The translations under genes and the position numbers were made by a program. Positions 1-60,567 of a stretch of DNA of 60,567 nucleotides are shown piece after piece. Location of the stretch: assembly GCA_001898035.1 (NCBI GenBank), contig MKRX01000009.1, forward strand, positions 31,290 to 91,856. The letters are read 5' to 3'. Source of the DNA: Armatimonadetes bacterium 55-13 (GTDB lineage: Bacteria > Armatimonadota > Fimbriimonadia > Fimbriimonadales > Fimbriimonadaceae). Under the pieces are notes generated by a model. The model was not told where the DNA came from. It saw only the letters and a program-made list of their open reading frames with translations, and did no database searches. The stretch's first letter is position 1. Each line of letters begins with the position of its first letter.

Positions 1-957
1 CCCGCTGACCGAATTTTCTTTGGAGACTCATCCGGGGACATCAGACACATGAACCCAGACGGCTCGGATGTCCAAACCTATGTAGACCTAAACGACAACT
101 ACCGTGGTTTCGCCCAAAGCCCCGTGAATTCCAACAAAGTCGTCTTCGGCTACACCGCCTCTCCGGGTCCCAACGCCGACTACGCGATTTACACCAACAC
201 CACCGTCAGTATCTCCGGAGCCACTAAACTCACCACCACCACGTTCAAGAACTTCGGGTCCATGCAATTCACTCCCGATGGAACTAAGGTGGTCTTTACC
301 GGAGCGCACCTTAACCCAACCCCAGATGACCCAAATTTCCCTGAGTACATCTACCGACTCTACGTCATGAGCTCAACGACGGCAAACCAGACCGTTAGCG
401 ATGCAGGAGCCTTAGACTTTGCCGACGATGCATTCGTAGCCCCATCGGGAACCAGGGTGGTCTACACTTACTTCCCGCTCAACGCAAGCAACTCCAAGAT
501 CAAGGCTATCAACCTCGACAAGTCAAACCCCACCGTCCTCGCGAGCACTGGCAATAGCTTTTTCCCGCAGTACAGCAAGACAGGCACAAAGATCAGCTTC
601 TCATCCGACCGAAGTGGCCAGTTTGAAATCTGGACCATGGACGCTGATGGTGCAAACGCCAGCAAAGTCACTTCCGATAATTCCTCAACCACCGATCGCA
701 ACTACGGAAGCACCTGGAGCCCGGACGGAACCCAAATTGCCTACACTCGAATCACTCTTGATTCGTCGTCGAGTGGTGTGTACAAGAAAACCATCGGATC
801 AGGTGGGTCCACGCACTTGTTCACTGACTATGTTCAAACCTTCACCTACTGGACCCCCGAAGGCACAATCAGTTTGTCACGCTCAGCAAAGCACTACGGC
901 GGACTAACCCTCGGAACATCCGAGCGAGTAAAGAGATTCCTTGGACTGACACCCTAA
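1..957 (+). CDS. PD40/TolB-like beta-propeller protein, C-terminal part
   Basis: The frame is open from base 1, so the gene begins upstream of the window and the ATG at 49 is internal. The visible 318 residues carry repeated PD40-type strands such as FTPDGTKVVFTG, SPDGTQIAYTRI and DRSGQFEIWTMDADG, the pattern of TolB-like six-bladed propellers. Asp/Ser-rich loops and the motif IRHMNPDGSD at the truncated start mark blade boundaries. The family is usually extracytoplasmic and often binds protein or glycan partners, but the signal peptide and any other domain lie outside the window. The C-terminus has no anchor. A perfect hairpin follows the stop. The fold is well supported; the partner is unknown. 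Confidence 0.8.
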   Translation, partial: PADRIFFGDSSGDIRHMNPDGSDVQTYVDLNDNYRGFAQSPVNSNKVVFGYTASPGPNADYAIYTNTTVSISGATKLTTTTFKNFGSMQFTPDGTKVVFTGAHLNPTPDDPNFPEYIYRLYVMSSTTANQTVSDAGALDFADDAFVAPSGTRVVYTYFPLNASNSKIKAINLDKSNPTVLASTGNSFFPQYSKTGTKISFSSDRSGQFEIWTMDADGANASKVTSDNSSTTDRNYGSTWSPDGTQIAYTRITLDSSSSGVYKKTIGSGGSTHLFTDYVQTFTYWTPEGTISLSRSAKHYGGLTLGTSERVKRFLGLTP

Positions 958-962
958 ATGGA

Positions 963-992
963 CGCGGGGGCGGCATAAGTGCCGCCCCCGCG
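963..992. terminator. Bidirectional hairpin between convergent genes
   Basis: A perfect 13-bp stem (963-975 with 980-992) and a TAAG loop sit between the propeller gene and mqnC. The stem is almost entirely G/C. No T-tract follows on either strand, so this is a terminator by position and stem strength rather than by the canonical U-run. Confidence 0.75.
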
Positions 993-1015
993 ATGGGATT
1001 GTCTCTAGGTCAAAG

Positions 1016-2110
1016 CTAGATTAACTCGTAGCGAGTGTTTCGACGCTTCGCCTCAAATCCGGCGCCCTTGATAATTCTCTCAAATTCTTCAGCACTCAAG
1101 ATAAACTTGTTCCCGGCAGCGGAAACAACATTCTCTTCGATCATAACTGACCCGAAATCGTTAGCCCCATAATTCAGAGCAGCCTGAGCAATTTTGGGGC
1201 CTTGCGTCAGAATCGAGACTTGAAGATTATCGAAATTGTCCAAGAACAGTCTCGAAATCGCCACCGTCCTCAAATAGTCCGCGCCCGATGCCTTATTTGA
1301 AATCGGAAGATTCGTATCCTCCGGCTGAAAGTTCCAGGTGATAAAGGCTCGGAATGGAGAACATTCGTCTTGCAGGTCACGAATGCGGCCCAGGTGTTCG
1401 ACTCGATCTTCAATCGTTTCGACATGTCCAAACATCATCGACGCCGTACTCCTAATCCCAAGCGCGGATGCCGCGCGCATACACTCCAGCCACTCATCGG
1501 TGGTGTCTTTATAGGGAGCAATGATCTTTCTCACTCGATCGACGAGAATCTCTCCTCCAGCTCCTGGGATCGAATGAAGACCGGCCGCTTTCAGCCGCTC
1601 CAGTGTTTCCACAAGCGTCAGCTTCGAGATGTGAGCGATATAGATGATCTCCGCTGGTGAAAGCGCGTGCAGGATGACCTGAGGAAAGCGTTCTTTGATC
1701 TTGCCAAAAATCCCCTCGTAGTAATCGATCTTTAGCTTAGGGTTTAGGCCCCCCTGAAAGAGGATCTCCACTCCACCTTTTTCCACGGTGTCTTGAACCT
1801 TTGACAAGATCTCTTCGTCGCTGTGCAAATATCCCTCGGGACTGTTAGGCACGCGGTAGAACGCGCAAAACTTGCAGCGAACCCAGCACACGTTCGTGTA
1901 GTTCAGAATGCGACCGATGATGTAGGTGACGGTTTGGGGGTCGGTGACTTGCCTACGCCTGAAGTGAGCCAAAGTTGCGAGGTCCAGCAAATTTGGGTGC
2001 TGGTAAAGATATAAAGCATCTTCCGCCGTCAGCCTTTGGTTGCCGTAAATCTTATCCGCAATGGTGTCGATACTGATTCCTGCCAATCGATCGGGCGCAA
2101 TAGTGGCCAT
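1016..2110 (-). CDS. mqnC: Cyclic dehypoxanthinyl futalosine synthase (MqnC)
   Basis: Radical SAM enzyme of the futalosine route to menaquinone; it cyclises dehypoxanthinyl futalosine. The cluster motif is C75-VWVR-type spacing, CxxxCxxC at residues 75, 79 and 82, followed by FCAFYR. Family signatures include FQGGLNPKL, HALSPAEI, HSIPGAGGEIL and STASMMFGHVET; the length of 364 aa is normal. I place the start at the ATG at 2110 instead of 2116, because a TAAACT hexamer (2118-2123, minus strand) ends seven bases before it and no Shine-Dalgarno is present. Other mqn genes are not in the window. MqnE is the closest alternative, but the SIPGAG and MMFGH motifs favour MqnC. Confidence 0.93.
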   Translation of the reverse strand: MATIAPDRLAGISIDTIADKIYGNQRLTAEDALYLYQHPNLLDLATLAHFRRRQVTDPQTVTYIIGRILNYTNVCWVRCKFCAFYRVPNSPEGYLHSDEEILSKVQDTVEKGGVEILFQGGLNPKLKIDYYEGIFGKIKERFPQVILHALSPAEIIYIAHISKLTLVETLERLKAAGLHSIPGAGGEILVDRVRKIIAPYKDTTDEWLECMRAASALGIRSTASMMFGHVETIEDRVEHLGRIRDLQDECSPFRAFITWNFQPEDTNLPISNKASGADYLRTVAISRLFLDNFDNLQVSILTQGPKIAQAALNYGANDFGSVMIEENVVSAAGNKFILSAEEFERIIKGAGFEAKRRNTRYELI

Positions 2111-2117
2111 CACCATT

Positions 2118-2123
2118 AGTTTA
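2118..2123 (-). promoter_or_regulatory. Candidate -10 box for leaderless mqnC
   Basis: TAAACT on the minus strand ends seven bases before the ATG at 2110. The predicted transcription start falls on or next to the start codon. No convincing -35 box is visible. Confidence 0.45.
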
Positions 2124-2168
2124 CTTGGTTGAACCGTCCAACTTTCAGGATTTTATGAAAGTTCAAGA

Positions 2169-2197
2169 TTGCTCTTCTTTTGAAGCGATCATATAAT
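2169..2197 (+). promoter_or_regulatory. Promoter TTGCTC-17-TATAAT
   Basis: A -35-like TTGCTC (2169-2174), a 17-base spacer and a perfect TATAAT (2192-2197). The predicted start of transcription is at about 2204, exactly on the first of two tandem ATG codons, which predicts a leaderless mRNA. Confidence 0.65.
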
Positions 2198-2203
2198 GCA
2201 TTT

Positions 2204-4021
2204 ATGATGCGTTTACATTTTTTTGGAGTATGCATCGTTATCCTGGGCGTGTCGTTAACTCAAGCCCAGGATTGGGATGCAAGGGGGCAGATTCAATCTC
2301 GAGATACCCAAATTGAGCGTCGGAACGGAAACGTTATCGAAGGCACCGAACTCGTTCATTACGAGTACCGCGTTTTTACCAAGTTGGTCCCCACCGATGA
2401 CCTGAAATCGAAATATCACATTTCTCATGACAACGTTTGCCAAGGGAAGAAACACAAAGCGCATGAGGAATGCGATCTTTCCTGCGATAAGAAAGACACC
2501 AAAGTCAAGAAGGTGACTGTTCGTGGTCAAGCTGAATCACTTTCTGGCGCCATGCGCCAGATGGAACAGGAATCAGCGAAGCTCGCGAGGAAGTTAGGAA
2601 TGCCTGGCGGGCCCAATAATTGGAGTTCGGAAACTTCTTCCTACATCCATCAGATGAAGAGAGACTGCGAGTCAAAGTCCATAGAATTGACCTCTCTTCC
2701 TCACGAAAATCCCTGCACGCTCGTCACCGAATACTTTGGATGTAAAAAAACTGAAATCCACGTTAAGGGTGAGTTTTGGAAAGTCGGGGTATATCGGTCC
2801 CACGGTGTAAACACGCCGATCAATGAGAAGATTGCCGAACACGAAGGAACCGTTGTGAATCTGTGGTATCCCTTTGATAAAGCCGTCGGGAGCGCCACAA
2901 CGGTCACCTGCCGCTGTAAGGAAAGGCCAAAGGATAAACCTACCGTTTCGGACAAACCGGTTTTGAGCCTCGGCTCCACGCTCAAGAAGGGAGACCCTCC
3001 AGGGCCGACACTTGGTGGGCTGGAATTTTATGTTGAGGAGTCGGGACTCGGATGCCTCCCCTCCCCTGAGCAAATTCTTATGCAGTGCTCAGGCCAATCA
3101 CTCACGAAATGCGAATTGTCCATCACCAACAAGACTAGCGACGATCTTATATGTCGCCTGCCTTTGGGAGCGGAAATCGTTCCTGAAGACAGTGGAACGC
3201 AAGTCATGACTTGCACAGAACCCTTGGAACTTATTTGTAAGTCGTCATGGTCTTGGGATATCGTCGCCGGATTTCTTCCGTCAACACCGAGCTTCGAAAC
3301 GGCCACAATTCGAGTGGCGTGTACTGAACTGCATAAAAAGGAGCCAAGCGCCAAAACGAAATTTACGATCGTTCCGCCTCAAGATCCTTTGCTCGTTGCA
3401 ATTCTTGAGCAACCAGCCCAAAGCTCGTTCTTCGCAAACGCTATCGTTCAGGGTCGAGTTTGGATCTACAGGGATCAGGCTTCACTTGCGGAGATTAACA
3501 AGAGGATGGTTCCGGGTCTGACGGAAGGTATGTATCTTAATGCGCTCCTCGGACTCAATCAAGCTGGAGTCGACCTCTCGGACCGGAAGTTCGCGAAATG
3601 CGTAGACGCAAACCTACTCAAGTCAAGCGGTTCCTCTGAAGAAGCAACGGCGTGGTTCGTCGCATACCTTGCCGAACAGTCTCCTAATGACCTACTTGCC
3701 GTTGGCAAATACCTGGTGCAATCCTTTGCGGTCAAGGAAGCAGTAGATGTGCGGCATCTTGCTCATGTGGCAGACGTCTGCTTGCGATCAGTGGATCCCA
3801 ATGTTCTTAACTTGGGCGTGTCGCTACTTGAAAAAGCAATACCGGCAGAACTCGCGCCAGAATTTCAAAAGTCCGGCGGGATAAATGCACTTCGACTAGC
3901 GTTAGCCCTTAACGACAAGGAACTTGTCAAGCGGGCGTTTGCTGTTGGGAAATCATGGGAGAGCCCCGAAGCCAAGGAGCTGCTAAACAATGCCGAGTTC
4001 TTCGGAGCAGCCCAGGGGTAG
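2204..4021 (+). CDS. Secreted Cys-rich protein of unknown function
   Basis: A 605-aa protein with a clear signal peptide (MMRLHFFGVCIVILGVSLTQ, cleavage near AQA). A longer reading from a TTG at 2180 would run through the promoter, so I reject it. Residues 70-230 hold a cluster of cysteines (VCQG, ECDLSCD, DCES, PCTL, FGCKK, VTCRCK) consistent with disulfides after export. The middle contains beta-rich segments with CTELH- and MTCTEP-like Cys. The last 200 residues look helical and repeat-like. I recognise no family. It is a single gene bounded by its own promoter. Confidence 0.75.
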   Translation: MMRLHFFGVCIVILGVSLTQAQDWDARGQIQSRDTQIERRNGNVIEGTELVHYEYRVFTKLVPTDDLKSKYHISHDNVCQGKKHKAHEECDLSCDKKDTKVKKVTVRGQAESLSGAMRQMEQESAKLARKLGMPGGPNNWSSETSSYIHQMKRDCESKSIELTSLPHENPCTLVTEYFGCKKTEIHVKGEFWKVGVYRSHGVNTPINEKIAEHEGTVVNLWYPFDKAVGSATTVTCRCKERPKDKPTVSDKPVLSLGSTLKKGDPPGPTLGGLEFYVEESGLGCLPSPEQILMQCSGQSLTKCELSITNKTSDDLICRLPLGAEIVPEDSGTQVMTCTEPLELICKSSWSWDIVAGFLPSTPSFETATIRVACTELHKKEPSAKTKFTIVPPQDPLLVAILEQPAQSSFFANAIVQGRVWIYRDQASLAEINKRMVPGLTEGMYLNALLGLNQAGVDLSDRKFAKCVDANLLKSSGSSEEATAWFVAYLAEQSPNDLLAVGKYLVQSFAVKEAVDVRHLAHVADVCLRSVDPNVLNLGVSLLEKAIPAELAPEFQKSGGINALRLALALNDKELVKRAFAVGKSWESPEAKELLNNAEFFGAAQG

Positions 4022-4059
4022 TCACTATGAGACAAAGTTCTTAAGATATCCAAAGCCCA

Positions 4060-4088
4060 TTGACGGCCCATAGATTTCAGATTTTTAT
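4060..4088 (+). promoter_or_regulatory. Candidate promoter TTGACG-17-TTTTAT
   Basis: TTGACG (4060-4065), a 17-base spacer and TTTTAT (4083-4088) lie in the 134-base gap before the small secreted protein. The -10 is weak (4 of 6). It predicts a leader of about 60 bases, consistent with the Shine-Dalgarno used by that gene. Confidence 0.35.
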
Positions 4089-4155
4089 CAGAAATCCCCC
4101 TGTCACGGGCGAACGCATTCAGGGAAAATCGAATCTAACGGTTGGAGTTCCAAAT

Positions 4156-4524
4156 ATGAAGAAGCTCATCAATGCTCTCGTCGTCGTTGCCGCTCTGGCA
4201 ATGTCCGTTTCCGTCTTTGCTCAGCCAAGCGCACCTAAGGCATCAGGTGGCGCTCTACATTCTCAGAAATCTGCTGCCGCCACTAAACTGTCTGGAATCG
4301 TGAAAGGCAGTCCCGTTGGAAAGACCTTTACGTTGACTTCAAAGGGCAAGCCGCCCGTGAAGGTCGATTGCTCAAAGGCGAAGATTCGCATGAACGGAAA
4401 GTTCATTTCGATCAACGATGTCAAAGGTGGCTCCATCGTCAACGTCGAAGGAAAAATGATGGGCGATCACTTTATGGCTGACAAGGTAGACGTCAAGTCC
4501 ATTCCCGGCAAGAAGAAGAACTAA
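4156..4524 (+). CDS. Small secreted protein, possible OB-like fold
   Basis: The start is the ATG at 4156, preceded by GGAG eight bases upstream; the longer open frame from 4060 has no support. The 122-aa product begins with a signal peptide (MKKLINALVVVAALAMSVSV, cleavage after FAQ). The mature part is short, basic and beta-rich, with SGIVKGSPVGKTFTLTSKGK, KIRMNGKFISINDVKGG and VNVEGKMMGD, resembling small periplasmic beta-barrel domains of the DUF5666/OB type. It ends in a Lys tail. Function is not known; the fold suggestion is inference from strand pattern. Confidence 0.75.
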   Translation: MKKLINALVVVAALAMSVSVFAQPSAPKASGGALHSQKSAAATKLSGIVKGSPVGKTFTLTSKGKPPVKVDCSKAKIRMNGKFISINDVKGGSIVNVEGKMMGDHFMADKVDVKSIPGKKKN

Positions 4525-4541
4525 ACTTCCCTTTCAAACCT

Positions 4542-4569
4542 TGAGGTGGCGCAATTCATCGCCACCTCA
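4542..4569. terminator. Bidirectional hairpin between convergent genes
   Basis: Perfect 10-bp stem TGAGGTGGCG / CGCCACCTCA (4542-4551, 4560-4569) with an 8-base loop, between the small secreted protein and the fucosidase. No T-tract on either side. Confidence 0.75.
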
Positions 4570-4570
4570 C

Positions 4571-5896
4571 CTACAGTCGATATTTCAGGACAGGAGGCCA
4601 AGCTAGTCCCTTGGCCTCTAGTGGAAGGGTTACGACCGTATAACTCTCTTGCTCAAGAACCTTCGGCGGAACCGGACACCCCAAGATCTCGACATCGGAC
4701 GACGATCGCGGGCGCAAAGCCGCCAACGTGGCCTCACTCCCTTCCATGAGGAATGCGTAGACATACTCGCCTTTTGAAGTGAACTTCACATGACCATCTC
4801 GGTATGGCGCCACGGCTCGGGTTCCATGGATAGCTTCGCTATTCGTTTCCATCCAGACCGCGATTTCTTCTAACCTCTCGATGGCTTGCGGAGTAAATTC
4901 GCCGTCCGGAGTTGGACCTATTCCGATCAAGAAATTGCCTCCCTTAGACACAATATCGATGAGCATTTCTAGTATCTCAGCTGTTGAGCGGTATGTGTCA
5001 CGCGGGTGATATTTCCAATTCTGAGCCATGCACAGACAAGATTCCCAGGGCCTTGAAAGGGGTGCAGTGGGAATCTCATGCTCGGGAGTAATGAAATCTT
5101 CAAATTCGTCGCCAACGGTGCGATTTGCGACAAGAAGGTCTGGCTGCAGTTTTCGAGCCATCTGAACCATTCCAGACATATCGATGTCCTCGTTCCTTTC
5201 AGTTTTAACCCAGCCTGCATCCAACCACAGGATGTCGATTTTTCCGTAATTCGACATCAATTCACGAATCTGATCATGGGTGTACTGAACGAACCTCTTC
5301 CAGCGCTCTGGATCATGAGAGGTATTTGCCTGCCGGGAATCGATTGGAAACTCTGGCGACCAATAGTCTGGGCAATGCCAATCAGCTTTGGAAAAATACA
5401 CGGAGATAGCAAGCCCTTCGGCCTGAAATGCGTCACAAAGCCCCTTATAAACGTCCGCCCTCGGATCGTCGCGAAACGGAGATTCGGGGCCAGTTATACG
5501 GTACTCAGTGGTCTCGGTATCCCACATGCAAAAACCGTCGTGGTGCTTGCTCGTGAGGGATACGTACTTGATTCCCGCCTTCTTTGCAAGGCTTGCCCAC
5601 TTGTGGGGGTCATAATTGACCGGATTAAATTGCTTGTTCAGCGCCCAGTAATCTTGCTGAAACAACGCGAGGTCTTTGCCCCTGCTCGTCCAGCAATCCA
5701 TCTCATCGTTTCGAGCCCAGGGATCACCCGGCGATAGGGGCCATGATTCACAGCAATCCCAAAGCGCATACGGTCCCCAATGCAAAATGAGACCAAACTT
5801 GAGATCTTGAAACCATTCAAGCCGTTCCTGAAGCCAAGCAGGGACCGTCTCCCTTTGCGTTTCGTTATAAGCAATGACATCTTCCCTTTCAAGCAT
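4571..5896 (-). CDS. Alpha-L-fucosidase (GH29)
   Basis: A 441-aa glycoside hydrolase family 29 enzyme that releases alpha-L-fucose. Visible signatures are FGLILHWGPYALWD near residue 34, SLTSKHHDGFCMWDT (113-127) and DILWLDAGW, where D226 is the expected nucleophile. The C-terminal beta-sandwich is short. There is no signal peptide, so it probably acts inside the cell, unlike many exported GH29 enzymes. It starts three bases after the stop of the M1-type peptidase and is co-transcribed with it. GDP-fucose synthesis genes lie about 3 kb away, so fucose may be both made and recycled here; that link is inference. Confidence 0.9.
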   Translation of the reverse strand: MLEREDVIAYNETQRETVPAWLQERLEWFQDLKFGLILHWGPYALWDCCESWPLSPGDPWARNDEMDCWTSRGKDLALFQQDYWALNKQFNPVNYDPHKWASLAKKAGIKYVSLTSKHHDGFCMWDTETTEYRITGPESPFRDDPRADVYKGLCDAFQAEGLAISVYFSKADWHCPDYWSPEFPIDSRQANTSHDPERWKRFVQYTHDQIRELMSNYGKIDILWLDAGWVKTERNEDIDMSGMVQMARKLQPDLLVANRTVGDEFEDFITPEHEIPTAPLSRPWESCLCMAQNWKYHPRDTYRSTAEILEMLIDIVSKGGNFLIGIGPTPDGEFTPQAIERLEEIAVWMETNSEAIHGTRAVAPYRDGHVKFTSKGEYVYAFLMEGSEATLAALRPRSSSDVEILGCPVPPKVLEQESYTVVTLPLEAKGLAWPPVLKYRL

Positions 5897-5899
5897 CTT

Positions 5900-7717
5900 C
5901 TACTTGGTCACCGATGAGAGGGTGTAGGGGAAGGAGTCGACTTCCTGGGAAGTAGGTTCAAAGTCCGTATCAATGGAGAAAGTTGCCTGCGGCGAGTGCA
6001 TCTCAACGACTTTTTCTGCACTGAGAGGTCCTCGGCGTACTCGAACGATAAATCGAAGCCGGAAAGGACTAGGTGTACCTGACTGCTTCACGGTCACTCG
6101 TGTCCGCCAATTCCGTTCGATTTTGGCCTGATCTCCACTTAACACCTGGAGACTTGGAAAATTGGCATTTGAAACCCATTGATTCCAGAACCAATCAAGT
6201 TTCTGACCAGAAGACTTCTCAAAATAGGGTCGTAGATCTGTCCAGGTTGTTTCCTTACCGAGTCTATCCTTGATCATCGCCCGTAGGGCTTCCATCATTT
6301 TGCCCTTACCAATCTCATATTCAAGCATCTTCATCACGTACGCACCGCGCCAGTAGGTGGCGCTGTTGTTTGCGTAAGCAACGTCCATATCGATCAAAGG
6401 TGTTTTGAGATTAACCGTACGCAGACCATTTTCTAGCGTGCGGTCATTGTTGTTTTGAAAGGCGACGCTATCGATGTATTGCGTCAAGCCTTCATTCCAG
6501 GTATCGCGGGTGTACGCACAAGGGACGATGCCACCGAAGTAGGTGTGTCCCATTTCATGGCTGACAAATCGCAACGTGTAGCCCTTTTGAAGGAGGGTGT
6601 GACTGTAGCTCTCAATTCCATAGTATCCAGTTGCATCGAAACACCAATAGTGATCAAAGGGAAATGGCCCGAGGTTGTCCTCGTAGAACTTCATCGCCGC
6701 AACCATTTGATCCACTTCTTTTTGTCCCCGATCCTTTTCGACCGGCTCAAGCTGATAGGATCGAAAATTCTTACCGTTCACGGTGGATTCCGCGACGAGT
6801 CTGTAACGTCCCCCAATCACCTTGGGATAACTAATGGGCAGGTCGCACTGGAAGGATTTAGTTTGCTGTCCAGGTTGCGTGTCGATAGGTCCAAGGCCGT
6901 CAGATGAAGAATCTATCTCCTTACCCTCCGCCTTCAGAACCCAATCTGCTGGTCCGGAGATCCGAACGATCGAGGGATGCGGAAGTCTTCCGATGCTGGG
7001 CACCCACCATGCCGTTACATATGCCTGCTTTTCATTGATTTTGTCTTGGGTAGACGTATTAACCACTCCGCTATAGGTGAACTCCAGCTTTGAGTTGGGC
7101 TTGGAGGTCCAAGGGATGAGTAACCCGCCGGCCCTGACCACATCTCCGGCACTGGGGCTGGGCACTCCACCGCCGGCGTCAATCACTTTGGAAGTCGCCC
7201 CGCCCATCTTCACCGCCGACAGGCTGTAGACGTCATTAAGCCTGAAGATGGGTGCGCGTGAGGTTGCCTTGCCGTCTAGTTCGACCACGGATCGGACGCT
7301 AATTTTGTGTTCACTGGGCGAAAGTTGGGCCGCAGTCGCCATCTTGGCAATACGGGTTTCGATCCCAGCCCACTCTGGCAACTCACGGCCGAGTTTGAGT
7401 CCATCATTTGTTCTCAAAAGGCCATATACGGGGTCGTGGTCTTGCTCAATTTCCTGTTGCGTATGAAAAACTGCCCAGTACGGAGCCGTGTCTTCCCATC
7501 CCGGAGGAGCGGGAATGATATCTACCTTTACCGCCCTGAGCCCTCCCTGTCGTGATGCCATTTCAAAGAGATATGCAGAATCCTCCTTGTTCTGAAACAG
7601 CTGTTCAACCTTTGAACTCACCCCGCTACTCACTACACTCCGGCTATAGGTCAGAAACTGCGCGGGGTTGACGATGACAGGCGTTTGAATCAACAATAGG
7701 GTGGCCAGAAACGTCAT
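5900..7717 (-). CDS. M1-type zinc metallopeptidase, exported
   Basis: A 605-aa protein with a hydrophobic leader (MTFLATLLLIQTPVIV) and the gluzincin motif H387-E388-M-G-H391, with the third ligand E409 in WNEGLTQY, exactly 18 residues on. YYGIESYSHTLL precedes the zinc motif in the position of the M1 exopeptidase segment, but the classical GAMEN is not intact, so the substrate preference is unclear. The C-terminal part contains a beta domain (TVKQSGTPSPFRLRF) typical of M1 relatives. It probably degrades peptides outside the cytoplasm. It is the first gene of a two-gene operon with the fucosidase. The start at 7717 has no clear Shine-Dalgarno. Confidence 0.85.
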   Translation of the reverse strand: MTFLATLLLIQTPVIVNPAQFLTYSRSVVSSGVSSKVEQLFQNKEDSAYLFEMASRQGGLRAVKVDIIPAPPGWEDTAPYWAVFHTQQEIEQDHDPVYGLLRTNDGLKLGRELPEWAGIETRIAKMATAAQLSPSEHKISVRSVVELDGKATSRAPIFRLNDVYSLSAVKMGGATSKVIDAGGGVPSPSAGDVVRAGGLLIPWTSKPNSKLEFTYSGVVNTSTQDKINEKQAYVTAWWVPSIGRLPHPSIVRISGPADWVLKAEGKEIDSSSDGLGPIDTQPGQQTKSFQCDLPISYPKVIGGRYRLVAESTVNGKNFRSYQLEPVEKDRGQKEVDQMVAAMKFYEDNLGPFPFDHYWCFDATGYYGIESYSHTLLQKGYTLRFVSHEMGHTYFGGIVPCAYTRDTWNEGLTQYIDSVAFQNNNDRTLENGLRTVNLKTPLIDMDVAYANNSATYWRGAYVMKMLEYEIGKGKMMEALRAMIKDRLGKETTWTDLRPYFEKSSGQKLDWFWNQWVSNANFPSLQVLSGDQAKIERNWRTRVTVKQSGTPSPFRLRFIVRVRRGPLSAEKVVEMHSPQATFSIDTDFEPTSQEVDSFPYTLSSVTK

Positions 7718-7798
7718 ACCAATAGTTTGGACGAATCATCACCCGCAACTTTCTCAGCGCAGCGTTCAAACTCGGGAAAAAGTAGAATGAAATAGATC

Positions 7799-8827
7799 AT
7801 GAGCGAGCTCGATAGTCGAAAAAAGTCCATCTTGCGAGCCGTCATCATCGAGTATGTAACCGGCGCCGAACCAGTGGGAAGTGAGCTCCTGGTTCAAAAG
7901 TATTCCTTAGGCGTCAAATCTGCGACTATTCGAAATGAACTCGCCGAAATGTCCGAATTGGGCTACTTGGAACAGCCTCATACTAGCGCCGGAAGAATTC
8001 CTAGCGACCAAGGCTACCGCTTCTATGTCGACCAACTTCTCCAGACAAAGGAGCCTGATACGGTCAGTAGGGAGCGACTCGAGTCCGTGGCCGAAGAAGG
8101 CGAAGCGCTTCAAACCCAACTTCGGGAAATGACGCGAGCCCTCAGTCGACTGACTCACCTGCTAAGCGTCGCAACAACAGTTCGAGACGTCGGAATCACG
8201 GTCAAGAGCGCTTTGGTCAGTGCAATTGGTCCACAGCAGGCCCTGCTCGTCCTGATGATGAGCAACGGACACATTGAGAATCGCCTATTGGAGTGCCCTG
8301 CAGGCTTAAGCTTACAGGATGTGGGCGCAGCCAACGAGCTATTGCAAATGGCGATCGTTGGGCTATCCCTTAGAGACCTACGTCGTGCCAAGGCTCCCGC
8401 TTCCCGATTTGCCGGAGCCTCCGAAAAGTTTCACTCGGCAATCTGGACACAGATCCGGAGCATAGCTAAGGAAATGACGCGCGGACTTATGATCACCGAG
8501 GGTGAAGAGTTTATGTTCGGGCAACCTGAGTTCCAGCGAGATCTCAGTTCACTGGCCGAGTTCATTGACTATCTTCATAACTCCGACTCGTTTTACGAGG
8601 CAGTTAGCGGCCAGCCCACCGCGCAAACGGTCACTATCGGGCGCGAGAACCGTCATGAGAAGCTGCACCAGATGAGCGTGGTGCGTCAAAGTTTCTATGT
8701 GGGAGATCAAGAAGCCGGAGTGATTTCACTGGTCGGCCCGACCAGAATGGCCTACGATGCAGGAATTCCTTTGGTGAGCTTCACGGCCAAGGTGCTGAGC
8801 GAGTCGCTCACCAAATATTTCGGCTAA
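7799..8827 (+). CDS. hrcA: Heat-inducible transcription repressor HrcA
   Basis: A 342-aa protein of normal HrcA length. The N-terminal winged helix includes ILRAVIIEYVTGAEPVGSE, ATIRNELAEMSELGYLEQPH and TSAGRIPSDQGYRFYVD, which are family hallmarks. The middle and C-terminal parts match the GAF-like and insertion domains. HrcA normally represses groE and dnaK operons by binding CIRCE. Here grpE, dnaK and dnaJ are absent from the neighbourhood and I saw no CIRCE in the window, so it acts in trans. A TAGAAT hexamer at 7783-7788 precedes the start by ten bases. The stop overlaps the fcl stop by four bases on the other strand. Confidence 0.95.
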   Translation: MSELDSRKKSILRAVIIEYVTGAEPVGSELLVQKYSLGVKSATIRNELAEMSELGYLEQPHTSAGRIPSDQGYRFYVDQLLQTKEPDTVSRERLESVAEEGEALQTQLREMTRALSRLTHLLSVATTVRDVGITVKSALVSAIGPQQALLVLMMSNGHIENRLLECPAGLSLQDVGAANELLQMAIVGLSLRDLRRAKAPASRFAGASEKFHSAIWTQIRSIAKEMTRGLMITEGEEFMFGQPEFQRDLSSLAEFIDYLHNSDSFYEAVSGQPTAQTVTIGRENRHEKLHQMSVVRQSFYVGDQEAGVISLVGPTRMAYDAGIPLVSFTAKVLSESLTKYFG

Positions 8828-9765
8828 CGGAGTGCAAGCTGCTCACGGTTAGCCAGAAACCAATCGTAAGCGCTGCGGATGCCCGACTCCAGCGAGATCT
8901 GTGGTCGCCACCCCATGCCAAATAGCCGAGTCACATCCATTGTCTTTTCCGGAAAGCCGTCCGGCATGGATGTATCCCATAGGATGGAGCCCTGATGACC
9001 AACGATTCGTTGAATGGTCTCAGCCAGTTCGCGAATTGAAACAGAAGCACCGGTCCCAACGTTAATGTGGCCTTCCACCCCGTCTTGTTGAAGCAGAAAG
9101 ACGCAGGCCCCGGCGACGTCATCGGAGTGAAGAAACTCGCGGCGAGGATTTCCCGATCCCCAACAGATTACGTCTGAATTTGGGAGGGCTTCATGAAACT
9201 TCCGAATCAGTGCCGGCAACACATGCGATGTCTTCAAATCGTAATTGTCGCGATCCCCAAAAACATTCGGGGGCATCACCGTATAGTAGTTCCTACCAAA
9301 CTGTCGACGAATGGAGTCGCAAAGATACAGACCGGCGATCTTGGCTATTGCATAAGGAGCGTTTGTTGGCTCTGGCTTTCCCGACAAAAGCGCTTCTTCT
9401 GGTATGGGTTGCGGCGTCTCTCTTGGATAAATGCAACTTGAGCCCAAGAATTGGAAGTGCGGCACGTCTGCCAGATGAGCGCCCCAGATGAGGTTGGACT
9501 CGATGATAAGGTTCTGACCGATGAAGTCTGCGGGATAAGTGTTGTTCGCATTGATCCCTCCGACCTTCGCTGCCGCTAAAATAACGGCTTGAGGCTTCTC
9601 GCTCGCCAAGAATCCGTACACGTCGGCTTGGTTCATTAGGTCAAGCTCCTGGCGTGTCTTCACCACGACATCTTGGTAGCCTTCATCCAGAAGGCGCTTG
9701 TGAATCGCCGATCCAACCAGCCCACGATGTCCGGCAAGAAAAATCTTATCGGTCTTCTTCAGCAC
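8824..9765 (-). CDS. fcl: GDP-L-fucose synthase (Fcl/WcaG)
   Basis: Converts GDP-4-keto-6-deoxy-mannose to GDP-L-fucose by epimerisation and NADPH reduction. The nucleotide-binding start is [15 protein letters not shown]. The SDR residues are SSCIYP and Y-A-I-A-K in [11 protein letters not shown]. The product is 313 aa if it begins at the GTG at 9765, which lies inside the gmd 3' end (20-base overlap); the longer open frame upstream reads through gmd and is not credible. Translational coupling with gmd is likely. Together the two genes form the complete route from GDP-mannose to GDP-fucose. The stop overlaps that of hrcA. Confidence 0.93.
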
Positions 9766-10840
9766 TCTGATAAACCTTAAATCCTTGTTCCTTGACGAGA
9801 GCTTCTCGCCTTGCTGTGTCGAGGTCGGCAGCAACCATTTCCTTGACAAGTTCTTCCAAAGAAACCTTGGGTTTCCACCCAAGCACGGCATGGGCTTTGC
9901 TCGGATCTCCCAACAATGTTTCCACCTCCGTCGGGCGATAATACTGAGGATCCACCGCGACCAGCTCTTTCCCCGTCGCTTTATCTAAGCCAACTTCTTG
10001 AGCTTCGGTTCCCTTCCACTCCAGATCAATCCCGGCTTCTTTGAACGACAAAGTCGCAAATTCTCGGACCGAACGTTGGATCCCCGTCGCCACAACGTAA
10101 TCGCCAGGCTCCGGCTGTTGCAACATAAGCCACATCATTTCCACATAGTCTCGAGCGTGCCCCCAGTCGCGTAGTGCACTCAGATTGCCCAAAAACAGCT
10201 TGCTTTGGAGGCCCGTGGCTATTCGGGCGGCCGCACGTGTGATCTTGCGAGTCACAAAGGTTTCTCCTCGGAGTGGCGACTCGTGATTAAACAGAATGCC
10301 ATTGGAAGCGTGCATTCCATAGGCTTCGCGGTAATTCACTACAATCCAATAGCCGTACATCTTTGCCACCGCATAAGGGCTGCGAGGATAAAAGGGAGTG
10401 GTTTCCTTCTGCGGCACTTCCTGGACCAATCCATAGAGTTCACTGGTGGAGGCCTGGTAGAAGCGAACTTTCGATTCAAGTCCCAAGATTCGGACAGCCT
10501 CCAGCAATCGAAGGACGCCTACGCCATCGACTTCCGCGGTGTATTCGGGAGAATCAAAACTGACTTTAACGTGCGACTGCGCGCCGAGATTATATATTTC
10601 ATCCGGCTGAACCTTTTCAATCACTCGGATCAGCGAAGAACCATCCGTGAGATCGCCATAGTGAAGATAAAATGGGAGCCCTTGTTCATGGGTGTCATGG
10701 AAGAGATGATCGATACGTGCCGTATTGAACAGCGATGATCGCCTCTTGATTCCATGGACCTCATAACCCTTTCCAATCAAAAATTCGGCAAGGTACGCGC
10801 CATCCTGACCCGTAACGCCGGTAATCAATGCTTTTTTCAT
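9746..10840 (-). CDS. gmd: GDP-mannose 4,6-dehydratase
   Basis: First step of GDP-L-fucose synthesis. The Rossmann motif [18 protein letters not shown] and the following [18 protein letters not shown] are diagnostic of Gmd. The catalytic triad region shows STSELYG and Y-A-V-A-K in [29 protein letters not shown] is another family block. The length of 364 aa is normal. It is the first gene of gmd-fcl. A TAGATT-like box lies about 20 bases before the start, but no clear promoter or Shine-Dalgarno is visible. The fucose is probably for surface glycans, because a family 2 glycosyltransferase lies directly upstream. Confidence 0.95.
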
Positions 10841-10899
10841 AAGATAGATACGCCTGCCTAATCTAGCAGATGTTGGTTATTGGCAAGTTAAAAGCCAGT

Positions 10900-11754
10900 C
10901 TACGTACGTCGAAGGATTTTCGGTAATCCAATGGTCCAGCGTAGGCCAAAACTCACGAACGTCGTGAAGAATCCAAGGATCGGTCCTTGGTGCTTTCTCC
11001 GAAGTCGCCACATAATGGGCCAACTCTCCGGAGTGTAGACGGAGGTCATCCTCTTTTTGAGCGCCTTAAACAACGGCCCCAGGTTCTTTCGTTTTGTCTC
11101 GTTAAAGTCCCGCTTGTTCACGATTCCTGCTTGAGGTACCAAGAGGAGTCGATAGCCCAGACGACGAGCTTGAAGCCATAAATCGTGGTCGCTCGCGTAG
11201 TGGGGGAACCTGCTTACATCCATAGATGCGCTCTCAAAGAGTGCGGATGGTATCAGAACACCTTGACCACCGGTGAGATCAATGGGAAACGGGTCCATTG
11301 GAGCATCGCCTGGGCTTGTCCAACGCCGAACCAGCTTTCCATACAAAAGCGGTCCCAGATCAGACTGGTCGCTATAGAGCAGTGAGACTGGTTGATCCCC
11401 AAGCTGAATATAGGCAGGTGAGCAGGCAATGGTCTTTTCGCCAGATTCAACTGCAAGGAGAAGACGGTTAACGGCGCCCTCTACAAAAGTGGTGTCGGCA
11501 TTGGTGAAAAGATAGAAATCGCACTTACCCTTCACGGCTTGGACGCCCGCGTCGATGCAGGCCGTCCAAAAGAAGTTTTCGGGTACGTCCAGTTCGGTAA
11601 CTCGGTGGGCAAGCTCAGCAGGCAAAGCGTCGCCGGCATTGGCGATTACGATTTCGAGATTCGGATATCCCTGTGCTTCCAAGGATTCAACGCACGCTGT
11701 CAGCAGCTCGACCTCGTTGTATGTCGGAATGATTGCGGCAATTCGAGGAGGCAT
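10900..11754 (-). CDS. Family 2 glycosyltransferase
   Basis: A 284-aa GT-A enzyme: RIAAIIPTYNEVELLTACVE at the N-terminus, EIVIANAGD, and the metal-binding FTNADTTF in the DxD position. A QGVLIPSALFE and SDHDLWLQARRLGYRL block follows, as in rhamnosyltransferase-like GT2 enzymes that build surface polysaccharide. The C-terminus is basic with one hydrophobic stretch (GPILGFFTTFVSFGL), suggesting membrane association. I use the ATG at 11754: the ten codons before it run into a terminator hairpin of the upstream chemoreceptor gene. Acceptor and sugar are unknown; adjacency to gmd-fcl makes fucose a reasonable guess. Confidence 0.85.
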   Translation of the reverse strand: MPPRIAAIIPTYNEVELLTACVESLEAQGYPNLEIVIANAGDALPAELAHRVTELDVPENFFWTACIDAGVQAVKGKCDFYLFTNADTTFVEGAVNRLLLAVESGEKTIACSPAYIQLGDQPVSLLYSDQSDLGPLLYGKLVRRWTSPGDAPMDPFPIDLTGGQGVLIPSALFESASMDVSRFPHYASDHDLWLQARRLGYRLLLVPQAGIVNKRDFNETKRKNLGPLFKALKKRMTSVYTPESWPIMWRLRRKHQGPILGFFTTFVSFGLRWTIGLPKILRRT

Positions 11755-11770
11755 TGACCGGTATAGCTTA

Positions 11771-11801
11771 CCGGTAGCCGTCAAGAACTTGCGGCTACCG
11801 G
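11771..11801. terminator. Hairpin after chemoreceptor gene
   Basis: Perfect 10-bp stem CCGGTAGCCG / CGGCTACCGG (11771-11780, 11792-11801) with an 11-base loop, lying 28 bases after the chemoreceptor stop. It overlaps only the unneeded N-terminal extension of the glycosyltransferase and so helps to fix that start. Confidence 0.65.
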
Positions 11802-11829
11802 CTGGGATGGAGCAAGAAGCTCCCTCGAA

Positions 11830-13764
11830 TCAAGCGGCTTTGTGAGTGTCTCTAGCCGAGCCATTGACGACAGTCAATTCCTGTTGGGACCTGACTTTGA
11901 ACTTCGACGCCATGTCGTTCAGCTCTTCTGCCATTGCATTGACCTGCTGTGTCGTTGAAACAACCTGTTCCACGTTAGCTGTCTGCTCTTCCGTAGCCGC
12001 CGAGACTTCCTCGGCAGCGGCGGCGTTTTCTTCGCTAAAGGCGGAAACCGCTTCAATGCTGTGGCTAACTTGACTCGACACCGCACTCATTCGTTCGGTG
12101 AGAGCTTCGGTCTGTCGAGCAATCTCATTCAGCGATGCAATTCCTCCCCTTATGCCAGAAACCTGGTGAGATACCTTCTCCGTGGAATCCACAACTTTGG
12201 CGATTTTCACGGCTGCCTCATTGACCGCGGATTGAATATTTTCAAGCGACACCCCGGCATCCGCAACCATTTGGCTCCCAGACGCGACCGCCGCACTCCC
12301 ATCGTCCATCGCCGACACCGCTTGGGCGACCCGGTTTTGAATTTCGTTCACCAAATTCGTAATATCTTTGGTCTGGTCGCTGGATCGTTCTGCCAGCTTT
12401 CGCACTTCGTCAGCGACGACTGCGAAGCCCTTGCCATGCTCTCCCGCTCTCGCCGCCTCGATGGCAGCATTCAGCGCAAGCAAGTTTGTTTGCGAAGCAA
12501 TATCCTCGATGGCTTCGACAATCGTGCCGATCCTTTGAGAGGCGTTCCCAAGTTCGCGAATGGCGTCCGCCGTCGATCCCGCGGCCGTCTCGATACTCGA
12601 CATAGCGGTAATGCAAGATGAAACGCTTGCGCTTCCCTGCTCGGCTGCGGCAACCACTCTTTCGGCTGCCTGCAGTGTTTCCGCGGCGTTTTGAGATGTG
12701 CTATTCATAGCATCGGTGATCGCCTCAATCGAGCGATCGGCATCCGTGACTAGTGCCGCCGTCTGCCGCGCGTCTTGCGCGACTTGGCTCACCGAATTGC
12801 CCAAATCATTGATTGCTTGGGCGGTTTCGCTCATGCTCTCCGCCGTCTTGCTTGAGCCCATGGCAACTTGCTCGATCGTGGATGCAATTTGCGTGGTCGC
12901 AAGGCCAACTTCATCTGCCGCTCGCGCAAGGTCACCAGCCGCCATTCGCGTGTGTTCTGCCATCGAACGAACGGAGGCATTGAGGTTTTCAAGGCTGTCC
13001 AGCGATTGATTCAACTGACCGCCCATCTTTGCCAACTCATCTTTGCCAGGCAGCTGAACTCGCTGTGTAAGGTCCCCTTCGGCAACTCGCCCCAACACAT
13101 CCACCGCTGCGCCCAAGGGCTTAACCACGCTCCGCGTTAGCGCAAAAGCTAACCCCGCGCCAATTCCCACCGCCAGAAGCCCAATAAGATATGACAGGCG
13201 CGTTGAGTTCTTCTTGACGATCTGAGCATTCCCATATTCTTCTTTTGCAACATCGAGTTGCACTTGAACAAGCTCGGAGAGTTTTTCAGAAATTGGATCG
13301 ATAGCTGGATAGAGGTCCGTGGCGCAGAATTTTGCCAACGCTCCTCTATCTTTGTTCACCATCATTGCCCGTGCCTTCGAAGTCGCCTGATCTCCGGATT
13401 GAAGCAACGGTTCAAGCTCGCTGACAAGCTTGGTTTCTTCGGGAACAAGCTTCGTCGCCGTATAAGCCTTCCACTCTTTCCCAATAATCTGTTCAGCGTC
13501 GTCGTAGTTCTTGATGCCTTGCTCAAAAGTGAGCGATCCGTTGCGAGTCTTGTGACTTGTGTCAACAATATTGACCGCATAAGCGTCGGCCACTTTCTTC
13601 AGGCTATTGAGTGGAACGACACGGTCGTTGTAGACGGTTTCCAGGCCCGCCTCCACACTTTCAAGCGCTTTGATGCCAAATCCAGCCACCACAAGGGTAC
13701 AGACCAGACAGGCCCCAAACCCGGTCGAAAGGCGGGTGCCCACCCGCCAGTTTGAAAGGTTCAT
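11830..13764 (-). CDS. Methyl-accepting chemotaxis protein
   Basis: A 644-aa transmembrane chemoreceptor. TM1 is at about residues 11-33. The periplasmic part (about 35-190) resembles the four-helix-bundle 4HB_MCP domain. TM2 ([20 protein letters not shown]) is near 190-210 and is followed by HAMP ([20 protein letters not shown]). The signalling hairpin tip is intact: [20 protein letters not shown] then [17 protein letters not shown]. It couples to CheA/CheW, neither of which is nearby. GGGGAAG before the ATG and TAAAAT at 13781-13786 give a leadered transcript. No C-terminal CheR-docking pentapeptide is visible. Confidence 0.95.
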
Positions 13765-13780
13765 TTCTCTTCCCCAACCA

Positions 13781-13786
13781 ATTTTA
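13781..13786 (-). promoter_or_regulatory. Candidate -10 of the chemoreceptor gene
   Basis: TAAAAT on the minus strand, 16 bases before the ATG at 13764, with a GGGGAAG Shine-Dalgarno between. The rest of the 133-base gap up to the ATP-grasp gene shows nothing recognisable. Confidence 0.4.
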
Positions 13787-13897
13787 TTGCTCTAGCCAGA
13801 ATGCTGGCGAGCAAAGAGAATAGTTGGCGAAGAATATTCTTACCTACACCCTTCTTTATGAAATAGACCGGAAATAGTTACGCGCTTTAGTCAAATT

Positions 13898-15055
13898 TTA
13901 GAAGTTGGTTACTGAAGCGGGCACCTGTGAGTTTCGTAATCCCCATTTCTTATCCAACATTGCCTCAAAGTGCCGGTCGAGCTCAGGATCGTCAGTGGGC
14001 CTATCAATGTAGTACTTTTGCAAATACTCACTATTAAGATCGCGCATCGTCTCCTGCGGATACAGTACTGCAATTTTATTTAATTCTTCCACTCCAGGAT
14101 CAATCACCTGCTTTGCCAAACTTTGGGTGAGCGCCTTAACAACATCAAGTCCAAAATAGCTTCCCAAGTGCATGAAAGTTCCGAGGCGGAAATTGATTTC
14201 AATAAAGTAGGCGGGCCCGGTTCCTTCTTCTTCGACCATAAACTGAACGGAGGCGATACCGTTCAAGCCACACAATTGTGTGAGCTTATAGGTGGCTGCT
14301 GCCATCTCTGGGTGGTTGATCGATCTGACCACGGTCGAGGGCCCCAAGGGAGCTGGATGGACGACCATGCGGTCAAAACTAATGCCAGCTTTGTACTCGC
14401 CATCAAGGGCGGCAACGTGGTGATTCGCGGGACGACCCTGGATGTATTTCTGAAGGCACCACCGTTCGCGATTTCCAGGTTTCAGTCGGCTGTGCAAGGC
14501 ACTTAGCAACTGGTCTTCTGTATGACAGACGGCAATGCCAGCGCCAGCCCATCCGGTGTCTGGCTTGATGATTACAGGATATCCTTGCTCTGCGACAAAG
14601 GATTCGGCATCGCCCAAACAGATCACCTCGATCTGAGGAGGAATCCTCACACCCAAGGCATCCAATTCGTTGAGAAGCAGATATTTGCTATCTAGCAGAT
14701 GCGGCTTTAAGGGATCGGAAATCGATTGACGAATGACCGCGATGGAACGCTCACTGGCCTGCGGTAACCGGCCTAGTTGAAAAAGATTCCAGATTTCATG
14801 GAGAGCGTAGGTCGCGTTATCACTTCCGGAGAAAATGAAATCAGGACTCCACGCTTCGACGGCGTTGAGGATATCCCGCATCGTCTCCAATTCAGAATGC
14901 GGGTCTACGAAGAATAGCCGGTCAATATGCTTCGATTTAGAGGCCGCGAATCCCCGGCGCGTCACGGTTGCCACATCCCAACCGTTGCGCTTCAACGCGA
15001 CAGGCAGACGGGCAGGACCTTGCCAGTCCGCTAAAGCTATGATTAGACCACGCAT
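13898..15055 (-). CDS. ATP-grasp family ligase
   Basis: A 385-aa ATP-grasp enzyme. The N-terminal pre-ATP domain begins MRGLIIALADWQGPARLPVA. The ATP-binding lysine and glycine loop are in YPVIIKPDTGWAGAGIAV, and the Mg-binding block is FIEINFRLGTFMHLG (E and N ligands). Such enzymes join a carboxylate to an amine through an acyl phosphate; the overall layout recalls carbamoyl-phosphate-synthase-like ligases and peptide ligases. The substrate cannot be told. A good Shine-Dalgarno (GGAGG, six bases before ATG) lies in the 24-base gap after nuoI, so it is probably the third gene of the nuoB-nuoI operon, although a role in respiration is not expected. Confidence 0.8.
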   Translation of the reverse strand: MRGLIIALADWQGPARLPVALKRNGWDVATVTRRGFAASKSKHIDRLFFVDPHSELETMRDILNAVEAWSPDFIFSGSDNATYALHEIWNLFQLGRLPQASERSIAVIRQSISDPLKPHLLDSKYLLLNELDALGVRIPPQIEVICLGDAESFVAEQGYPVIIKPDTGWAGAGIAVCHTEDQLLSALHSRLKPGNRERWCLQKYIQGRPANHHVAALDGEYKAGISFDRMVVHPAPLGPSTVVRSINHPEMAAATYKLTQLCGLNGIASVQFMVEEEGTGPAYFIEINFRLGTFMHLGSYFGLDVVKALTQSLAKQVIDPGVEELNKIAVLYPQETMRDLNSEYLQKYYIDRPTDDPELDRHFEAMLDKKWGLRNSQVPASVTNF

Positions 15056-15079
15056 CGTTGCCCTCCAACTAAGGATTTA

Positions 15080-15589
15080 TTAGCCTTGAAATACGGGGGC
15101 GGGCTCGGTTGCGTAGTGACCCTTGAAGGGTTCGTCGGATTGACCGGGATACTCTTCCAAGAGGCGTTCCTTGGTATAAATGAAGTCTTCTCGCTTGTAA
15201 TCCGCTAACTCAAAGTTCTTTCTCAGGACGATGGCTCCAGTAGGACAGGCTTCCTGGCAGTAACCACAGAAAATACAGCGGATCATATTGATCTCATACC
15301 GAACCGCGTAACGCTCGCCTGGCGAATATCGTTCCGTATCCGTATTCTCCTTCGCCTCTACATAAATACATCGAGCGGGGCAGGCCCCTGCACAGAGGGA
15401 ACAGCCGATACACCGCTCGAGCCCACTATCGTATCGAGTCAGAAAGTGGCGCCACCGGGTGCGAGGATATTGTTCCCGGATTTGCTCCGGGTACATCACA
15501 GTTACCTTCTTGTGCTTGAGTCGACGGGCCGTGATACCAAATCCGGCGAGAATGGGTTTGACGACGCCCTTGACGAGATTGACGCTCAC
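15080..15589 (-). CDS. nuoI: NADH-quinone oxidoreductase subunit I
   Basis: The 169-aa complex I subunit that carries iron-sulfur clusters N6a and N6b between NuoG and NuoB. Two CxxCxxCxxxCP motifs are visible: [12 protein letters not shown] and [12 protein letters not shown]. The start is a GTG at 15589 whose GTGA overlaps the nuoB stop by four bases, indicating translational coupling. It has the usual N-terminal amphipathic part ([12 protein letters not shown]) for membrane contact. The rest of the nuo operon is not in the window. Confidence 0.95.
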
Positions 15590-16170
15590 GCCTTCACCTC
15601 TTCTTGAGTCCGAGGACCAGTCAGTCCTTCAACGAGTCGTAGTTCTTTCCAAGTTCCGGCCTTGTTCTTCTTGATCTTCTCCTGAAGTTTCAGGACAGCG
15701 TAGATGAGCGCATCGGGCGATGGCGGACAGCCTGGCACGTAGACATCTACCGGCACCACTTGGTCAGCCCCTTGGACAATAGCGTAGTTGTTATAAACGC
15801 CTCCTGAAGAAGCACATGCACCCATAGAGATCACCCACTTGGGCTCCGGCATCTGGTCATAAATTTGCCGAAGGACGGGGGCCATCTTCTTACTAAGTCG
15901 ACCGGCAATGATCATCACATCGGCCTGACGTGGGGTCGCACGGAAAGCCTCTGAACCAAACCTCGCGAGGTCAAATCGGGAAGCCACCGTCGCCATCATC
16001 TCGATGGCGCAGCAAGCCAAACCAAATGTCAGCGGCCAAAGAGCATTAGCTCGGGCTTGACTCAGGAGAGTGTCTACCGTCGTAAGAACGACACTACCTC
16101 CCTTCTGGACATCTCCGAGAACGGGGGTGGAGCTGTCATGTAGCACTACGGTTTCTACTCTCTTTGGCAT
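15586..16170 (-). CDS. nuoB: NADH-quinone oxidoreductase subunit B
   Basis: The 194-aa complex I subunit that carries cluster N2 next to the quinone site. Cysteine ligands are visible in [24 protein letters not shown] and [12 protein letters not shown] place the start at the ATG at 16170, preceded by a GAGAAGAG stretch and TAGAAT at 16184-16189; the 47-codon extension upstream has no family counterpart. nuoB and nuoI are adjacent here without nuoA, C, D, E, F, G or H, so the complex I genes are split in this genome. Menaquinone from the mqn pathway is the likely acceptor. Confidence 0.95.
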
Positions 16171-16262
16171 GATCTCTTCTCTGATTCTACCGAACTCGAA
16201 TCGGATTATTTCTAAGTAGCTTTGACGAATTCGATCACGGCAAAGCCTCTTCTCGAAAATAC

Positions 16263-16302
16263 GAATGCCCTCGGTGGCCCATTCGGACCCCAGAGGGCAT
16301 TC
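16263..16302. terminator. Long hairpin after the CHRD gene
   Basis: Perfect 10-bp outer stem GAATGCCCTC / GAGGGCATTC (16263-16272, 16293-16302) with an inner GGTCC/GGGCC stem. It lies between the CHRD/PEP-CTERM gene and nuoB on the minus strand and probably separates the two transcripts. Confidence 0.65.
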
Positions 16303-16330
16303 CTGCTCCATCCTTCAGAAATTCAACGAA

Positions 16331-16840
16331 TCAAAACTTGCGACGACGGCGAAGGACCAGATTTGCAATCCCTACACCACAGATCGCCAAAACCGCAGGC
16401 TCCGGCACCGGTGCGATTTGGCCACGAATCTCTCCCGAAGGAAAGCCCGCTGTATGAACGTTGAAGTAACCATTCCGGGCATCTAGCAAGCTCTTGAGGC
16501 TGGCAAACGACGCTGCGTCCGACAAGGTCTTTGTGAAATTAACGGTGGAACCAGAGATTCCGGTTGTTCCAATATCTAAAACGACCGGCCCATTTGAGCC
16601 ATACGGTGCGTTGTGAATATGAAATGCAGCCGGTGCTCCACCCAGGAAAAATATTACGCCGGCCCCATTGGCGGTCAATAAAGTGTCGTCAAGCGTCAGT
16701 TGAATGACGCCAACGGCTTGCGAAGGGGTCGATGGCACTTCCTGAAATCCGTTCAGTGCCGAAGTGTATAAATAGGTATTCGCGTTGGCGAACGGCATAA
16801 CCGCAAGCAACGCAACACCAGCTATTAGCTTTCTCCACAT
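16331..16840 (-). CDS. CHRD-domain protein with PEP-CTERM anchor
   Basis: The 169-aa product starts at the ATG at 16840, with GAGGAG seven bases upstream; the 26 codons before it are not supported. It has a signal peptide (MWRKLIAGVALLAVMPFANA), then a CHRD domain recognisable by LNGFQEVPSTPSQAVGVIQL, AAFHIHNAP and GYFNVHTAGFPSGEIRGQI. It ends with a PEP-CTERM sorting signal: VPEP, a hydrophobic helix and RRRRK. Exosortase would cleave this tag and pass the protein to the cell surface; exosortase itself is not in the window. CHRD domains are found in chordin and in surface proteins of unclear role. Confidence 0.9.
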   Translation of the reverse strand: MWRKLIAGVALLAVMPFANANTYLYTSALNGFQEVPSTPSQAVGVIQLTLDDTLLTANGAGVIFFLGGAPAAFHIHNAPYGSNGPVVLDIGTTGISGSTVNFTKTLSDAASFASLKSLLDARNGYFNVHTAGFPSGEIRGQIAPVPEPAVLAICGVGIANLVLRRRRKF

Positions 16841-17016
16841 GGATGCTCTCCTCAAAAAACAAAGCCAACGACGGCTTTGCCCTAGGCTCGCCGACGCTGG
16901 CATATTTAATGTACTCAACTTGTCCCGATAGTGTTCGGTTTATTGGGACCTTGACCCAGCAAATTTTCTTGGTGCGGCGATCATTCGAAAAGCCCTAGGG
17001 TAGTGAATCGAGGCGG

Positions 17017-17022
17017 TACACT
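17017..17022 (+). promoter_or_regulatory. Candidate -10 box for leaderless mfd
   Basis: TACACT ends seven bases before the ATG at 17030, with no Shine-Dalgarno between. This also argues against the GTG at 17003 as start. Confidence 0.5.
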
Positions 17023-17029
17023 TCTGGCA

Positions 17030-20000
17030 ATGCGCATCGCCGATTGGGCGCGTCGCGTAACCCAAATTCCAGCCCTGGCGGAGGTCTGTGCACCACTGGA
17101 AGGCACTTCCGAGTGGCGGTCGGTTGCGCCCGAAGCTCGTCCGTTTTTGATTGCGGCGAGCTATATCGCCCACCCTCGCAAAACCCTCATCGTCACTCCC
17201 AACTACGAGCGTGCCTTGGCCTGGCAGGCAAAGTTGGAGCTTTGCGGTATTCCCCACGATCAGATTTGCCAACTGCCCAGCGGTATTTCTACTCTCTTCG
17301 AAGACGCGGCTCCCGAGCACGTTGCTCTATCAGACAGATTAGGCGCGCTGCGTGCTCTGGTCGAAGATTCACCGAAGATCATTCTTGCAACGCCCCAGGC
17401 GGTGCTTGAACGCACATTGCCCCGCGAAATTTTGCTGGATGCGTTTATTAACATCAAGGTCGGAGAGACCATTGACCCGGACCGCTTGACGAGGCAACTG
17501 GTCAACCTCGGATACGAACCCCAAGAGCCGGTCCGATTGCCTGGACAATACAGTCGCCGCGGCGGCATTCTTGACGTATTCGCCACGGGACACGATTTAC
17601 CGTACCGAATTGAGTTGTTTGGCGACGAGATTGAAAGTATCAGGTTATTCGATCCCAATAATCAACGCTCCGTGGGACAAGTTGATCGACTTGATCTTAG
17701 TCCGTCTAGGGAAACCCTCTACACCGACCTGGACGAAGGGATCAAGGATATGCTGATTTCTACCGCAGAACGCGAAGCGGCTGTCCTGGAGGACGAGGCG
17801 GCTAAACGCCTTGAAGAGCTAGTTGCGGGCGATGCGGACGCGCTAAGTCAGAAAGTCTACTTTGATCGCTTGGACCTTTATCGCCCTCTCCTGCACCCGG
17901 ATTCAGGCTGCGCCGTTGACCTTCTTCTCGAATCCGATCTGCTGCTTCTGGACGAACCCCTGGAATTGGAAACGATTGGAGTCCGTTCGGAGGATGAGTT
18001 ATCCCAAGCTCTGACCGCCCGAGCAGAGCGTGGAGAAATCCTCCATGCCCCCGCCAACGACTTTATGCTCTCGGTCGAGCACCTCGCAAGCCACCCTTTC
18101 ACTGTCGCCGTCACGGCGATGAACGCCTTGCCCGATTGGATATCGGCAAACCAAGGTTACGATGTCGGCGCAATCTCTCTCGAACCCTATCGTGGCCGCG
18201 CAGATGCCCTGGCTCTTACACTGCGGAACTACCTCAAAGACGACTTCTCGGTTATTTTCTCCACCGACCAGCCCAATCGAGCCAAAACGGTTCTCTCTCA
18301 AGCAGAGATATTCGCCGAAGAAGGCGCCACTTCGGAAGGGTTCGCTCCCGGAGCCCGGCTCGCCCATGGGAATCTGGGGGGTGGATTCGTCTTCCCAGAT
18401 CACAAGCTTGCCGTTGTCACGGATGCCGAAGTCTTTGGCGTAGCTCGCCTCAAGCTTCCACAAAAGCGCTTCATGGAGGGAGCGCCAATCGCAACGGTTC
18501 TCGATCTTCGACCTGGCGATTACGTAGTTCACATCAACTTCGGAATCGGAATTTTTCGGGGTCTGATCAAGCGCGAAGAGCACGGGGTTGAAAAAGAGTT
18601 TCTTTATATTGAATATCAGGCCCCGGACAAGCTCTTTGTTCCTGCCGATCAACTGGACCGCATTCAGAAGTATCTGAATCCGGGCGATGAAAATCCCAAG
18701 CTGAACAAGCTTACGGGAGGTGAATGGCAGAGGACCCTGGGAAAAGCCCGGGAGGAGGCCAAGGAGTTCGCGAGAGATCTCGTGAAGCTCTACGCGAAGC
18801 GAAAGGAAGTGACGCGTAAATCCTTCGGCCCCGATACTCCCTTTCAGAACGAAATGGAACAGACGTTCCCGTGGGTCGAAACACCAAGCCAGCTCCGAGC
18901 GATTAAAGACGTCAAACGCGACCTCGAGACTCCCTATCCCATGGATCGCCTGGTCTGCGGCGACGTTGGGTTCGGAAAAACGGAAGTAGCGATCCGGGCC
19001 GCCTTCAAGGTCGTGCAGGATGGTCGACAGGTAGCCGTGCTCTGTCCAACCACCATCCTTTCCGAACAGCACATGCGGAACTTTCAAGAACGTCTTGGTT
19101 CCTTTGGCGTGCGTATCGATATCTCCAATCGCTTCCGAACGACCGCCGACAAAAACCAGGTTTATAACAAGCTCAAAGTCGGCGAAATCGACATCATTAT
19201 CGGCACCCACGCTCTCCTCGGGAAAGGCATCGAGTTCAAACACCTCGGAATGGTTATCATTGATGAAGAGCAAAAATTCGGTGTAAAGCAGAAGGAGATG
19301 CTCAAGCAACTTCGTACCGAAGTGGACGTTTTGACACTCTCCGCCACTCCGATTCCGAGAACCCTGAGCATGGCGCTGATGGACATCCGGCAAATGTCTC
19401 TCATTAACGATCCGCCCCCCGGACGCCTGCCTATTCGAACCTTCGTTCGCCCCTATGCCGGCGAAGTCGTTCGAGAAGCCATCCTTCGTGAGCTCGCCCG
19501 CGGGGGTCAGATCTTTTACGTCTATAACCGGGTGGACTCCATCGGCCACGTCGCCGAAAAACTCCGAAAGCTGGTTCCCTCCGCCCGGATTGGCGTGGGC
19601 CATGGGCAGATGACCGAGGCTGAATTGGAACCGATTATGGTCGGATTCATCAAGGGAGAAATCGATATCCTCCTCTCCACCACCATCATCGAGAATGGAA
19701 TCGATATCTCAAACGCCAATACATTAATCGTCGAAAACGCTGACCGGCTCGGACTTTCGCAACTCTATCAACTCCGTGGACGCGTAGGTCGATCCGATCG
19801 ACAAGCCTATGCCTACTTCCTCTACTCTGGAGCTTTGGACTCCACGATTCGAAGCGGACTGATTTCGCCCATTCATGAGGGAATGGACAGCCGTGGAAAC
19901 GCGGGCTACACGTCGCCCACCGCCGCCGATCCGGTGACCGGAAAGAAGAAAAAGAAAACCGTTTCCGAAGGCGCGATTCAGAGGCTTCAGGCACTCCAAG

Positions 20001-20692
20001 AGTTCTCTTCCCTCGGCTCCGGCTATTCTCTTGCCTTCCGCGACCTCCAAATTCGCGGCGCAGGAGAATTGATTGGCGCCAAGCAAAGCGGCACGATGCA
20101 AACCGTCGGATATGAGCTTTACACCCAGCTCATCAATGAGGCAGTAGCCATGTTGAAAACCGCGGTCGACGATCCAACTGCCGCCATGTTGGCGAGCACC
20201 GAACCGGCGGACGAGTTCATCAATATGGCGCCTCTGCCGCAGTTCGATATTCCGGTCGTCGCTCTTATTCCAGATCAATTCATCAAAGACGCGGCACAAA
20301 GACTCTACTATTACCAACGCATGATGTCGGCCCGAACGGAAGCGATTCTGGGCGAGGTTCAAGCGGAAGTCGAAGACCGCTACGGTCATCCTCCCGAGCA
20401 GGTTAGCAACGCTTTTGCCATCATGGGCCAACGATTGCGAGCTCGCGACTTAGATATTTCGAAGGTGGAAGCGGGCCAGGGTCGCTTGAGCGTGACGTTC
20501 CTGGACAAAACAAAGGTTCCACCCCGCGTCTTCTCGATCATGGGCCGCAAGCACAAGGAGTGCTTCCTCACCCGGGACTCATTCGTATTCCCCTATACCG
20601 GTAACCCAATCCTCGCGGTGGAACGGATGATTCAGAGTTTCGAAGAATCCTATCAGCAGCTTGAGCAGGAGAGAGCGGCTCTCGAAGTCTAG
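17030..20692 (+). CDS. mfd: Transcription-repair coupling factor Mfd
   Basis: A 1220-aa ATP-dependent translocase that removes stalled RNA polymerase and recruits UvrA. Domains in order: UvrB-like N-terminal part (QYSRRGGILDVF near 180), the RNA-polymerase-interacting CarD-like domain (GDYVVHINFGIGIFRG near 495), RecG-like helicase with Walker A GDVGFGKTEVA (about 644) and Walker B IIDEEQKFG (about 743), motif VI LRGRVGRSDRQAYAYF, and the C-terminal TRCF domain. An insertion of about 35-40 residues with a KKKKK run (about 945-980) separates motif VI from the RDLQIRGAGELIG block, which is unusual. The start at 17030 follows a TACACT box. The stop overlaps the DUF1275 gene. Confidence 0.97.
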   Translation: MRIADWARRVTQIPALAEVCAPLEGTSEWRSVAPEARPFLIAASYIAHPRKTLIVTPNYERALAWQAKLELCGIPHDQICQLPSGISTLFEDAAPEHVALSDRLGALRALVEDSPKIILATPQAVLERTLPREILLDAFINIKVGETIDPDRLTRQLVNLGYEPQEPVRLPGQYSRRGGILDVFATGHDLPYRIELFGDEIESIRLFDPNNQRSVGQVDRLDLSPSRETLYTDLDEGIKDMLISTAEREAAVLEDEAAKRLEELVAGDADALSQKVYFDRLDLYRPLLHPDSGCAVDLLLESDLLLLDEPLELETIGVRSEDELSQALTARAERGEILHAPANDFMLSVEHLASHPFTVAVTAMNALPDWISANQGYDVGAISLEPYRGRADALALTLRNYLKDDFSVIFSTDQPNRAKTVLSQAEIFAEEGATSEGFAPGARLAHGNLGGGFVFPDHKLAVVTDAEVFGVARLKLPQKRFMEGAPIATVLDLRPGDYVVHINFGIGIFRGLIKREEHGVEKEFLYIEYQAPDKLFVPADQLDRIQKYLNPGDENPKLNKLTGGEWQRTLGKAREEAKEFARDLVKLYAKRKEVTRKSFGPDTPFQNEMEQTFPWVETPSQLRAIKDVKRDLETPYPMDRLVCGDVGFGKTEVAIRAAFKVVQDGRQVAVLCPTTILSEQHMRNFQERLGSFGVRIDISNRFRTTADKNQVYNKLKVGEIDIIIGTHALLGKGIEFKHLGMVIIDEEQKFGVKQKEMLKQLRTEVDVLTLSATPIPRTLSMALMDIRQMSLINDPPPGRLPIRTFVRPYAGEVVREAILRELARGGQIFYVYNRVDSIGHVAEKLRKLVPSARIGVGHGQMTEAELEPIMVGFIKGEIDILLSTTIIENGIDISNANTLIVENADRLGLSQLYQLRGRVGRSDRQAYAYFLYSGALDSTIRSGLISPIHEGMDSRGNAGYTSPTAADPVTGKKKKKTVSEGAIQRLQALQEFSSLGSGYSLAFRDLQIRGAGELIGAKQSGTMQTVGYELYTQLINEAVAMLKTAVDDPTAAMLASTEPADEFINMAPLPQFDIPVVALIPDQFIKDAAQRLYYYQRMMSARTEAILGEVQAEVEDRYGHPPEQVSNAFAIMGQRLRARDLDISKVEAGQGRLSVTFLDKTKVPPRVFSIMGRKHKECFLTRDSFVFPYTGNPILAVERMIQSFEESYQQLEQERAALEV

Positions 20693-21318
20693 TCTCCCTT
20701 CCGAAAGACGAATGCAAGGGCAGCGGCAAAGGCTGATCCAAACCAAAGGGCATTCATATCGAACGCACGATGGGCCACCGCCCCCAGCGTGGCCCCTGTG
20801 ATCAGCCCTACCCACAGCACCAGGAAACGCAACCACTCCTTCTTCGATCCACCCTGAATTGAGTCGGCGATCGCATGGCCCATTTTCACCAGGTTGCCAG
20901 TCATATACGTGAGTCCAACTCCAATCCCATCTCGCCTCAGCACCGTATTTTCTGCCCCCATGGCAATGACCATCGCGGCGGTACCAAGGCGAACATGATG
21001 AGTCGCGTAAAGCACCCCCGACACGGCAAGAAGCCCGGCAACAAGGGACAAAATGAGCACCCTTCTTTTTTCGCTCCGGGGACTTGCTATTAACGAACCA
21101 ACAACGACGCCGAAAACAAAGAGGAAGACGATCACAAGCACCGTCACCGCGCTCTCCCAATCGCCACTTCCAAGACCAATGCCGAGACGCGTGGAATTTC
21201 CGCTCATGAACGAAACGAAGTATCCGCCGAGGTCGAGAAAACCTAGCGAATCCACATAGCCCGCCAACATCGGGAGCGCAATTGCGAACGCCAGAGATCG
21301 GCGATCTAATCGAGTCAT
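20689..21318 (-). CDS. DUF1275 (YoaK-like) membrane protein
   Basis: A 209-aa integral membrane protein with about six hydrophobic segments. DUF1275 signatures are MLAGYVDSLGFLDLGGYFVS, FMSGNSTRLGIGLG and LTYMTGNLVKMGHAI. The family is widespread and has been proposed to be a transporter, but no substrate is established. Length is near the family norm. Its stop codon overlaps the mfd stop by four bases (CTAG). No Shine-Dalgarno or clear -10 box is visible before the ATG, so the exact start is less certain than the family. Confidence 0.85.
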   Translation of the reverse strand: MTRLDRRSLAFAIALPMLAGYVDSLGFLDLGGYFVSFMSGNSTRLGIGLGSGDWESAVTVLVIVFLFVFGVVVGSLIASPRSEKRRVLILSLVAGLLAVSGVLYATHHVRLGTAAMVIAMGAENTVLRRDGIGVGLTYMTGNLVKMGHAIADSIQGGSKKEWLRFLVLWVGLITGATLGAVAHRAFDMNALWFGSAFAAALAFVFRKGD

Positions 21319-21336
21319 AAAGGAACGTGGATCAGT

Positions 21337-23445
21337 TTATCTGGGAGGAGCCCCCGCTCCACCATTCTGATTGCTTCTTTTGCGAATCGTCTCTAGACCA
21401 CTCTGAATTTCTTCTCGAATGGATTGTGGCAGTTGGTCCCATTTACCGGGCTTTGCGTTCTCAGCGGATGGAGGGATTGAGATCGAAAGTTCCTTCCAAA
21501 GACCTGGAGCAACCACTATTCGAATCAAATACATCTTTTGCTGTGCCATCCCATAGCCAACCAAACCCGTTAACCCATATTTCTGAAGAGTTTGGGGATT
21601 ATTGCTTTGCTCGGATTCCACCGTTGCAAGATTCCAAGGGTTAATGCTGCGCAGAATCCTTAACTTCCCGTTCGGATCTTTTCCAAATGCGGCGATGACG
21701 TCTAACGCCTTTACTCTGGCCGATAGATAGGCTTGTGGCGAAATCCCGTTGGCAAGCTCTTTTGTAGGTTCAACTGGAGCATGCTTGCTTTGCCATGAGT
21801 TCGTATCGATTCTCTCCTCGCTGGTGAGTAATCCAGAAAAGATGATCCGATCCACAATCCTCTTCTGCTCCTTGGTCAGTCCTCCATAGGGTATTTGGGA
21901 ACCGGACTCCAACGATCGAAGGGCATTTTCATTCAAGGAACCAAACAACCTGAGGCCGTCCCAGTCGGTTGAGTCCAGGGAAGTCAGCAGCGCAGGATAA
22001 AACGCCACCATTAAGATTCCGCCGATCCCCATTCGGGAGTCTGACCCAGTCTCAAAGGCATAGCGGGCGTTATCGTAAGCTGTAAGCTCACCTTTATCGT
22101 CGATTGCGCGAAGGACTTTGACAATCGGCTTACGGGGCTCCAGATTCAGTTCAGCTTCCCATCGATCGGACGGCTTCATAAGCGTCCACCCGTTTGCTTT
22201 GTCCACGATCTGCTTTTCTGAGACTGACTTCAGCAGCGACAACACCGCGCCGACTCTCAACGGACGATCTGGAGGAAAGAGAAAGACCGCATTGAAGTCG
22301 AGGTCTCTCAAAGAGGCGATGACGTCTCGATGATGAACTTTTCCGTAAGTTGCGAGCGCATCGTTTACCGTGTAGTAAAGAGGATCAGTGTCCTCGAAAC
22401 CCAGAAATTGCTCCCGCACCGCTCCCTCTAAAGGTGGTTGAGCACGCGTCCTCAACGTGTCGACGACTCTCTTGATAAACCGATCGGCTCCTTCCGATAA
22501 GGTCACGAGCGGGTCGGAATCCGTATTGGGCGTGGCCTCTAGCACCTCATTCGAAAATTTCCTATTCGGAGAATCCAATGTGAGTTGACACAACACTCGA
22601 GTGCCTGGAAATCCGCTCTCACCAAGCAGATTGACAAATAACAATCCGCTTGCTTCTCCTCGGCGAACTTCTAGATAGGCGGTTTTCGTAACCTCTTCAC
22701 CTACTTGCAGTTGGCTTCGAGGATCACTGACCGTCAACCCATCGTTTTGGCCCAGGGTGACCTTGGTCGCGGCCTCAGCCCAGGCCCGTTGCTCCTTGGA
22801 AAAGTCTTGAAAGGCACTTCTGACTTGGACAGAATCCATCGCCTTCTGCATTCTCGTTGGACGCTCGCTAAAGACGACTCGACTGTCCGGTGGAATCGCG
22901 GCTAGATCGCCCAGATCGCAGGCCAGAAGCAATCGCTTCATCAACCGGGACATCGGCCCTTGATCGCTGAGGGCTTTCTCTCGAAGGGAACGCGCTCGAG
23001 CCGTTCCTGGATCGTTTGAATTTGCTGGTTCCTTGGCAAGACCTGCAAGGCCGTTTGCCAGAGCCATGCCGTCAAACGGAGTCTCCACTTGTTTTCTTGA
23101 GACGAGCAGCGCTTCGGAAATCAGCGCCTTTCTCCGTTCCAGATGTGCCCGCCAAACCTTCTGCTTCAATTCAGGCGGTCGTTCGAGATACTCTCCATCT
23201 GGTTTCTTGACCCAGGTCGCATCCAGCGCATCGGCAATCTCGCTCTTGAACTCTTCCAGAGGACGACGATCGACGCAAATGAAAACCATCTGCTCGCCTA
23301 ATTCCGCCGATGCCGCAAGATGCGGGCCCTTACTGGACACGGCCTCTAAAACCCGACGAACCGAATTCGTCTGCGCTTCAAGATGAACTGAATTCGATCC
23401 GCCTTGAAGGCAAACGGCTAGGAGGAAAGAGAGACCCAACGGCAT
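21337..23445 (-). CDS. Large exported protein of unknown function
   Basis: A 702-aa protein that I do not recognise. It begins with a signal-peptide-like stretch (MPLGLSFLLAVCLQGGSNSV). The mature part is mixed alpha/beta with charged helices, segments such as ALDATWVKKPDGEYLERPPE and DLDFNAVFLFPPDRPLRVGA, and a Pro/Gly-rich C-terminus ending GGAGAPPR. No catalytic motif, Cys pair or transmembrane anchor is seen. The start is the ATG at 23445: a TACAAT hexamer ends six bases before it, and the five extra codons upstream would overlap that box. It is divergent from the PQQ-like propeller gene. Confidence 0.7.
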   Translation of the reverse strand: MPLGLSFLLAVCLQGGSNSVHLEAQTNSVRRVLEAVSSKGPHLAASAELGEQMVFICVDRRPLEEFKSEIADALDATWVKKPDGEYLERPPELKQKVWRAHLERRKALISEALLVSRKQVETPFDGMALANGLAGLAKEPANSNDPGTARARSLREKALSDQGPMSRLMKRLLLACDLGDLAAIPPDSRVVFSERPTRMQKAMDSVQVRSAFQDFSKEQRAWAEAATKVTLGQNDGLTVSDPRSQLQVGEEVTKTAYLEVRRGEASGLLFVNLLGESGFPGTRVLCQLTLDSPNRKFSNEVLEATPNTDSDPLVTLSEGADRFIKRVVDTLRTRAQPPLEGAVREQFLGFEDTDPLYYTVNDALATYGKVHHRDVIASLRDLDFNAVFLFPPDRPLRVGAVLSLLKSVSEKQIVDKANGWTLMKPSDRWEAELNLEPRKPIVKVLRAIDDKGELTAYDNARYAFETGSDSRMGIGGILMVAFYPALLTSLDSTDWDGLRLFGSLNENALRSLESGSQIPYGGLTKEQKRIVDRIIFSGLLTSEERIDTNSWQSKHAPVEPTKELANGISPQAYLSARVKALDVIAAFGKDPNGKLRILRSINPWNLATVESEQSNNPQTLQKYGLTGLVGYGMAQQKMYLIRIVVAPGLWKELSISIPPSAENAKPGKWDQLPQSIREEIQSGLETIRKRSNQNGGAGAPPR

Positions 23446-23451
23446 GCGACC

Positions 23452-23457
23452 ATTGTA
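23452..23457 (-). promoter_or_regulatory. Candidate -10 box, leaderless
   Basis: TACAAT on the minus strand ends six bases before the ATG at 23445. No Shine-Dalgarno lies between. Confidence 0.5.
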
Positions 23458-23547
23458 CAAACGGCGCCCTAATCTGGCTATTCAATTGAAGCGGATGGAC
23501 CATTCGCCCCATTTGCTCAAGTATTGGCTTGTTGGAGTTTTCGAAGA

Positions 23548-23649
23548 ATGGAATTGAGGAAGTTCCGTTCGCATTCGATCAAGGGCCATATCTTCTCGGC
23601 CATAGCGGATACTCAGGAACTCATTCTGGGGTTTGAACCGTCCCAATGA
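23548..23649 (+). CDS. Possible 33-codon upstream ORF
   Basis: A short reading frame (MELRKFRSHSIKGHIF...) in the 200-base divergent gap ends in TGA that overlaps the ATG of the propeller gene as ATGA. The frame is open back to 23473. A GGAG lies ten bases before the ATG. The ATGA junction is the same coupling used by real operons in this window, but the peptide has no recognisable family and codon signal is weak. It may be a leader peptide or chance. Confidence 0.25.
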   Translation: MELRKFRSHSIKGHIFSAIADTQELILGFEPSQ

Positions 23650-24668
23650 GGATGATCTCTCTGCTGTGCATCTTCGCTCTCCGGTCAGAAACCACCTTCA
23701 CCCAGATGTGGTCGGTCCGGTTGCAGACGGAGATCCAGAGCGTGGTGGTAGGAGAGCGTTCAATCTTCTTTGGCACCAACAATAGCTTTGGTGCGATTGA
23801 TCAAGCGACCGGAAAAAAGGTCTGGGCGAAGAGCGTAGCCCTTCCCCAGTTGGGAGTCTATATTGCGGAAGGCGATGGGGTGCTCTATGCTTCGGTTGGA
23901 CAAGGTTCGCTGTGGGCCTACAACTCCGCCAGCGGCAAACAGATGTGGACGGCAAAGCGCGACGGATATTCCAGTCCAATTGGCGCCTACAATGGCGCCG
24001 TCTATGCAGAGATGACTCCTGGCAAGCTCTCAGCCTTGTCTGCTGGAACCGGAAAACCAATGTGGACGGCTGACCTCCTCAACAGCAGTCCGTCGGCCAA
24101 GCCAATCCGATACGGAAAAAGCATCTTGGTAGGCACGAAGCTGGGCACAGTCTTTTCCTTCGATAAGGACTCCGGTAAGCAGGCGTGGAAGTTCGAAAAA
24201 GGCAACGCCAGTTGCCGAGCTATTCTCGTCGGTGACGAAGGTCGGCCGGTGGTGTTTTTTGATGATGGCGCAGTGATCTGCCTGAGCAATGTGACCGGAC
24301 AGCGAATGTGGGCCTACTACTCGAATAACGGCATCTTTGGCACACCGCTTTATCAGGACGGCCGAGTCTTTCTCACGAGCGCGAGTGGAAATTTTATTTG
24401 CTTAGCTGGACTAAATGGCCAGGAACTCTGGAAACGTAAACTGAGCCCCCGACAGAACTTCGGATTGTCTCAACCTCTTCCTTGGCGCGCTGGCTATCTC
24501 CTGGCCGATAGAACAAAGCTCGCCTATTTAAATGCAGAGGGAGAGCGGCAATGGGAATCTGACCTGGGCGAGGATCTATTTGGCCAGCAGCCTCGAGCAT
24601 TGGGCGGCGACCTTCTCCTCAGCAGTTCGCATGCCATTATGCGATATCACCCCAGCGATGCCGAGTAG
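23646..24668 (+). CDS. PQQ-like beta-propeller repeat protein
   Basis: A 340-aa protein with a short hydrophobic leader (MRMISLLCIFAL) and at least seven blades of the PQQ/quinoprotein type: GAIDQATGKKVW, WAYNSASGKQMW, SALSAGTGKPMW, FSFDKDSGKQAW, ICLSNVTGQRMW, ICLAGLNGQELW and LAYLNAEGERQW. The repeated TGKxxW pattern is the tryptophan docking motif. No PQQ-binding catalytic residues stand out, so it is likely a structural or interaction propeller, as in BamB, rather than a dehydrogenase. It overlaps the lipid kinase gene by 11 bases, so the two are co-transcribed. Confidence 0.85.
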   Translation: MRMISLLCIFALRSETTFTQMWSVRLQTEIQSVVVGERSIFFGTNNSFGAIDQATGKKVWAKSVALPQLGVYIAEGDGVLYASVGQGSLWAYNSASGKQMWTAKRDGYSSPIGAYNGAVYAEMTPGKLSALSAGTGKPMWTADLLNSSPSAKPIRYGKSILVGTKLGTVFSFDKDSGKQAWKFEKGNASCRAILVGDEGRPVVFFDDGAVICLSNVTGQRMWAYYSNNGIFGTPLYQDGRVFLTSASGNFICLAGLNGQELWKRKLSPRQNFGLSQPLPWRAGYLLADRTKLAYLNAEGERQWESDLGEDLFGQQPRALGGDLLLSSSHAIMRYHPSDAE

Positions 24669-25545
24669 TGTAGCTGTCATCAGAAATCCCGTCAGTGGAC
24701 GGGGAAAGTGGCAATCCAGATGGCCCGCCTTGGAATTCCAACTCAAGCGCATCTTCCCCACGTTGGAGGTCCTAGAGACCACGCGTTCCGGCGATGCCGC
24801 TAGATTGGCAATTCAATGTGTCGGCAAAGGAGTCGACTTGGTTATTGCGGCCGGTGGCGACGGCACGATTTCTCAGGTGGGTGGGCAATTGGTTTCAACG
24901 CCTGCCACATTGGGAATTCTCCCATGCGGTACCGGAAACGATTTAGCCCGCACGCTCGGTGTGGGACCGGAAATTGACTTGGCGTTAAGCCGGCTTGAAA
25001 GCGGTGTAGAAGCAGTTATTGACGTGGGAGAGTGGTGCAGCGATACCGCTGAAGGATTCTTTCTGAATGTTGCGGGAAGCGGATTCGATGCAGCGGTTGC
25101 CGACAAGATCAACAGCGGCATAAAGCGCCTTCGCGGAACCCCTGCCTACGTGGCCGCCGTGCTCTCAACTCTTCGTAGCTTTCGACCAGAGCCCGTCCTG
25201 ATCGAAGTTGATGATGACAAGTTCGAGGCGACTAATATGCTGACCGCTATCGCGAACGCTCGGTGCTACGGGGGCGGCATGAAGATAGCGCCTAGAGCCA
25301 GTGTCGCCGACGGCCTTCTCGACATAGTGCTTGTCAAAAAAGTGAGCAAAGTCGCATTCTTGCGCGCCTTTCCACGGGTCTTTAAAGGAGAGCATCTGAG
25401 CCATCCTGCTGTCACCTATCGTCAAGCGCAAAAGATCACTTTGACATCGGCAGGGATACGCCCATTTCTCATCGATGGCGAATTGATTGCGGCCCGCCAA
25501 GTCACGCTTGGAATTCGTCCCCAATCCCTAAAAGTTCGAGTCTGA
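24658..25545 (+). CDS. Diacylglycerol/sphingosine kinase-family lipid kinase
   Basis: A 295-aa kinase of the DgkB/YegS type that phosphorylates a lipid alcohol with ATP. The nucleotide-binding block is VAVIRNPVSGRGKW, followed by DLVIAAGGDGTISQV (the GGDGT motif) and GILPCGTGNDLARTLGV. The C-terminal half shows FFLNVAGSGFDAAV and ANARCYGGGMKIAPRASVAD, diagnostic of the family. I start at the ATG at 24658, which overlaps the propeller gene; a longer frame exists but runs deep into it. The substrate (diacylglycerol, undecaprenol or another lipid) cannot be told. Confidence 0.9.
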   Translation: MPSSVAVIRNPVSGRGKWQSRWPALEFQLKRIFPTLEVLETTRSGDAARLAIQCVGKGVDLVIAAGGDGTISQVGGQLVSTPATLGILPCGTGNDLARTLGVGPEIDLALSRLESGVEAVIDVGEWCSDTAEGFFLNVAGSGFDAAVADKINSGIKRLRGTPAYVAAVLSTLRSFRPEPVLIEVDDDKFEATNMLTAIANARCYGGGMKIAPRASVADGLLDIVLVKKVSKVAFLRAFPRVFKGEHLSHPAVTYRQAQKITLTSAGIRPFLIDGELIAARQVTLGIRPQSLKVRV

Positions 25546-25578
25546 GAAATCTCCAACCGCCCGCGTCGTCGGCTATGC

Positions 25579-25584
25579 GATACT
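25579..25584 (+). promoter_or_regulatory. Candidate -10 box for the nucleotidyltransferase
   Basis: GATACT ends eight bases before the GTG at 25593, in the spacing seen at other predicted leaderless genes. The match is weak at the first base. Confidence 0.3.
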
Positions 25585-25592
25585 GATCACCA

Positions 25593-26363
25593 GTGAGTAT
25601 CTACGATGCGATCATCCCGGCGGGCGGAACGATAGACCCCACGTTCTCGGCCAAAGCAGGGACCGATCAAAAGGCCCTGATCGTTTTTAATGGGGAAACC
25701 ATTCTTGAATCGATTCTCAAAGCCCTCCGGGCATCTGGTGTTATTCGTAACATCGTGGTCATTGGGTCAAAAGAAGTTCAAGACGCATCAAAAGATCTGG
25801 CTACCCATACTCTGGATCAAGGCTCAAGCGGTCCTGACAATATCTTCCGGGGTTTGGAAAAGCTGAAAGGCGCGGATTCCAATCTTGATCGAGTCCTCAT
25901 TGTCACGTGCGACTTACCTTTCCTGACTGGAGAACTGATCAAGAAATTCGTGGAAAGCTGTCCGGCCGACCGCGACGTCTGTATTCCCATCATTCATGAA
26001 AATGACTTTGAACGGGCCTATCCGGGCACCACATCTACCTTTGTCAAGCTGAAGGATGGCACCTTCACCTTGGGCGGCATGTTCATGATGAACGCCCAAA
26101 AACTGCCTGAGATTCGATCGTCGATTCAACGCGTATTCGATCAGCGCAAAAGCAAGCTTGGCATGGCAATGCTTCTCGGACCGGTCTTCGTTTTCAAGTG
26201 GCTCACGAAGGCGCTGACGATCGATGACTTGGAGAAGAAGATCGTTTCCATGCTTGGTTGCTCGGGCAAGGCGATCGTTGGCGCCCCGGTAGAACTTGCC
26301 TACGATATCGACTATCTGGATGATTACGACTATGCAATGGATTTGGTAGGAGCCAAGGATTAA
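25593..26363 (+). CDS. MobA-like nucleotidyltransferase
   Basis: A 256-aa protein with a GTG start. The N-terminus DAIIPAGGTIDPTF and QKALIVFNGETILESIL, then VLIVTCDLPFLTGELI, match the NTP_transf_3 fold, in which the AGG loop binds the nucleotide and the Asp in CDLP binds metal. The signature loop is AGGT rather than the usual AGGxSxRMG, so it may not be a molybdenum-cofactor enzyme; it is probably a sugar or polyol phosphate nucleotidyltransferase. The stop and the MFS start overlap by one base (TAATG), so the two are coupled. The product may be made for or from a sugar carried by that transporter. Confidence 0.8.
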   Translation: MSIYDAIIPAGGTIDPTFSAKAGTDQKALIVFNGETILESILKALRASGVIRNIVVIGSKEVQDASKDLATHTLDQGSSGPDNIFRGLEKLKGADSNLDRVLIVTCDLPFLTGELIKKFVESCPADRDVCIPIIHENDFERAYPGTTSTFVKLKDGTFTLGGMFMMNAQKLPEIRSSIQRVFDQRKSKLGMAMLLGPVFVFKWLTKALTIDDLEKKIVSMLGCSGKAIVGAPVELAYDIDYLDDYDYAMDLVGAKD

Positions 26364-27670
26364 TGGATTCGATTGAATCGGTTTATCCTCGCGAATTGGG
26401 CGAGCGGAAGATTGGTTTCTGGGAACATCTCGCGCTCTCAGCATTTTGGTTCGGTACGAACTTTATCTGGGGAGCATTCTTGGGACCAGTGCTCTCCAGC
26501 CAAATGGCAAAGCTGGCACCCAATTCAAGCGCCGCCTCCTTGGGCATACTCTATGCCTTCGGCGCTTTACCAGCGCTTCTCGTTCCTCTGATATTCGGCC
26601 CCCTCAGTGACCGTTGTCGCCATGCCCTTGGAAGGAGGCGTCCCTACATCATTGGCGGCGGATTGATGGCCCTTGCGGGATTGGCCAGCATGGCAGTTGC
26701 GTTCCAATCCCAGCAGCTCACCCTCTACTTTCTCGGTTATTTCATCCTCCAAATAGGAGCCAATATTGCAATCGCCGCCTATAGCGGCATCATCCCGGAT
26801 CTCGTTCCCAAGGATCAACGCGGCAAGGCAAGCGGCTACATGGCTTTGATGTCGCAGTTGGCGACCCTGTTTGGCGCCTTGATCTCGGGAATATTGATTG
26901 ACAAAGGCGCCCACATGTTGGTGTTTGGCCTCATCTCTGGCATCTTCTTCTTGTTCTTGCTTATTACGATCTACGGGGTTCGAGAACAACGATTCGAAGA
27001 CGAGGTACCTCCCTTCGAATTCGCGACGTACCTGAAGAGCCTTTGGATCGATCCCAAGAAGTTTCCCGATTTCGCTTGGGTATGGCTCACGCGGGCCTTG
27101 ATGATGTTAGGGTTTTACGCAATCCAACCTTATCTGCTTTATTTCCTGCGTGACGTAATCAAAGTCGAGAATCCTGCCACCAAGTCGGCCATCGTGTTTG
27201 CGCTGATCCTGCTTGCGGCCACCATCAGTGGATTTGTTGGCGGCATGATCTCGGACAAAACAGGCAGGAAACCAATCGTAAAAATTGCCAGCATGACCAT
27301 TGCCGTTATGTGCGTCATCTTGGTTTTTTGCCGCAACCTGGAGCAAGCTCTGATCGGAGGAGCAATTTTTGGACTGGGTTATGGAGCCTATATCTCGGTC
27401 GATTGGGCTTTGGGAACTGATGTCCTTCCAAACAAAGAAGATGCAGGAAAGGACATGGCGGTCTGGCATGTCTCGATGACCCTTCCCCAACAAATTGCGC
27501 CTCTCATTGCGGGACAAGCCCTCGCTCAATTCGCTGGCCAACCTATTATTGAACACGGTGAAAAGGTGCAGTCCTACACCCACAGCGGGTACATCGTGAT
27601 CTTCTTCTTCGCCGCCATCTGCTTTGCGGCCAGTGGTTTGTTGATCGATAAGGTCAAAGGGGCCAAGTAG
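26363..27670 (+). CDS. MFS transporter, sugar:cation symporter-like
   Basis: A 435-aa, 12-helix transporter. The conserved loop GPLSDRCRHALGRRRPYIIGG between TM2 and TM3 is typical of the SLC45 and GPH sugar carriers, and GGMISDKTGRKPIVK is its repeat in the second half. The N-terminus SAFWFGTNFIWGAFLGPVLS fits SLC45-type sucrose or disaccharide carriers. Substrate is inferred only by resemblance. It follows the nucleotidyltransferase with a one-base overlap. The stop codon lies in the loop of a hairpin shared with the convergent DUF255 gene. Confidence 0.88.
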   Translation: MDSIESVYPRELGERKIGFWEHLALSAFWFGTNFIWGAFLGPVLSSQMAKLAPNSSAASLGILYAFGALPALLVPLIFGPLSDRCRHALGRRRPYIIGGGLMALAGLASMAVAFQSQQLTLYFLGYFILQIGANIAIAAYSGIIPDLVPKDQRGKASGYMALMSQLATLFGALISGILIDKGAHMLVFGLISGIFFLFLLITIYGVREQRFEDEVPPFEFATYLKSLWIDPKKFPDFAWVWLTRALMMLGFYAIQPYLLYFLRDVIKVENPATKSAIVFALILLAATISGFVGGMISDKTGRKPIVKIASMTIAVMCVILVFCRNLEQALIGGAIFGLGYGAYISVDWALGTDVLPNKEDAGKDMAVWHVSMTLPQQIAPLIAGQALAQFAGQPIIEHGEKVQSYTHSGYIVIFFFAAICFAASGLLIDKVKGAK

Positions 27671-27677
27671 GCCCCTT
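27657..27677. terminator. Hairpin around the MFS stop codon
   Basis: Perfect 8-bp stem AAGGGGCC / GGCCCCTT (27657-27664, 27670-27677) with the loop AAGTA; the MFS TAG spans loop and stem, and the convergent gene ends at 27679. No T-tract. Confidence 0.6.
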
Positions 27678-27678
27678 C

Positions 27679-29904
27679 CTAACTCCTTCGAATGACCATG
27701 TCGAACGCCTTTTCAACGGGGGCGAGACACTCTGTTTCGGTGCAGGCCTGGTAGCTGACTTTCAACTCGAATTCTGCTCCGGACTGCCCCGGAGGCAATT
27801 CAACGGTGAACGGTATCTCTAGGATGCCCTCGTATCGATCATTATTCGCTGGGGGGTAGTCCACCACGACCTTGATAGGTTGAACCTCAATCTTGGTTGG
27901 GATCAGCCACCGCGCGGGAGGAGTTGAGGAGTTGATATGAAATCCTTCCGGGATGGAAATTCTTACCGTCCCTTTGCCATCGCTCCTCAATTCTCGTGTG
28001 AGTGTCTCCACGATCACTTCTGGCGCCTGGGGTGGCGTGGTGGCAACGACGGAAGACAGATCAACTTCGTGGGAGTCTTCATGAGAATGGCCGCTTTCGT
28101 CGAGAAGCGCCATCGCGACCAGGAAGAGAGACATCGTCCCGCTGGGTGCGCGTCCCATCCAGCCCAGAAACGCAGACAGGCTTTGACGAATTCTGTCGTC
28201 ATCGCCAAATGTAACCAGACACTTGAGGGCGGTGGCGTTCGCGCTCGGGATCGGCTGGTCGAATACCGGTTTTGACCGACCGAACAGCATCTCATGATCT
28301 TCGGACGTTCCGAAGAAACCTCCGACTGCATGATCGTAGAACTTCTCAATCATCACCTGGGTGAGTTGAAGCGCGATCTGTAGCCACTCGTTCGAAGTCG
28401 TGCCATGAACCTCGCCGGGATGGAGCTCTTCGAAGAGCGCTTTCGTCGTGGCAAGGGAAACTAGCCCGTCGATAAAGTAAGCGTAATCTTCGAGAAAACC
28501 TTCGCCTGAGGCAATTCCCTTTGCGATCTGTCGGGGCAATTGGCCGTGGGATTGCGTGTGATTCAGGATTACTGTGGCCGCCCTTTCCGCCAAGGCGACT
28601 TCACCCGCCTCCGCCAGGGCCCCAATCATCAAGCCATTCCACCCAATGATCGCCTTATCGTCTAGTCCCGGGCGAACCCGATGCTCACGCTTAGCCTTCA
28701 GGTGCTTGAGATCCAAGTCGAATGCAACGCCATAGTCTTCCAAAGCGTGAAGAATGTTGCTTCCTGATAGGTGCCCCGTTGCTTCTTCGTGGATATTGCC
28801 TTCTTGCCGAACCTGGAACGCATCGATGAAAGCATCAGCCCGTTCACCCAAGACCTCTCTAATTTCAAGGTCCGTCCAGACATAGAACCTTCCCTCTTCC
28901 CCCTCGCTATCGGCATCGATGGCGGAGTAGAAGAGCCCATCATCAGAGGTCATTTCTTCAGTGAGCCAGGAGACAATTCGTTCAGCTACTCGAGAGTAGA
29001 GCGCCTCTAGCTCTGGAACCTGACCATGACACATGGCGGCGGCTCGGGCGTAATTAGCCAGTAAGAGCGCATTGTCGTAGAGCATCTTCTCGAAATGAGG
29101 AAGCAACCAGCGGTCATCGGTGGAATAACGATGAAAGCCTCCCCCAACCTGGTCGTGAAAACCGCCCAGCGCCATTTTTTCCAAAGTGCCCAGCGCCATA
29201 TCCGCCGCCACTTGTCGAAGTTCCTCGGACGAGCTTTCTCGGAGAGCAAAGTTCAATAAGAACTCAATCGCCGTGTGAGGAGGAAACTTCGGGGCATCTC
29301 CAAATCCACCATTTTCACTGTCGAACTCACCGACTAAGGTCTGAACCGCTTCGTCAATCAGCTCGTCATTTAGCTCGATATCACTGTCTGGGGCTGGGTG
29401 CGTCAGAGTCTGCTGAATCGCCGTTGCAAACTGTTCCGATACTTGAACAAGACGCTCCTGTTCTGAACCCCAAACCTTGATAATCTGGCTTAAAACTGTC
29501 TTAAATCCCGGAAACTCACCGCGATCTTCTTTAGGGAAATAGGTGCCCGTGAAGAAGGGTTTGCGGTCAGGTGTGAGGAACACCGTCATGGGCCACCCAC
29601 CTCTTCCCGAACCTATCTGAACGGCGGTCATGTAGGTTTCGTCAATGTCCGGTCGCTCCTCTCGATCCACTTTCACAGAGACAAAGTGTTGGTTCAACAT
29701 GGCCGCTACGTCTTCATCTTCGAAAGACTCGTGTTCCATCACGTGGCACCAATGGCAAGAGGAATAGCCAATGCTGAGAAATATCGGACGACCGAGATCG
29801 CGAGCCTTTGCGAACGCTTCGTCCCCCCATGGAAACCAATCGACAGGGTTGTTTTGGTGCTGAAGAAGATAGGGAGAAGATTCGTTCGCCAGTCGATTCG
29901 GCAT
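27679..29904 (-). CDS. DUF255 thioredoxin-like protein with C-terminal DsbD-alpha-like domain
   Basis: A 741-aa protein of the YyaL/SPATA20 family. The N-terminal thioredoxin-like domain has [20 protein letters not shown] and the CxxC pair C50-HW-C53. An alpha/alpha-barrel follows to about residue 610 ([34 protein letters not shown]). The last 118 residues form a beta domain ending [14 protein letters not shown] (C721, C726), which resembles the alpha domain of DsbD (disulfide corrector family). No signal peptide is visible, so the redox pair would sit in the cytoplasm unless exported otherwise. The fusion is unusual. A CATACT box ends six bases before the ATG. Confidence 0.88.
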
Positions 29905-29910
29905 GGTCTC

Positions 29911-29929
29911 AGTATGGCGTAGCTATACT
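29911..29929. promoter_or_regulatory. Back-to-back -10 boxes of divergent leaderless genes
   Basis: In a 33-base gap, CATACT on the minus strand (29911-29916) ends six bases before the DUF255 ATG and TATACT on the plus strand (29924-29929) ends eight bases before the VanZ ATG. The two promoters must overlap, so their polymerases probably compete. Confidence 0.55.
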
Positions 29930-29937
29930 TCCTATGA

Positions 29938-30369
29938 ATGAAGAGAAGTCCATTTATTGTCCCACTTGCCTGGGCGACGGTGATCTTCATCACGTCTTGT
30001 TTCTATGTCAACAACCGAACGTTTGCCAGAAATGTCGCCGGCCACTTACCCACTCATGTGACCGAAGCCAGCGTCAATCACTTTTGGGACCACTGGTGGT
30101 GGGTGTTCGTTAAGGGATGGCACGTGAGTGAGTTTGCAATCCTTTACATTCTGCTTCGCGTCGCCCTTGCTCGGATCCAGGTTAAGAACGCAACCCCTGT
30201 CGCCTTTGTCGGGACGGCTATCTACGCGGCCTTGGATGAATACCACCAAACCTTTGTGAGAGCTCGCGGCGGAAGAGTCTCCGACGTCGCCATCGACGTG
30301 ATCGGAGTTTGTACCGCAGCAATCATCTACGAATGGGCTACCCGCCGGCGGTTGCGAATGCGTTCATGA
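29938..30369 (+). CDS. VanZ-like membrane protein
   Basis: A 143-aa membrane protein with about four helices. VanZ-family blocks are FWDHWWWVFVKGWHVSEFAI and ALDEYHQTFVRARGGRVSDV followed by AIDVIG. VanZ gives low-level teicoplanin resistance in enterococci, but most family members are of unknown role in the envelope. Its last 32 bases overlap the 3' end of the convergent coiled-coil gene, the only long convergent overlap in the window. The start at 29938 follows TATACT without Shine-Dalgarno; an ATG at 29934 is out of frame. Confidence 0.88.
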   Translation: MKRSPFIVPLAWATVIFITSCFYVNNRTFARNVAGHLPTHVTEASVNHFWDHWWWVFVKGWHVSEFAILYILLRVALARIQVKNATPVAFVGTAIYAALDEYHQTFVRARGGRVSDVAIDVIGVCTAAIIYEWATRRRLRMRS

Positions 30370-32098
30370 GTTTCAATGCCTCCTCTGCTCGATGGGCTTT
30401 TCCTTCCAACTCTGGAATCGAATCCCGAACAGATGTGACCTTGTCTCGGCAAAATCGATCTGCCTTCTTGACCGCCGCCTCGTAGGCAATTTGTGTAGCC
30501 TTGATTCGCTCGTGGAGAGCGGCATCGAGAGCGGCTCTCTGGACCCCGTAGGTGATTTGCGCGAATACTGCAAACAAGATAGGAACAGCCGTCGCCGTCA
30601 GCCCAAACCATCCAAAAATCGTTCCATAACCGGCTTGAACTCCCTGAGTGGCCAAAACGGCAGCAATAACCAAGTACAGCAAAAAGGCGCCGCAACCTGA
30701 TCCAAAGCCCATGACACACCCCATCTGATTCCGGTCTGATTCCGCGAGCGATTTGCGCAACGCCTCACGCGTTCGCTCTGCCGCTACCTTCTGCTCTCTT
30801 ACTGCGGCGTCAACCATGGCATCCCTTTCCGCCCATGCTTGATCGATCCTGCCCTTCGCCTCTTGAAGCTTTTTCGCTGCGATCTCATATTCCCGCTTGA
30901 CAACTTCACGGCTCATTCGGGCCGCGTCATGGCGAGTATCCTTGACCTGTTGGAGGAGCGAAATAGCCAGGAACATGTCTGCCTCGGCGACTCTTGGCGC
31001 CAGAGCGCGTCGAGTTCCCTCGCAGATTTCCACGAACGGCATCTCAAAGCCACCCAGCTTCTTGATCTTCCTAATCTGGCGAATGTCTCCGTTTAAACCG
31101 TTCAGTTCTCGATCGACCTCAAGTCGGACTGCCTGTTGTCTTTCGGCAATGAGCGTTATTAGGTCGCTGCCCAGCTTTTCCATCTCAGGTGCAGCCAAGA
31201 GTCTCACGACGAACAGGTTGCTAACTTGCATTCCCCGTTTTGCAATCTGGATAAAGGCATCGATCTTACCAAGTGAGATCGCCAAACGAGCGCGTTCCAA
31301 GATCAAGTCTGGGTCGGCTTCTTGTTCGTCTCCTTTTGCGAATAAGGTCCAAGCCGCATGAGGGTCCTCGTCCATTAATTCCAGATTTCCATGCATCCGA
31401 GCGCCAAGGTGAAGCACTAAGGAGCACTCTGAATCCCCCGCTGGCCAGATTCGCCGGAGGATTTTTCCTGTTTCCTCGATCGACCGGGTCATCTTCCATT
31501 CCGCTACTGCGGCAATGAGAGATGGGAACATGCACCGGTCGCCCACTGGAGATGACTGAACCCGAAGGCCCGCCGTTCGAGCCGCGTGAAAGTGCCCGCT
31601 TCGCTCCGGCCCTACCACCACCAACCCGTGCTCTAGCCGAGTTATCGCTTCAAGCATGTGTTCTTTGGTGTCCCCTTCCATCATTGCAATCGTTTGGTTG
31701 GCCGACTTAAATAGGCGTGCCTGACGATCTACGAGCCGAAACACCTCTTCGTCGATCGCTTCGGAGAGGCCCTGCACGATTTCGATTCCGGCTCGACTAG
31801 CGCCGTTGGCGGCTCCAAAACTCTGCTTAGCAAGGTCCAACCCGGTCAAGAATCGCTCAAGTTCACCATTGGGATCAAGCTTCTTCAAAATGCCCGTCGA
31901 TTGATGGCGTTCAATGTATCTCGATAGATTGAGGTGTGCCCCTTGAATATCGCGCAACAGTTCACGCATGCGATATTTGCTAAGCGAAGGGGGGTCGGCA
32001 TGCGTGAGTAATGCCTGGAGTGTGTATTCCCAAGCATGTATTGGTTGGTCTCCGGCTAGCTCATCTTTGAGCAGCTCATCCAGTTGATTCGTCCCCAA
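30338..32098 (-). CDS. Coiled-coil protein with a C-terminal membrane hairpin
   Basis: A 586-aa protein of no family I know. The N-terminal 370 residues are helical and TPR-like in texture (ALLTHADPPSLSKYRMRELL, ILERARLAISLGKIDAF). A long coiled coil (about 390-455, KREYEIAAKKLQEAKGRIDQ) leads to two hydrophobic helices (about 468-488 and 493-517: GAFLLYLVIAAVLAT, ATAVPILFAVFAQI) and a second coiled coil to the end. This antiparallel arrangement recalls membrane scaffolds. The start is a TTG at 32098 with GGAG close upstream, so it is somewhat uncertain. The 3' end overlaps VanZ by 32 bases. Confidence 0.72.
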   Translation of the reverse strand: MGTNQLDELLKDELAGDQPIHAWEYTLQALLTHADPPSLSKYRMRELLRDIQGAHLNLSRYIERHQSTGILKKLDPNGELERFLTGLDLAKQSFGAANGASRAGIEIVQGLSEAIDEEVFRLVDRQARLFKSANQTIAMMEGDTKEHMLEAITRLEHGLVVVGPERSGHFHAARTAGLRVQSSPVGDRCMFPSLIAAVAEWKMTRSIEETGKILRRIWPAGDSECSLVLHLGARMHGNLELMDEDPHAAWTLFAKGDEQEADPDLILERARLAISLGKIDAFIQIAKRGMQVSNLFVVRLLAAPEMEKLGSDLITLIAERQQAVRLEVDRELNGLNGDIRQIRKIKKLGGFEMPFVEICEGTRRALAPRVAEADMFLAISLLQQVKDTRHDAARMSREVVKREYEIAAKKLQEAKGRIDQAWAERDAMVDAAVREQKVAAERTREALRKSLAESDRNQMGCVMGFGSGCGAFLLYLVIAAVLATQGVQAGYGTIFGWFGLTATAVPILFAVFAQITYGVQRAALDAALHERIKATQIAYEAAVKKADRFCRDKVTSVRDSIPELEGKAHRAEEALKLMNAFATAGG

Positions 32099-32108
32099 TT
32101 ACTCCACC

Positions 32109-32135
32109 AGGTTTCGATTTCCCATGACGAAACCT
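32109..32135. repeat. Inverted repeat upstream of the coiled-coil gene
   Basis: Perfect 8-bp arms AGGTTTCG / CGAAACCT (32109-32116, 32128-32135), 11-base loop, ten bases upstream of the TTG start at 32098. It could be an operator or a 5' leader hairpin. Confidence 0.45.
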
Positions 32136-32172
32136 AGTTAGAACATTGGGAGACACCTGTAGATCTCGCATT

Positions 32173-32211
32173 GTAGAATTACGGGCTTTCGCGGTTAACC
32201 CGTAATCCTAC
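32173..32211. repeat. Long palindrome in a divergent intergenic region
   Basis: GTAG-A-ATTACGGG pairs with CCCGTAAT-C-CTAC: 12 bp with one mismatch and a 13-base loop. It is not at the end of any gene; the flanking genes are divergent. It could be a REP-like element, an operator or a short RNA hairpin. No second copy was noticed in the window. The rest of the 233-base gap shows nothing else clear. Confidence 0.5.
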
Positions 32212-32331
32212 GGAGCCACGCGCCACGTCGCCATGGGATTGAAGCGCTGTTTCCTCTTGTGGAACGGAGAACGCGGACGTAAGCGCCGACTTTTCTCCCA
32301 AGTGGACTAACATAGGTAGGGAGATAAATCG

Positions 32332-32511
32332 ATGGACAAGAAAAGAGCCGCTCTTGTTGCGAGCGCCAGCCTTGGATTCCTGGTAAGCGCAATAATTCTT
32401 ACAAAGTACCGTCTCAACCTGACAAAGCAGGCGGATGACGATCAAGTACGAGCCGTGGTCGAAACCGACCGTGAACCTGCCGCCAAAACATCGTCAACTT
32501 CAGCCGACTAG
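32332..32511 (+). CDS. Small single-pass membrane protein, 59 aa
   Basis: A short gene beginning MDKKRAALVASASLGFLVSA and continuing IILTKYRLN, with one N-terminal transmembrane helix after a KKR anchor and a charged soluble tail rich in D, E, Q and S/T. A strong Shine-Dalgarno (TAGGGAG, eight bases before ATG) and a TAACAT box at 32308-32313 support expression. It stands alone between the divergent coiled-coil gene and the thioredoxin-TPR gene. Topology suggests an inside-basic N-terminus. No family is recognised. Confidence 0.7.
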   Translation: MDKKRAALVASASLGFLVSAIILTKYRLNLTKQADDDQVRAVVETDREPAAKTSSTSAD

Positions 32512-32545
32512 CCAGAATCGCCCCTTGGTCCCGTTTTCATTTTCG

Positions 32546-32641
32546 GCGATAGGCTAATCTAGCCAATACATCGCAACCTAATCGCCTTGGGAATGGTCCA
32601 TGAAAATGGACATGCCCTGTGGGTTGGCTTTATCGCCTTGG
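32546..32641 (+). promoter_or_regulatory. Structured leader candidate before thioredoxin-TPR gene
   Basis: Nested hairpins: GCGAT/ATCGC enclosing GGCTA/TAGCC (32546-32574), then a stem GTCCAT-GAAA-ATGGAC with a GNRA-type tetraloop (32596-32611), flanked by GGG/CCC and by CAACC/GGTTG. ATCGCCTTGG occurs twice (32581-32590 and 32632-32641), the second copy holding the Shine-Dalgarno. It fits a regulatory 5' leader, but no known riboswitch class is recognised. Confidence 0.4.
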
Positions 32642-32648
32642 AGTGACA

Positions 32649-33767
32649 ATGAAGTTTGGACTGAGAATTCTGACGGCTGGTGCCCTTGCCCTATGCGCCC
32701 TTGCGGGATACACCGCCGATCTATCGATTGGCTCTACGGCGCCTCCTCTCAAAATCGCGAAGTGGATTAAGGGTAATCCAATCGCCAAGTTTGAAAAGGG
32801 GAAAGTTTATGTGGTCGAGTTCTGGGCCACCTGGTGTGGCCCCTGTAAGGCAAGCATCCCTCACCTTACAGAAATGGCGAAGAAGTACGCCGGAAAGGCT
32901 ACTTTCACTGGCGTCAGCGTCTATGAAGTTCCCAAGGCACAGTGGAATAAAGACGTCCATGCAAAGGTTGCCAGCTTCGTTAAAGACATGGGCGCAAAGA
33001 TGGACTATAACGTTGCCGCCGATGGTGAAGATGGTGTCATGGCGGACACCTGGATGAAAGCCGCCGGTCAAGGTGGCATTCCTACCGCCTTTGTGGTCAA
33101 CCAAGACAGCAAAGTCGTCTGGATTGGGCACCCGATGGTCGGCCTTGACGAAGTCGTCGGAAAAGTTATCGAAGGCAAATTTGACGTCAAGGCAGCAAAG
33201 GCTCAGTTCGAAAAAGAACAGGCAGAAGCGAAGCTGGAAGCCGAGAAAATGAAGAAGCGTAACGCCGCACTTCAGCCCTATGCGGAGGCGATGAGGGCTG
33301 GAAAGTATGCGGACGCCATTGCCGTACTCGATAAAGTCATGGGGTCCGACCCCGAAATGGCGACCCAAGCCGCACTCCTGAAGTTCAATGCCCTTCTGCA
33401 ATCAGATGAAAGGGCCGCCATGGCCTGGGCGGATGAAGCGGCAAAAGGCATCGCCAAAGATGACCCGATGGTTCTCAATCAAATGGCTTGGACGATCGTC
33501 GACGACCAAAGCAAACTGAAAAAGCCTGACTTCGCTGTAGCGATTCGAGTCGCGCAACAGGGCCTTGCCGCCGCAGGAGGAGAGGACCCAATGGTTTTGG
33601 ACACCCTCGCTTACGCCTACTTCAAGAACAACGAGCTTGAGAAGGCGATCGAGACTCAAGAGAAAGCAGTAGCCAAATTAGACGGCAATGCCGCGATGGA
33701 CGAAGAGATGAAGAAAGAAATTCGAGATCGTCTCGCCATGTTCAAAGCCAAAAAGAAGGGACTCTAA
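32649..33767 (+). CDS. TlpA-type thioredoxin with C-terminal TPR-like region
   Basis: A 372-aa exported thiol-disulfide protein. The start is ATG 32649, with GGAG five bases upstream; the ten codons before it have no support. Signal peptide MKFGLRILTAGALALCALAG. The thioredoxin domain has VVEFWATWCGPCKASIPHL with the CGPC active site near residue 66 and the cis-proline loop GGIPTAFVV. After a charged helix (KAQFEKEQAEAKLEAEKMKK) come TPR-like helices to the end (MVLDTLAYAYFKNNELEKAI). It probably reduces or isomerises exported proteins or cytochromes while the helical part binds a partner. Isolated gene, with a structured leader upstream. Confidence 0.9.
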   Translation: MKFGLRILTAGALALCALAGYTADLSIGSTAPPLKIAKWIKGNPIAKFEKGKVYVVEFWATWCGPCKASIPHLTEMAKKYAGKATFTGVSVYEVPKAQWNKDVHAKVASFVKDMGAKMDYNVAADGEDGVMADTWMKAAGQGGIPTAFVVNQDSKVVWIGHPMVGLDEVVGKVIEGKFDVKAAKAQFEKEQAEAKLEAEKMKKRNAALQPYAEAMRAGKYADAIAVLDKVMGSDPEMATQAALLKFNALLQSDERAAMAWADEAAKGIAKDDPMVLNQMAWTIVDDQSKLKKPDFAVAIRVAQQGLAAAGGEDPMVLDTLAYAYFKNNELEKAIETQEKAVAKLDGNAAMDEEMKKEIRDRLAMFKAKKKGL

Positions 33768-33778
33768 CCTAAGAACTG

Positions 33779-33811
33779 CCACGCGTTTTTCATCGAAAGT
33801 CAAACGCGTGG
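33779..33811. terminator. Inverted repeat after the thioredoxin-TPR gene
   Basis: Perfect 10-bp arms CCACGCGTTT / AAACGCGTGG (33779-33788, 33802-33811) with a 13-base loop, 11 bases after the stop and 25 bases before the histidine kinase start. It can act as terminator of the first gene or operator of the second. Confidence 0.5.
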
Positions 33812-33835
33812 TAACGTATACACCCTAACCCACAA

Positions 33836-35089
33836 ATGGAACAGCGCCAATCGTCAGAAGTTGAAATACTTCACGAATCCCTTTCGCTGCTCCAAATGAT
33901 CCCCGGATCCATTATCGGTTCCCGACCGATCACCGAGAATCTCCAAGATCATGCGAGGCGTGTATGCCGTGCCCTCCGTGCCGATTATTGCATCATCCGT
34001 CGGCTCGTGGATCGAAGGCTGCAACTCATTGGAGCCTATGGAGTTGATCTGAATGTTCTAGACCCCGATCTCGGGGCTCCACTTGGGATAGCAGAATCCA
34101 TCATCGAAGCCAAACAAACGATCGCACTCCGAAACGTCCACGCAAACGAAACCGCCAAAACCTATTTCCACCGCCCCAACGCGCTCAAAATCGTCTCTTA
34201 CGCCGGGTCGCCTATGCTTGTCGGCGAAGAGGTCATTGGCATCGTGGGCGTTTATACATCGGAGGACTTGAGGGACTTTACCGACACCGATTTAGAACTC
34301 CTCGCCGCACTTGCCGGACAAGCTACCGTTTGCTTGCGCAACCAAGAGCTCTATGAAGAGTTACAAGAGATCAATCAAAGTCTGGACGAACGGGTCCAAT
34401 CTCGAACCGAGGAGCTTCAACGGGCCAATCAGGAACTAGAAGCCTTTACCTACACCGTAGCTCACGATCTCCGAGCGCCCCTGCGAAGCATCATTGCCAA
34501 CAGTCAAATTCTTATGCAGGAGTACGGGGCGGAGATTCCACAAAAGGCAAAGGTTTACATCGAGCGTCAGGCAGTCTCCGCAAAGAGACTTGCCACTATG
34601 ATGGACGGACTCCTCTCCCTTGCTCGCCTTGGCCGGCAAAGCGTCCAATCAACCCATATGAATCTTTCAAGGCTCGCCGAGGACGTTTCTGTGGAGTGCG
34701 TTCGCGCTCACAGTGCGTGTCCACCGCGAATCAACGTGGAGCCGGATATCTTTGTTACCGCCGATGCAAGATTGATGCGAATCCTATTACTTAATCTATT
34801 TGAGAACGCCGTCAAATTTGCAAAAGATGGCCAACGGGCCCTCATCTCAGTTCGTACCGATCCATCCAATCCAGAAGTGTCGTTCGTCGTCGAAGATCAG
34901 GGTATCGGATTTGAACCTCAATACGCTGAGAAGCTGTTCCTTCCCTTCGAGCGACTGGTTCGGCAAGATGAATATCCTGGAACCGGCATCGGCCTTGCCA
35001 GCGTCAAGCGCATCATCGATAAACATGGGGGAAGCATTTCTGCCACTGGCGAAATCGGCGTTGGTGCCCGCTTTCTTATCTCCCTTTAA
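33836..35089 (+). CDS. GAF-domain sensor histidine kinase
   Basis: A 417-aa soluble kinase. Residues about 25-175 form a GAF domain (CRALRADYCIIRRLVDRRLQ, GVYTSEDLRDFTDTDLELLA). A coiled linker (SLDERVQSRTEELQRANQEL) leads to the HisKA box EAFTYTVAHDLRAPLRS with the phospho-His, then HATPase_c with N-box LFENAVKFA, G1 VEDQGIGFEP and G2 GTGIGLASVKRIIDKHGG. No transmembrane helix and no adjacent response regulator. It senses a cytoplasmic ligand or relays from another protein. The H-box and linker closely resemble the CHASE3 kinase at 41577, so the two are related. Confidence 0.93.
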   Translation: MEQRQSSEVEILHESLSLLQMIPGSIIGSRPITENLQDHARRVCRALRADYCIIRRLVDRRLQLIGAYGVDLNVLDPDLGAPLGIAESIIEAKQTIALRNVHANETAKTYFHRPNALKIVSYAGSPMLVGEEVIGIVGVYTSEDLRDFTDTDLELLAALAGQATVCLRNQELYEELQEINQSLDERVQSRTEELQRANQELEAFTYTVAHDLRAPLRSIIANSQILMQEYGAEIPQKAKVYIERQAVSAKRLATMMDGLLSLARLGRQSVQSTHMNLSRLAEDVSVECVRAHSACPPRINVEPDIFVTADARLMRILLLNLFENAVKFAKDGQRALISVRTDPSNPEVSFVVEDQGIGFEPQYAEKLFLPFERLVRQDEYPGTGIGLASVKRIIDKHGGSISATGEIGVGARFLISL

Positions 35090-35092
35090 AGG

Positions 35093-35123
35093 AAGAGTCC
35101 CGGTAAACATCACCGGGACTCTT
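35093..35123. terminator. Bidirectional hairpin between convergent genes
   Basis: Perfect 12-bp stem AAGAGTCCCGGT / ACCGGGACTCTT (35093-35104, 35112-35123) with a 7-base loop, between the GAF kinase and the lipoprotein gene. No T-tract on either side. Confidence 0.75.
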
Positions 35124-35133
35124 GAGTACCTAT

Positions 35134-35355
35134 TCAGTTGCGTGGCATCTTTCCGGGTGGCGGCTTAGCCGCCAGCGCCGTCGGATCGCCCGCCGGAGCC
35201 GAGTTCATATGCTTAATCTCTTCCGGCGTGAGTTCTCGATTAATGTTCGTTCTGAGCGTGCTTTCGTCGGACTTCGAAAGATCGCTTGGGCTACCAGAGC
35301 AGCCGACTGCAATCAGAAAGACGCTCAGGCCGCCCAGCAGCATCTTCATTCTCAT
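35134..35355 (-). CDS. Small lipoprotein, third gene of the prepilin operon
   Basis: A 73-aa precursor with a signal peptide and lipobox ([15 protein letters not shown], lipidated Cys near residue 19). The mature part of about 54 residues is polar with a Pro/Lys tail ([10 protein letters not shown]). Its ATG overlaps the prepilin stop as ATGA, so expression is coupled. The context suggests it assists assembly or anchoring of the prepilin-derived filament, which is inference. Starts at codons 3 or 5 are also possible. Confidence 0.8.
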
Positions 35356-36272
35356 GGCACCTCCGGTGCGGCATAGGCAAGGTATTTGACCCCACTAGGA
35401 CCAGTCACCGACTTTGAGTGCATAGCGAGCCACTTCTGAGCACGCGCATGTCCATCCGTATAGACGGAAACGTTTATGCCTTGAGGCCACTCGGTCATCT
35501 CGTACACGCTGGTCGGGAAAATGCCCGCCTTCTGACCGTTCTCTCCAATACGTCCGGCAGGAGCCGTATTCATGTTCATGTTTCCGTACAGGTTGAAAAC
35601 GCCATCTCCCCAGTATCGATACGCCTCGTCCGGATTCCAGTCTTGCTCCCACATCATGCTCCAGGTGTTGGCTTGGGTGACCAAGAGAGTATCCGCGGGA
35701 CGTGCGATTTGAGTTTGAGTAAGCGAGGGAGTGGAATCTCGGTAGCCATAGACGTGCCAAAAGTCGTTGACCGTCTTGTAGGCGCCCGCAATCCCGTCTC
35801 GAATCCAAACTTCTCCGTTCGTGATCTCCGCCCGAGTCTTCGGATTGTAAAGTCCAAACGCGCATCCGCTTGTATCGGTCGAACTACTCGGACAGTAGAC
35901 AGATGCCGCTCTCCTTGGGGGCATCGCCCACTGGCTCTGTAAGACCATGGGATTGGAATTGATAGACGCCGGCGTAAAGGGATCCATAATGATCCCAATA
36001 TTCTTGATATAGGGTTGGGTCAGAACGTGAAAAGAGTTGGGTGTGTAACCACCGGTATGTCCTACAACCGGCGAAAACATGTCGTCGTAGTCTCCCGCGT
36101 ACATCAGTTGGGCTAGACCCATCTGCTTCGCGTTCGAGATCATCATCGTCTTCTTCGCGGCTACTTTTGCTTGGGCAAACACCGGGAAAAGGATGGCTGC
36201 GAGAATTGCGATAATCGCAATAACAACCAAGAGTTCAATGAGCGTAAATGCATTTTTCATACGAAGAGTCAT
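35352..36272 (-). CDS. Prepilin-type N-terminal cleavage/methylation protein
   Basis: A 306-aa pseudopilin-like protein. The type III signal is [20 protein letters not shown]; prepilin peptidase would cleave just before the Phe and the following Glu is the conserved +5 residue. [15 protein letters not shown] and [20 protein letters not shown] follow, as in the large Armatimonadota and Planctomycetes families. The rest is a beta-rich globular domain with Trp-rich segments ([33 protein letters not shown]). An AGGAGG seven bases before the ATG at 36272 fixes the start. It is the middle gene of a regulator-prepilin-lipoprotein operon. Confidence 0.93.
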
Positions 36273-36274
36273 TG

Positions 36275-37444
36275 CTATTCCTCCTCTGAGAGGGTTGTGG
36301 TTGGGAGCAAATTTCGGCGAGGTCGTCCAATGGATCCCTTGTCCACCAAGGGAGCATCGAGCAACACATGTCTGAAAGTGGAAGGGACCCCGTTAGAGAT
36401 CCGGGAAAGAAGGATTTCAGCGGCGATTTCACCGATGCGTTCAAACGCTTGGCAAGCAGTGGTCAGATACCCCCCACCAGGAATCCATTGAAGTAACCCA
36501 TCGAATCCTACGATTGAGAAGTCAGCAGGAATGGAGTACCCGCGGTTCTCCAAAGCGCGGTGGAGACATAGGGCAGTGGCATCGTTCACGCAAACCAGGG
36601 CCGTAGGCTTATCGTCGAGGGCCTCAATCTCGTCGATGACTTCATCGGAAGCGTCTCCCACGGCATCCGTAGGTTCGGTAACGTAGTGAAAGATCAGGTC
36701 TGAATCGAAAGGAATCGAAGCCTGTTCCAGTGCCTGTCTGTATCCAGCCAATCGCTCTTTGACCGAAGAAACGTGATCGTTATTTGTGACATAGCCGATC
36801 CGGCGATGTCCCAACTCAAGCAATCTTCGAACCGCCTGTTTGGAAGACCCCGCGTTATCCGTCCCAACGTAATCCGCTTCAAATCCCTCAGGGGGTTGAC
36901 GGTCGATAAAGACGATCGGCACTTTCGCCTTTTGCAAGTCGTAAAGTTCTGGCAGGCTATCACTGCCACCAAGCAGGTACACGATCGCACCCAAAGCATG
37001 AGGATCCTCACTAATGCTTCGAAGAAACTTGCCCTCAGAAGCCACCCGGCGTTTCCAATCGTCACCCACCGCATTGGCAATCATCAGCTTGAGATCTGGA
37101 TCGCAGATTTTTCGCTGAATTCCTTTGACCGTTAACGATGCGCCATAGTCGCCCATATCGGGCCATATCCAAACGCCCAGGTACCGGTAGGCGCTATTGG
37201 ACACATCCGGCCTATTTCGGTCTTTTTGGGCAACAACAGGGCGACAGTTGGGGCGACATTCCACCAAACCTTCGCCTTCAAGCGCCTCAATGGCCGCCCT
37301 TACAATCGCCCTACTTACATGAAACTTTGAACTCAGATCCCTCTCAGTCGGCAATCTTCTGCCGGGCGGAAGGGTTCCGTCACCAATCCATCTGGATAAA
37401 TCTCGCACGACGGACCGCACTAAAGGCGAATGCTTCCCCTTCAT
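36275..37444 (-). CDS. GntR-type winged-helix / LacI-type sensor repressor
   Basis: A 389-aa regulator built like AraR: an N-terminal GntR winged helix (residues 1-75, [20 protein letters not shown] and [15 protein letters not shown]) joined to a LacI/PBP1-like sugar-binding domain ([49 protein letters not shown]). A carbohydrate effector is expected from family knowledge. The ATG at 37444 has GGAAGG eight bases upstream. The prepilin start lies two bases after its stop, so repressor and filament protein are co-transcribed. Its promoter is packed with palindromes (37489-37587), including one centred on the predicted transcription start, implying autoregulation. Confidence 0.92.
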
Positions 37445-37488
37445 GCGCCAACCTTCCGTCTGGCACTCTCTCTGGACCGATTGGCCGT

Positions 37489-37587
37489 GGTGACCATGTC
37501 ACCTTTATAGCAAAAGAAATCAAAAATGCCAAAGAGTTTTTTGGTCCACAAATGAACCAAAGATTGCACAATCTCATTAAAATGAGA
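37489..37587 (-). promoter_or_regulatory. Palindrome-dense promoter of the prepilin operon
   Basis: Minus-strand promoter TTGGCA (37532-37527), 17-base spacer, TATAAA (37509-37504), predicting transcription from about 37497. Operator candidates: GGTGAC-CAT-GTCACC (37489-37503), centred on the start; CCAAA-N6-TTTGG (37529-37544), overlapping the -35; TTTGGTCC-N6-GAACCAAA (37540-37561, one mismatch), sharing a half-site with the former; AGATTG-CA-CAATCT (37561-37574); TCTCATT-AA-AATGAGA (37572-37587). The first two would block polymerase directly. Confidence 0.7.
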
Positions 37588-37619
37588 AGTCAATAAAGGA
37601 GTACGCGAAGGATCCTAAA

Positions 37620-38102
37620 TTAGATCCCGAATTGTTCGCCTAACCAGCGAAATGAGGTCTCAAATGGGGACGGATGGCGGTAGTCCGTAATTTGAACATG
37701 CGACCAAGCCCCCTTTCCTTCCCGACCTACTAGTTTTTTGCCTTGGTAGGTCACTCTTCCTTCACTCACGCGGATGGCTTGCTCGGGAGTATCGGCAACC
37801 ATTACACGGTCTCCGGAACGTTGAGGCAACACAAGAGAAATCGACCCATCCGACTCGCGTCGATGTAATGCAGAGGGAAGCGCGGATTCGATTTGCCGAT
37901 AGACTTCGGCAGGTTCAAGGGGGACGTTGAAAATCGTATCCGACGAAAAAATTCCCCGATCATTCGCACGCTCAAGGTTGGAAACAACGAGTTCCCGTCC
38001 CTTCAAGAAATCGAGGTTCGCTCGACCGTCACCACGTGAAGTGACGACAAGCGACACTAAAGAGAAAGCCAGAATCAGTCCGGCGCAAATAGCCTGAGGC
38101 AT
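37620..38102 (-). CDS. Exported protein of unknown function
   Basis: A 160-aa protein with a signal anchor (MPQAICAGLILAFSLVSLVV) and a soluble alpha/beta domain (IFNVPLEPAEVYRQIESALP, ISLVLPQRSGDRVMVADTPE, GAWSHVQITDYRHPSP). No family recognised. I start at the ATG at 38102, with AAGGAG directly upstream; a GTG at 38117 is an alternative because a promoter TTGGCG-17-TACAAT (38155-38127) predicts transcription from about 38120. Longer frames would run through the promoter. Confidence 0.65.
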   Translation of the reverse strand: MPQAICAGLILAFSLVSLVVTSRGDGRANLDFLKGRELVVSNLERANDRGIFSSDTIFNVPLEPAEVYRQIESALPSALHRRESDGSISLVLPQRSGDRVMVADTPEQAIRVSEGRVTYQGKKLVGREGKGAWSHVQITDYRHPSPFETSFRWLGEQFGI

Positions 38103-38126
38103 TCTCCTTCTTTTCACAACATGAAT

Positions 38127-38155
38127 ATTGTAACCGCCCTTATCAAACGCGCCAA
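38127..38155 (-). promoter_or_regulatory. Promoter TTGGCG-17-TACAAT
   Basis: Minus-strand -35 TTGGCG (38155-38150), 17-base spacer and -10 TACAAT (38132-38127), just upstream of the exported hypothetical protein. Confidence 0.5.
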
Positions 38156-38182
38156 CCTTCATGGACCAATACCGAAAAACTT

Positions 38183-38794
38183 CTACACGTCAAGCGACCG
38201 GAACCACATGGAGATGTCACTTAAACACGGCCAAGCAATTTCATGACCCATGCGGTACTCGCGGAACTCAACGGATCGATGTCTGGAGGTCAGAAGAGCG
38301 GCACTTTCTCGACCAAAAGAGACTGGCACTATAGGGTCGTCTGATCCGTGAGTCATGAGAATTGGACCTGCTGCCGCTTCTGAGATGTCGAAGATCGGAA
38401 GTAGCCCCCCGCTCATCGCCAACCCGGCCTTTACCAATCCTGGATTCGCCGCCATCACCCCGAGAGTCATCATAGCGCCCTGACTAAATCCGCCGAGAAT
38501 CACTCGACTGGAATCAAAAGAAGACAAAAATTCGAGGAGTAGCTGATAGCTGCCAAGAACTTCTTCTCCATCCACCGCCAATTGTCCGTCCGTCACATCG
38601 ATTCCAAACCAGGAATACCCGCCCCATGGGCAGGAAAGGGGCGCGCGCAGGCTCACGACTCGCATCGGATGATCGAAAGTGTCGACCAATCCTAACAAGT
38701 CGAACTCGTCGGCGCCAAGTCCGTGAAGAAGAATCAGCGTAAGCGGATCAGCTTCGCCCGACGTTAGCTTTTCTCTTACCACCGCGTGCAGCAT
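38183..38794 (-). CDS. Phospholipase/carboxylesterase-family alpha/beta hydrolase
   Basis: A 203-aa serine hydrolase of the PF02230 type. Oxyanion loop LILLHGLGADEFDLLGL; nucleophile Ser in VILGGFSQGAMMTL; acid Asp in MTHGSDDPIVPVSFG; catalytic His in YRMGHEI. It lacks a signal peptide, so it works in the cytoplasm on small esters or acyl-proteins; the natural substrate is unknown. Length is normal. It lies upstream of and in line with the exported hypothetical protein, which has its own promoter. The start has no clear Shine-Dalgarno. Confidence 0.88.
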   Translation of the reverse strand: MLHAVVREKLTSGEADPLTLILLHGLGADEFDLLGLVDTFDHPMRVVSLRAPLSCPWGGYSWFGIDVTDGQLAVDGEEVLGSYQLLLEFLSSFDSSRVILGGFSQGAMMTLGVMAANPGLVKAGLAMSGGLLPIFDISEAAAGPILMTHGSDDPIVPVSFGRESAALLTSRHRSVEFREYRMGHEIAWPCLSDISMWFRSLDV

Positions 38795-38905
38795 CGAACT
38801 AGTGTTCCCTACCCTCCCGAATCGGGCTTAGGAAGTTCTCAAAAATTCTAAGAAATTTGACCTCAAAACCTAAAGCATTTTGTGAAGATGACGATGATTT
38901 AGAGA

Positions 38906-39835
38906 GTGGGAGAATTTACATTTGAATTTACGGAGAGCATGCGGAAGCTCGCTTATGACGTCCGCGAACGAGTTTACGATGCCACGATGTGGTGTCGCGA
39001 CACCTACCTTCACGTTGCTGCGGTAAGAGCGGCGATCGATTCCATCCTCGCGCACATCGGACTCTGTCTAATCGATGGATGGTTGGGACACCCCCTCGGC
39101 TTACGAATGGCGTACATCTTCCCCATTTGGCTAGCCGCTAAGCGAGGTGGTCGGATTCCGGGCTTTGTCATGGTGGTCGTCACCACCCTTACGCTCATGA
39201 GATTCGACATGAATTCCAGCACGAACACGATAGAGGCGGTCCGAAACAACACGATCTTAAGATTGGGCGTTCTATGTGGCCTCATGCTCTTCATCGAGCA
39301 TTTGGAAAGCGACTTGCGACGATACGCCAATATGGCCAAGCGAGACGCTCTTACCTGCAGCCTAAATCGGTTAGGGTTGGATGAGTATGCCAAGAGAGCC
39401 ATCGATCGTGCTCTTGCAAGCGGTGGCATGCTTTCAATCGCCATGATTGACTGCGACAAGTTCAAAGAACTCAACGATCAATTTGGACACGAATATGGCG
39501 ACCATATTTTGAAGACTCTGGCTCGACTCCTTCGTCGGTACTCCCAAGGTGGCGTGGTTGCAAGAAATGGCGGGGACGAATTTGTCATCGTGTTGCCCGG
39601 GCGGACACCTAACGATGCTCGGGCCATTCTCGAAAAAGTCTATTGGAAATTCCGTGAAGCAACCGTTCTCGGTGATCGCTGTGCCAGTTTCAGTTACGGA
39701 ATCTCCCGTGTCGGCGCTGATGGAACGAGTCTTCGAGAGTTGATGGTCGCCGCCGACAAGAACATGTATCTCCACAAGGCATCTCGCCAAGGAAACGCCA
39801 TTGTCGAAGGGGCCGACAAAAAGCTCATGGCCTAG
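38906..39835 (+). CDS. Membrane-bound diguanylate cyclase (GGDEF)
   Basis: A 309-aa protein with two or three hydrophobic helices (about 40-60, 66-80, 85-98, 119-131) and a C-terminal GGDEF domain. The active motif GGDEF is at 222-226 (VARNGGDEFVIVLPG), and DCDKFKELNDQFGH supplies metal and base contacts, so it should make c-di-GMP. The usual DxLTGLxNR signature reads DALTCSLNR, and no RxxD inhibitory site is seen nine residues before GGDEF, so product feedback is probably absent. The start is uncertain: GTG 38906 or ATG 38942. The stop overlaps the acylphosphatase stop by four bases. Confidence 0.9.
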   Translation: MGEFTFEFTESMRKLAYDVRERVYDATMWCRDTYLHVAAVRAAIDSILAHIGLCLIDGWLGHPLGLRMAYIFPIWLAAKRGGRIPGFVMVVVTTLTLMRFDMNSSTNTIEAVRNNTILRLGVLCGLMLFIEHLESDLRRYANMAKRDALTCSLNRLGLDEYAKRAIDRALASGGMLSIAMIDCDKFKELNDQFGHEYGDHILKTLARLLRRYSQGGVVARNGGDEFVIVLPGRTPNDARAILEKVYWKFREATVLGDRCASFSYGISRVGADGTSLRELMVAADKNMYLHKASRQGNAIVEGADKKLMA

Positions 39836-40107
39836 ATGGTTGGCCGAATCTCAAATCCAGGTCCAAGATTGTTGATCTCGGACCTGGTCACATCTACTCG
39901 CCCCACATAACCAGGGCCGTGTTGAATCGCTTCAACAAAGCTGCTGAGTTTCGAGGCCTCTTCGGCTTCGACCACCACTTCAACGGTGCCAGTTCGCGAG
40001 TTCCAAACGGCGCCACGTAGATCCATACCTTCAGCAATGGACTTCACATAAGCCCGAAATCCAACTCCCTGAACTCGACCATGAACTACCAGATGCAATC
40101 CCGCCAA
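39832..40107 (-). CDS. acyP: Acylphosphatase
   Basis: A 91-aa acylphosphatase that hydrolyses acyl phosphates such as carbamoyl phosphate. The phosphate loop is VHGRVQGVGFRAYV with the catalytic Arg, and the catalytic Asn lies in AVWNSRTGTVEVVV. The start is a TTG at 40107 with AGGAGAG seven bases upstream, overlapping little with the DUF486 gene whose stop lies 11 bases before. It forms a two-gene operon with DUF486. Its stop overlaps the diguanylate cyclase stop on the other strand. Confidence 0.93.
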   Translation of the reverse strand: MAGLHLVVHGRVQGVGFRAYVKSIAEGMDLRGAVWNSRTGTVEVVVEAEEASKLSSFVEAIQHGPGYVGRVDVTRSEINNLGPGFEIRPTI

Positions 40108-40118
40108 GACTCACTCTC

Positions 40119-40460
40119 CTATTTGAAGATAAAGAACGCTCCTAAACCGATGAATCCAAATCCGATCAAGGTGTTCAACTTTGGCGCCTCTTTAAGATAG
40201 AGCCAGGCGAAGACCACGAATACGGAGAGAGTGATCACTTCTTGAATGACTTTTAGCTGGGCCGCACTTAATACTTGATATCCAAGACGATTGGCCGGGA
40301 CTTGAAAACAATACTCGAAGAGGGCAATTCCCCAACTCACCGCAATAACTTTCCAAACAGGCTGATTTTCGAACTTCAGGTGCCCGTACCAGGCAAGAGT
40401 CATAAAGGTGTTGGAAGCAAGCAAAAGGCCGACGGTGAGTGCGGTAAGTCGCAGTTTCAT
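40119..40460 (-). CDS. DUF486 (DMT-like) small membrane protein
   Basis: A 113-aa, four-helix membrane protein of the DUF486 family. Signature blocks are FMTLAWYGHLKF, AVSWGIALFEYCFQVPANRLG and LSAAQLKVIQEVITLSVFV. The family resembles half-size drug/metabolite transporters and probably dimerises; no substrate is established. It is first in an operon with acyP. No clear promoter is visible in the 63-base divergent gap shared with the beta-lactamase-like gene. Confidence 0.9.
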   Translation of the reverse strand: MKLRLTALTVGLLLASNTFMTLAWYGHLKFENQPVWKVIAVSWGIALFEYCFQVPANRLGYQVLSAAQLKVIQEVITLSVFVVFAWLYLKEAPKLNTLIGFGFIGLGAFFIFK

Positions 40461-40523
40461 TTTCTCTTGTTTACCTAGCCGACCCCAACCAATCCAATGC
40501 CCTCAAGCGGGTAAACAGCCATC

Positions 40524-41429
40524 ATGCTCCTCGGAATAGCCGTTCTTGCCGCTCAGGCTCTATTTCACTCTGATGCGAATCTAGATGATATTGTCTCATC
40601 CGTGGCGAATCAGACCAAAGCTGAGTTCAGAGACCTTAGTGATGATCAATTCGCCATCACAATAGCTCGAATAGATCGGAAGGCAAAGGAATCCCATTTC
40701 GGACATATTCGAGGAAGCGTGTCCTTCTACCCCGCAAGTACGGTGAAGCTTTTCTATCTCTCGTATGCCGCCCATCTCATCCAGCACAAGAAGCTCGTCG
40801 TCACTCCGGAGTTTCAGCGTGGGATAACTGACATGATCGTCGACTCTTCCAACGACGCAACGGCGCTTGTTTTAGATACGGTCACGGGAACCACCGGAGG
40901 GCCTGAACTTCCCGAGAAAGAATTCAAATCTTGGCAAGAAAAACGAAACGCCGTCAATCGCTGGGCAAAAGAGATGGGACTTGAGGGAATCAACGTGAAC
41001 CAGAAAACCTGGAACGAAGGGCCATACGGTAGAGAACGACAATCTCTCGGCCCGAAATATGAGAATCGAAACGCCCTCACTTCAGATGCATCAGCAAAAC
41101 TTATGAGTCTTATCGCGCTGGATCAGATTGCCGACGCCGATCGAATGGAGTGGATGAAAAAACCGTTGCTGAGAGCTATTCCCGCCGACTCCGACGTCGC
41201 TGATTTCCAGTCGAAAGCCTTCACCGGACAAGTGCTGCCGAAAGGCACGATCCTGCACTCCAAGGCCGGCTATACCGATACTGTCCGACATGATATTGCT
41301 TGGTTCAAACTCCCAAATGACCACGAGTACATCTTTGCAATATTTACCAAAGGAAAGAGTAACGAACCAAAGCTCATTCCCTTTATTGCGAAGTCGTTAC
41401 TAACTGCACTGGGTGAAGCGACCATTTGA
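40524..41429 (+). CDS. Class A beta-lactamase-like serine hydrolase
   Basis: A 301-aa exported protein. After a short leader (MLLGIAVLAAQALF) the catalytic SxxK is in YPASTVKLFYL. The second motif appears as DSSNDAT in place of SDN, and the third as HSKAGYTDTVRHD in place of KTG. The overall order and spacing match the PBP/beta-lactamase class A fold. The changed SDN and KTG motifs make true penicillinase activity uncertain; it may be a peptidase or a non-lactamase relative. TAAACA ends six bases before the ATG, a weak version of the leaderless pattern. It stands alone. Confidence 0.82.
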   Translation: MLLGIAVLAAQALFHSDANLDDIVSSVANQTKAEFRDLSDDQFAITIARIDRKAKESHFGHIRGSVSFYPASTVKLFYLSYAAHLIQHKKLVVTPEFQRGITDMIVDSSNDATALVLDTVTGTTGGPELPEKEFKSWQEKRNAVNRWAKEMGLEGINVNQKTWNEGPYGRERQSLGPKYENRNALTSDASAKLMSLIALDQIADADRMEWMKKPLLRAIPADSDVADFQSKAFTGQVLPKGTILHSKAGYTDTVRHDIAWFKLPNDHEYIFAIFTKGKSNEPKLIPFIAKSLLTALGEATI

Positions 41430-41576
41430 TTTCTGGCCACTTCTCCGAATCCCCACAATGATTTGCTGGTAAAAATGAGGGGTATCGAATTCCATTCACG
41501 CTGAATACGCAATTCTCTTGCGATTTTATCGAGGATTGGCCAGCTTTAGAGGAGAATCTGATAGAGAACTTATTGA

Positions 41577-42998
41577 ATGGCGAGTTTTGATCAAGGAACC
41601 GCGCGAGCGGCGCTGTTGAGGTGGGAGGTGGGGATGGCGATTGCCTACATCGCGTCCATCGCTTTCCTCGCCACAAACGGGATTATCTCGAACCACACGA
41701 TCGACAACACGCGAGACATCCAGCGCAATCTTGTGCAAGCTCTCGACTCCAGAGTCGCGTGCGAAGCCTTGATGTCGACCATGAATGATGCCGAAACAGG
41801 ACAGCGTGGTTACCTACTAACGAAGAACGATGCCTTCTTAGTGCCTTACAACCGGGCTTTTGACAAATATCCCGCTGACATCAAGCGCCTTCAAGACTCT
41901 GCCCAGAAGTTGGGGCTCCCAAATGAGCACTTCAATGATATCGAGCGCATCGCTCACGCGAGGATGCAATCGTTGTCCGATACCATTGCCTCGTCAAGGC
42001 GGAGTCCGACCGGCGCTGTAGACTTCGATGCGATTCGTAGGGGAAAACAGCTCATGGATCGGTTTAGAGCCGAAATTGAGACGATCAAGACTCAAATCTC
42101 TAAGCAGGTCGATAAGCTTAAGTCCGATGCTCAGACAAACAGCCGAAGTGCGGTCCGTACAAACGCAGTCAGCACTTTAGCCGGAATTGTTCTCTCCACA
42201 GCCGCATTCTTTTTTGCGTTAAGGCTCATTCGAAAGCGACTTGAACTGCAGGAGATCAGAGCCCGCACAACTTCTGATCTGGAGCGTCAGGTCAAACTCA
42301 GGACCGCCGAGCTAAAGCATGCAAACGATGAAATGGAAGCGTTTAGCTATTCCGTTTCACATGACCTCCGCGCGCCTCTTCGAGCCATCAGCGGACATGC
42401 CGCCATCCTGGAAGAAGACTATGGCGAAAAGCTGGACGATGAGGGCAAGGAAGCGATTCATCGCATCAAGTTTTCCTGCCGAAAGATGTCCGATCTGATT
42501 GACGACTTGCTCGTTCTTTCTCGGGTGACAAGAGGAGAGATGAAGCCGGAAGAAATTGACCTGTCAACCTTGGTCGCCGACATCATGGGGGAAATCCGAC
42601 AGCAGGCGGATCGAAAGGATGTGATGATCGAAATTGAGTCCGGAGTAATGGCTACTGCAGACAGAAGGCTCACGCGCGTTTTACTGGAGAATCTCTTGCG
42701 AAACGCATGGAAATTCACTGGAAAGAACGAGCAGACCACGATTCGATTTGGACGCACTCACAACCAGCAGGGAAAAGTCTGCTTCGTTCAAGATAACGGA
42801 GTAGGCTTCGATCCCGAATATTCCACCAAGATATTTCTTCCCTTTCAGCGTCTCCACCGAGATCAAGAGTTCGAAGGCTCGGGCATAGGGCTGGCCATCG
42901 TCCACCGAATTGTGGAACGTCACGGTGGTCGAATCTGGGCAGAGGGAGAGCCGAATAAAGGCGCCACCTTCTACTTCGCTCTTGAACCGGCAGAGTGA
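41577..42998 (+). CDS. CHASE3-domain sensor histidine kinase
   Basis: A 473-aa membrane kinase. TM1 (EVGMAIAYIASIAFLATNGI) and TM2 (LAGIVLSTAAFFFALRLI) flank a helical CHASE3 sensor recognisable by EALMSTMNDAETGQRGYLLT. HisKA has AFSYSVSHDLRAPLRAISGH with the phospho-His; HATPase_c has LLRNAWKFTG, VQDNGVGFDP and GSGIGLAIVHRIVERHGGRI. This class often relays to response regulators encoded elsewhere; none is adjacent. The kinase core is similar to that of the GAF kinase at 33836. The start ATG follows TTATTGA with no obvious Shine-Dalgarno. Confidence 0.94.
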   Translation: MASFDQGTARAALLRWEVGMAIAYIASIAFLATNGIISNHTIDNTRDIQRNLVQALDSRVACEALMSTMNDAETGQRGYLLTKNDAFLVPYNRAFDKYPADIKRLQDSAQKLGLPNEHFNDIERIAHARMQSLSDTIASSRRSPTGAVDFDAIRRGKQLMDRFRAEIETIKTQISKQVDKLKSDAQTNSRSAVRTNAVSTLAGIVLSTAAFFFALRLIRKRLELQEIRARTTSDLERQVKLRTAELKHANDEMEAFSYSVSHDLRAPLRAISGHAAILEEDYGEKLDDEGKEAIHRIKFSCRKMSDLIDDLLVLSRVTRGEMKPEEIDLSTLVADIMGEIRQQADRKDVMIEIESGVMATADRRLTRVLLENLLRNAWKFTGKNEQTTIRFGRTHNQQGKVCFVQDNGVGFDPEYSTKIFLPFQRLHRDQEFEGSGIGLAIVHRIVERHGGRIWAEGEPNKGATFYFALEPAE

Positions 42999-43023
42999 CC
43001 CAGTCTTGACGGCCCAGAGCCGG

Positions 43024-43029
43024 TAATCT
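43024..43029 (+). promoter_or_regulatory. Candidate -10 box, leaderless
   Basis: TAATCT ends eight bases before the ATG at 43038, with no Shine-Dalgarno between. Confidence 0.4.
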
Positions 43030-43037
43030 GAAACGGC

Positions 43038-43424
43038 ATGAGCGCAGGTAGTTACGAACACGAAATCACCCCAATCCGCGGCGATGTTTTCCTTGATCGA
43101 CTCTTCGGGTGGATGACATTTGTGCTGGCATTCGTGGTTCTTGGTGCGGCCGTAGTTCGGGTGACTCAACCTGGCAACATCCTCTGGCTTGAGGCAACTC
43201 GCATAGTCATGATTCTCTTGGGAATGATTGGTGCATGGTTGGCGACGCGCTCCACGCCTCATTCTTTTCGTGCCGTTCTTGTCGTCTTCGCTATTCGATT
43301 GATCGGTTGCCTGGCACTCTATCCATGGTCCGGGGGCCCGCGATTCGTAGGGTCTGAGTTCCTCTTCGACGTCGTGGTGTTGATTTATGCTTGGGTTCGG
43401 ATCAAAGCCTTAAGCAACGAATAG
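43038..43424 (+). CDS. Four-helix membrane protein of unknown function
   Basis: A 128-aa protein with four hydrophobic segments (about 23-42, 50-68, 79-95, 106-124) after a short polar N-terminus, ending in IKALSNE. No conserved catalytic or binding motif is visible. It may be a small sensor partner of the upstream CHASE3 kinase, from which it is separated by 39 bases, but it has its own candidate -10 box. Confidence 0.7.
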   Translation: MSAGSYEHEITPIRGDVFLDRLFGWMTFVLAFVVLGAAVVRVTQPGNILWLEATRIVMILLGMIGAWLATRSTPHSFRAVLVVFAIRLIGCLALYPWSGGPRFVGSEFLFDVVVLIYAWVRIKALSNE

Positions 43425-43492
43425 GCAAAAGATCCCGTTCTCTTACCGCTGGCAAAACCAAATCTCAAGCGAACCCGTCTCTTATGTTCTGC

Positions 43493-43517
43493 ATCGGCAT
43501 CTTGGGCAACTGCCGAT
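43493..43517 (+). promoter_or_regulatory. Leader hairpin before rtcB
   Basis: Perfect 7-bp stem ATCGGCA / TGCCGAT with an 11-base loop, ending seven bases before the GGAGG of rtcB. It could modulate translation; nothing else is clear in this 110-base gap. Confidence 0.35.
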
Positions 43518-43534
43518 AGCTCACGGAGGATCCA

Positions 43535-44722
43535 ATGAAAATCAAATCCTTTGGCCCAGTGGACGAAAGGGCTAAACAACAACTTGAAAGGTGCGCTGAG
43601 CAAGCCCGCTTCGCCGTTCTTTGTGCTGACCATCACCCCGGCTACTCTCAACCGATTGGCGGAGCCGTGGCCTACGCTGCTTACATTTCTCCGAGCGGTG
43701 TCGGATACGACATTGCATGTGGAAACAAAGCAGTCTTGACCGACGTCATGGCCGACCAGATCGATGTAAAAACGGTGATGGACGACATAGAGCGCTTAAT
43801 CGGCTTTGGAGTTGGGCGTCCGAACCCAGAACCGGTAGACCACGAAGTCTTGGAGAAGATCTTCAAGGCCGAGTTCCGCCCGCAAAGAAAGATGCTGCAG
43901 ATGGCATCGAACCAGTTAGGAACGGTGGGATCGGGTAACCACTATGTGGACTTGTTTAAAGACGAGCAAGGTCGTTTGTGGATCGGGGTCCACTTTGGCT
44001 CGAGAGGATTCGGACATCGGACAGCCACGGGATTCTTGAACCTAGCGAAGAATCGCAACTTCGATGATAAGGCTGGGAATGACAGCATGGATGCCGAACC
44101 AACCCTGATTCGGATCGACACAACGCTTGGTCAGGACTACATCGAAGCCATGAACCTTGCTGGTGACTACGCCTATGCCGGACGTGATATGGTTGTGATC
44201 AAGGTTTTGGAAATCATCGGCGCGAGAGCGGTCGAAGAGATTCATAACCACCATAACTTCGCATGGCTGGAAGAGCATTTTGGCGAGAAGGTCTGGGTTG
44301 TCCGAAAAGGTTGTACACCGGCCTTCCCTGGTCAAAAGGGATTTGTCGGATCCACCATGGGTGGAACATCGGTGATCTTGGAGGGAGTTGAAACCCCCGA
44401 GTCACGTGAAGGCCTTTACTCCACGGTTCACGGCGCCGGACGAGTCATGAGTCGAACTCAAGCCGCCGGAAAGCAAAAGTGGATCAAGGGTGTTCCCCAC
44501 CGCGTGTCCAAAGGACTCGTCGACTGGGAAGCGGTCCAACTCCGAATGATGGAACTCGGGATCGAGCTTCGCGGAGGAGGTCCCGATGAAGCGCCTGAGG
44601 TTTACAAGTCTCTGGATGAAGTTCTGAGCTTCCACGGAGACACCATCAAGGTTCTCCATCGCCTCCAGCCTATCGGCGTGGCGATGGCGGGAAGCGAAGT
44701 GGTAGACCCATACAAAGACTAG
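43535..44722 (+). CDS. rtcB: RNA ligase RtcB
   Basis: A 395-aa GTP-dependent ligase that joins 2',3'-cyclic phosphate or 3'-phosphate ends to 5'-OH ends in RNA repair. Metal and GMP site motifs are intact: CADHHPGYSQPIGG, GVGYDIACGNKAV (C62), LGTVGSGNHYVDL, VHFGSRGFGH, HNHHNFAW, KGCTPAFPGQKGFVGS and STVHGAGRVMSR, whose His is the guanylylated residue. No intein is present. GGAGG five bases before the ATG gives a strong start. RtcA, RtcR and archease are not nearby. Confidence 0.97.
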   Translation: MKIKSFGPVDERAKQQLERCAEQARFAVLCADHHPGYSQPIGGAVAYAAYISPSGVGYDIACGNKAVLTDVMADQIDVKTVMDDIERLIGFGVGRPNPEPVDHEVLEKIFKAEFRPQRKMLQMASNQLGTVGSGNHYVDLFKDEQGRLWIGVHFGSRGFGHRTATGFLNLAKNRNFDDKAGNDSMDAEPTLIRIDTTLGQDYIEAMNLAGDYAYAGRDMVVIKVLEIIGARAVEEIHNHHNFAWLEEHFGEKVWVVRKGCTPAFPGQKGFVGSTMGGTSVILEGVETPESREGLYSTVHGAGRVMSRTQAAGKQKWIKGVPHRVSKGLVDWEAVQLRMMELGIELRGGGPDEAPEVYKSLDEVLSFHGDTIKVLHRLQPIGVAMAGSEVVDPYKD

Positions 44723-44726
44723 ATCC

Positions 44727-44757
44727 AATCCACCCATCCCATGCGGCTGGGTGGATT
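44727..44757. terminator. Bidirectional hairpin between convergent genes
   Basis: Perfect 10-bp stem AATCCACCCA / TGGGTGGATT (44727-44736, 44748-44757) with an 11-base loop, between rtcB and the Cys-rich membrane protein gene. No T-tract. Confidence 0.75.
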
Positions 44758-44768
44758 CAGGTTTGAGT

Positions 44769-45269
44769 CTACGACTTGGACTTCGGAGTCGGTGATTGGG
44801 TGGACTTAGCAGTTGAATTTGTCTTGGTGCTCGTCGAAGTTGGTGGCATAGGAGGACAAGCAACGGCTCCCGCCACAACCATCTTCCCTGTAGCGATTGG
44901 AGGTGAGCTGATCCCAAAATCTTCCTTCAATCGCTCACCAACCTGCCCGCATCCGATGGCCGAAAGTACAAAGGACGAAGCAAGTGCGAACTGACGCACA
45001 ACCTTTCTACGGAATGCCCGAACTCCTTTAGGACAGTCTCGAGTAATCAGCGTGCCATCGGGTCGTTTATACAGCCGTACGCAGACCCTTCCTTCCGCTT
45101 GCTGAATGAAGTCGTATGCCTCGTTCGAGTTCATCTCTGAAAGGTTGTAGACGTTGAGTCGGCACTGGGAACAGTGGCGCACCTGATCATTGCCTTTCAT
45201 CTCATCCCAATTGGCCGGACATGGCTTAGCGACCGTTACTTGATTAAGCAGTTCCAGATTCCGTTTCAT
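44769..45269 (-). CDS. Cys-motif membrane protein divergent from an ECF sigma gene
   Basis: A 166-aa protein starting at the ATG at 45269 (AGGGAAG upstream); the 31-codon extension would leave eight bases to the divergent sigma gene. The N-terminal 80 residues carry a pattern I have seen in many uncharacterised proteins: CPANWDEMKGNDQVRHCSQC then LNVYNLSEM, GRVCVRLYKRPDGTLITRDCP (C17, C33, C36, C63, C79). The cysteines could bind zinc or an iron-sulfur cluster. One membrane segment (93-107) follows, then a Pro/Ser/Thr/Lys tail outside. Facing an ECF sigma gene, it may be a sensor or target of that system, which is inference. Confidence 0.72.
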   Translation of the reverse strand: MKRNLELLNQVTVAKPCPANWDEMKGNDQVRHCSQCRLNVYNLSEMNSNEAYDFIQQAEGRVCVRLYKRPDGTLITRDCPKGVRAFRRKVVRQFALASSFVLSAIGCGQVGERLKEDFGISSPPIATGKMVVAGAVACPPMPPTSTSTKTNSTAKSTQSPTPKSKS

Positions 45270-45370
45270 GGCTTCCCTTTTCTGTGTGTAACGATCGTCC
45301 AATTGTTCAATCTCTTTTGATGGAATGAACGATTTTTGTTCCGGGCAACACTCACCCTTCAACGATCACA

Positions 45371-45892
45371 ATGCTAACAACATTTGAAATGGGGAATCCT
45401 CGGGACTACCACGACATTGCCACGATCGCGCGAGAACACTATGACCTCGTGTTTCGATTCTGTGCACGAAGGGTGGGAATGGAGGCGGCGGCGGATACGG
45501 CACAGGAAACATTCTTGACTGCACAAAAGGCCCTTGCCAAGTTCAAAGGCGCTTCCTCCCTCAAAACCTGGCTATTGGGTATTGCGAACAACGAATGTCG
45601 ACGAATGTCTCGAAAGAGGAGGTGTCAGCCACCAACTATCGAACTGATCGAATCAGGCTCGGCCGAGCATCATGAAGAGACAATCATCAATCGACATGCC
45701 CTCCAAGAGGCGCTTTCTCGACTGAGTAGCGAACACCGTGAAGTCGTTCTCTTGCACGAAGTCGAGGGTCTGAGCTATGAAGAAGCTGCTCTCGTACTTG
45801 GAATTCCCGTGGGAACTGTAAAATCCAGATTGCACCATGCCTTTGCAAACCTCCGCAAATCGCTTTCTGGTCAGGTGGAGGTCACGCGATGA
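45371..45892 (+). CDS. ECF RNA polymerase sigma factor
   Basis: A 173-aa extracytoplasmic-function sigma factor. Region 2 is HYDLVFRFCARRVGMEAAAD and TAQETFLTAQKALAKFKG; region 4 is LSSEHREVVLLHEVEGLSYE and EAALVLGIPVGTVKSRLHHA, the helix-turn-helix for the -35 element. Codon 7 is an alternative start. The stop overlaps the ATG of the next gene as ATGA, the normal arrangement with an anti-sigma factor. The target promoter may include its own, in the 101-base divergent gap, but I could not identify it. Confidence 0.95.
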   Translation: MLTTFEMGNPRDYHDIATIAREHYDLVFRFCARRVGMEAAADTAQETFLTAQKALAKFKGASSLKTWLLGIANNECRRMSRKRRCQPPTIELIESGSAEHHEETIINRHALQEALSRLSSEHREVVLLHEVEGLSYEEAALVLGIPVGTVKSRLHHAFANLRKSLSGQVEVTR

Positions 45893-46998
45893 ATATAAGA
45901 GAAGATCTCAAGGCATTTGTAGATAACGAGCTACCGGAAGAAAGGCGAATCGAAGTCCTCAAAGCGATCGAGTCCGACCCGGCTCTTCAGGCTGAGGTAA
46001 TTGAGATTCGCCAGGTTTCGCGGCTGGTACGCGAGGAAGCTTGGCAACCTCTGCCGACGGGCCTCGAAAGCACACTTCAAGCTCTTTCGAAGGGTCGTCG
46101 TAAACTGCCATGGTTCGCCTCCCCTATGGTTGGCTGGGGGCTTGCCACCGTGGTGTTCATCGCCTTCTTTTTGAAGATTTCTTCCACGCCTGAGTTCTCA
46201 AAGATTGCATCGAGATTCTCTGCTTCTGGTGAATCATCGGATGCCGTCGCCTCCGCTCCTGGTGATGCGGTCGGCACGGCCTCTTCACAGCTATCAAGAG
46301 AAAAGAGCGTTTCTCCCGGTGAGAAAACACAAAAGAGTGATGTGTTCTTCGACAATCAAGTCAACACCGGACAAAAGGTATCAACGGCCAAGTCGGCACG
46401 AGTTCCAGAAAGGCCAATGAGTCCCTCGCCACAGATGCTGGGAGCCCCTTATGCCGATCAAGTTACTCATCTTGAACTGGAGGTAGAGGATGTCCCTAAA
46501 GCTCAAGTAAAGGCCCGTGAGATCGCTAACGATCTTAGAGGAAAAGTCGAATCGGATGAAGCGTACCGATTATCCGACGAAGAGACTACCGCTAACATGA
46601 GACTCCAGATTCCCTCGAATCGGGTAGTCGATGGCCTCACTCGACTAAGGGCCCTGGGCAAGAAACCAGCAATGGCGAGTCAAGGGGGTTTGGAGACGCC
46701 ATCCACGATGAAAGACGAAGGCGGGTTTAAGAAAGAAAGCCTTGCTCTGAAAACCCCATCTCAAGAAAAACTCAAACAAGGGGCGGGAGCCACTCAGCCG
46801 AAGGTTACGATTAATCTGAACTTACGGTCCGCACCGCAGATGGTAACTCACCCTTCGGCGCCTCAAGAAAGACGGGCTGACAACTCGAATGAGCCCAGAG
46901 ATCGTGAGACGGGACCGATTGTGGGGTGGCCGGTCGTTCTGGGATTGGCGGCTTTCTTGGTCGTCTGGATGGTTGTTCGGAAGAAACTAAGACGATAG
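45889..46998 (+). CDS. Putative transmembrane anti-sigma factor with DUF4349-like domain
   Basis: A 369-aa protein coupled to the sigma gene. The N-terminus MNIREDLKAFVDNELPEERR resembles anti-sigma domains but lacks the zinc-binding HxxxCxxC. TM1 is at about 76-93 (MVGWGLATVVFIAFFLKI). The outer part contains HLELEVEDVPKAQVKAREIA with DLRGKVESDEAYRL and NMRLQIPSNRVVDGLTRLRA, like DUF4349. A second helix (PIVGWPVVLGLAAFLVVWMV) and RKKLRR end the protein, so both termini are inside. It probably holds the sigma factor and releases it on an envelope signal. A perfect hairpin follows. Confidence 0.82.
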   Translation: MNIREDLKAFVDNELPEERRIEVLKAIESDPALQAEVIEIRQVSRLVREEAWQPLPTGLESTLQALSKGRRKLPWFASPMVGWGLATVVFIAFFLKISSTPEFSKIASRFSASGESSDAVASAPGDAVGTASSQLSREKSVSPGEKTQKSDVFFDNQVNTGQKVSTAKSARVPERPMSPSPQMLGAPYADQVTHLELEVEDVPKAQVKAREIANDLRGKVESDEAYRLSDEETTANMRLQIPSNRVVDGLTRLRALGKKPAMASQGGLETPSTMKDEGGFKKESLALKTPSQEKLKQGAGATQPKVTINLNLRSAPQMVTHPSAPQERRADNSNEPRDRETGPIVGWPVVLGLAAFLVVWMVVRKKLRR

Positions 46999-46999
46999 A

Positions 47000-47028
47000 T
47001 ACCGGGAGCGTTCATTGCGCTCCCGGTA
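47000..47028. terminator. Bidirectional hairpin between convergent genes
   Basis: Perfect 11-bp stem TACCGGGAGCG / CGCTCCCGGTA (47000-47010, 47018-47028) with a 7-base loop, between the anti-sigma gene and icd. No T-tract. Confidence 0.75.
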
Positions 47029-47040
47029 AGTTGCTTGCTA

Positions 47041-48258
<1,218 letters not shown>

Positions 48259-48310
48259 GATCCCTCTTAGCATACCGATCTATGGGATACCCTATGATCG
48301 ATTGGTTACC

Positions 48311-48316
48311 TATAGA
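48311..48316 (+). promoter_or_regulatory. Candidate -10 box
   Basis: TATAGA ends seven bases before the ATG at 48324; the same stretch also offers a GAGG Shine-Dalgarno, so leaderless and leadered readings are both possible. Confidence 0.35.
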
Positions 48317-48323
48317 GGCGAAA

Positions 48324-49289
48324 ATGAGACTGTACCAATTCTTTATCTTAACGACATCTCTGACCTGGTCGATGGCGGTGGGTCAGGTGGGGTCTCTTTC
48401 CGAATTGGAAAACACGGTGAAGTCGCTTCAAAGTAGCGGCGAGTGGAGCATGGAAAAGGGGGCAAAGCTCGCGGCGGTCAATGGCGAAATTCTTAAAATC
48501 GTCACAGCGGACACCTTGAAGTCTTCTGAAGACTTTATGACGGCGGCAAGGCTAGTTCAGTACGACCGAGGAGGGCTTTCAGAATGCCGCCTTCGATATG
48601 AGTTGACTCTTACGGCAATGGCCCTTGGCAATGACGAAGCGGCGAGGGCCATCGCGTCCAGTTGGGATCAGTTCTTGATGAGCACAGGTCGTCGGCAACA
48701 TTTTGGAACTCAGAAAGCCTTGGAAGGTCTGCAAGCGGATAAGTACAAGGTCCAGGCGCCGGTGACCTGCGTCCAAACCGTGCTCCTCAATCCCGAGGAA
48801 GCGAGAAAGTTAGTCAAGAACTTGGAGGGCAATGACGAACTCCGAAGATTGGTGGAAGAGGACCAAAAGGTCCGTCAGGGGGATTGGTCGAAATTGACTC
48901 AAGAGCAATTGATTGCGATCAGTCGCGAGGACGACGCTCGCCGAGCCCGTCTTCGATCCATGCTCGCGGACATTAAGATCATGACGGCGCAAGACTATCA
49001 GGATGCGGCGCTGATCATGCAGCACGGCTGCTGGTGGGACGATTTCGCGTTGGCGCACGAACTGGCGCTTTGCGCCACGCTTTTGGATCCGGCAATTGGT
49101 CGGCAACTGGCGGCCCTATCCTACGATAGGATGCTTGAATATGGAGGCTATCTCCAACGTGTGGGAACGCAGTATCACGGACGGACGCTGGCGGAAGTCG
49201 ATTCCGTCGGCTTTAACGATACGATGCGAAAAGCGCTTGGCCGAAAACCATTGGGAGAAGTGGAGAAAGTGCTTGGGAGTGGGCCTTAG
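48324..49289 (+). CDS. Exported protein with a tandem-duplicated DUF6624-like domain
   Basis: A 321-aa protein starting at ATG 48324 with a signal peptide (MRLYQFFILTTSLTWSMAVG). Two copies of one domain are visible. Copy 1: SSEDFMTAARLVQYDRGG, RLRYELTLTAMALGND, SSWDQFLMSTGRRQHFGTQ. Copy 2: TAQDYQDAALIMQHGCWW, ALAHELALCATLLDPA, LSYDRMLEYGGYLQRVGTQ. Both end in GTQ. The pattern matches the DUF6624 family of all-helical proteins, normally single; no catalytic role is known. The copies have diverged, so the duplication is old. Confidence 0.75.
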   Translation: MRLYQFFILTTSLTWSMAVGQVGSLSELENTVKSLQSSGEWSMEKGAKLAAVNGEILKIVTADTLKSSEDFMTAARLVQYDRGGLSECRLRYELTLTAMALGNDEAARAIASSWDQFLMSTGRRQHFGTQKALEGLQADKYKVQAPVTCVQTVLLNPEEARKLVKNLEGNDELRRLVEEDQKVRQGDWSKLTQEQLIAISREDDARRARLRSMLADIKIMTAQDYQDAALIMQHGCWWDDFALAHELALCATLLDPAIGRQLAALSYDRMLEYGGYLQRVGTQYHGRTLAEVDSVGFNDTMRKALGRKPLGEVEKVLGSGP

Positions 49290-49350
49290 GCGTTGGGCTT
49301 TTGGGAGTTGGGCGGCTGAACTTGATTGGGGTGGCGTCGTTTAACGTGAT

Positions 49351-50109
49351 ATGGTTTCCGTTGCGATCTTTTTGGCCTCCCTATCGTCGGCGGCATCAGA
49401 ACCCGAGACTCGAACTTTTAAGGTCGATGGGGTGGAAAGGACGGCGTTGGTTTATGCACCCTCGGTAAAGACCGCGCATCCGCCCTTGGTGTTTGGCTTT
49501 CATGGGCACGGCGGGACCGCTCGATTTTCTTCTCGGCATTTCCTCATCCACCAACTTTGGCCGGAAGCGGTTGTGGTCTACCCACAGGGATTGCGTACAA
49601 AGACCGAAGCCGATCGTCGAGGATTCTTGCCTGGCTGGCAGAAGTCGGTAGGCATGGAGAATGACCGGGATCTCCATTTCTTCGACTCCATGTACACATC
49701 CTTCGCGAAAGAGTTCGGCGTCGATACTCGTCGCACCTACGCGATGGGGCATTCCAACGGCGCTTACTTCACCTATGTCCTCTGGGCGGCGCGACGGGAT
49801 AAGTTGGCGGCGGTATCGATCGTCGCGGGAACCCTCGAAAAAGTTGCGGAATCACTCAAGCCTCTGCCCGCCCTTGTGATCGCCGGCGAAAAGGACACGA
49901 TGGTTCCCTTCGAGGGTCAGCAGCGCTCCATTGAATTCCTGAAACGCGTGAACGGCATATCGGGAAAGGAAACGAAGATCGGTCAGATGAGCCTTTACCA
50001 TGGCGCCGCGGACCTAGGAGTCATGATCTATCCAGGGTCGCATGAGTACCCCACAATGGCCTCTCAGGCAATTGTGGAGTTCTTTAAGCGAGAGAATCGG
50101 AGGGATTAG
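49351..50109 (+). CDS. LpqC/PHB-depolymerase-like esterase
   Basis: A 252-aa alpha/beta hydrolase with a short leader (MVSVAIFLASLSSAAS). Oxyanion loop FGFHGHGGTARF; nucleophile Ser in AMGHSNGAYFTYV; Asp in VIAGEKDTMVPFEG; His in YPGSHEYPTMA. This order fits the secreted poly(3-hydroxybutyrate) depolymerase, feruloyl esterase and acetyl xylan esterase group. The true ester is unknown. The start lies 61 bases after the previous stop. Its TAG forms part of a hairpin shared with the convergent zinc-ribbon gene. Confidence 0.85.
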   Translation: MVSVAIFLASLSSAASEPETRTFKVDGVERTALVYAPSVKTAHPPLVFGFHGHGGTARFSSRHFLIHQLWPEAVVVYPQGLRTKTEADRRGFLPGWQKSVGMENDRDLHFFDSMYTSFAKEFGVDTRRTYAMGHSNGAYFTYVLWAARRDKLAAVSIVAGTLEKVAESLKPLPALVIAGEKDTMVPFEGQQRSIEFLKRVNGISGKETKIGQMSLYHGAADLGVMIYPGSHEYPTMASQAIVEFFKRENRRD

Positions 50110-50127
50110 TCCATTTCATTTGGACTA
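50107..50127. terminator. Hairpin built from two opposing stop codons
   Basis: TAGTCCA / TGGACTA (50107-50113, 50121-50127), 7-base loop. The left arm begins with the esterase TAG and the right arm ends with the complement of the zinc-ribbon gene's TAG. Confidence 0.55.
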
Positions 50128-51234
50128 CCAGGACATCCTTTGGGCTTCCGCTTTGCAAAACGGGCAGGTCGTCCGGTTCTTTCCCATTGGGAAGCTGATG
50201 AGTCCTCCGCAGTTGGCGCAATTCACCTCATCCGCAGAAACATCGATGCGGATTCCACAATCTTCGCATAGCACGGCTTTTGCTCCGGAAAGAACTTGGA
50301 GGTCGCCACCGCACGAGCCGCAATGTCGAAGGGTGGTTTCCTTCGGCTCAAGCTTGCTGTACTCACCTTTCAATCCACTTTCTCGAATCATCCTCTCTGA
50401 GTCTTCTTCACCCAGGCAAGGAAGCCAGCCCTGGCAGAACATCGAAGCCGCCATACGGCGCTGAAGCGATTCGGGAGCTTGATCGGGATGACGTTCAATC
50501 ACGCCGCGATCGCGCATAAGATCAAAGCTGAAATCGAGTTGCTTCGATACGGTCTCGAATAACGGCCAAAACGTTTCACCTGAGGCTACGGGGCGGGGAA
50601 ATGTCCCACTCCATTGGATTGCCCGTGTCTGACGATTCACCTGGTCGGCGAATTGCCGGTACGTAGGATCAAACTCGTTGATTGTAGCCATCTCAGCCAT
50701 GTATTCAACCAGTTGGTTTCGGTATTCCTCGTCATTCTTCGCGCGAGGGGAGTTCGCGTTGGGACAAAGCTCAACCCACTTACCGTAAAGCTGCCGCTGG
50801 ATTTCTTTGAATTTCACTGCGTCATCGGTCTTCTTAGCGGCTTCAATATCCGCCTGGAGACTTCTCACCAATTGCTCGTATGCGGGGCCTGGCATCGCCG
50901 ATTGAGGATTCTCGCACGCCTTCTGAAAGTCGTAGTCAGTCAGGCTGCCGCAGAAGTCGCAATAAACATAGGCGGTTTTAGGGGCCAAGGTTTTTGCGCC
51001 ACCACAGTTGTGACAGGTCGTCTTCTTCACAAATGTGGTCCGAGGTTCTCTATTGGCGCCGGTGATGGCGCTCGCCATGGTCATGTAGTCGCTTGCAGTC
51101 ACCGTTTGTATTTCAACGTGGACGGCGCTGGCATCTTGTGCCTTCTGAACCATTTCGTTCAGATTGATCCCGAGCTTCTGTAGTGGGTCGGATTTTTCTT
51201 CCCCTCCACCAAACAGTTTCTTCAAAAAACTCAT
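50125..51234 (-). CDS. Protein with three zinc ribbons
   Basis: A 369-aa cytoplasmic protein. Zinc ribbon 1 near residues 74-95 (CHNCGGAKTLAPKTAYVYCD, FCG); ribbons 2 and 3 at the C-terminus (CGSCGGDLQVLSGAKAVLCE with DCG; CANCGGLISFPMGKNRTTCP with FC). The helical middle part (about 110-290) has no known motif. MSFLKKLFGGGEEKSDPLQK at the N-terminus is a charged, Gly-rich tag typical of proteins that accompany membrane or secretion modules. Function is unknown; such multi-ribbon proteins are usually adaptors. The start has no marked Shine-Dalgarno. Confidence 0.8.
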   Translation of the reverse strand: MSFLKKLFGGGEEKSDPLQKLGINLNEMVQKAQDASAVHVEIQTVTASDYMTMASAITGANREPRTTFVKKTTCHNCGGAKTLAPKTAYVYCDFCGSLTDYDFQKACENPQSAMPGPAYEQLVRSLQADIEAAKKTDDAVKFKEIQRQLYGKWVELCPNANSPRAKNDEEYRNQLVEYMAEMATINEFDPTYRQFADQVNRQTRAIQWSGTFPRPVASGETFWPLFETVSKQLDFSFDLMRDRGVIERHPDQAPESLQRRMAASMFCQGWLPCLGEEDSERMIRESGLKGEYSKLEPKETTLRHCGSCGGDLQVLSGAKAVLCEDCGIRIDVSADEVNCANCGGLISFPMGKNRTTCPFCKAEAQRMSW

Positions 51235-51344
51235 CGCATCGATATCTTATCGCCACTTCTTGGCACCAGCATTCTCACTTTCGTTAGGCCCAAGACCCCA
51301 GGTTCACATTGGACCGTCGTAATATGCATTTGGGTTATTGCGAC

Positions 51345-52220
51345 ATGACAGTTGGCGCTCAGGAATTTCAATCAATTTCGATGTCTCCCGAGGAGACGGA
51401 AGCCGTATTGGAGCTTTGGGCCAAGCGGCAAAGCGAGACCGATGCCTTACGAGCCCGGACCTCCGTCAACGATCTGGCGGAAGCTATTGCCGCCTCCCCT
51501 TCTGACATTGAGTCCATGCTCAAAGAAGTCCGTGCCACGCGCCACTTACCACCGGTCACGCCTAACGAGACGAAGCGCCGCATTCGGAACCGGTGGTTGA
51601 TGGCAGGAGCGGTCGCTTTTTGGCTTGCTTTTCTGGCATTCGGAGTCGTTATGGCCTACAAAGTGGGCTTAAAGAACGGCCGAAATCATTCGGCACCTTG
51701 GGTTTCAGCTCCCGAAGCGCCGGTTGATTTTGCGATCCCTCCCACGCCAGCCATTGCCGGGAACGGTACGGCTGCGGTAGAAGTAGCGGCGGACGCTGGA
51801 ACTACTACCCTTGGCAGCGCCCAAGTCGAGAAAGACATTCCCAAAGGAGTCTCCGCTACCTTTAGGGAGTATCAAATCGACGGTGAAGGCAGTGGCCAAG
51901 AACTCACCGAAGATTCCATCAAGGCAGGTTTGGCTCGGATGCTCAATCTCATGGTAAAGCCTGTGAACGTGCAGGATAGCGCCACCTATCCCGGAGAGAT
52001 GATCATTGAGGCTCTTCAAAAGGAAGACGCGACGCGCGTTTCTCGTGCCATCAAATTTGAGCCCTTTAAAATCGTGGGACAATCAAGCCAGTTCACTCTC
52101 CAGATGCCCTACTCGCTCACTTCCGATTATCGGATAACTGCCTATGTTAAAGCGGAACAAGACCGGAAGCTTCAAATTCTCGCCAACCAGGCAAAGCGGC
52201 TGGGAAAGAAAGGAAGTTAA
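51345..52220 (+). CDS. Single-pass membrane protein of unknown function
   Basis: About 291 aa from the ATG at 51345; TTG 51309, ATG 51324 and ATG 51381 are possible starts and none has a good Shine-Dalgarno or -10 box. The first 75 residues are cytoplasmic and helical ([39 protein letters not shown]), like a small DNA- or protein-binding domain. One helix ([20 protein letters not shown]) follows. The outer part is Pro/Ala-rich and then folded ([40 protein letters not shown]). The stop overlaps the ribbon-helix-helix gene by four bases. Confidence 0.7.
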
Positions 52221-52384
52221 TCGCCGTTCTTTTCCTCGATCTTTTTTCGGCGTTGCTTTACGGCTTCACGCAAGAGGAATTCGATCTGTGCGTTTACAGA
52301 TCGAAATTCCTCATTAGCCATTCGCTGGAGGTCCTCCCACAAATCGGGGCTGATTCTCAGCGGGAATGATTTACGCTCCGCCAT
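52217..52384 (-). CDS. Arc-type ribbon-helix-helix DNA-binding protein, 55 aa
   Basis: A gene of 55 codons. The strand [20 protein letters not shown] gives the beta ribbon and helix A, and [20 protein letters not shown] gives helix B with the Arc-like NAQIE turn. A basic tail (RRKKIEEK) follows. It should bind DNA as a dimer. Its ATG overlaps the SPFH stop by one base (TAATG), so the two are coupled; SPFH proteins with such a partner are a recurring pair in bacteria. An 11-base palindrome just before the SPFH start is a candidate operator. Confidence 0.85.
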
Positions 52385-53286
52385 TAGCCTGGATAGAGCG
52401 TCCCCGTGTTCACGACCGGCTGAACGTTGGTCTCGCTGCAGAGGACCAGCATCAGATTCGACACCATGGCAGCTTTGCGCTCTTCGTCCAGATCCACGAT
52501 CTTGTCTTTTTCAAGATGCTCGAGCGCCATCTGAACCATGCTCACCGCACCATCCACGATGCGTTGACGGGCGGCGATGACCGCGGCGGCCTGCTGCTTT
52601 CGCAACATGACGCCCGCAATCTCCTGTGCGTAGGCCAAGTGAGACAATCGAGCCTCTAGGATCTTCACTCCTGAGCGCGCCAGTCGCTCGTTGAGTTCTT
52701 CCTGAAGATGCTCACTGATTTCCGCTGTGTTCCGCATCAACGAAATCTGCCCCTCATCGCCATCGTATGGGTAGCTGCTCGCCGAGTGTCGAAGCGCCGT
52801 TTCACTTTGGATCGCTACAAAGTCCTCGTAGTTTTCCACGTCAAAACTGGCTTTGTAGGTGTCCACTACTTGCCAGACGACCACAGCTGCAATCTCGACC
52901 GGGTTTCCGACTTGATCGTTCACCTTGAGCCGTTGACCATTTAAGGTCTGAGCCCTCAACGAGACGTTTCGCTTGCTATAGAACGGATTGGCCCAAAAGA
53001 ACCCACTTTCTTTGACCGTGCCGACGTACTTACCGAACAGGAGCAGCACCTTGCTGCCGTTCGGCTCGATGACGAAGAAGCCCCCCATCATAAACGCGGC
53101 CAGGATAAACAGCGCTCCACACAGAATGACCTTTCCGGTTATTCCTTGTGGATTCGGCCCCAACTGCGTAAAACCGTAGATCATCCAACCGGCGTAGGCA
53201 TACATCGCCAACACCACAAACACCATTAACAAGCCCGGCAAACCACGCTTTTCTCTTTCTTGAATCATCTGATTCTCCTGTGACAT
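52384..53286 (-). CDS. SPFH/band-7 membrane protein
   Basis: A 300-aa protein with two N-terminal helices ([20 protein letters not shown] and [20 protein letters not shown]) and an SPFH domain ([60 protein letters not shown]). A coiled coil ([20 protein letters not shown]) ends it, as in slipins and prohibitins that scaffold membrane microdomains. The ATG follows a TATCAT box by four bases. It is the first gene of a two-gene operon with the ribbon-helix-helix gene, which probably regulates it. Confidence 0.92.
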
Positions 53287-53287
53287 C

Positions 53288-53298
53288 GATATGATATC
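53288..53298 (-). promoter_or_regulatory. Palindrome at the SPFH promoter
   Basis: GATAT-G-ATATC overlaps the presumed -10 region, ending one base before the ATG at 53286. It is a candidate operator for the co-transcribed ribbon-helix-helix protein. Confidence 0.45.
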
Positions 53299-53392
53299 AC
53301 GTTGCGATCACTTTCTCGGTTTCAGGGGAATATGGACCTATGGCAAAAAAGTGTCATAGAATCGAAAACAGATTCAGTCGTAGAGAGGAAAT

Positions 53393-53959
53393 ATGGATAA
53401 CGCAACGTTGCTTAGCCAAATGAGTAATGCCTCAGTGATCACCAATGAGCAGGTTAAGGACTTACTTCTGGGATTGGATGACGACCAATTGAACTGGCGG
53501 CCCGACGATAACACCTGGAGCATTGGGCAACAGTTTCACCATATGGTTCTTACCAACCGGCAATACGTTGCGATTATCGAACACCTCGCCGCCACATCCG
53601 GCGAAAAGAGGAAGCACTATGCTCCCGGCTTTTGGGGCAAGTTCATGTTTAAGGCGGTGGGTCCCCATTCAACGATGAATGCCCCGGTACCCAAGCCGCT
53701 CATCCCTTCAAGTGGCAAGATCAACTCTGAAATCGTCAAGGAATATTTAGAGCTTCAGGATCGATTTGACCGGGCGTTGGAGGCTGCGCAAGGTAAAGAC
53801 CTGACCCAACGATTCTCCTCGCCGTTTGCCAAGTTGGTCAAGCTTAAATTTGGCGATGCGATCCAGATGGTGGTTCTTCACAATCAACGCCACGTGGGCA
53901 AGGCAGCGGCGATGCTCAACCGGCCCGAATTCCCTCGCAAAGCCGCCGTGCGCCTATAA
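53393..53959 (+). CDS. DinB-family four-helix protein
   Basis: A 188-aa protein of the DinB/YfiT superfamily. Metal ligands are seen in the usual places: His in IGQQFHHMVLT near residue 50 and VVLHNQRHVGKAAAML near 165. The family includes thiol-dependent S-transferases and maleylpyruvate isomerases; several use bacillithiol or mycothiol. The reaction here is unknown. GAGAGGAAAT before the ATG is a good Shine-Dalgarno; TAGAAT at 53357-53362 is a likely -10. Its stop codon lies inside the -10 box of the next gene. Confidence 0.85.
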   Translation: MDNATLLSQMSNASVITNEQVKDLLLGLDDDQLNWRPDDNTWSIGQQFHHMVLTNRQYVAIIEHLAATSGEKRKHYAPGFWGKFMFKAVGPHSTMNAPVPKPLIPSSGKINSEIVKEYLELQDRFDRALEAAQGKDLTQRFSSPFAKLVKLKFGDAIQMVVLHNQRHVGKAAAMLNRPEFPRKAAVRL

Positions 53960-53960
53960 T
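53955..53960 (+). promoter_or_regulatory. -10 box overlapping the DinB stop
   Basis: TATAAT contains the DinB TAA stop and ends six bases before the GTG start of the L,D-transpeptidase, which predicts a leaderless GTG-start mRNA. Confidence 0.55.
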
Positions 53961-53966
53961 CAGGGT

Positions 53967-54590
53967 GTGATTTACGGTCTCTTGGGTTCCCTATGGAGCC
54001 CGACTCTGGAGGGCATCACCTTCGCGGATCGGCCCGGACAAGTTTATGTGAGCGCCCGTTCGGTCGCAAATGCCACTGGACGTCGGTTTGAATACGACAG
54101 CGTCACCGATCTGGCAAAGCTGGGTGGCCAGGATCTGAGCGTCGACTATCCTCGACTGTTTTCCGGAGCCATTCTCATGCCTGTCGAAAAGACGAACGCT
54201 TACGGAGTCGAAGTCGGGAAAAAGCGCGTCTTTGTGGATCTCAACAAACAAGAGATTTGGGCTTGGCAGGGCAAGATGGTCGTGCTTCACTCGCCGATCA
54301 GCAGCGGTCGAGAACTAAAGGACACTCCCCCGGGCGATTACATCACGGGCAAGAAGGAGACCATGCACATCTCCAGCATCTATGGCTCTAAGATGCCCTT
54401 TAGCGTGCATCTTAAAGGCAATTACTTTATCCATGGGTCGGAACTGACCTTGTCCACGCCGGGCTCGCATGGATGCATACGTCTGCCTATGTACGACAAC
54501 AACGCCGCTAAGTGGTTTTTCTCCTGGGTAGATCAAGGCGTTTCCGTCAAAGTTAGAGGAAAAAAGGGGAGCTCAAAGGGGGTGGAGTGA
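53967..54590 (+). CDS. L,D-transpeptidase (YkuD family)
   Basis: A 207-aa enzyme starting at GTG 53967. The C-terminal YkuD domain carries YFIHGSELTLSTPGSHGCIR with catalytic C170; it forms 3-3 cross-links or anchors proteins to peptidoglycan. The N-terminal part (ITFADRPGQVYVSARSVANA, VTDLAKLGGQDLSV) is a beta domain like the copper-amine-oxidase N-terminal fold that binds other surface structures. The signal peptide is weak (VIYGLLGSLWSP), so export is not obvious. A longer frame from 53826 reads through DinB and is rejected. Confidence 0.88.
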   Translation: MIYGLLGSLWSPTLEGITFADRPGQVYVSARSVANATGRRFEYDSVTDLAKLGGQDLSVDYPRLFSGAILMPVEKTNAYGVEVGKKRVFVDLNKQEIWAWQGKMVVLHSPISSGRELKDTPPGDYITGKKETMHISSIYGSKMPFSVHLKGNYFIHGSELTLSTPGSHGCIRLPMYDNNAAKWFFSWVDQGVSVKVRGKKGSSKGVE

Positions 54591-54729
54591 GCTCCCTGAG
54601 AAGGCAGTCTTTCGACTAGCTCGCTTTATGCTTCCCTTTCACCGTGACAGGGCCGTGACAGACTCTTGACCTGTCTTGCCGTTGCTCAAACCCACTATAG
54701 TTAGTTCCGAGACTTTCCTCCTTCGCCGG

Positions 54730-54735
54730 TAAAAT
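54730..54735 (+). promoter_or_regulatory. -10 box for a TTG-start leaderless gene
   Basis: TAAAAT ends seven bases before the TTG at 54743. The 152-base gap before it shows no other clear element; TTGCCG (54676-54681) and TATAGT (54696-54701) are only 14 bases apart. Confidence 0.5.
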
Positions 54736-54742
54736 CTAACTC

Positions 54743-56068
54743 TTGTCTGAAGACCTTACTGTCGAAAGCTCCGGACTTTCGAACAGCCACATTTTTCGTT
54801 TCTATCTTCCCCTTGCGTTGTCATGGCTCTTTATGGCCATTGAATCGCCGATTGCGATGAGCGTTATTTCTCGCATGGCAAACGCCGATATCAGCATTGC
54901 GGCGTTTCAACCCCTCATGGCCGTATCGCTTTGGATCGAGAGTCCTGTAATCGACCTCCTGACGACGGCAACGACCCTCGGGAAGGATCGCCAACACTAT
55001 GTGGAACTCAGTCGGTTCGTGTGGAAGATCATGGCGGTCGTGACGGTGGTTCACGCGCTGGTGGCGGCGACTCCACTTTACTGGCTGTTAACTGAGCATG
55101 TGATCGGGCTCGATCCGAGGGTGTCCGAAGTGGCGCGACCAGGATTAATCGTGATGATCCCCTGGAGCGCCCTCATTGGATGGCGAAGATATCTGCAGGG
55201 CCTAATGATTCGCAACGGTCAAACCCGGCTTATTGGAATGGGAACCGCGGTGCGAATGACCACCATGGCCTTAGTGGCGGGTGGCCTTTACTTCCTCGGT
55301 AGTTTGTCCAGCATCATGGTGGTCTCCATTGGGCTCGTCTGCGCCGTGGCGGCGGAAGCGGGGTTCGCTCATTGGGCAAGCCGCCCCACGGTGGCCAGTA
55401 GTCTTGCTTTCGATGAGCCTGGATTGCGCCCCCTTAGCCAGAGGTTCCTCGCTCACTTTCACCTTCCTCTTTCTTTAACCACGATGGTGACCCTTCTGGG
55501 GCAGCCAATGGTCTCAACTGCCCTGGCCAGGAGTCCCCACAGCATCTTGGCTCTGGGCGCCTTTCAGGTGGCTTCGACCCTCATTTGGTTACACCGAACG
55601 ATCGTCTTTGCGTTGCCGGAGGTAGTGATAACCCTATACCGAGATGCGGCGTCTTCGCTTAAACTCAAGCGGTTTTGCCTTTACATTGGGTTAGGCACGA
55701 CCAGTGTTATGGCCCTAACTTCGCTTTCCCGCCTCGACGTGTTTTTCTTTCATACCCTTCTGGGCGTATCTGACGTTCAGATCATCAAGACCGCTCATTT
55801 GGCGATGTTGCTGAGTTGCTTCCTCCCATTGATAGGGGCAATGCAGTCCTACTTAAGGGGGATGCTGGCGGCACACCACCTGACTGTTTCAAGGTTAGCG
55901 GCAATGGGCGTCTCGGTTACCTGCCTGATTCTCCTGCTCTTCGTCGGCGTGGGAATGAGGTGGCCTGGCATCGTCACCAGCTGCGTCGCGTTAACGGTAT
56001 CCCAACTCGCCGAACTTGGCGTGTTGGGATACTCTTGGCGTCGGGGCACCGTTGCCTTAGCAGTTTAG
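54743..56068 (+). CDS. MOP-superfamily (MATE/ANKH-like) membrane transporter
   Basis: A 441-aa protein with about 12 hydrophobic helices and a TTG start. The two halves repeat (FRFYLPLALSWLFMAIESPI and AHFHLPLSLTTMVTLLGQPM), as in MOP exporters. IGWRRYLQGLMIRNGQTRLI and GAMQSYLRGMLAAHHLTVSR are matching loops; the first half resembles the ANKH pyrophosphate-transporter group more than NorM-type MATE. Substrate is unknown. A TAAAAT box precedes the start. The stop overlaps the thioredoxin gene stop by four bases. Confidence 0.8.
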   Translation: MSEDLTVESSGLSNSHIFRFYLPLALSWLFMAIESPIAMSVISRMANADISIAAFQPLMAVSLWIESPVIDLLTTATTLGKDRQHYVELSRFVWKIMAVVTVVHALVAATPLYWLLTEHVIGLDPRVSEVARPGLIVMIPWSALIGWRRYLQGLMIRNGQTRLIGMGTAVRMTTMALVAGGLYFLGSLSSIMVVSIGLVCAVAAEAGFAHWASRPTVASSLAFDEPGLRPLSQRFLAHFHLPLSLTTMVTLLGQPMVSTALARSPHSILALGAFQVASTLIWLHRTIVFALPEVVITLYRDAASSLKLKRFCLYIGLGTTSVMALTSLSRLDVFFFHTLLGVSDVQIIKTAHLAMLLSCFLPLIGAMQSYLRGMLAAHHLTVSRLAAMGVSVTCLILLLFVGVGMRWPGIVTSCVALTVSQLAELGVLGYSWRRGTVALAV

Positions 56069-56595
56069 TGAGGCGCGTGAGCTTCCAGCCAGGATTTGAT
56101 CTCATCGCGTTCTTTGTCAGAGATTTTGGGCGCGGTCTTCTTGAGCATTTCGATAAAGTGGCCAACTTCTTCCGGGGCGGCGGGATAGCCGATATTCTCT
56201 TTCTTCTCACCGCGATTGGAATTGATGAGCATCCTCCCTTCTGGATTCACGATTGCAGTGAAAGGCAGTCCAGCCTTCGCGCCATCGAATGTCTCCATGT
56301 ATTTGAGGCCGCCAGCATTCTCCAGGGCCTTCTTTTCAGGCGATTCCAAGACGTCTAGGTGCACGACGACATACGATTTCTTGATCAGCTTGCCCATTTT
56401 AGGCTCGGCCAAAAACTCGTCAAGCTTCTTGCACCATCCACACCACGAGGCGTGGAAGATAACCATTACGTTCTTCTTAGAACCTTTCGCTTCGGCCATC
56501 GCCTTTTGGAGCACTTGGTCGGCGGTAGGTTCAGAGCAGATACCGAAAGCCGCAAGGGCAAGGAGGATCGCGACCGCAATCTGTCGTTTCATCAT
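56065..56595 (-). CDS. Exported thioredoxin-fold protein
   Basis: A 176-aa protein with a signal peptide (MMKRQIAVAILLALAAFGIC) and a thioredoxin-like domain: VMVIFHASWCGWCKKLDEFL contains the CGWC pair, and GLPFTAIVNPEG supplies the cis-Pro loop. It resembles the DUF255/thioredoxin_7 type that keeps exported proteins reduced. The divergent 41-base gap holds GATAAT-like and TAAGAT boxes on this strand. The TAA stop overlaps the transporter TAG (TTAG). Confidence 0.88.
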   Translation of the reverse strand: MMKRQIAVAILLALAAFGICSEPTADQVLQKAMAEAKGSKKNVMVIFHASWCGWCKKLDEFLAEPKMGKLIKKSYVVVHLDVLESPEKKALENAGGLKYMETFDGAKAGLPFTAIVNPEGRMLINSNRGEKKENIGYPAAPEEVGHFIEMLKKTAPKISDKERDEIKSWLEAHAPH

Positions 56596-56624
56596 GGTTC
56601 GATTATCTTACGGCATAAAATCGG

Positions 56625-56630
56625 TACCCT
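56625..56630 (+). promoter_or_regulatory. Candidate -10 box, leaderless
   Basis: TACCCT ends six bases before the ATG at 56637; TAAAAT at 56616-56621 is a stronger hexamer but 15 bases away. No Shine-Dalgarno. Confidence 0.35.
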
Positions 56631-56636
56631 GAGCCT

Positions 56637-57041
56637 ATGAAACTTCTGTTGGCGAAGCTATGCGAATATGCCTGCAAGCTTGAGAATCAACGACACAGCA
56701 TGGTGGGCATATTCGACGACATTCGCCTTCCGGGTTTGCCTTTGGATCATCCCGCCTTCTTCATCTGCGTACAGGTGGAGTTTGAGGCGGATGAGGTGGG
56801 GACGCCTTGGGCGGTGGACGTTCACTTAGTCGATCCCGATGCCAAGCAGTTGTTTCATGCTAACCTAAAGGGAGAAGTCCCCCAGCCGCAGGCAGGGGCC
56901 ATTCCTATCAAGCTCTTTGCCCAGATTGCGGTTCCTCCCATTCGTTTGGAGAAAGCAGGCGACTATCGGCTGGACGTCATTATGAACGGCCGTCGAGCCG
57001 GAGAAGAGCGGGTTCCCGTTTACATTGTGCCGGGCTACTGA
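56637..57041 (+). CDS. DUF6941-like protein
   Basis: A 134-aa cytoplasmic beta protein. The pattern MKLLLAKLCEYACKLENQRH, SMVGIFDDIRLPGLPLDHPA, VEFEADEVGTPWAVDVHLVD and DVIMNGRRAGEERVPVYI matches the small DUF6941 family of bacterial proteins without known function. The fold looks like a C2- or immunoglobulin-type sandwich. It is divergent from the thioredoxin gene and has no evident partner. Confidence 0.7.
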   Translation: MKLLLAKLCEYACKLENQRHSMVGIFDDIRLPGLPLDHPAFFICVQVEFEADEVGTPWAVDVHLVDPDAKQLFHANLKGEVPQPQAGAIPIKLFAQIAVPPIRLEKAGDYRLDVIMNGRRAGEERVPVYIVPGY

Positions 57042-57146
57042 GAACGGCGGCGCCCCCATTCGGCGTATATAGTAAAGGGACAATAGGCGATAACGCTTTG
57101 ATGAGCCGTGCGCGGCTCTCCGACCACACACGAGGGAGGTTCACGA

Positions 57147-57473
57147 ATGAGTGAGAATATGGAGAAATTTAGGAGTTTGGATGGAAGCGAGGCATTGGTT
57201 CAAAAACCATTTGTCAGTATCGTTTTCCAGCACGGACATCCTAACGAAGTGGGCATCAACGGATGCCGTCTGGAAGACGTGATCGACGTATTGGTCGAAA
57301 AGCTTCTGGACTTTCAAGGCCGCGATTTGGCATGTGCCGAGAACGCTGAAGCATTAGAGCACCTTCACTTTGCCCGAGAGGCTCTGGTGCGACGACGGCG
57401 GCGACGCGAGGAACAAGGGGTGGTGAACACCCAGAAGCCTCATGAAAGCGCGGATATGGCTTCTTCCAAGTAG
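57147..57473 (+). CDS. Small conserved protein, phage-like pattern
   Basis: A 108-aa protein beginning at ATG 57147 with GGGAGG seven bases upstream; the GTG at 57108 has no support. The core VSIVFQHGHPNEVGINGCRL, LLDFQGRDLACAENAEALEH and REALVRRRRRREEQGVVNTQ follows a pattern (FQxG...EVGxNG...FQ...AC.ENAxAL...RxxRExxGVxxT) that I recall from small phage and host proteins of unknown role. It is soluble and charged. TATAGT at about 57064 may be its -10. A canonical terminator follows. Confidence 0.72.
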   Translation: MSENMEKFRSLDGSEALVQKPFVSIVFQHGHPNEVGINGCRLEDVIDVLVEKLLDFQGRDLACAENAEALEHLHFAREALVRRRRRREEQGVVNTQKPHESADMASSK

Positions 57474-57486
57474 GTCTCTGGCTTGC

Positions 57487-57525
57487 GAAGCCCCTCTCCA
57501 GGATTGGAGAGGGGCTTCTTGTTTT
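57487..57525 (+). terminator. Canonical intrinsic terminator
   Basis: Perfect 14-bp stem (57487-57500 with 57505-57518), GGAT loop, followed by TTGTTTT. It is the only hairpin in the window with a T-tract, and it separates co-directional genes. Confidence 0.9.
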
Positions 57526-57554
57526 AGGGGTTCCTTTCGATTTGGGTTTTGTCG

Positions 57555-57560
57555 TAGGAT
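57555..57560 (+). promoter_or_regulatory. -10 box of the M61 peptidase gene
   Basis: TAGGAT ends six bases before the ATG at 57567. No Shine-Dalgarno lies between. Confidence 0.45.
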
Positions 57561-57566
57561 GGCGAC

Positions 57567-59324
57567 ATGATCGTTCGATCTCGATTCACGACGGCCCTGG
57601 CATTAGCCGCCCTCGCCGCAGTTACCCACGCTGAAATTCGCTACTCCGTGACCGCTACGGAAGGAGGAGACCGACTCCAGGTGGAGATGCGATTTGACGC
57701 AAAGGGACCAGTTAAGATTCAAATGCCCAACTGGGCGCCAGGCGCCTATGTGCTTTCGATGCCTGCCAAGAACGTTCAGGGGCTGGCGGTAACGGATGGC
57801 GCGGGCAAATCCGTTGACTTTAAGCAGGAGAACGATAACACGTGGTCGATCGACCAGGCTCCCGACCGTAAGGTGACAGTTCGCTACTCGGTTCCGTTCC
57901 GGTTCAGCGCCGGCTCTGGCAATTACAGCGGGCCGCCCACCTATTTCTATGTCGTGGATCGGAAAGCCGAGTCCTGCCGTCTCGATCTTAGAGTTCCGGG
58001 TAGTTGGAAGATTGCGACGGGGCTCGATCCCGTCGGTTCCTCGGGCCATGAGTTTGTGGCGCCGGACTACGACGTGTTAGCGGATTCACCGGTGACTCTA
58101 GGAGATATTCGTGAGCTCCGGTACGAGGTAAAGGGCCGGGATCACCTCATTGCCCTTTACGGTGCGGCCAAGGACGAAGTGGATGCGGACGCCATCATTA
58201 AGGCTTGTAAGTTCGTCAGCACGATGCAAACGGACTTCATGAAAGGGATTCCCTACAAGCGCTACGTGTGGCACTTCTCTACCACCGACCGATATGACGG
58301 CGCGGGCGGGTTGGAGCATCTGAACAGCACTCAGATCGGCTTGGCCAGTGGCGTGGGGCCGCGGGCCGTTGGGGTTTGCAGCCACGAGTTTTTCCACCTT
58401 TGGAACGTGAAGCGCATTCGATCCAAACCTCTGGGTCCCTTCGATTACAACGTCTTGCCAAAGACGGGCGCGCTCTGGTGGTTGGAGGGCGTGACGGACT
58501 ACTACGCTCACACGTTGCTTCATCGGTACGGTTGGACTAACCAGAACGAGTATTTCGAGACGTTAGTTGGGAACGTTCGCGGTCAGCGGAGCAAACCCGG
58601 ACGGCTAGAAGTGAGTCCCTATCAGGCCAGTTACCGCGTGGGCGACGCGGCGAACGGTCGAGGAAACAGCACGGGCTTTCAAGTGAGTTATTACGACACC
58701 GGCTGGCTGGCAGGAATGTGCCTGGACATCGAAATCCTAGCCGAGTCCAAGGGCAAGAGGAACTTGGACGACGTAGAGTATGCGCTTTGGAACTTGTGCA
58801 AGGACAGCAAGCCGGGGTTCGAAGAGGATGAGATCCGAAAGCAGTGCGTGCGATTCGGCGGAGATAAGCTGGGTCCCTTCTACGATCGGGTGATCATGAA
58901 GGCGGGCGAATTGCCGATCGAGGAACAGCTTGCGAAGGTTGGGCTGCAACTGGTCAGCCGAACGCGTCAAGACGCCGACCTGCTGGTCAACTTAGGTCCA
59001 TCTCGCGAAGACAAAGCCTTAAACACCAGGGGTGCGCGGGGCGATGCGGAAGCGCTATACAAGGCAGGCGACTTGGTGGTGGCGATCAATGGAAGGCCGA
59101 CGACCGGCGACACCGTAGCGAAACTTCAGAAAGCTCAAATGGACGCAATGGAGGGCTTGAAGCCAGGCGAAACGGTTACCGTTTCCGTCAAGCGCGGCTC
59201 GGAAACCGTGGAACTGAAGTACAAGCTGGGTTCCAAGGACGTTGAGGAACAGGTAATTCAGGAACTTGAGGGGGCAACGGCAGAGCAGAAGCGACTTCGC
59301 GGCCTTTGGCTCAAACGCAAATAG
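57567..59324 (+). CDS. M61-family metallopeptidase with PDZ domain
   Basis: A 585-aa exported peptidase of the glycyl aminopeptidase group. Signal peptide MIVRSRFTTALALAALAAVT. The zinc motif is H273-E274-F-F-H277 in CSHEFFHLWNVKRIR, with E307 in WWLEGVTDYYAHTLLHRYG as the third ligand. The preceding beta domain (PNWAPGAYVLSMPAKNVQGL, YFYVVDRKAESCRLDLRVPG) is the M61 N-terminal fold. A PDZ domain (about 475-560, DLVVAINGRPTTGDTVAKLQ) closes it. It probably trims small peptides outside the cytoplasm. Confidence 0.95.
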   Translation: MIVRSRFTTALALAALAAVTHAEIRYSVTATEGGDRLQVEMRFDAKGPVKIQMPNWAPGAYVLSMPAKNVQGLAVTDGAGKSVDFKQENDNTWSIDQAPDRKVTVRYSVPFRFSAGSGNYSGPPTYFYVVDRKAESCRLDLRVPGSWKIATGLDPVGSSGHEFVAPDYDVLADSPVTLGDIRELRYEVKGRDHLIALYGAAKDEVDADAIIKACKFVSTMQTDFMKGIPYKRYVWHFSTTDRYDGAGGLEHLNSTQIGLASGVGPRAVGVCSHEFFHLWNVKRIRSKPLGPFDYNVLPKTGALWWLEGVTDYYAHTLLHRYGWTNQNEYFETLVGNVRGQRSKPGRLEVSPYQASYRVGDAANGRGNSTGFQVSYYDTGWLAGMCLDIEILAESKGKRNLDDVEYALWNLCKDSKPGFEEDEIRKQCVRFGGDKLGPFYDRVIMKAGELPIEEQLAKVGLQLVSRTRQDADLLVNLGPSREDKALNTRGARGDAEALYKAGDLVVAINGRPTTGDTVAKLQKAQMDAMEGLKPGETVTVSVKRGSETVELKYKLGSKDVEEQVIQELEGATAEQKRLRGLWLKRK

Positions 59325-59406
59325 GTCTAGGGGCCTTCTTTCTTCCGCTTGACGCTCCCATGCCTTACAGTGATTGGAAATTGCACAAATTTGCGAATGT
59401 TGGAAC

Positions 59407-59412
59407 TAATAT
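59407..59412 (+). promoter_or_regulatory. Candidate -10 box upstream of the STN protein
   Basis: TAATAT in the 157-base gap predicts a leader of about 63 bases, consistent with the AGGAG Shine-Dalgarno nine bases before the ATG at 59482. No good -35 at 16-18 bases. Confidence 0.3.
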
Positions 59413-59481
59413 TGCGGCCACGTTCGTATGCCGTGTGAGCGCTCAGCGTTCTGGTGTGTGAAAGAGTAGGAGATTGCAGAA

Positions 59482-60549
59482 ATGGATGTGAAAACGATAC
59501 TAGGATTGACTTCGGCGGTCTTTGGAGCCGGGATTGTAACTCAAGACCCCAGCTTCCAGTATCCGGGCGTTCGGCCGATTCTGACGAATGAACCGGAGAT
59601 CATCGCGACGGGAACCGGTACGGTTTCTAGCTCCAATGCCGTTTTCCAAAAGCAAATCAGCGTTCGATTCAAGGATGCGTCTGTTTCCGAGGTCCTCGAT
59701 TGGCTCAGCAACCAAGGGGTCAGCTTCGTTACGACGGGTCTCTCTAAGGATGCGAAGATCAATCTGAACTTGAATAACGTTCCGTTGGATGCGGCGGTTC
59801 GGGCTATTGGAAGCGCTCTGGGTGGCAGTTGGACTCAGAACGACACCGTTTACGTTTTCCGCTCCGAGCCCTCTTTCTACGCGGATAAGCAAGGTGTGGT
59901 CCGTGAAATGCCCGCTATGCCTGCTATGCCAGGGATGCCCGCTATGCCTCCGATGAACTTCGAGTTTAAGTCTCAGAACATGGAGCAATTAGCGAAAGAC
60001 CTCGAGAAGAAATTCGGCGCCGATAGCGAGTTTGCCAAGCGAATGGAAAAGCAGTTCGGTGAGAACAGCGAATTCGCGAAGGAAATGCAAAAGAAGTTTG
60101 GGCCGGATAGCGAATTTGCGAAGAAGATGAAGGCTCAAGCTCTCGAACAGAAGGCGTTTGGGGAGAAATTTAGAGCGAAAGCTTTCGACAACAAAGCTTT
60201 CGCCGAGAAGATGAAGGCCCATGAAAAAATGATGGAAGACCTCGAAATGAGGATGAAGACCGATAAGGATCTGAAGGACTTCCATGGATTTGACGATTCA
60301 TTCAAGTTCAGCATGCCAGAAGAGCGATCGTTCGTCTTCTCTCATCAGGGGCAAGATCTGAAGAGCGTGGCGAAGAGCCTGACGCCGGCTCAGCGGGAGA
60401 AGAACAAAAAGCAGGGCTTCCTCTATTGGAGCGATCTAACCCCGGACCAGCAGAAGAAGCTGGGAGTTGTGGGGGGTAACGGAACTTGGACGATTCAATA
60501 CAGTAACAACGGTGAGACCTTTACCGTTAAGAGCGATCGAAAGAAGTAA
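59482..60549 (+). CDS. STN-domain protein with 14-residue repeats
   Basis: A 355-aa exported protein. After a leader (MDVKTILGLTSAVFGAGIV) comes a secretin/TonB short N-terminal-like domain (ISVRFKDASVSEVLDWLSNQ, KINLNLNNVPLDAAVRAIGS, VYVFRS). A Met-Pro-Ala-rich linker (MPAMPAMPGMPAMPPM) leads to helical 14-residue repeats (175-244) rich in K, E, F and M. The C-terminal region (FVFSHQGQDLKSVAKSLTPA, GFLYWSDLTPDQQKKLGVVG) is unknown. STN domains usually sense or gate in envelope complexes; no secretin is present here. AGGAG lies nine bases before the ATG. Confidence 0.82.
   Translation: MDVKTILGLTSAVFGAGIVTQDPSFQYPGVRPILTNEPEIIATGTGTVSSSNAVFQKQISVRFKDASVSEVLDWLSNQGVSFVTTGLSKDAKINLNLNNVPLDAAVRAIGSALGGSWTQNDTVYVFRSEPSFYADKQGVVREMPAMPAMPGMPAMPPMNFEFKSQNMEQLAKDLEKKFGADSEFAKRMEKQFGENSEFAKEMQKKFGPDSEFAKKMKAQALEQKAFGEKFRAKAFDNKAFAEKMKAHEKMMEDLEMRMKTDKDLKDFHGFDDSFKFSMPEERSFVFSHQGQDLKSVAKSLTPAQREKNKKQGFLYWSDLTPDQQKKLGVVGGNGTWTIQYSNNGETFTVKSDRKK
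60004..60213 (+). repeat. Five 42-base tandem repeats in the STN gene
   Basis: Three well-conserved 14-codon units, EKKFGADSEFAKRM, EKQFGENSEFAKEM and QKKFGPDSEFAKKM, followed by two decayed units, KAQALEQKAFGEKF and RAKAFDNKAFAEKM. Codon choices differ between copies, so the repeat is old and kept at the protein level. Confidence 0.85.
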
Positions 60550-60567
60550 CTTCAATCGATTTTGAGG

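Follow-up and report, generated by a model that had tools for sequence, protein, structure and literature searches.

Modules of an ECF sigma factor and a membrane anti-sigma factor, such as the RpoE-RseA-like and SigW-RsiW-like ones, are the closest described counterparts of the locus analyzed here. Unlike in these modules, the anti-sigma factor of this locus has no zinc motif and carries an outer region of the DUF4349 type. A sigma factor with regions 2 and 4 only, a co-transcribed membrane anti-sigma factor, a predicted autoregulated promoter and an AAC in the -35 element agree with ECF modules as described in the accessible parts of a review, but the -10 element is CACTCA here and differs from the CGT type named there (PMC8103513). 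According to the same parts of that review, it is an established idea to recover the targets of a sigma factor by way of the promoter through which it regulates itself (PMC8103513). In DUF4349 proteins (PF14257), an outer domain is followed by a C-terminal membrane helix, an arrangement shared by the anti-sigma factor. One DUF4349 member from Methylobacterium is listed among the Tat-dependent tail-anchor candidates tested, as stated in the accessible part of the respective study (PMC10924467). Unlike in the DUF4349 proteins, the domain here follows an anti-sigma region to which it is fused, and the copy described below is without the coiled-coil half. A search of openly licensed literature returned two papers that mention DUF4349, nothing that links DUF4349 to anti-sigma factors and nothing on ECF sigma and anti-sigma factors in Armatimonadetes.

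The window, i.e. the whole analyzed stretch of 60,567 nucleotides from Armatimonadetes bacterium 55-13, belongs to a genome of 4.5 Mb. The taxonomic family to which the counts below refer is probably that of Fimbriimonas. A preliminary description, made from the letters of the window, had proposed an ECF sigma module with a divergent cysteine-motif membrane protein, referred to as Cys protein in the following. The features of this locus are:

44769..45269, minus strand: Cys-domain membrane protein gene, 166 aa, ATG start, chosen by alignment to relatives
45024..45269, minus strand: N-terminal four-Cys domain (C17, C33, C36 and C63 invariant, C79 frequent)
44946..45002, minus strand: single hydrophobic span of the Cys protein by hydropathy, with basic residues N-terminal of the span
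44772..44945, minus strand: predicted extracytoplasmic Ser/Thr/Pro tail of the Cys protein with an apparently diverged LMGxIAxP motif
45281..45310, minus strand: predicted ECF-type promoter of the Cys gene, TTGAAC-N16-CACACAGA, 11 nt before ATG 45269, score 13.35
45325..45354, plus strand: predicted autoregulatory ECF promoter of the sigma gene, ATGAAC-N16-AACACTCA, 16 nt before the ATG, score 19.56
45371..45892, plus strand: ECF sigma factor gene, 173 aa, from the ORF list and Pfam and NCBIfam profiles
45889..46998, plus strand: membrane anti-sigma factor gene, 369 aa, no zinc motif, ATGA overlap with the sigma gene
46468..46662, plus strand: remaining DUF4349 part in the anti-sigma outer region, Pfam residues 194-258 corresponding to profile positions 8-72 of 213

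The sigma and anti-sigma genes and their promoter

The identity of the sigma protein as an ECF factor, as initially proposed, was confirmed by profile searches. Sigma-70 regions 2 (PF04542, Sigma70_r2, 4e-13) and 4 (PF08281, Sigma70_r4_2, 8e-18) were matched well above cut-off in Pfam, TIGR02937 was above cut-off in NCBIfam, and the Pfam search gave no match for region 3. The described coupling of the two genes by ATGA is present as a stop/start overlap at 45889-45892. Among the 29 other anti-sigma loci of relatives (L018-L046), a sigma gene lies beside the anti-sigma gene in 28.

The lack of a zinc motif in the anti-sigma factor was likewise borne out: HxxxCxxC is absent, the translation contains zero cysteines and zf-HC2 was matched only with E=0.14, below cut-off. 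The protein is not a member of the ZAS (zf-HC2) group. NCBIfam anti-sigma models match it, but below cut-off, and its N-terminus holds a conserved LKAF/YxDxE in the alignment with relatives. With a sigma-coupled gene, a predicted N-terminal cytoplasmic region and a membrane span, it has the general properties of a membrane anti-sigma factor, and it is a putative binding partner and inhibitor of the sigma factor. Two hydrophobic spans were recognized by eye, which makes the suggested location of both termini inside reasonable. The proposed DUF4349-like outer domain holds in part, since the match is above cut-off (33 vs 27.7 bits) but covers only profile positions 8-72 of 213. In an alignment with 13 relatives, the coiled-coil half of DUF4349 is missing from the window protein, with low-complexity sequence in its place. 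The same-genus relatives L018 and L019 keep this half, and L020 also looks shortened. The outer sensor part of the anti-sigma factor seems to vary quickly (window 46468-46900; relatives L018-L046).

The sigma genes have a common upstream site, TTGAAC-N16-GACACTCA. De novo enumeration found TGAAC-N18-CACT before 19 of 29 sigma genes, window included, compared to a maximum of 3 in ten shuffles. The distance from the full site to the nominal start is 7-28 nt in nearly all 29 sigma genes; in L022 it is further off, and the site of L031 is weak. A matrix was built from the 28 other sigma sites, leaving out the window's own and excluding the spacer. With this matrix, the sigma site of the window ranks first in the window (19.56), and all 18 further family sigma orthologues, none of which contributed to the matrix, carry the site (18/18, scores 14.4-24.6). 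The sigma promoter is therefore a predicted autoregulated one.

In the Cys direction, the site ranks 4 of 121068 window positions (13.35). The shared control region of the preliminary description was thus found to contain a pair of ECF-type sites arranged back to back, of which the one facing the sigma gene is strong and the one facing the Cys gene is weaker. Because three other window sites score 13 or more, all of them inside ORFs on either strand, the Cys site of the window alone is suggestive only. A loose form of the promoter pattern was not enriched in the window's own genome, with 11 matches compared to 13 for the reversed control. One of the three other window sites, at positions 7612-7641, is strong with a score of 18.55. 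It lies antisense within an ORF of the peptidase type, at a distance of 157 nt from the hrcA-like ORF that follows (7799-8827), and may be due to chance.

The Cys protein

The listed ORF of the Cys gene (44769-45362) begins with TTG 45362. As this ORF would span its own promoter and relatives align from about ATG 45269, the gene probably starts at this ATG, and a protein of 166 aa is likely. The five cysteines described for a conserved-looking domain are all present N-terminally; C17, C33, C36 and C63 are invariant in a 12-row alignment, but C79 is not. Altogether, C17, W21, M24, G26, R31, C33, C36, V40 and C63 are invariant in the 12 family sequences. The one helix and the Ser/Thr/Pro tail that had been described were also recovered, as a single hydrophobic span by hydropathy and as a Ser/Thr/Pro-rich tail in the translation. 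In the members obtained from the best 80 of 88 loci of the wider family, the span follows the domain in 82/82, and the domain side is the more positively charged one in 70/82. For this reason the Cys domain is probably cytoplasmic. It is a candidate zinc-ribbon-like, putatively zinc-binding domain.

Pfam and NCBIfam hold no family for the window Cys protein. For 32 Cys-family members from several phyla, these collections matched only fused parts (CarboxypepD_reg, SAF), apart from weak chance matches. AlphaFold models of the Cys domain reached moderate pLDDT values of 70 and 63. They gave no clear fold match: the best structural match of the first model, to kinases with a Z of 4.0, was taken as noise, and the second model matched no structure at Z 2 or more. 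In the profile search against solved structures, query A2 gave only weak matches, which were taken as chance (best HMG box, E 0.0045), and query A4 gave no match. A lipobox behind the helix occurs in only 6/82 members, so a lipoprotein signal is not a general trait of the family. In plasmid records, the single match was a weak one to a hypothetical Calothrix protein.

Linkage, shared promoters and the role of the Cys protein

Conservation of the neighborhood was assessed by tblastn of all three proteins, with flanks of about 1.5 kb, some of them cut by contig ends. At the 15 other Cys loci (L002-L016, some overlapping), the sigma pair was found in none (0/15), and none of the 29 other anti-sigma loci holds the Cys gene within these flanks. 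A wider Cys scan used one genome per species; an ECF profile located an ECF gene within 6 kb at 3 of the best 80 of 88 confirmed loci, each more than 4 kb off and none adjacent. The conserved three-gene unit expected from the preliminary description is rejected by these counts, which show the Cys gene apart from the sigma pair in the relatives, the very outcome that this description had named as speaking against it. The three-gene arrangement is therefore seen in the window's genome only. Six-frame clustering for recurrent neighbor genes of the wider Cys family yielded mostly mixed and antisense ORF clusters, and its outcome was left unused.

The missing linkage bears on two alternative readings. 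In the first, the Cys protein would act on one of the two switch proteins, the sigma or the anti-sigma factor, as a sensor or modulator, e.g. by feedback. The divergent genes with their back-to-back promoters would suit such a component of a three-part unit, and the Cys domain and the sigma factor are both cytoplasmic by predicted topology. However, the linkage is not conserved, and the anti-sigma protein was found in 31 of 61 related genomes and the Cys protein in 10 of 61, the window's own included in both counts. As the pair occurs in many genomes in which the Cys gene was not found, the Cys protein does not appear to be needed for the switch. Even though the co-regulation in trans presented below would also suit a feedback component, the Cys family of other phyla lies under a different upstream element, and a role of this kind is considered unlikely. 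In the second reading, the neighbors are unrelated and both their divergent arrangement and the Cys-side promoter are due to chance, which would fit the lack of conserved synteny and the only moderate Cys-side site.

Against chance stands the occurrence of the same promoter before Cys genes that are not linked to the sigma pair. The same matrix was applied to the 160 nt upstream of Cys genes with a threshold score of 13 or more, and the expectation was derived from the same loci. In a first set of 20 Cys genes, which includes the window's own (L001) as well as L008 from another family of the order, 11 reached the threshold (10 of 19 without the window's own), whereas 0.018 were expected. In a held-out set that was fetched afterwards, 10 of 18 did so compared to 0.061 expected; L217 scores the same promoter as L073, and removal of this duplicate gives 9 of 17 distinct genes. 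Four loci (L071, L129, L142, L228) were left out of scoring. In the tandem Cys pairs L005 and L226, the site stands before the first gene only. Genome G126 has both sites, with a score of 18.3 at a Cys gene and of 24.6 at the sigma gene. Across both sets, 17 of 37 distinct Cys genes have no site of 13 or more, and the Cys paralogue L002 in the window's own genome has no good site either (6.3). In four family genomes, no sigma gene was found beside the best anti-sigma match; the Cys genes of G010 and G153 are without the site and those of G172 and G035 have it, so this comparison is neutral. In the set from other phyla, 0/81 Cys genes carry the site after removal of L104 (1/82 before), which is an Armatimonadetes record with the same site as L070.

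Of 17 Cys genes from other families of the phylum, just 1 fits the family matrix. In these other families, the site before the sigma orthologues is changed to TGAACCTTT..AACTAA or a similar sequence. A matrix made from eight changed sites matched 4 of the 17 other-family Cys genes (17.8-28.2; 0.028 expected), and the remaining 13 score at most 4.8. Since the changed sites are common to the sigma genes and these four Cys genes, the sigma factor and some of its candidate Cys targets seem to have changed their promoters together. The held-out test and this co-variation are the strongest evidence for the predicted functional link, and in view of both, a mere chance arrangement is very improbable. 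Another possibility is that the promoter is read by a different ECF sigma factor with overlapping specificity, so that co-regulation with the pair would be incidental. Relatives carry many ECF genes, and 30 rpoE-type genes are given for F. ginsengisoli in the accessible part of its report (PMC4072686). Nevertheless, the site precedes this particular sigma orthologue in 18/18 further family genomes where it was found, and the changed promoter form follows the sigma orthologue in the other families, which leaves such a coincidence hardly credible.

The locus is likely an autoregulated ECF/anti-sigma switch, and the Cys protein is best read as an output of its regulon rather than as a core part, because the promoter is common to the sigma gene and unlinked Cys genes and co-varies between them. 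With a sigma-type promoter shortly upstream, the window Cys gene is a predicted regulon member, and its transcription would depend on the sigma factor. In this model, the membrane anti-sigma factor would hold the sigma factor until an envelope signal, sensed via the anti-sigma outer region by analogy with known ECF systems, frees it. From TTGAAC-N16-GACACTCA promoters, the freed sigma factor would then transcribe the operon that encodes it, together with a small regulon. The Cys gene would be served by its own divergent back-to-back promoter in the window's genome and be reached in trans in relatives. Its product would place the four-Cys domain, presumably with zinc, inside and the proline-rich tail outside of a single span. 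Of the three-part envelope or redox signaling unit in the preliminary description, the envelope setting and the common regulatory unit are retained, the latter through the sigma promoter before unlinked Cys genes; the third signaling component is given up, and a redox role is not supported. The inference from adjacency was right on co-regulation and wrong on conserved linkage.

Further candidate targets and the wider Cys family

A strict form of the promoter pattern had 60 matches in 61 genomes, compared to 27 for the reversed pattern. Among the matches examined, strict sites lie just before the sigma gene, Cys genes and ARPP-1 genes (three genomes), and also before a VIT protein and, in two genomes, before lipoproteins that resemble DUF4140 with Pfam matches below cut-off. 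Many other strict sites are not followed by a gene start, and DUF2330 and fasciclin proteins are single weaker cases. When the 13 ARPP-1 genes of the 61 family genomes were all examined independently, 9 had a site, whereas 0.09 were expected. The candidate proteins of the regulon have signal-peptide or lipoprotein N-termini by eye, which fits an envelope response. Openly licensed literature held nothing on topic for ARPP-1 with rhodanese and phosphatase, and nothing for an ECF sigma factor with a VIT domain and an anti-sigma factor. Sites of this promoter type were also noted in the window's genome (L160, L165, L166, L167), where the genes behind them encode a fasciclin protein, two lipoproteins (one DUF4140-like, one ARPP-1) and an exported protein of unknown type.

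For one sigma factor of a phylum that has been little studied, these results provide a promoter that can be tested. They also suggest a regulatory context, an ECF regulon of the envelope type, for a widespread Cys family with neither a Pfam or NCBIfam model nor a solved relative found by profile search, and for other unexplained exported proteins (ARPP-1, DUF4140-like, VIT).

Loci with members of the Cys family are titled Acidobacteria, Planctomycetota, Melainabacteria/Cyanobacteria, Elusimicrobiota, Verrucomicrobia, Myxococcales and Armatimonadetes. Their common pattern is CxxxWxxMxG...RxCxxC...VYNLS...C, followed by one helix and a Pro-rich tail with LMGxIAxP. As these wider loci were found by peptide patterns, the conservation of NVYN..S.M and CP..W..M among them is partly due to selection. 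In the tails of the members from the best 80 of 88 loci (L077-L156), MG occurs 128 times compared to 18.3 in shuffled tails and is present in 71/82 members, in a context like P-x-P-L-M-G-x-I-A-x-P. The window protein differs from this unnamed four-Cys family in its tail, which has at most a diverged form of LMGxIAxP, and Acidobacteriota-type loci have a different element upstream.

This second bipartite element, TGCAAG(A)-N13/14-CCGTTC(A), lies about 45 nt before the ATG of other-phyla Cys genes where examined. In a set of 74 such genes, which leaves out seven Armatimonadetes loci, its core is common to 21, and shuffles reach at most 4. A score of 11 or more of 14 is attained by 38 of the 74; shuffled sets contain 0.8 such genes each, and among random windows 2.5 percent reach this score. 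The element is present upstream in the Acidobacteriota-type loci L077, L090, L101, L120, L128, L138, L144, L146, L151 and others. It was not enriched genome-wide (29 vs 35 reversed matches in 10 genomes), and no convincing copy was seen before 22 ECF-like loci of two genomes. It resembles an ECF promoter with a different specificity, and some of its spread may reflect shared descent; part of the 74-gene set is closely related. Only tentatively can the four-Cys/one-helix/LMGxIAxP family be proposed as a recurrent output of ECF envelope responses across phyla, that is, as a widespread, unannotated envelope-stress effector. It would be served by the DUF4349-linked sigma factor in Armatimonadota, where the promoters appear to change together, and by the second ECF-like element in Acidobacteriota. 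In some members the Cys domain is fused to further parts, namely carboxypeptidase-regulatory-like repeats (L100, L113), a SAF/CpaB-like part (L110) and, by eye, a TonB-like end (L080).
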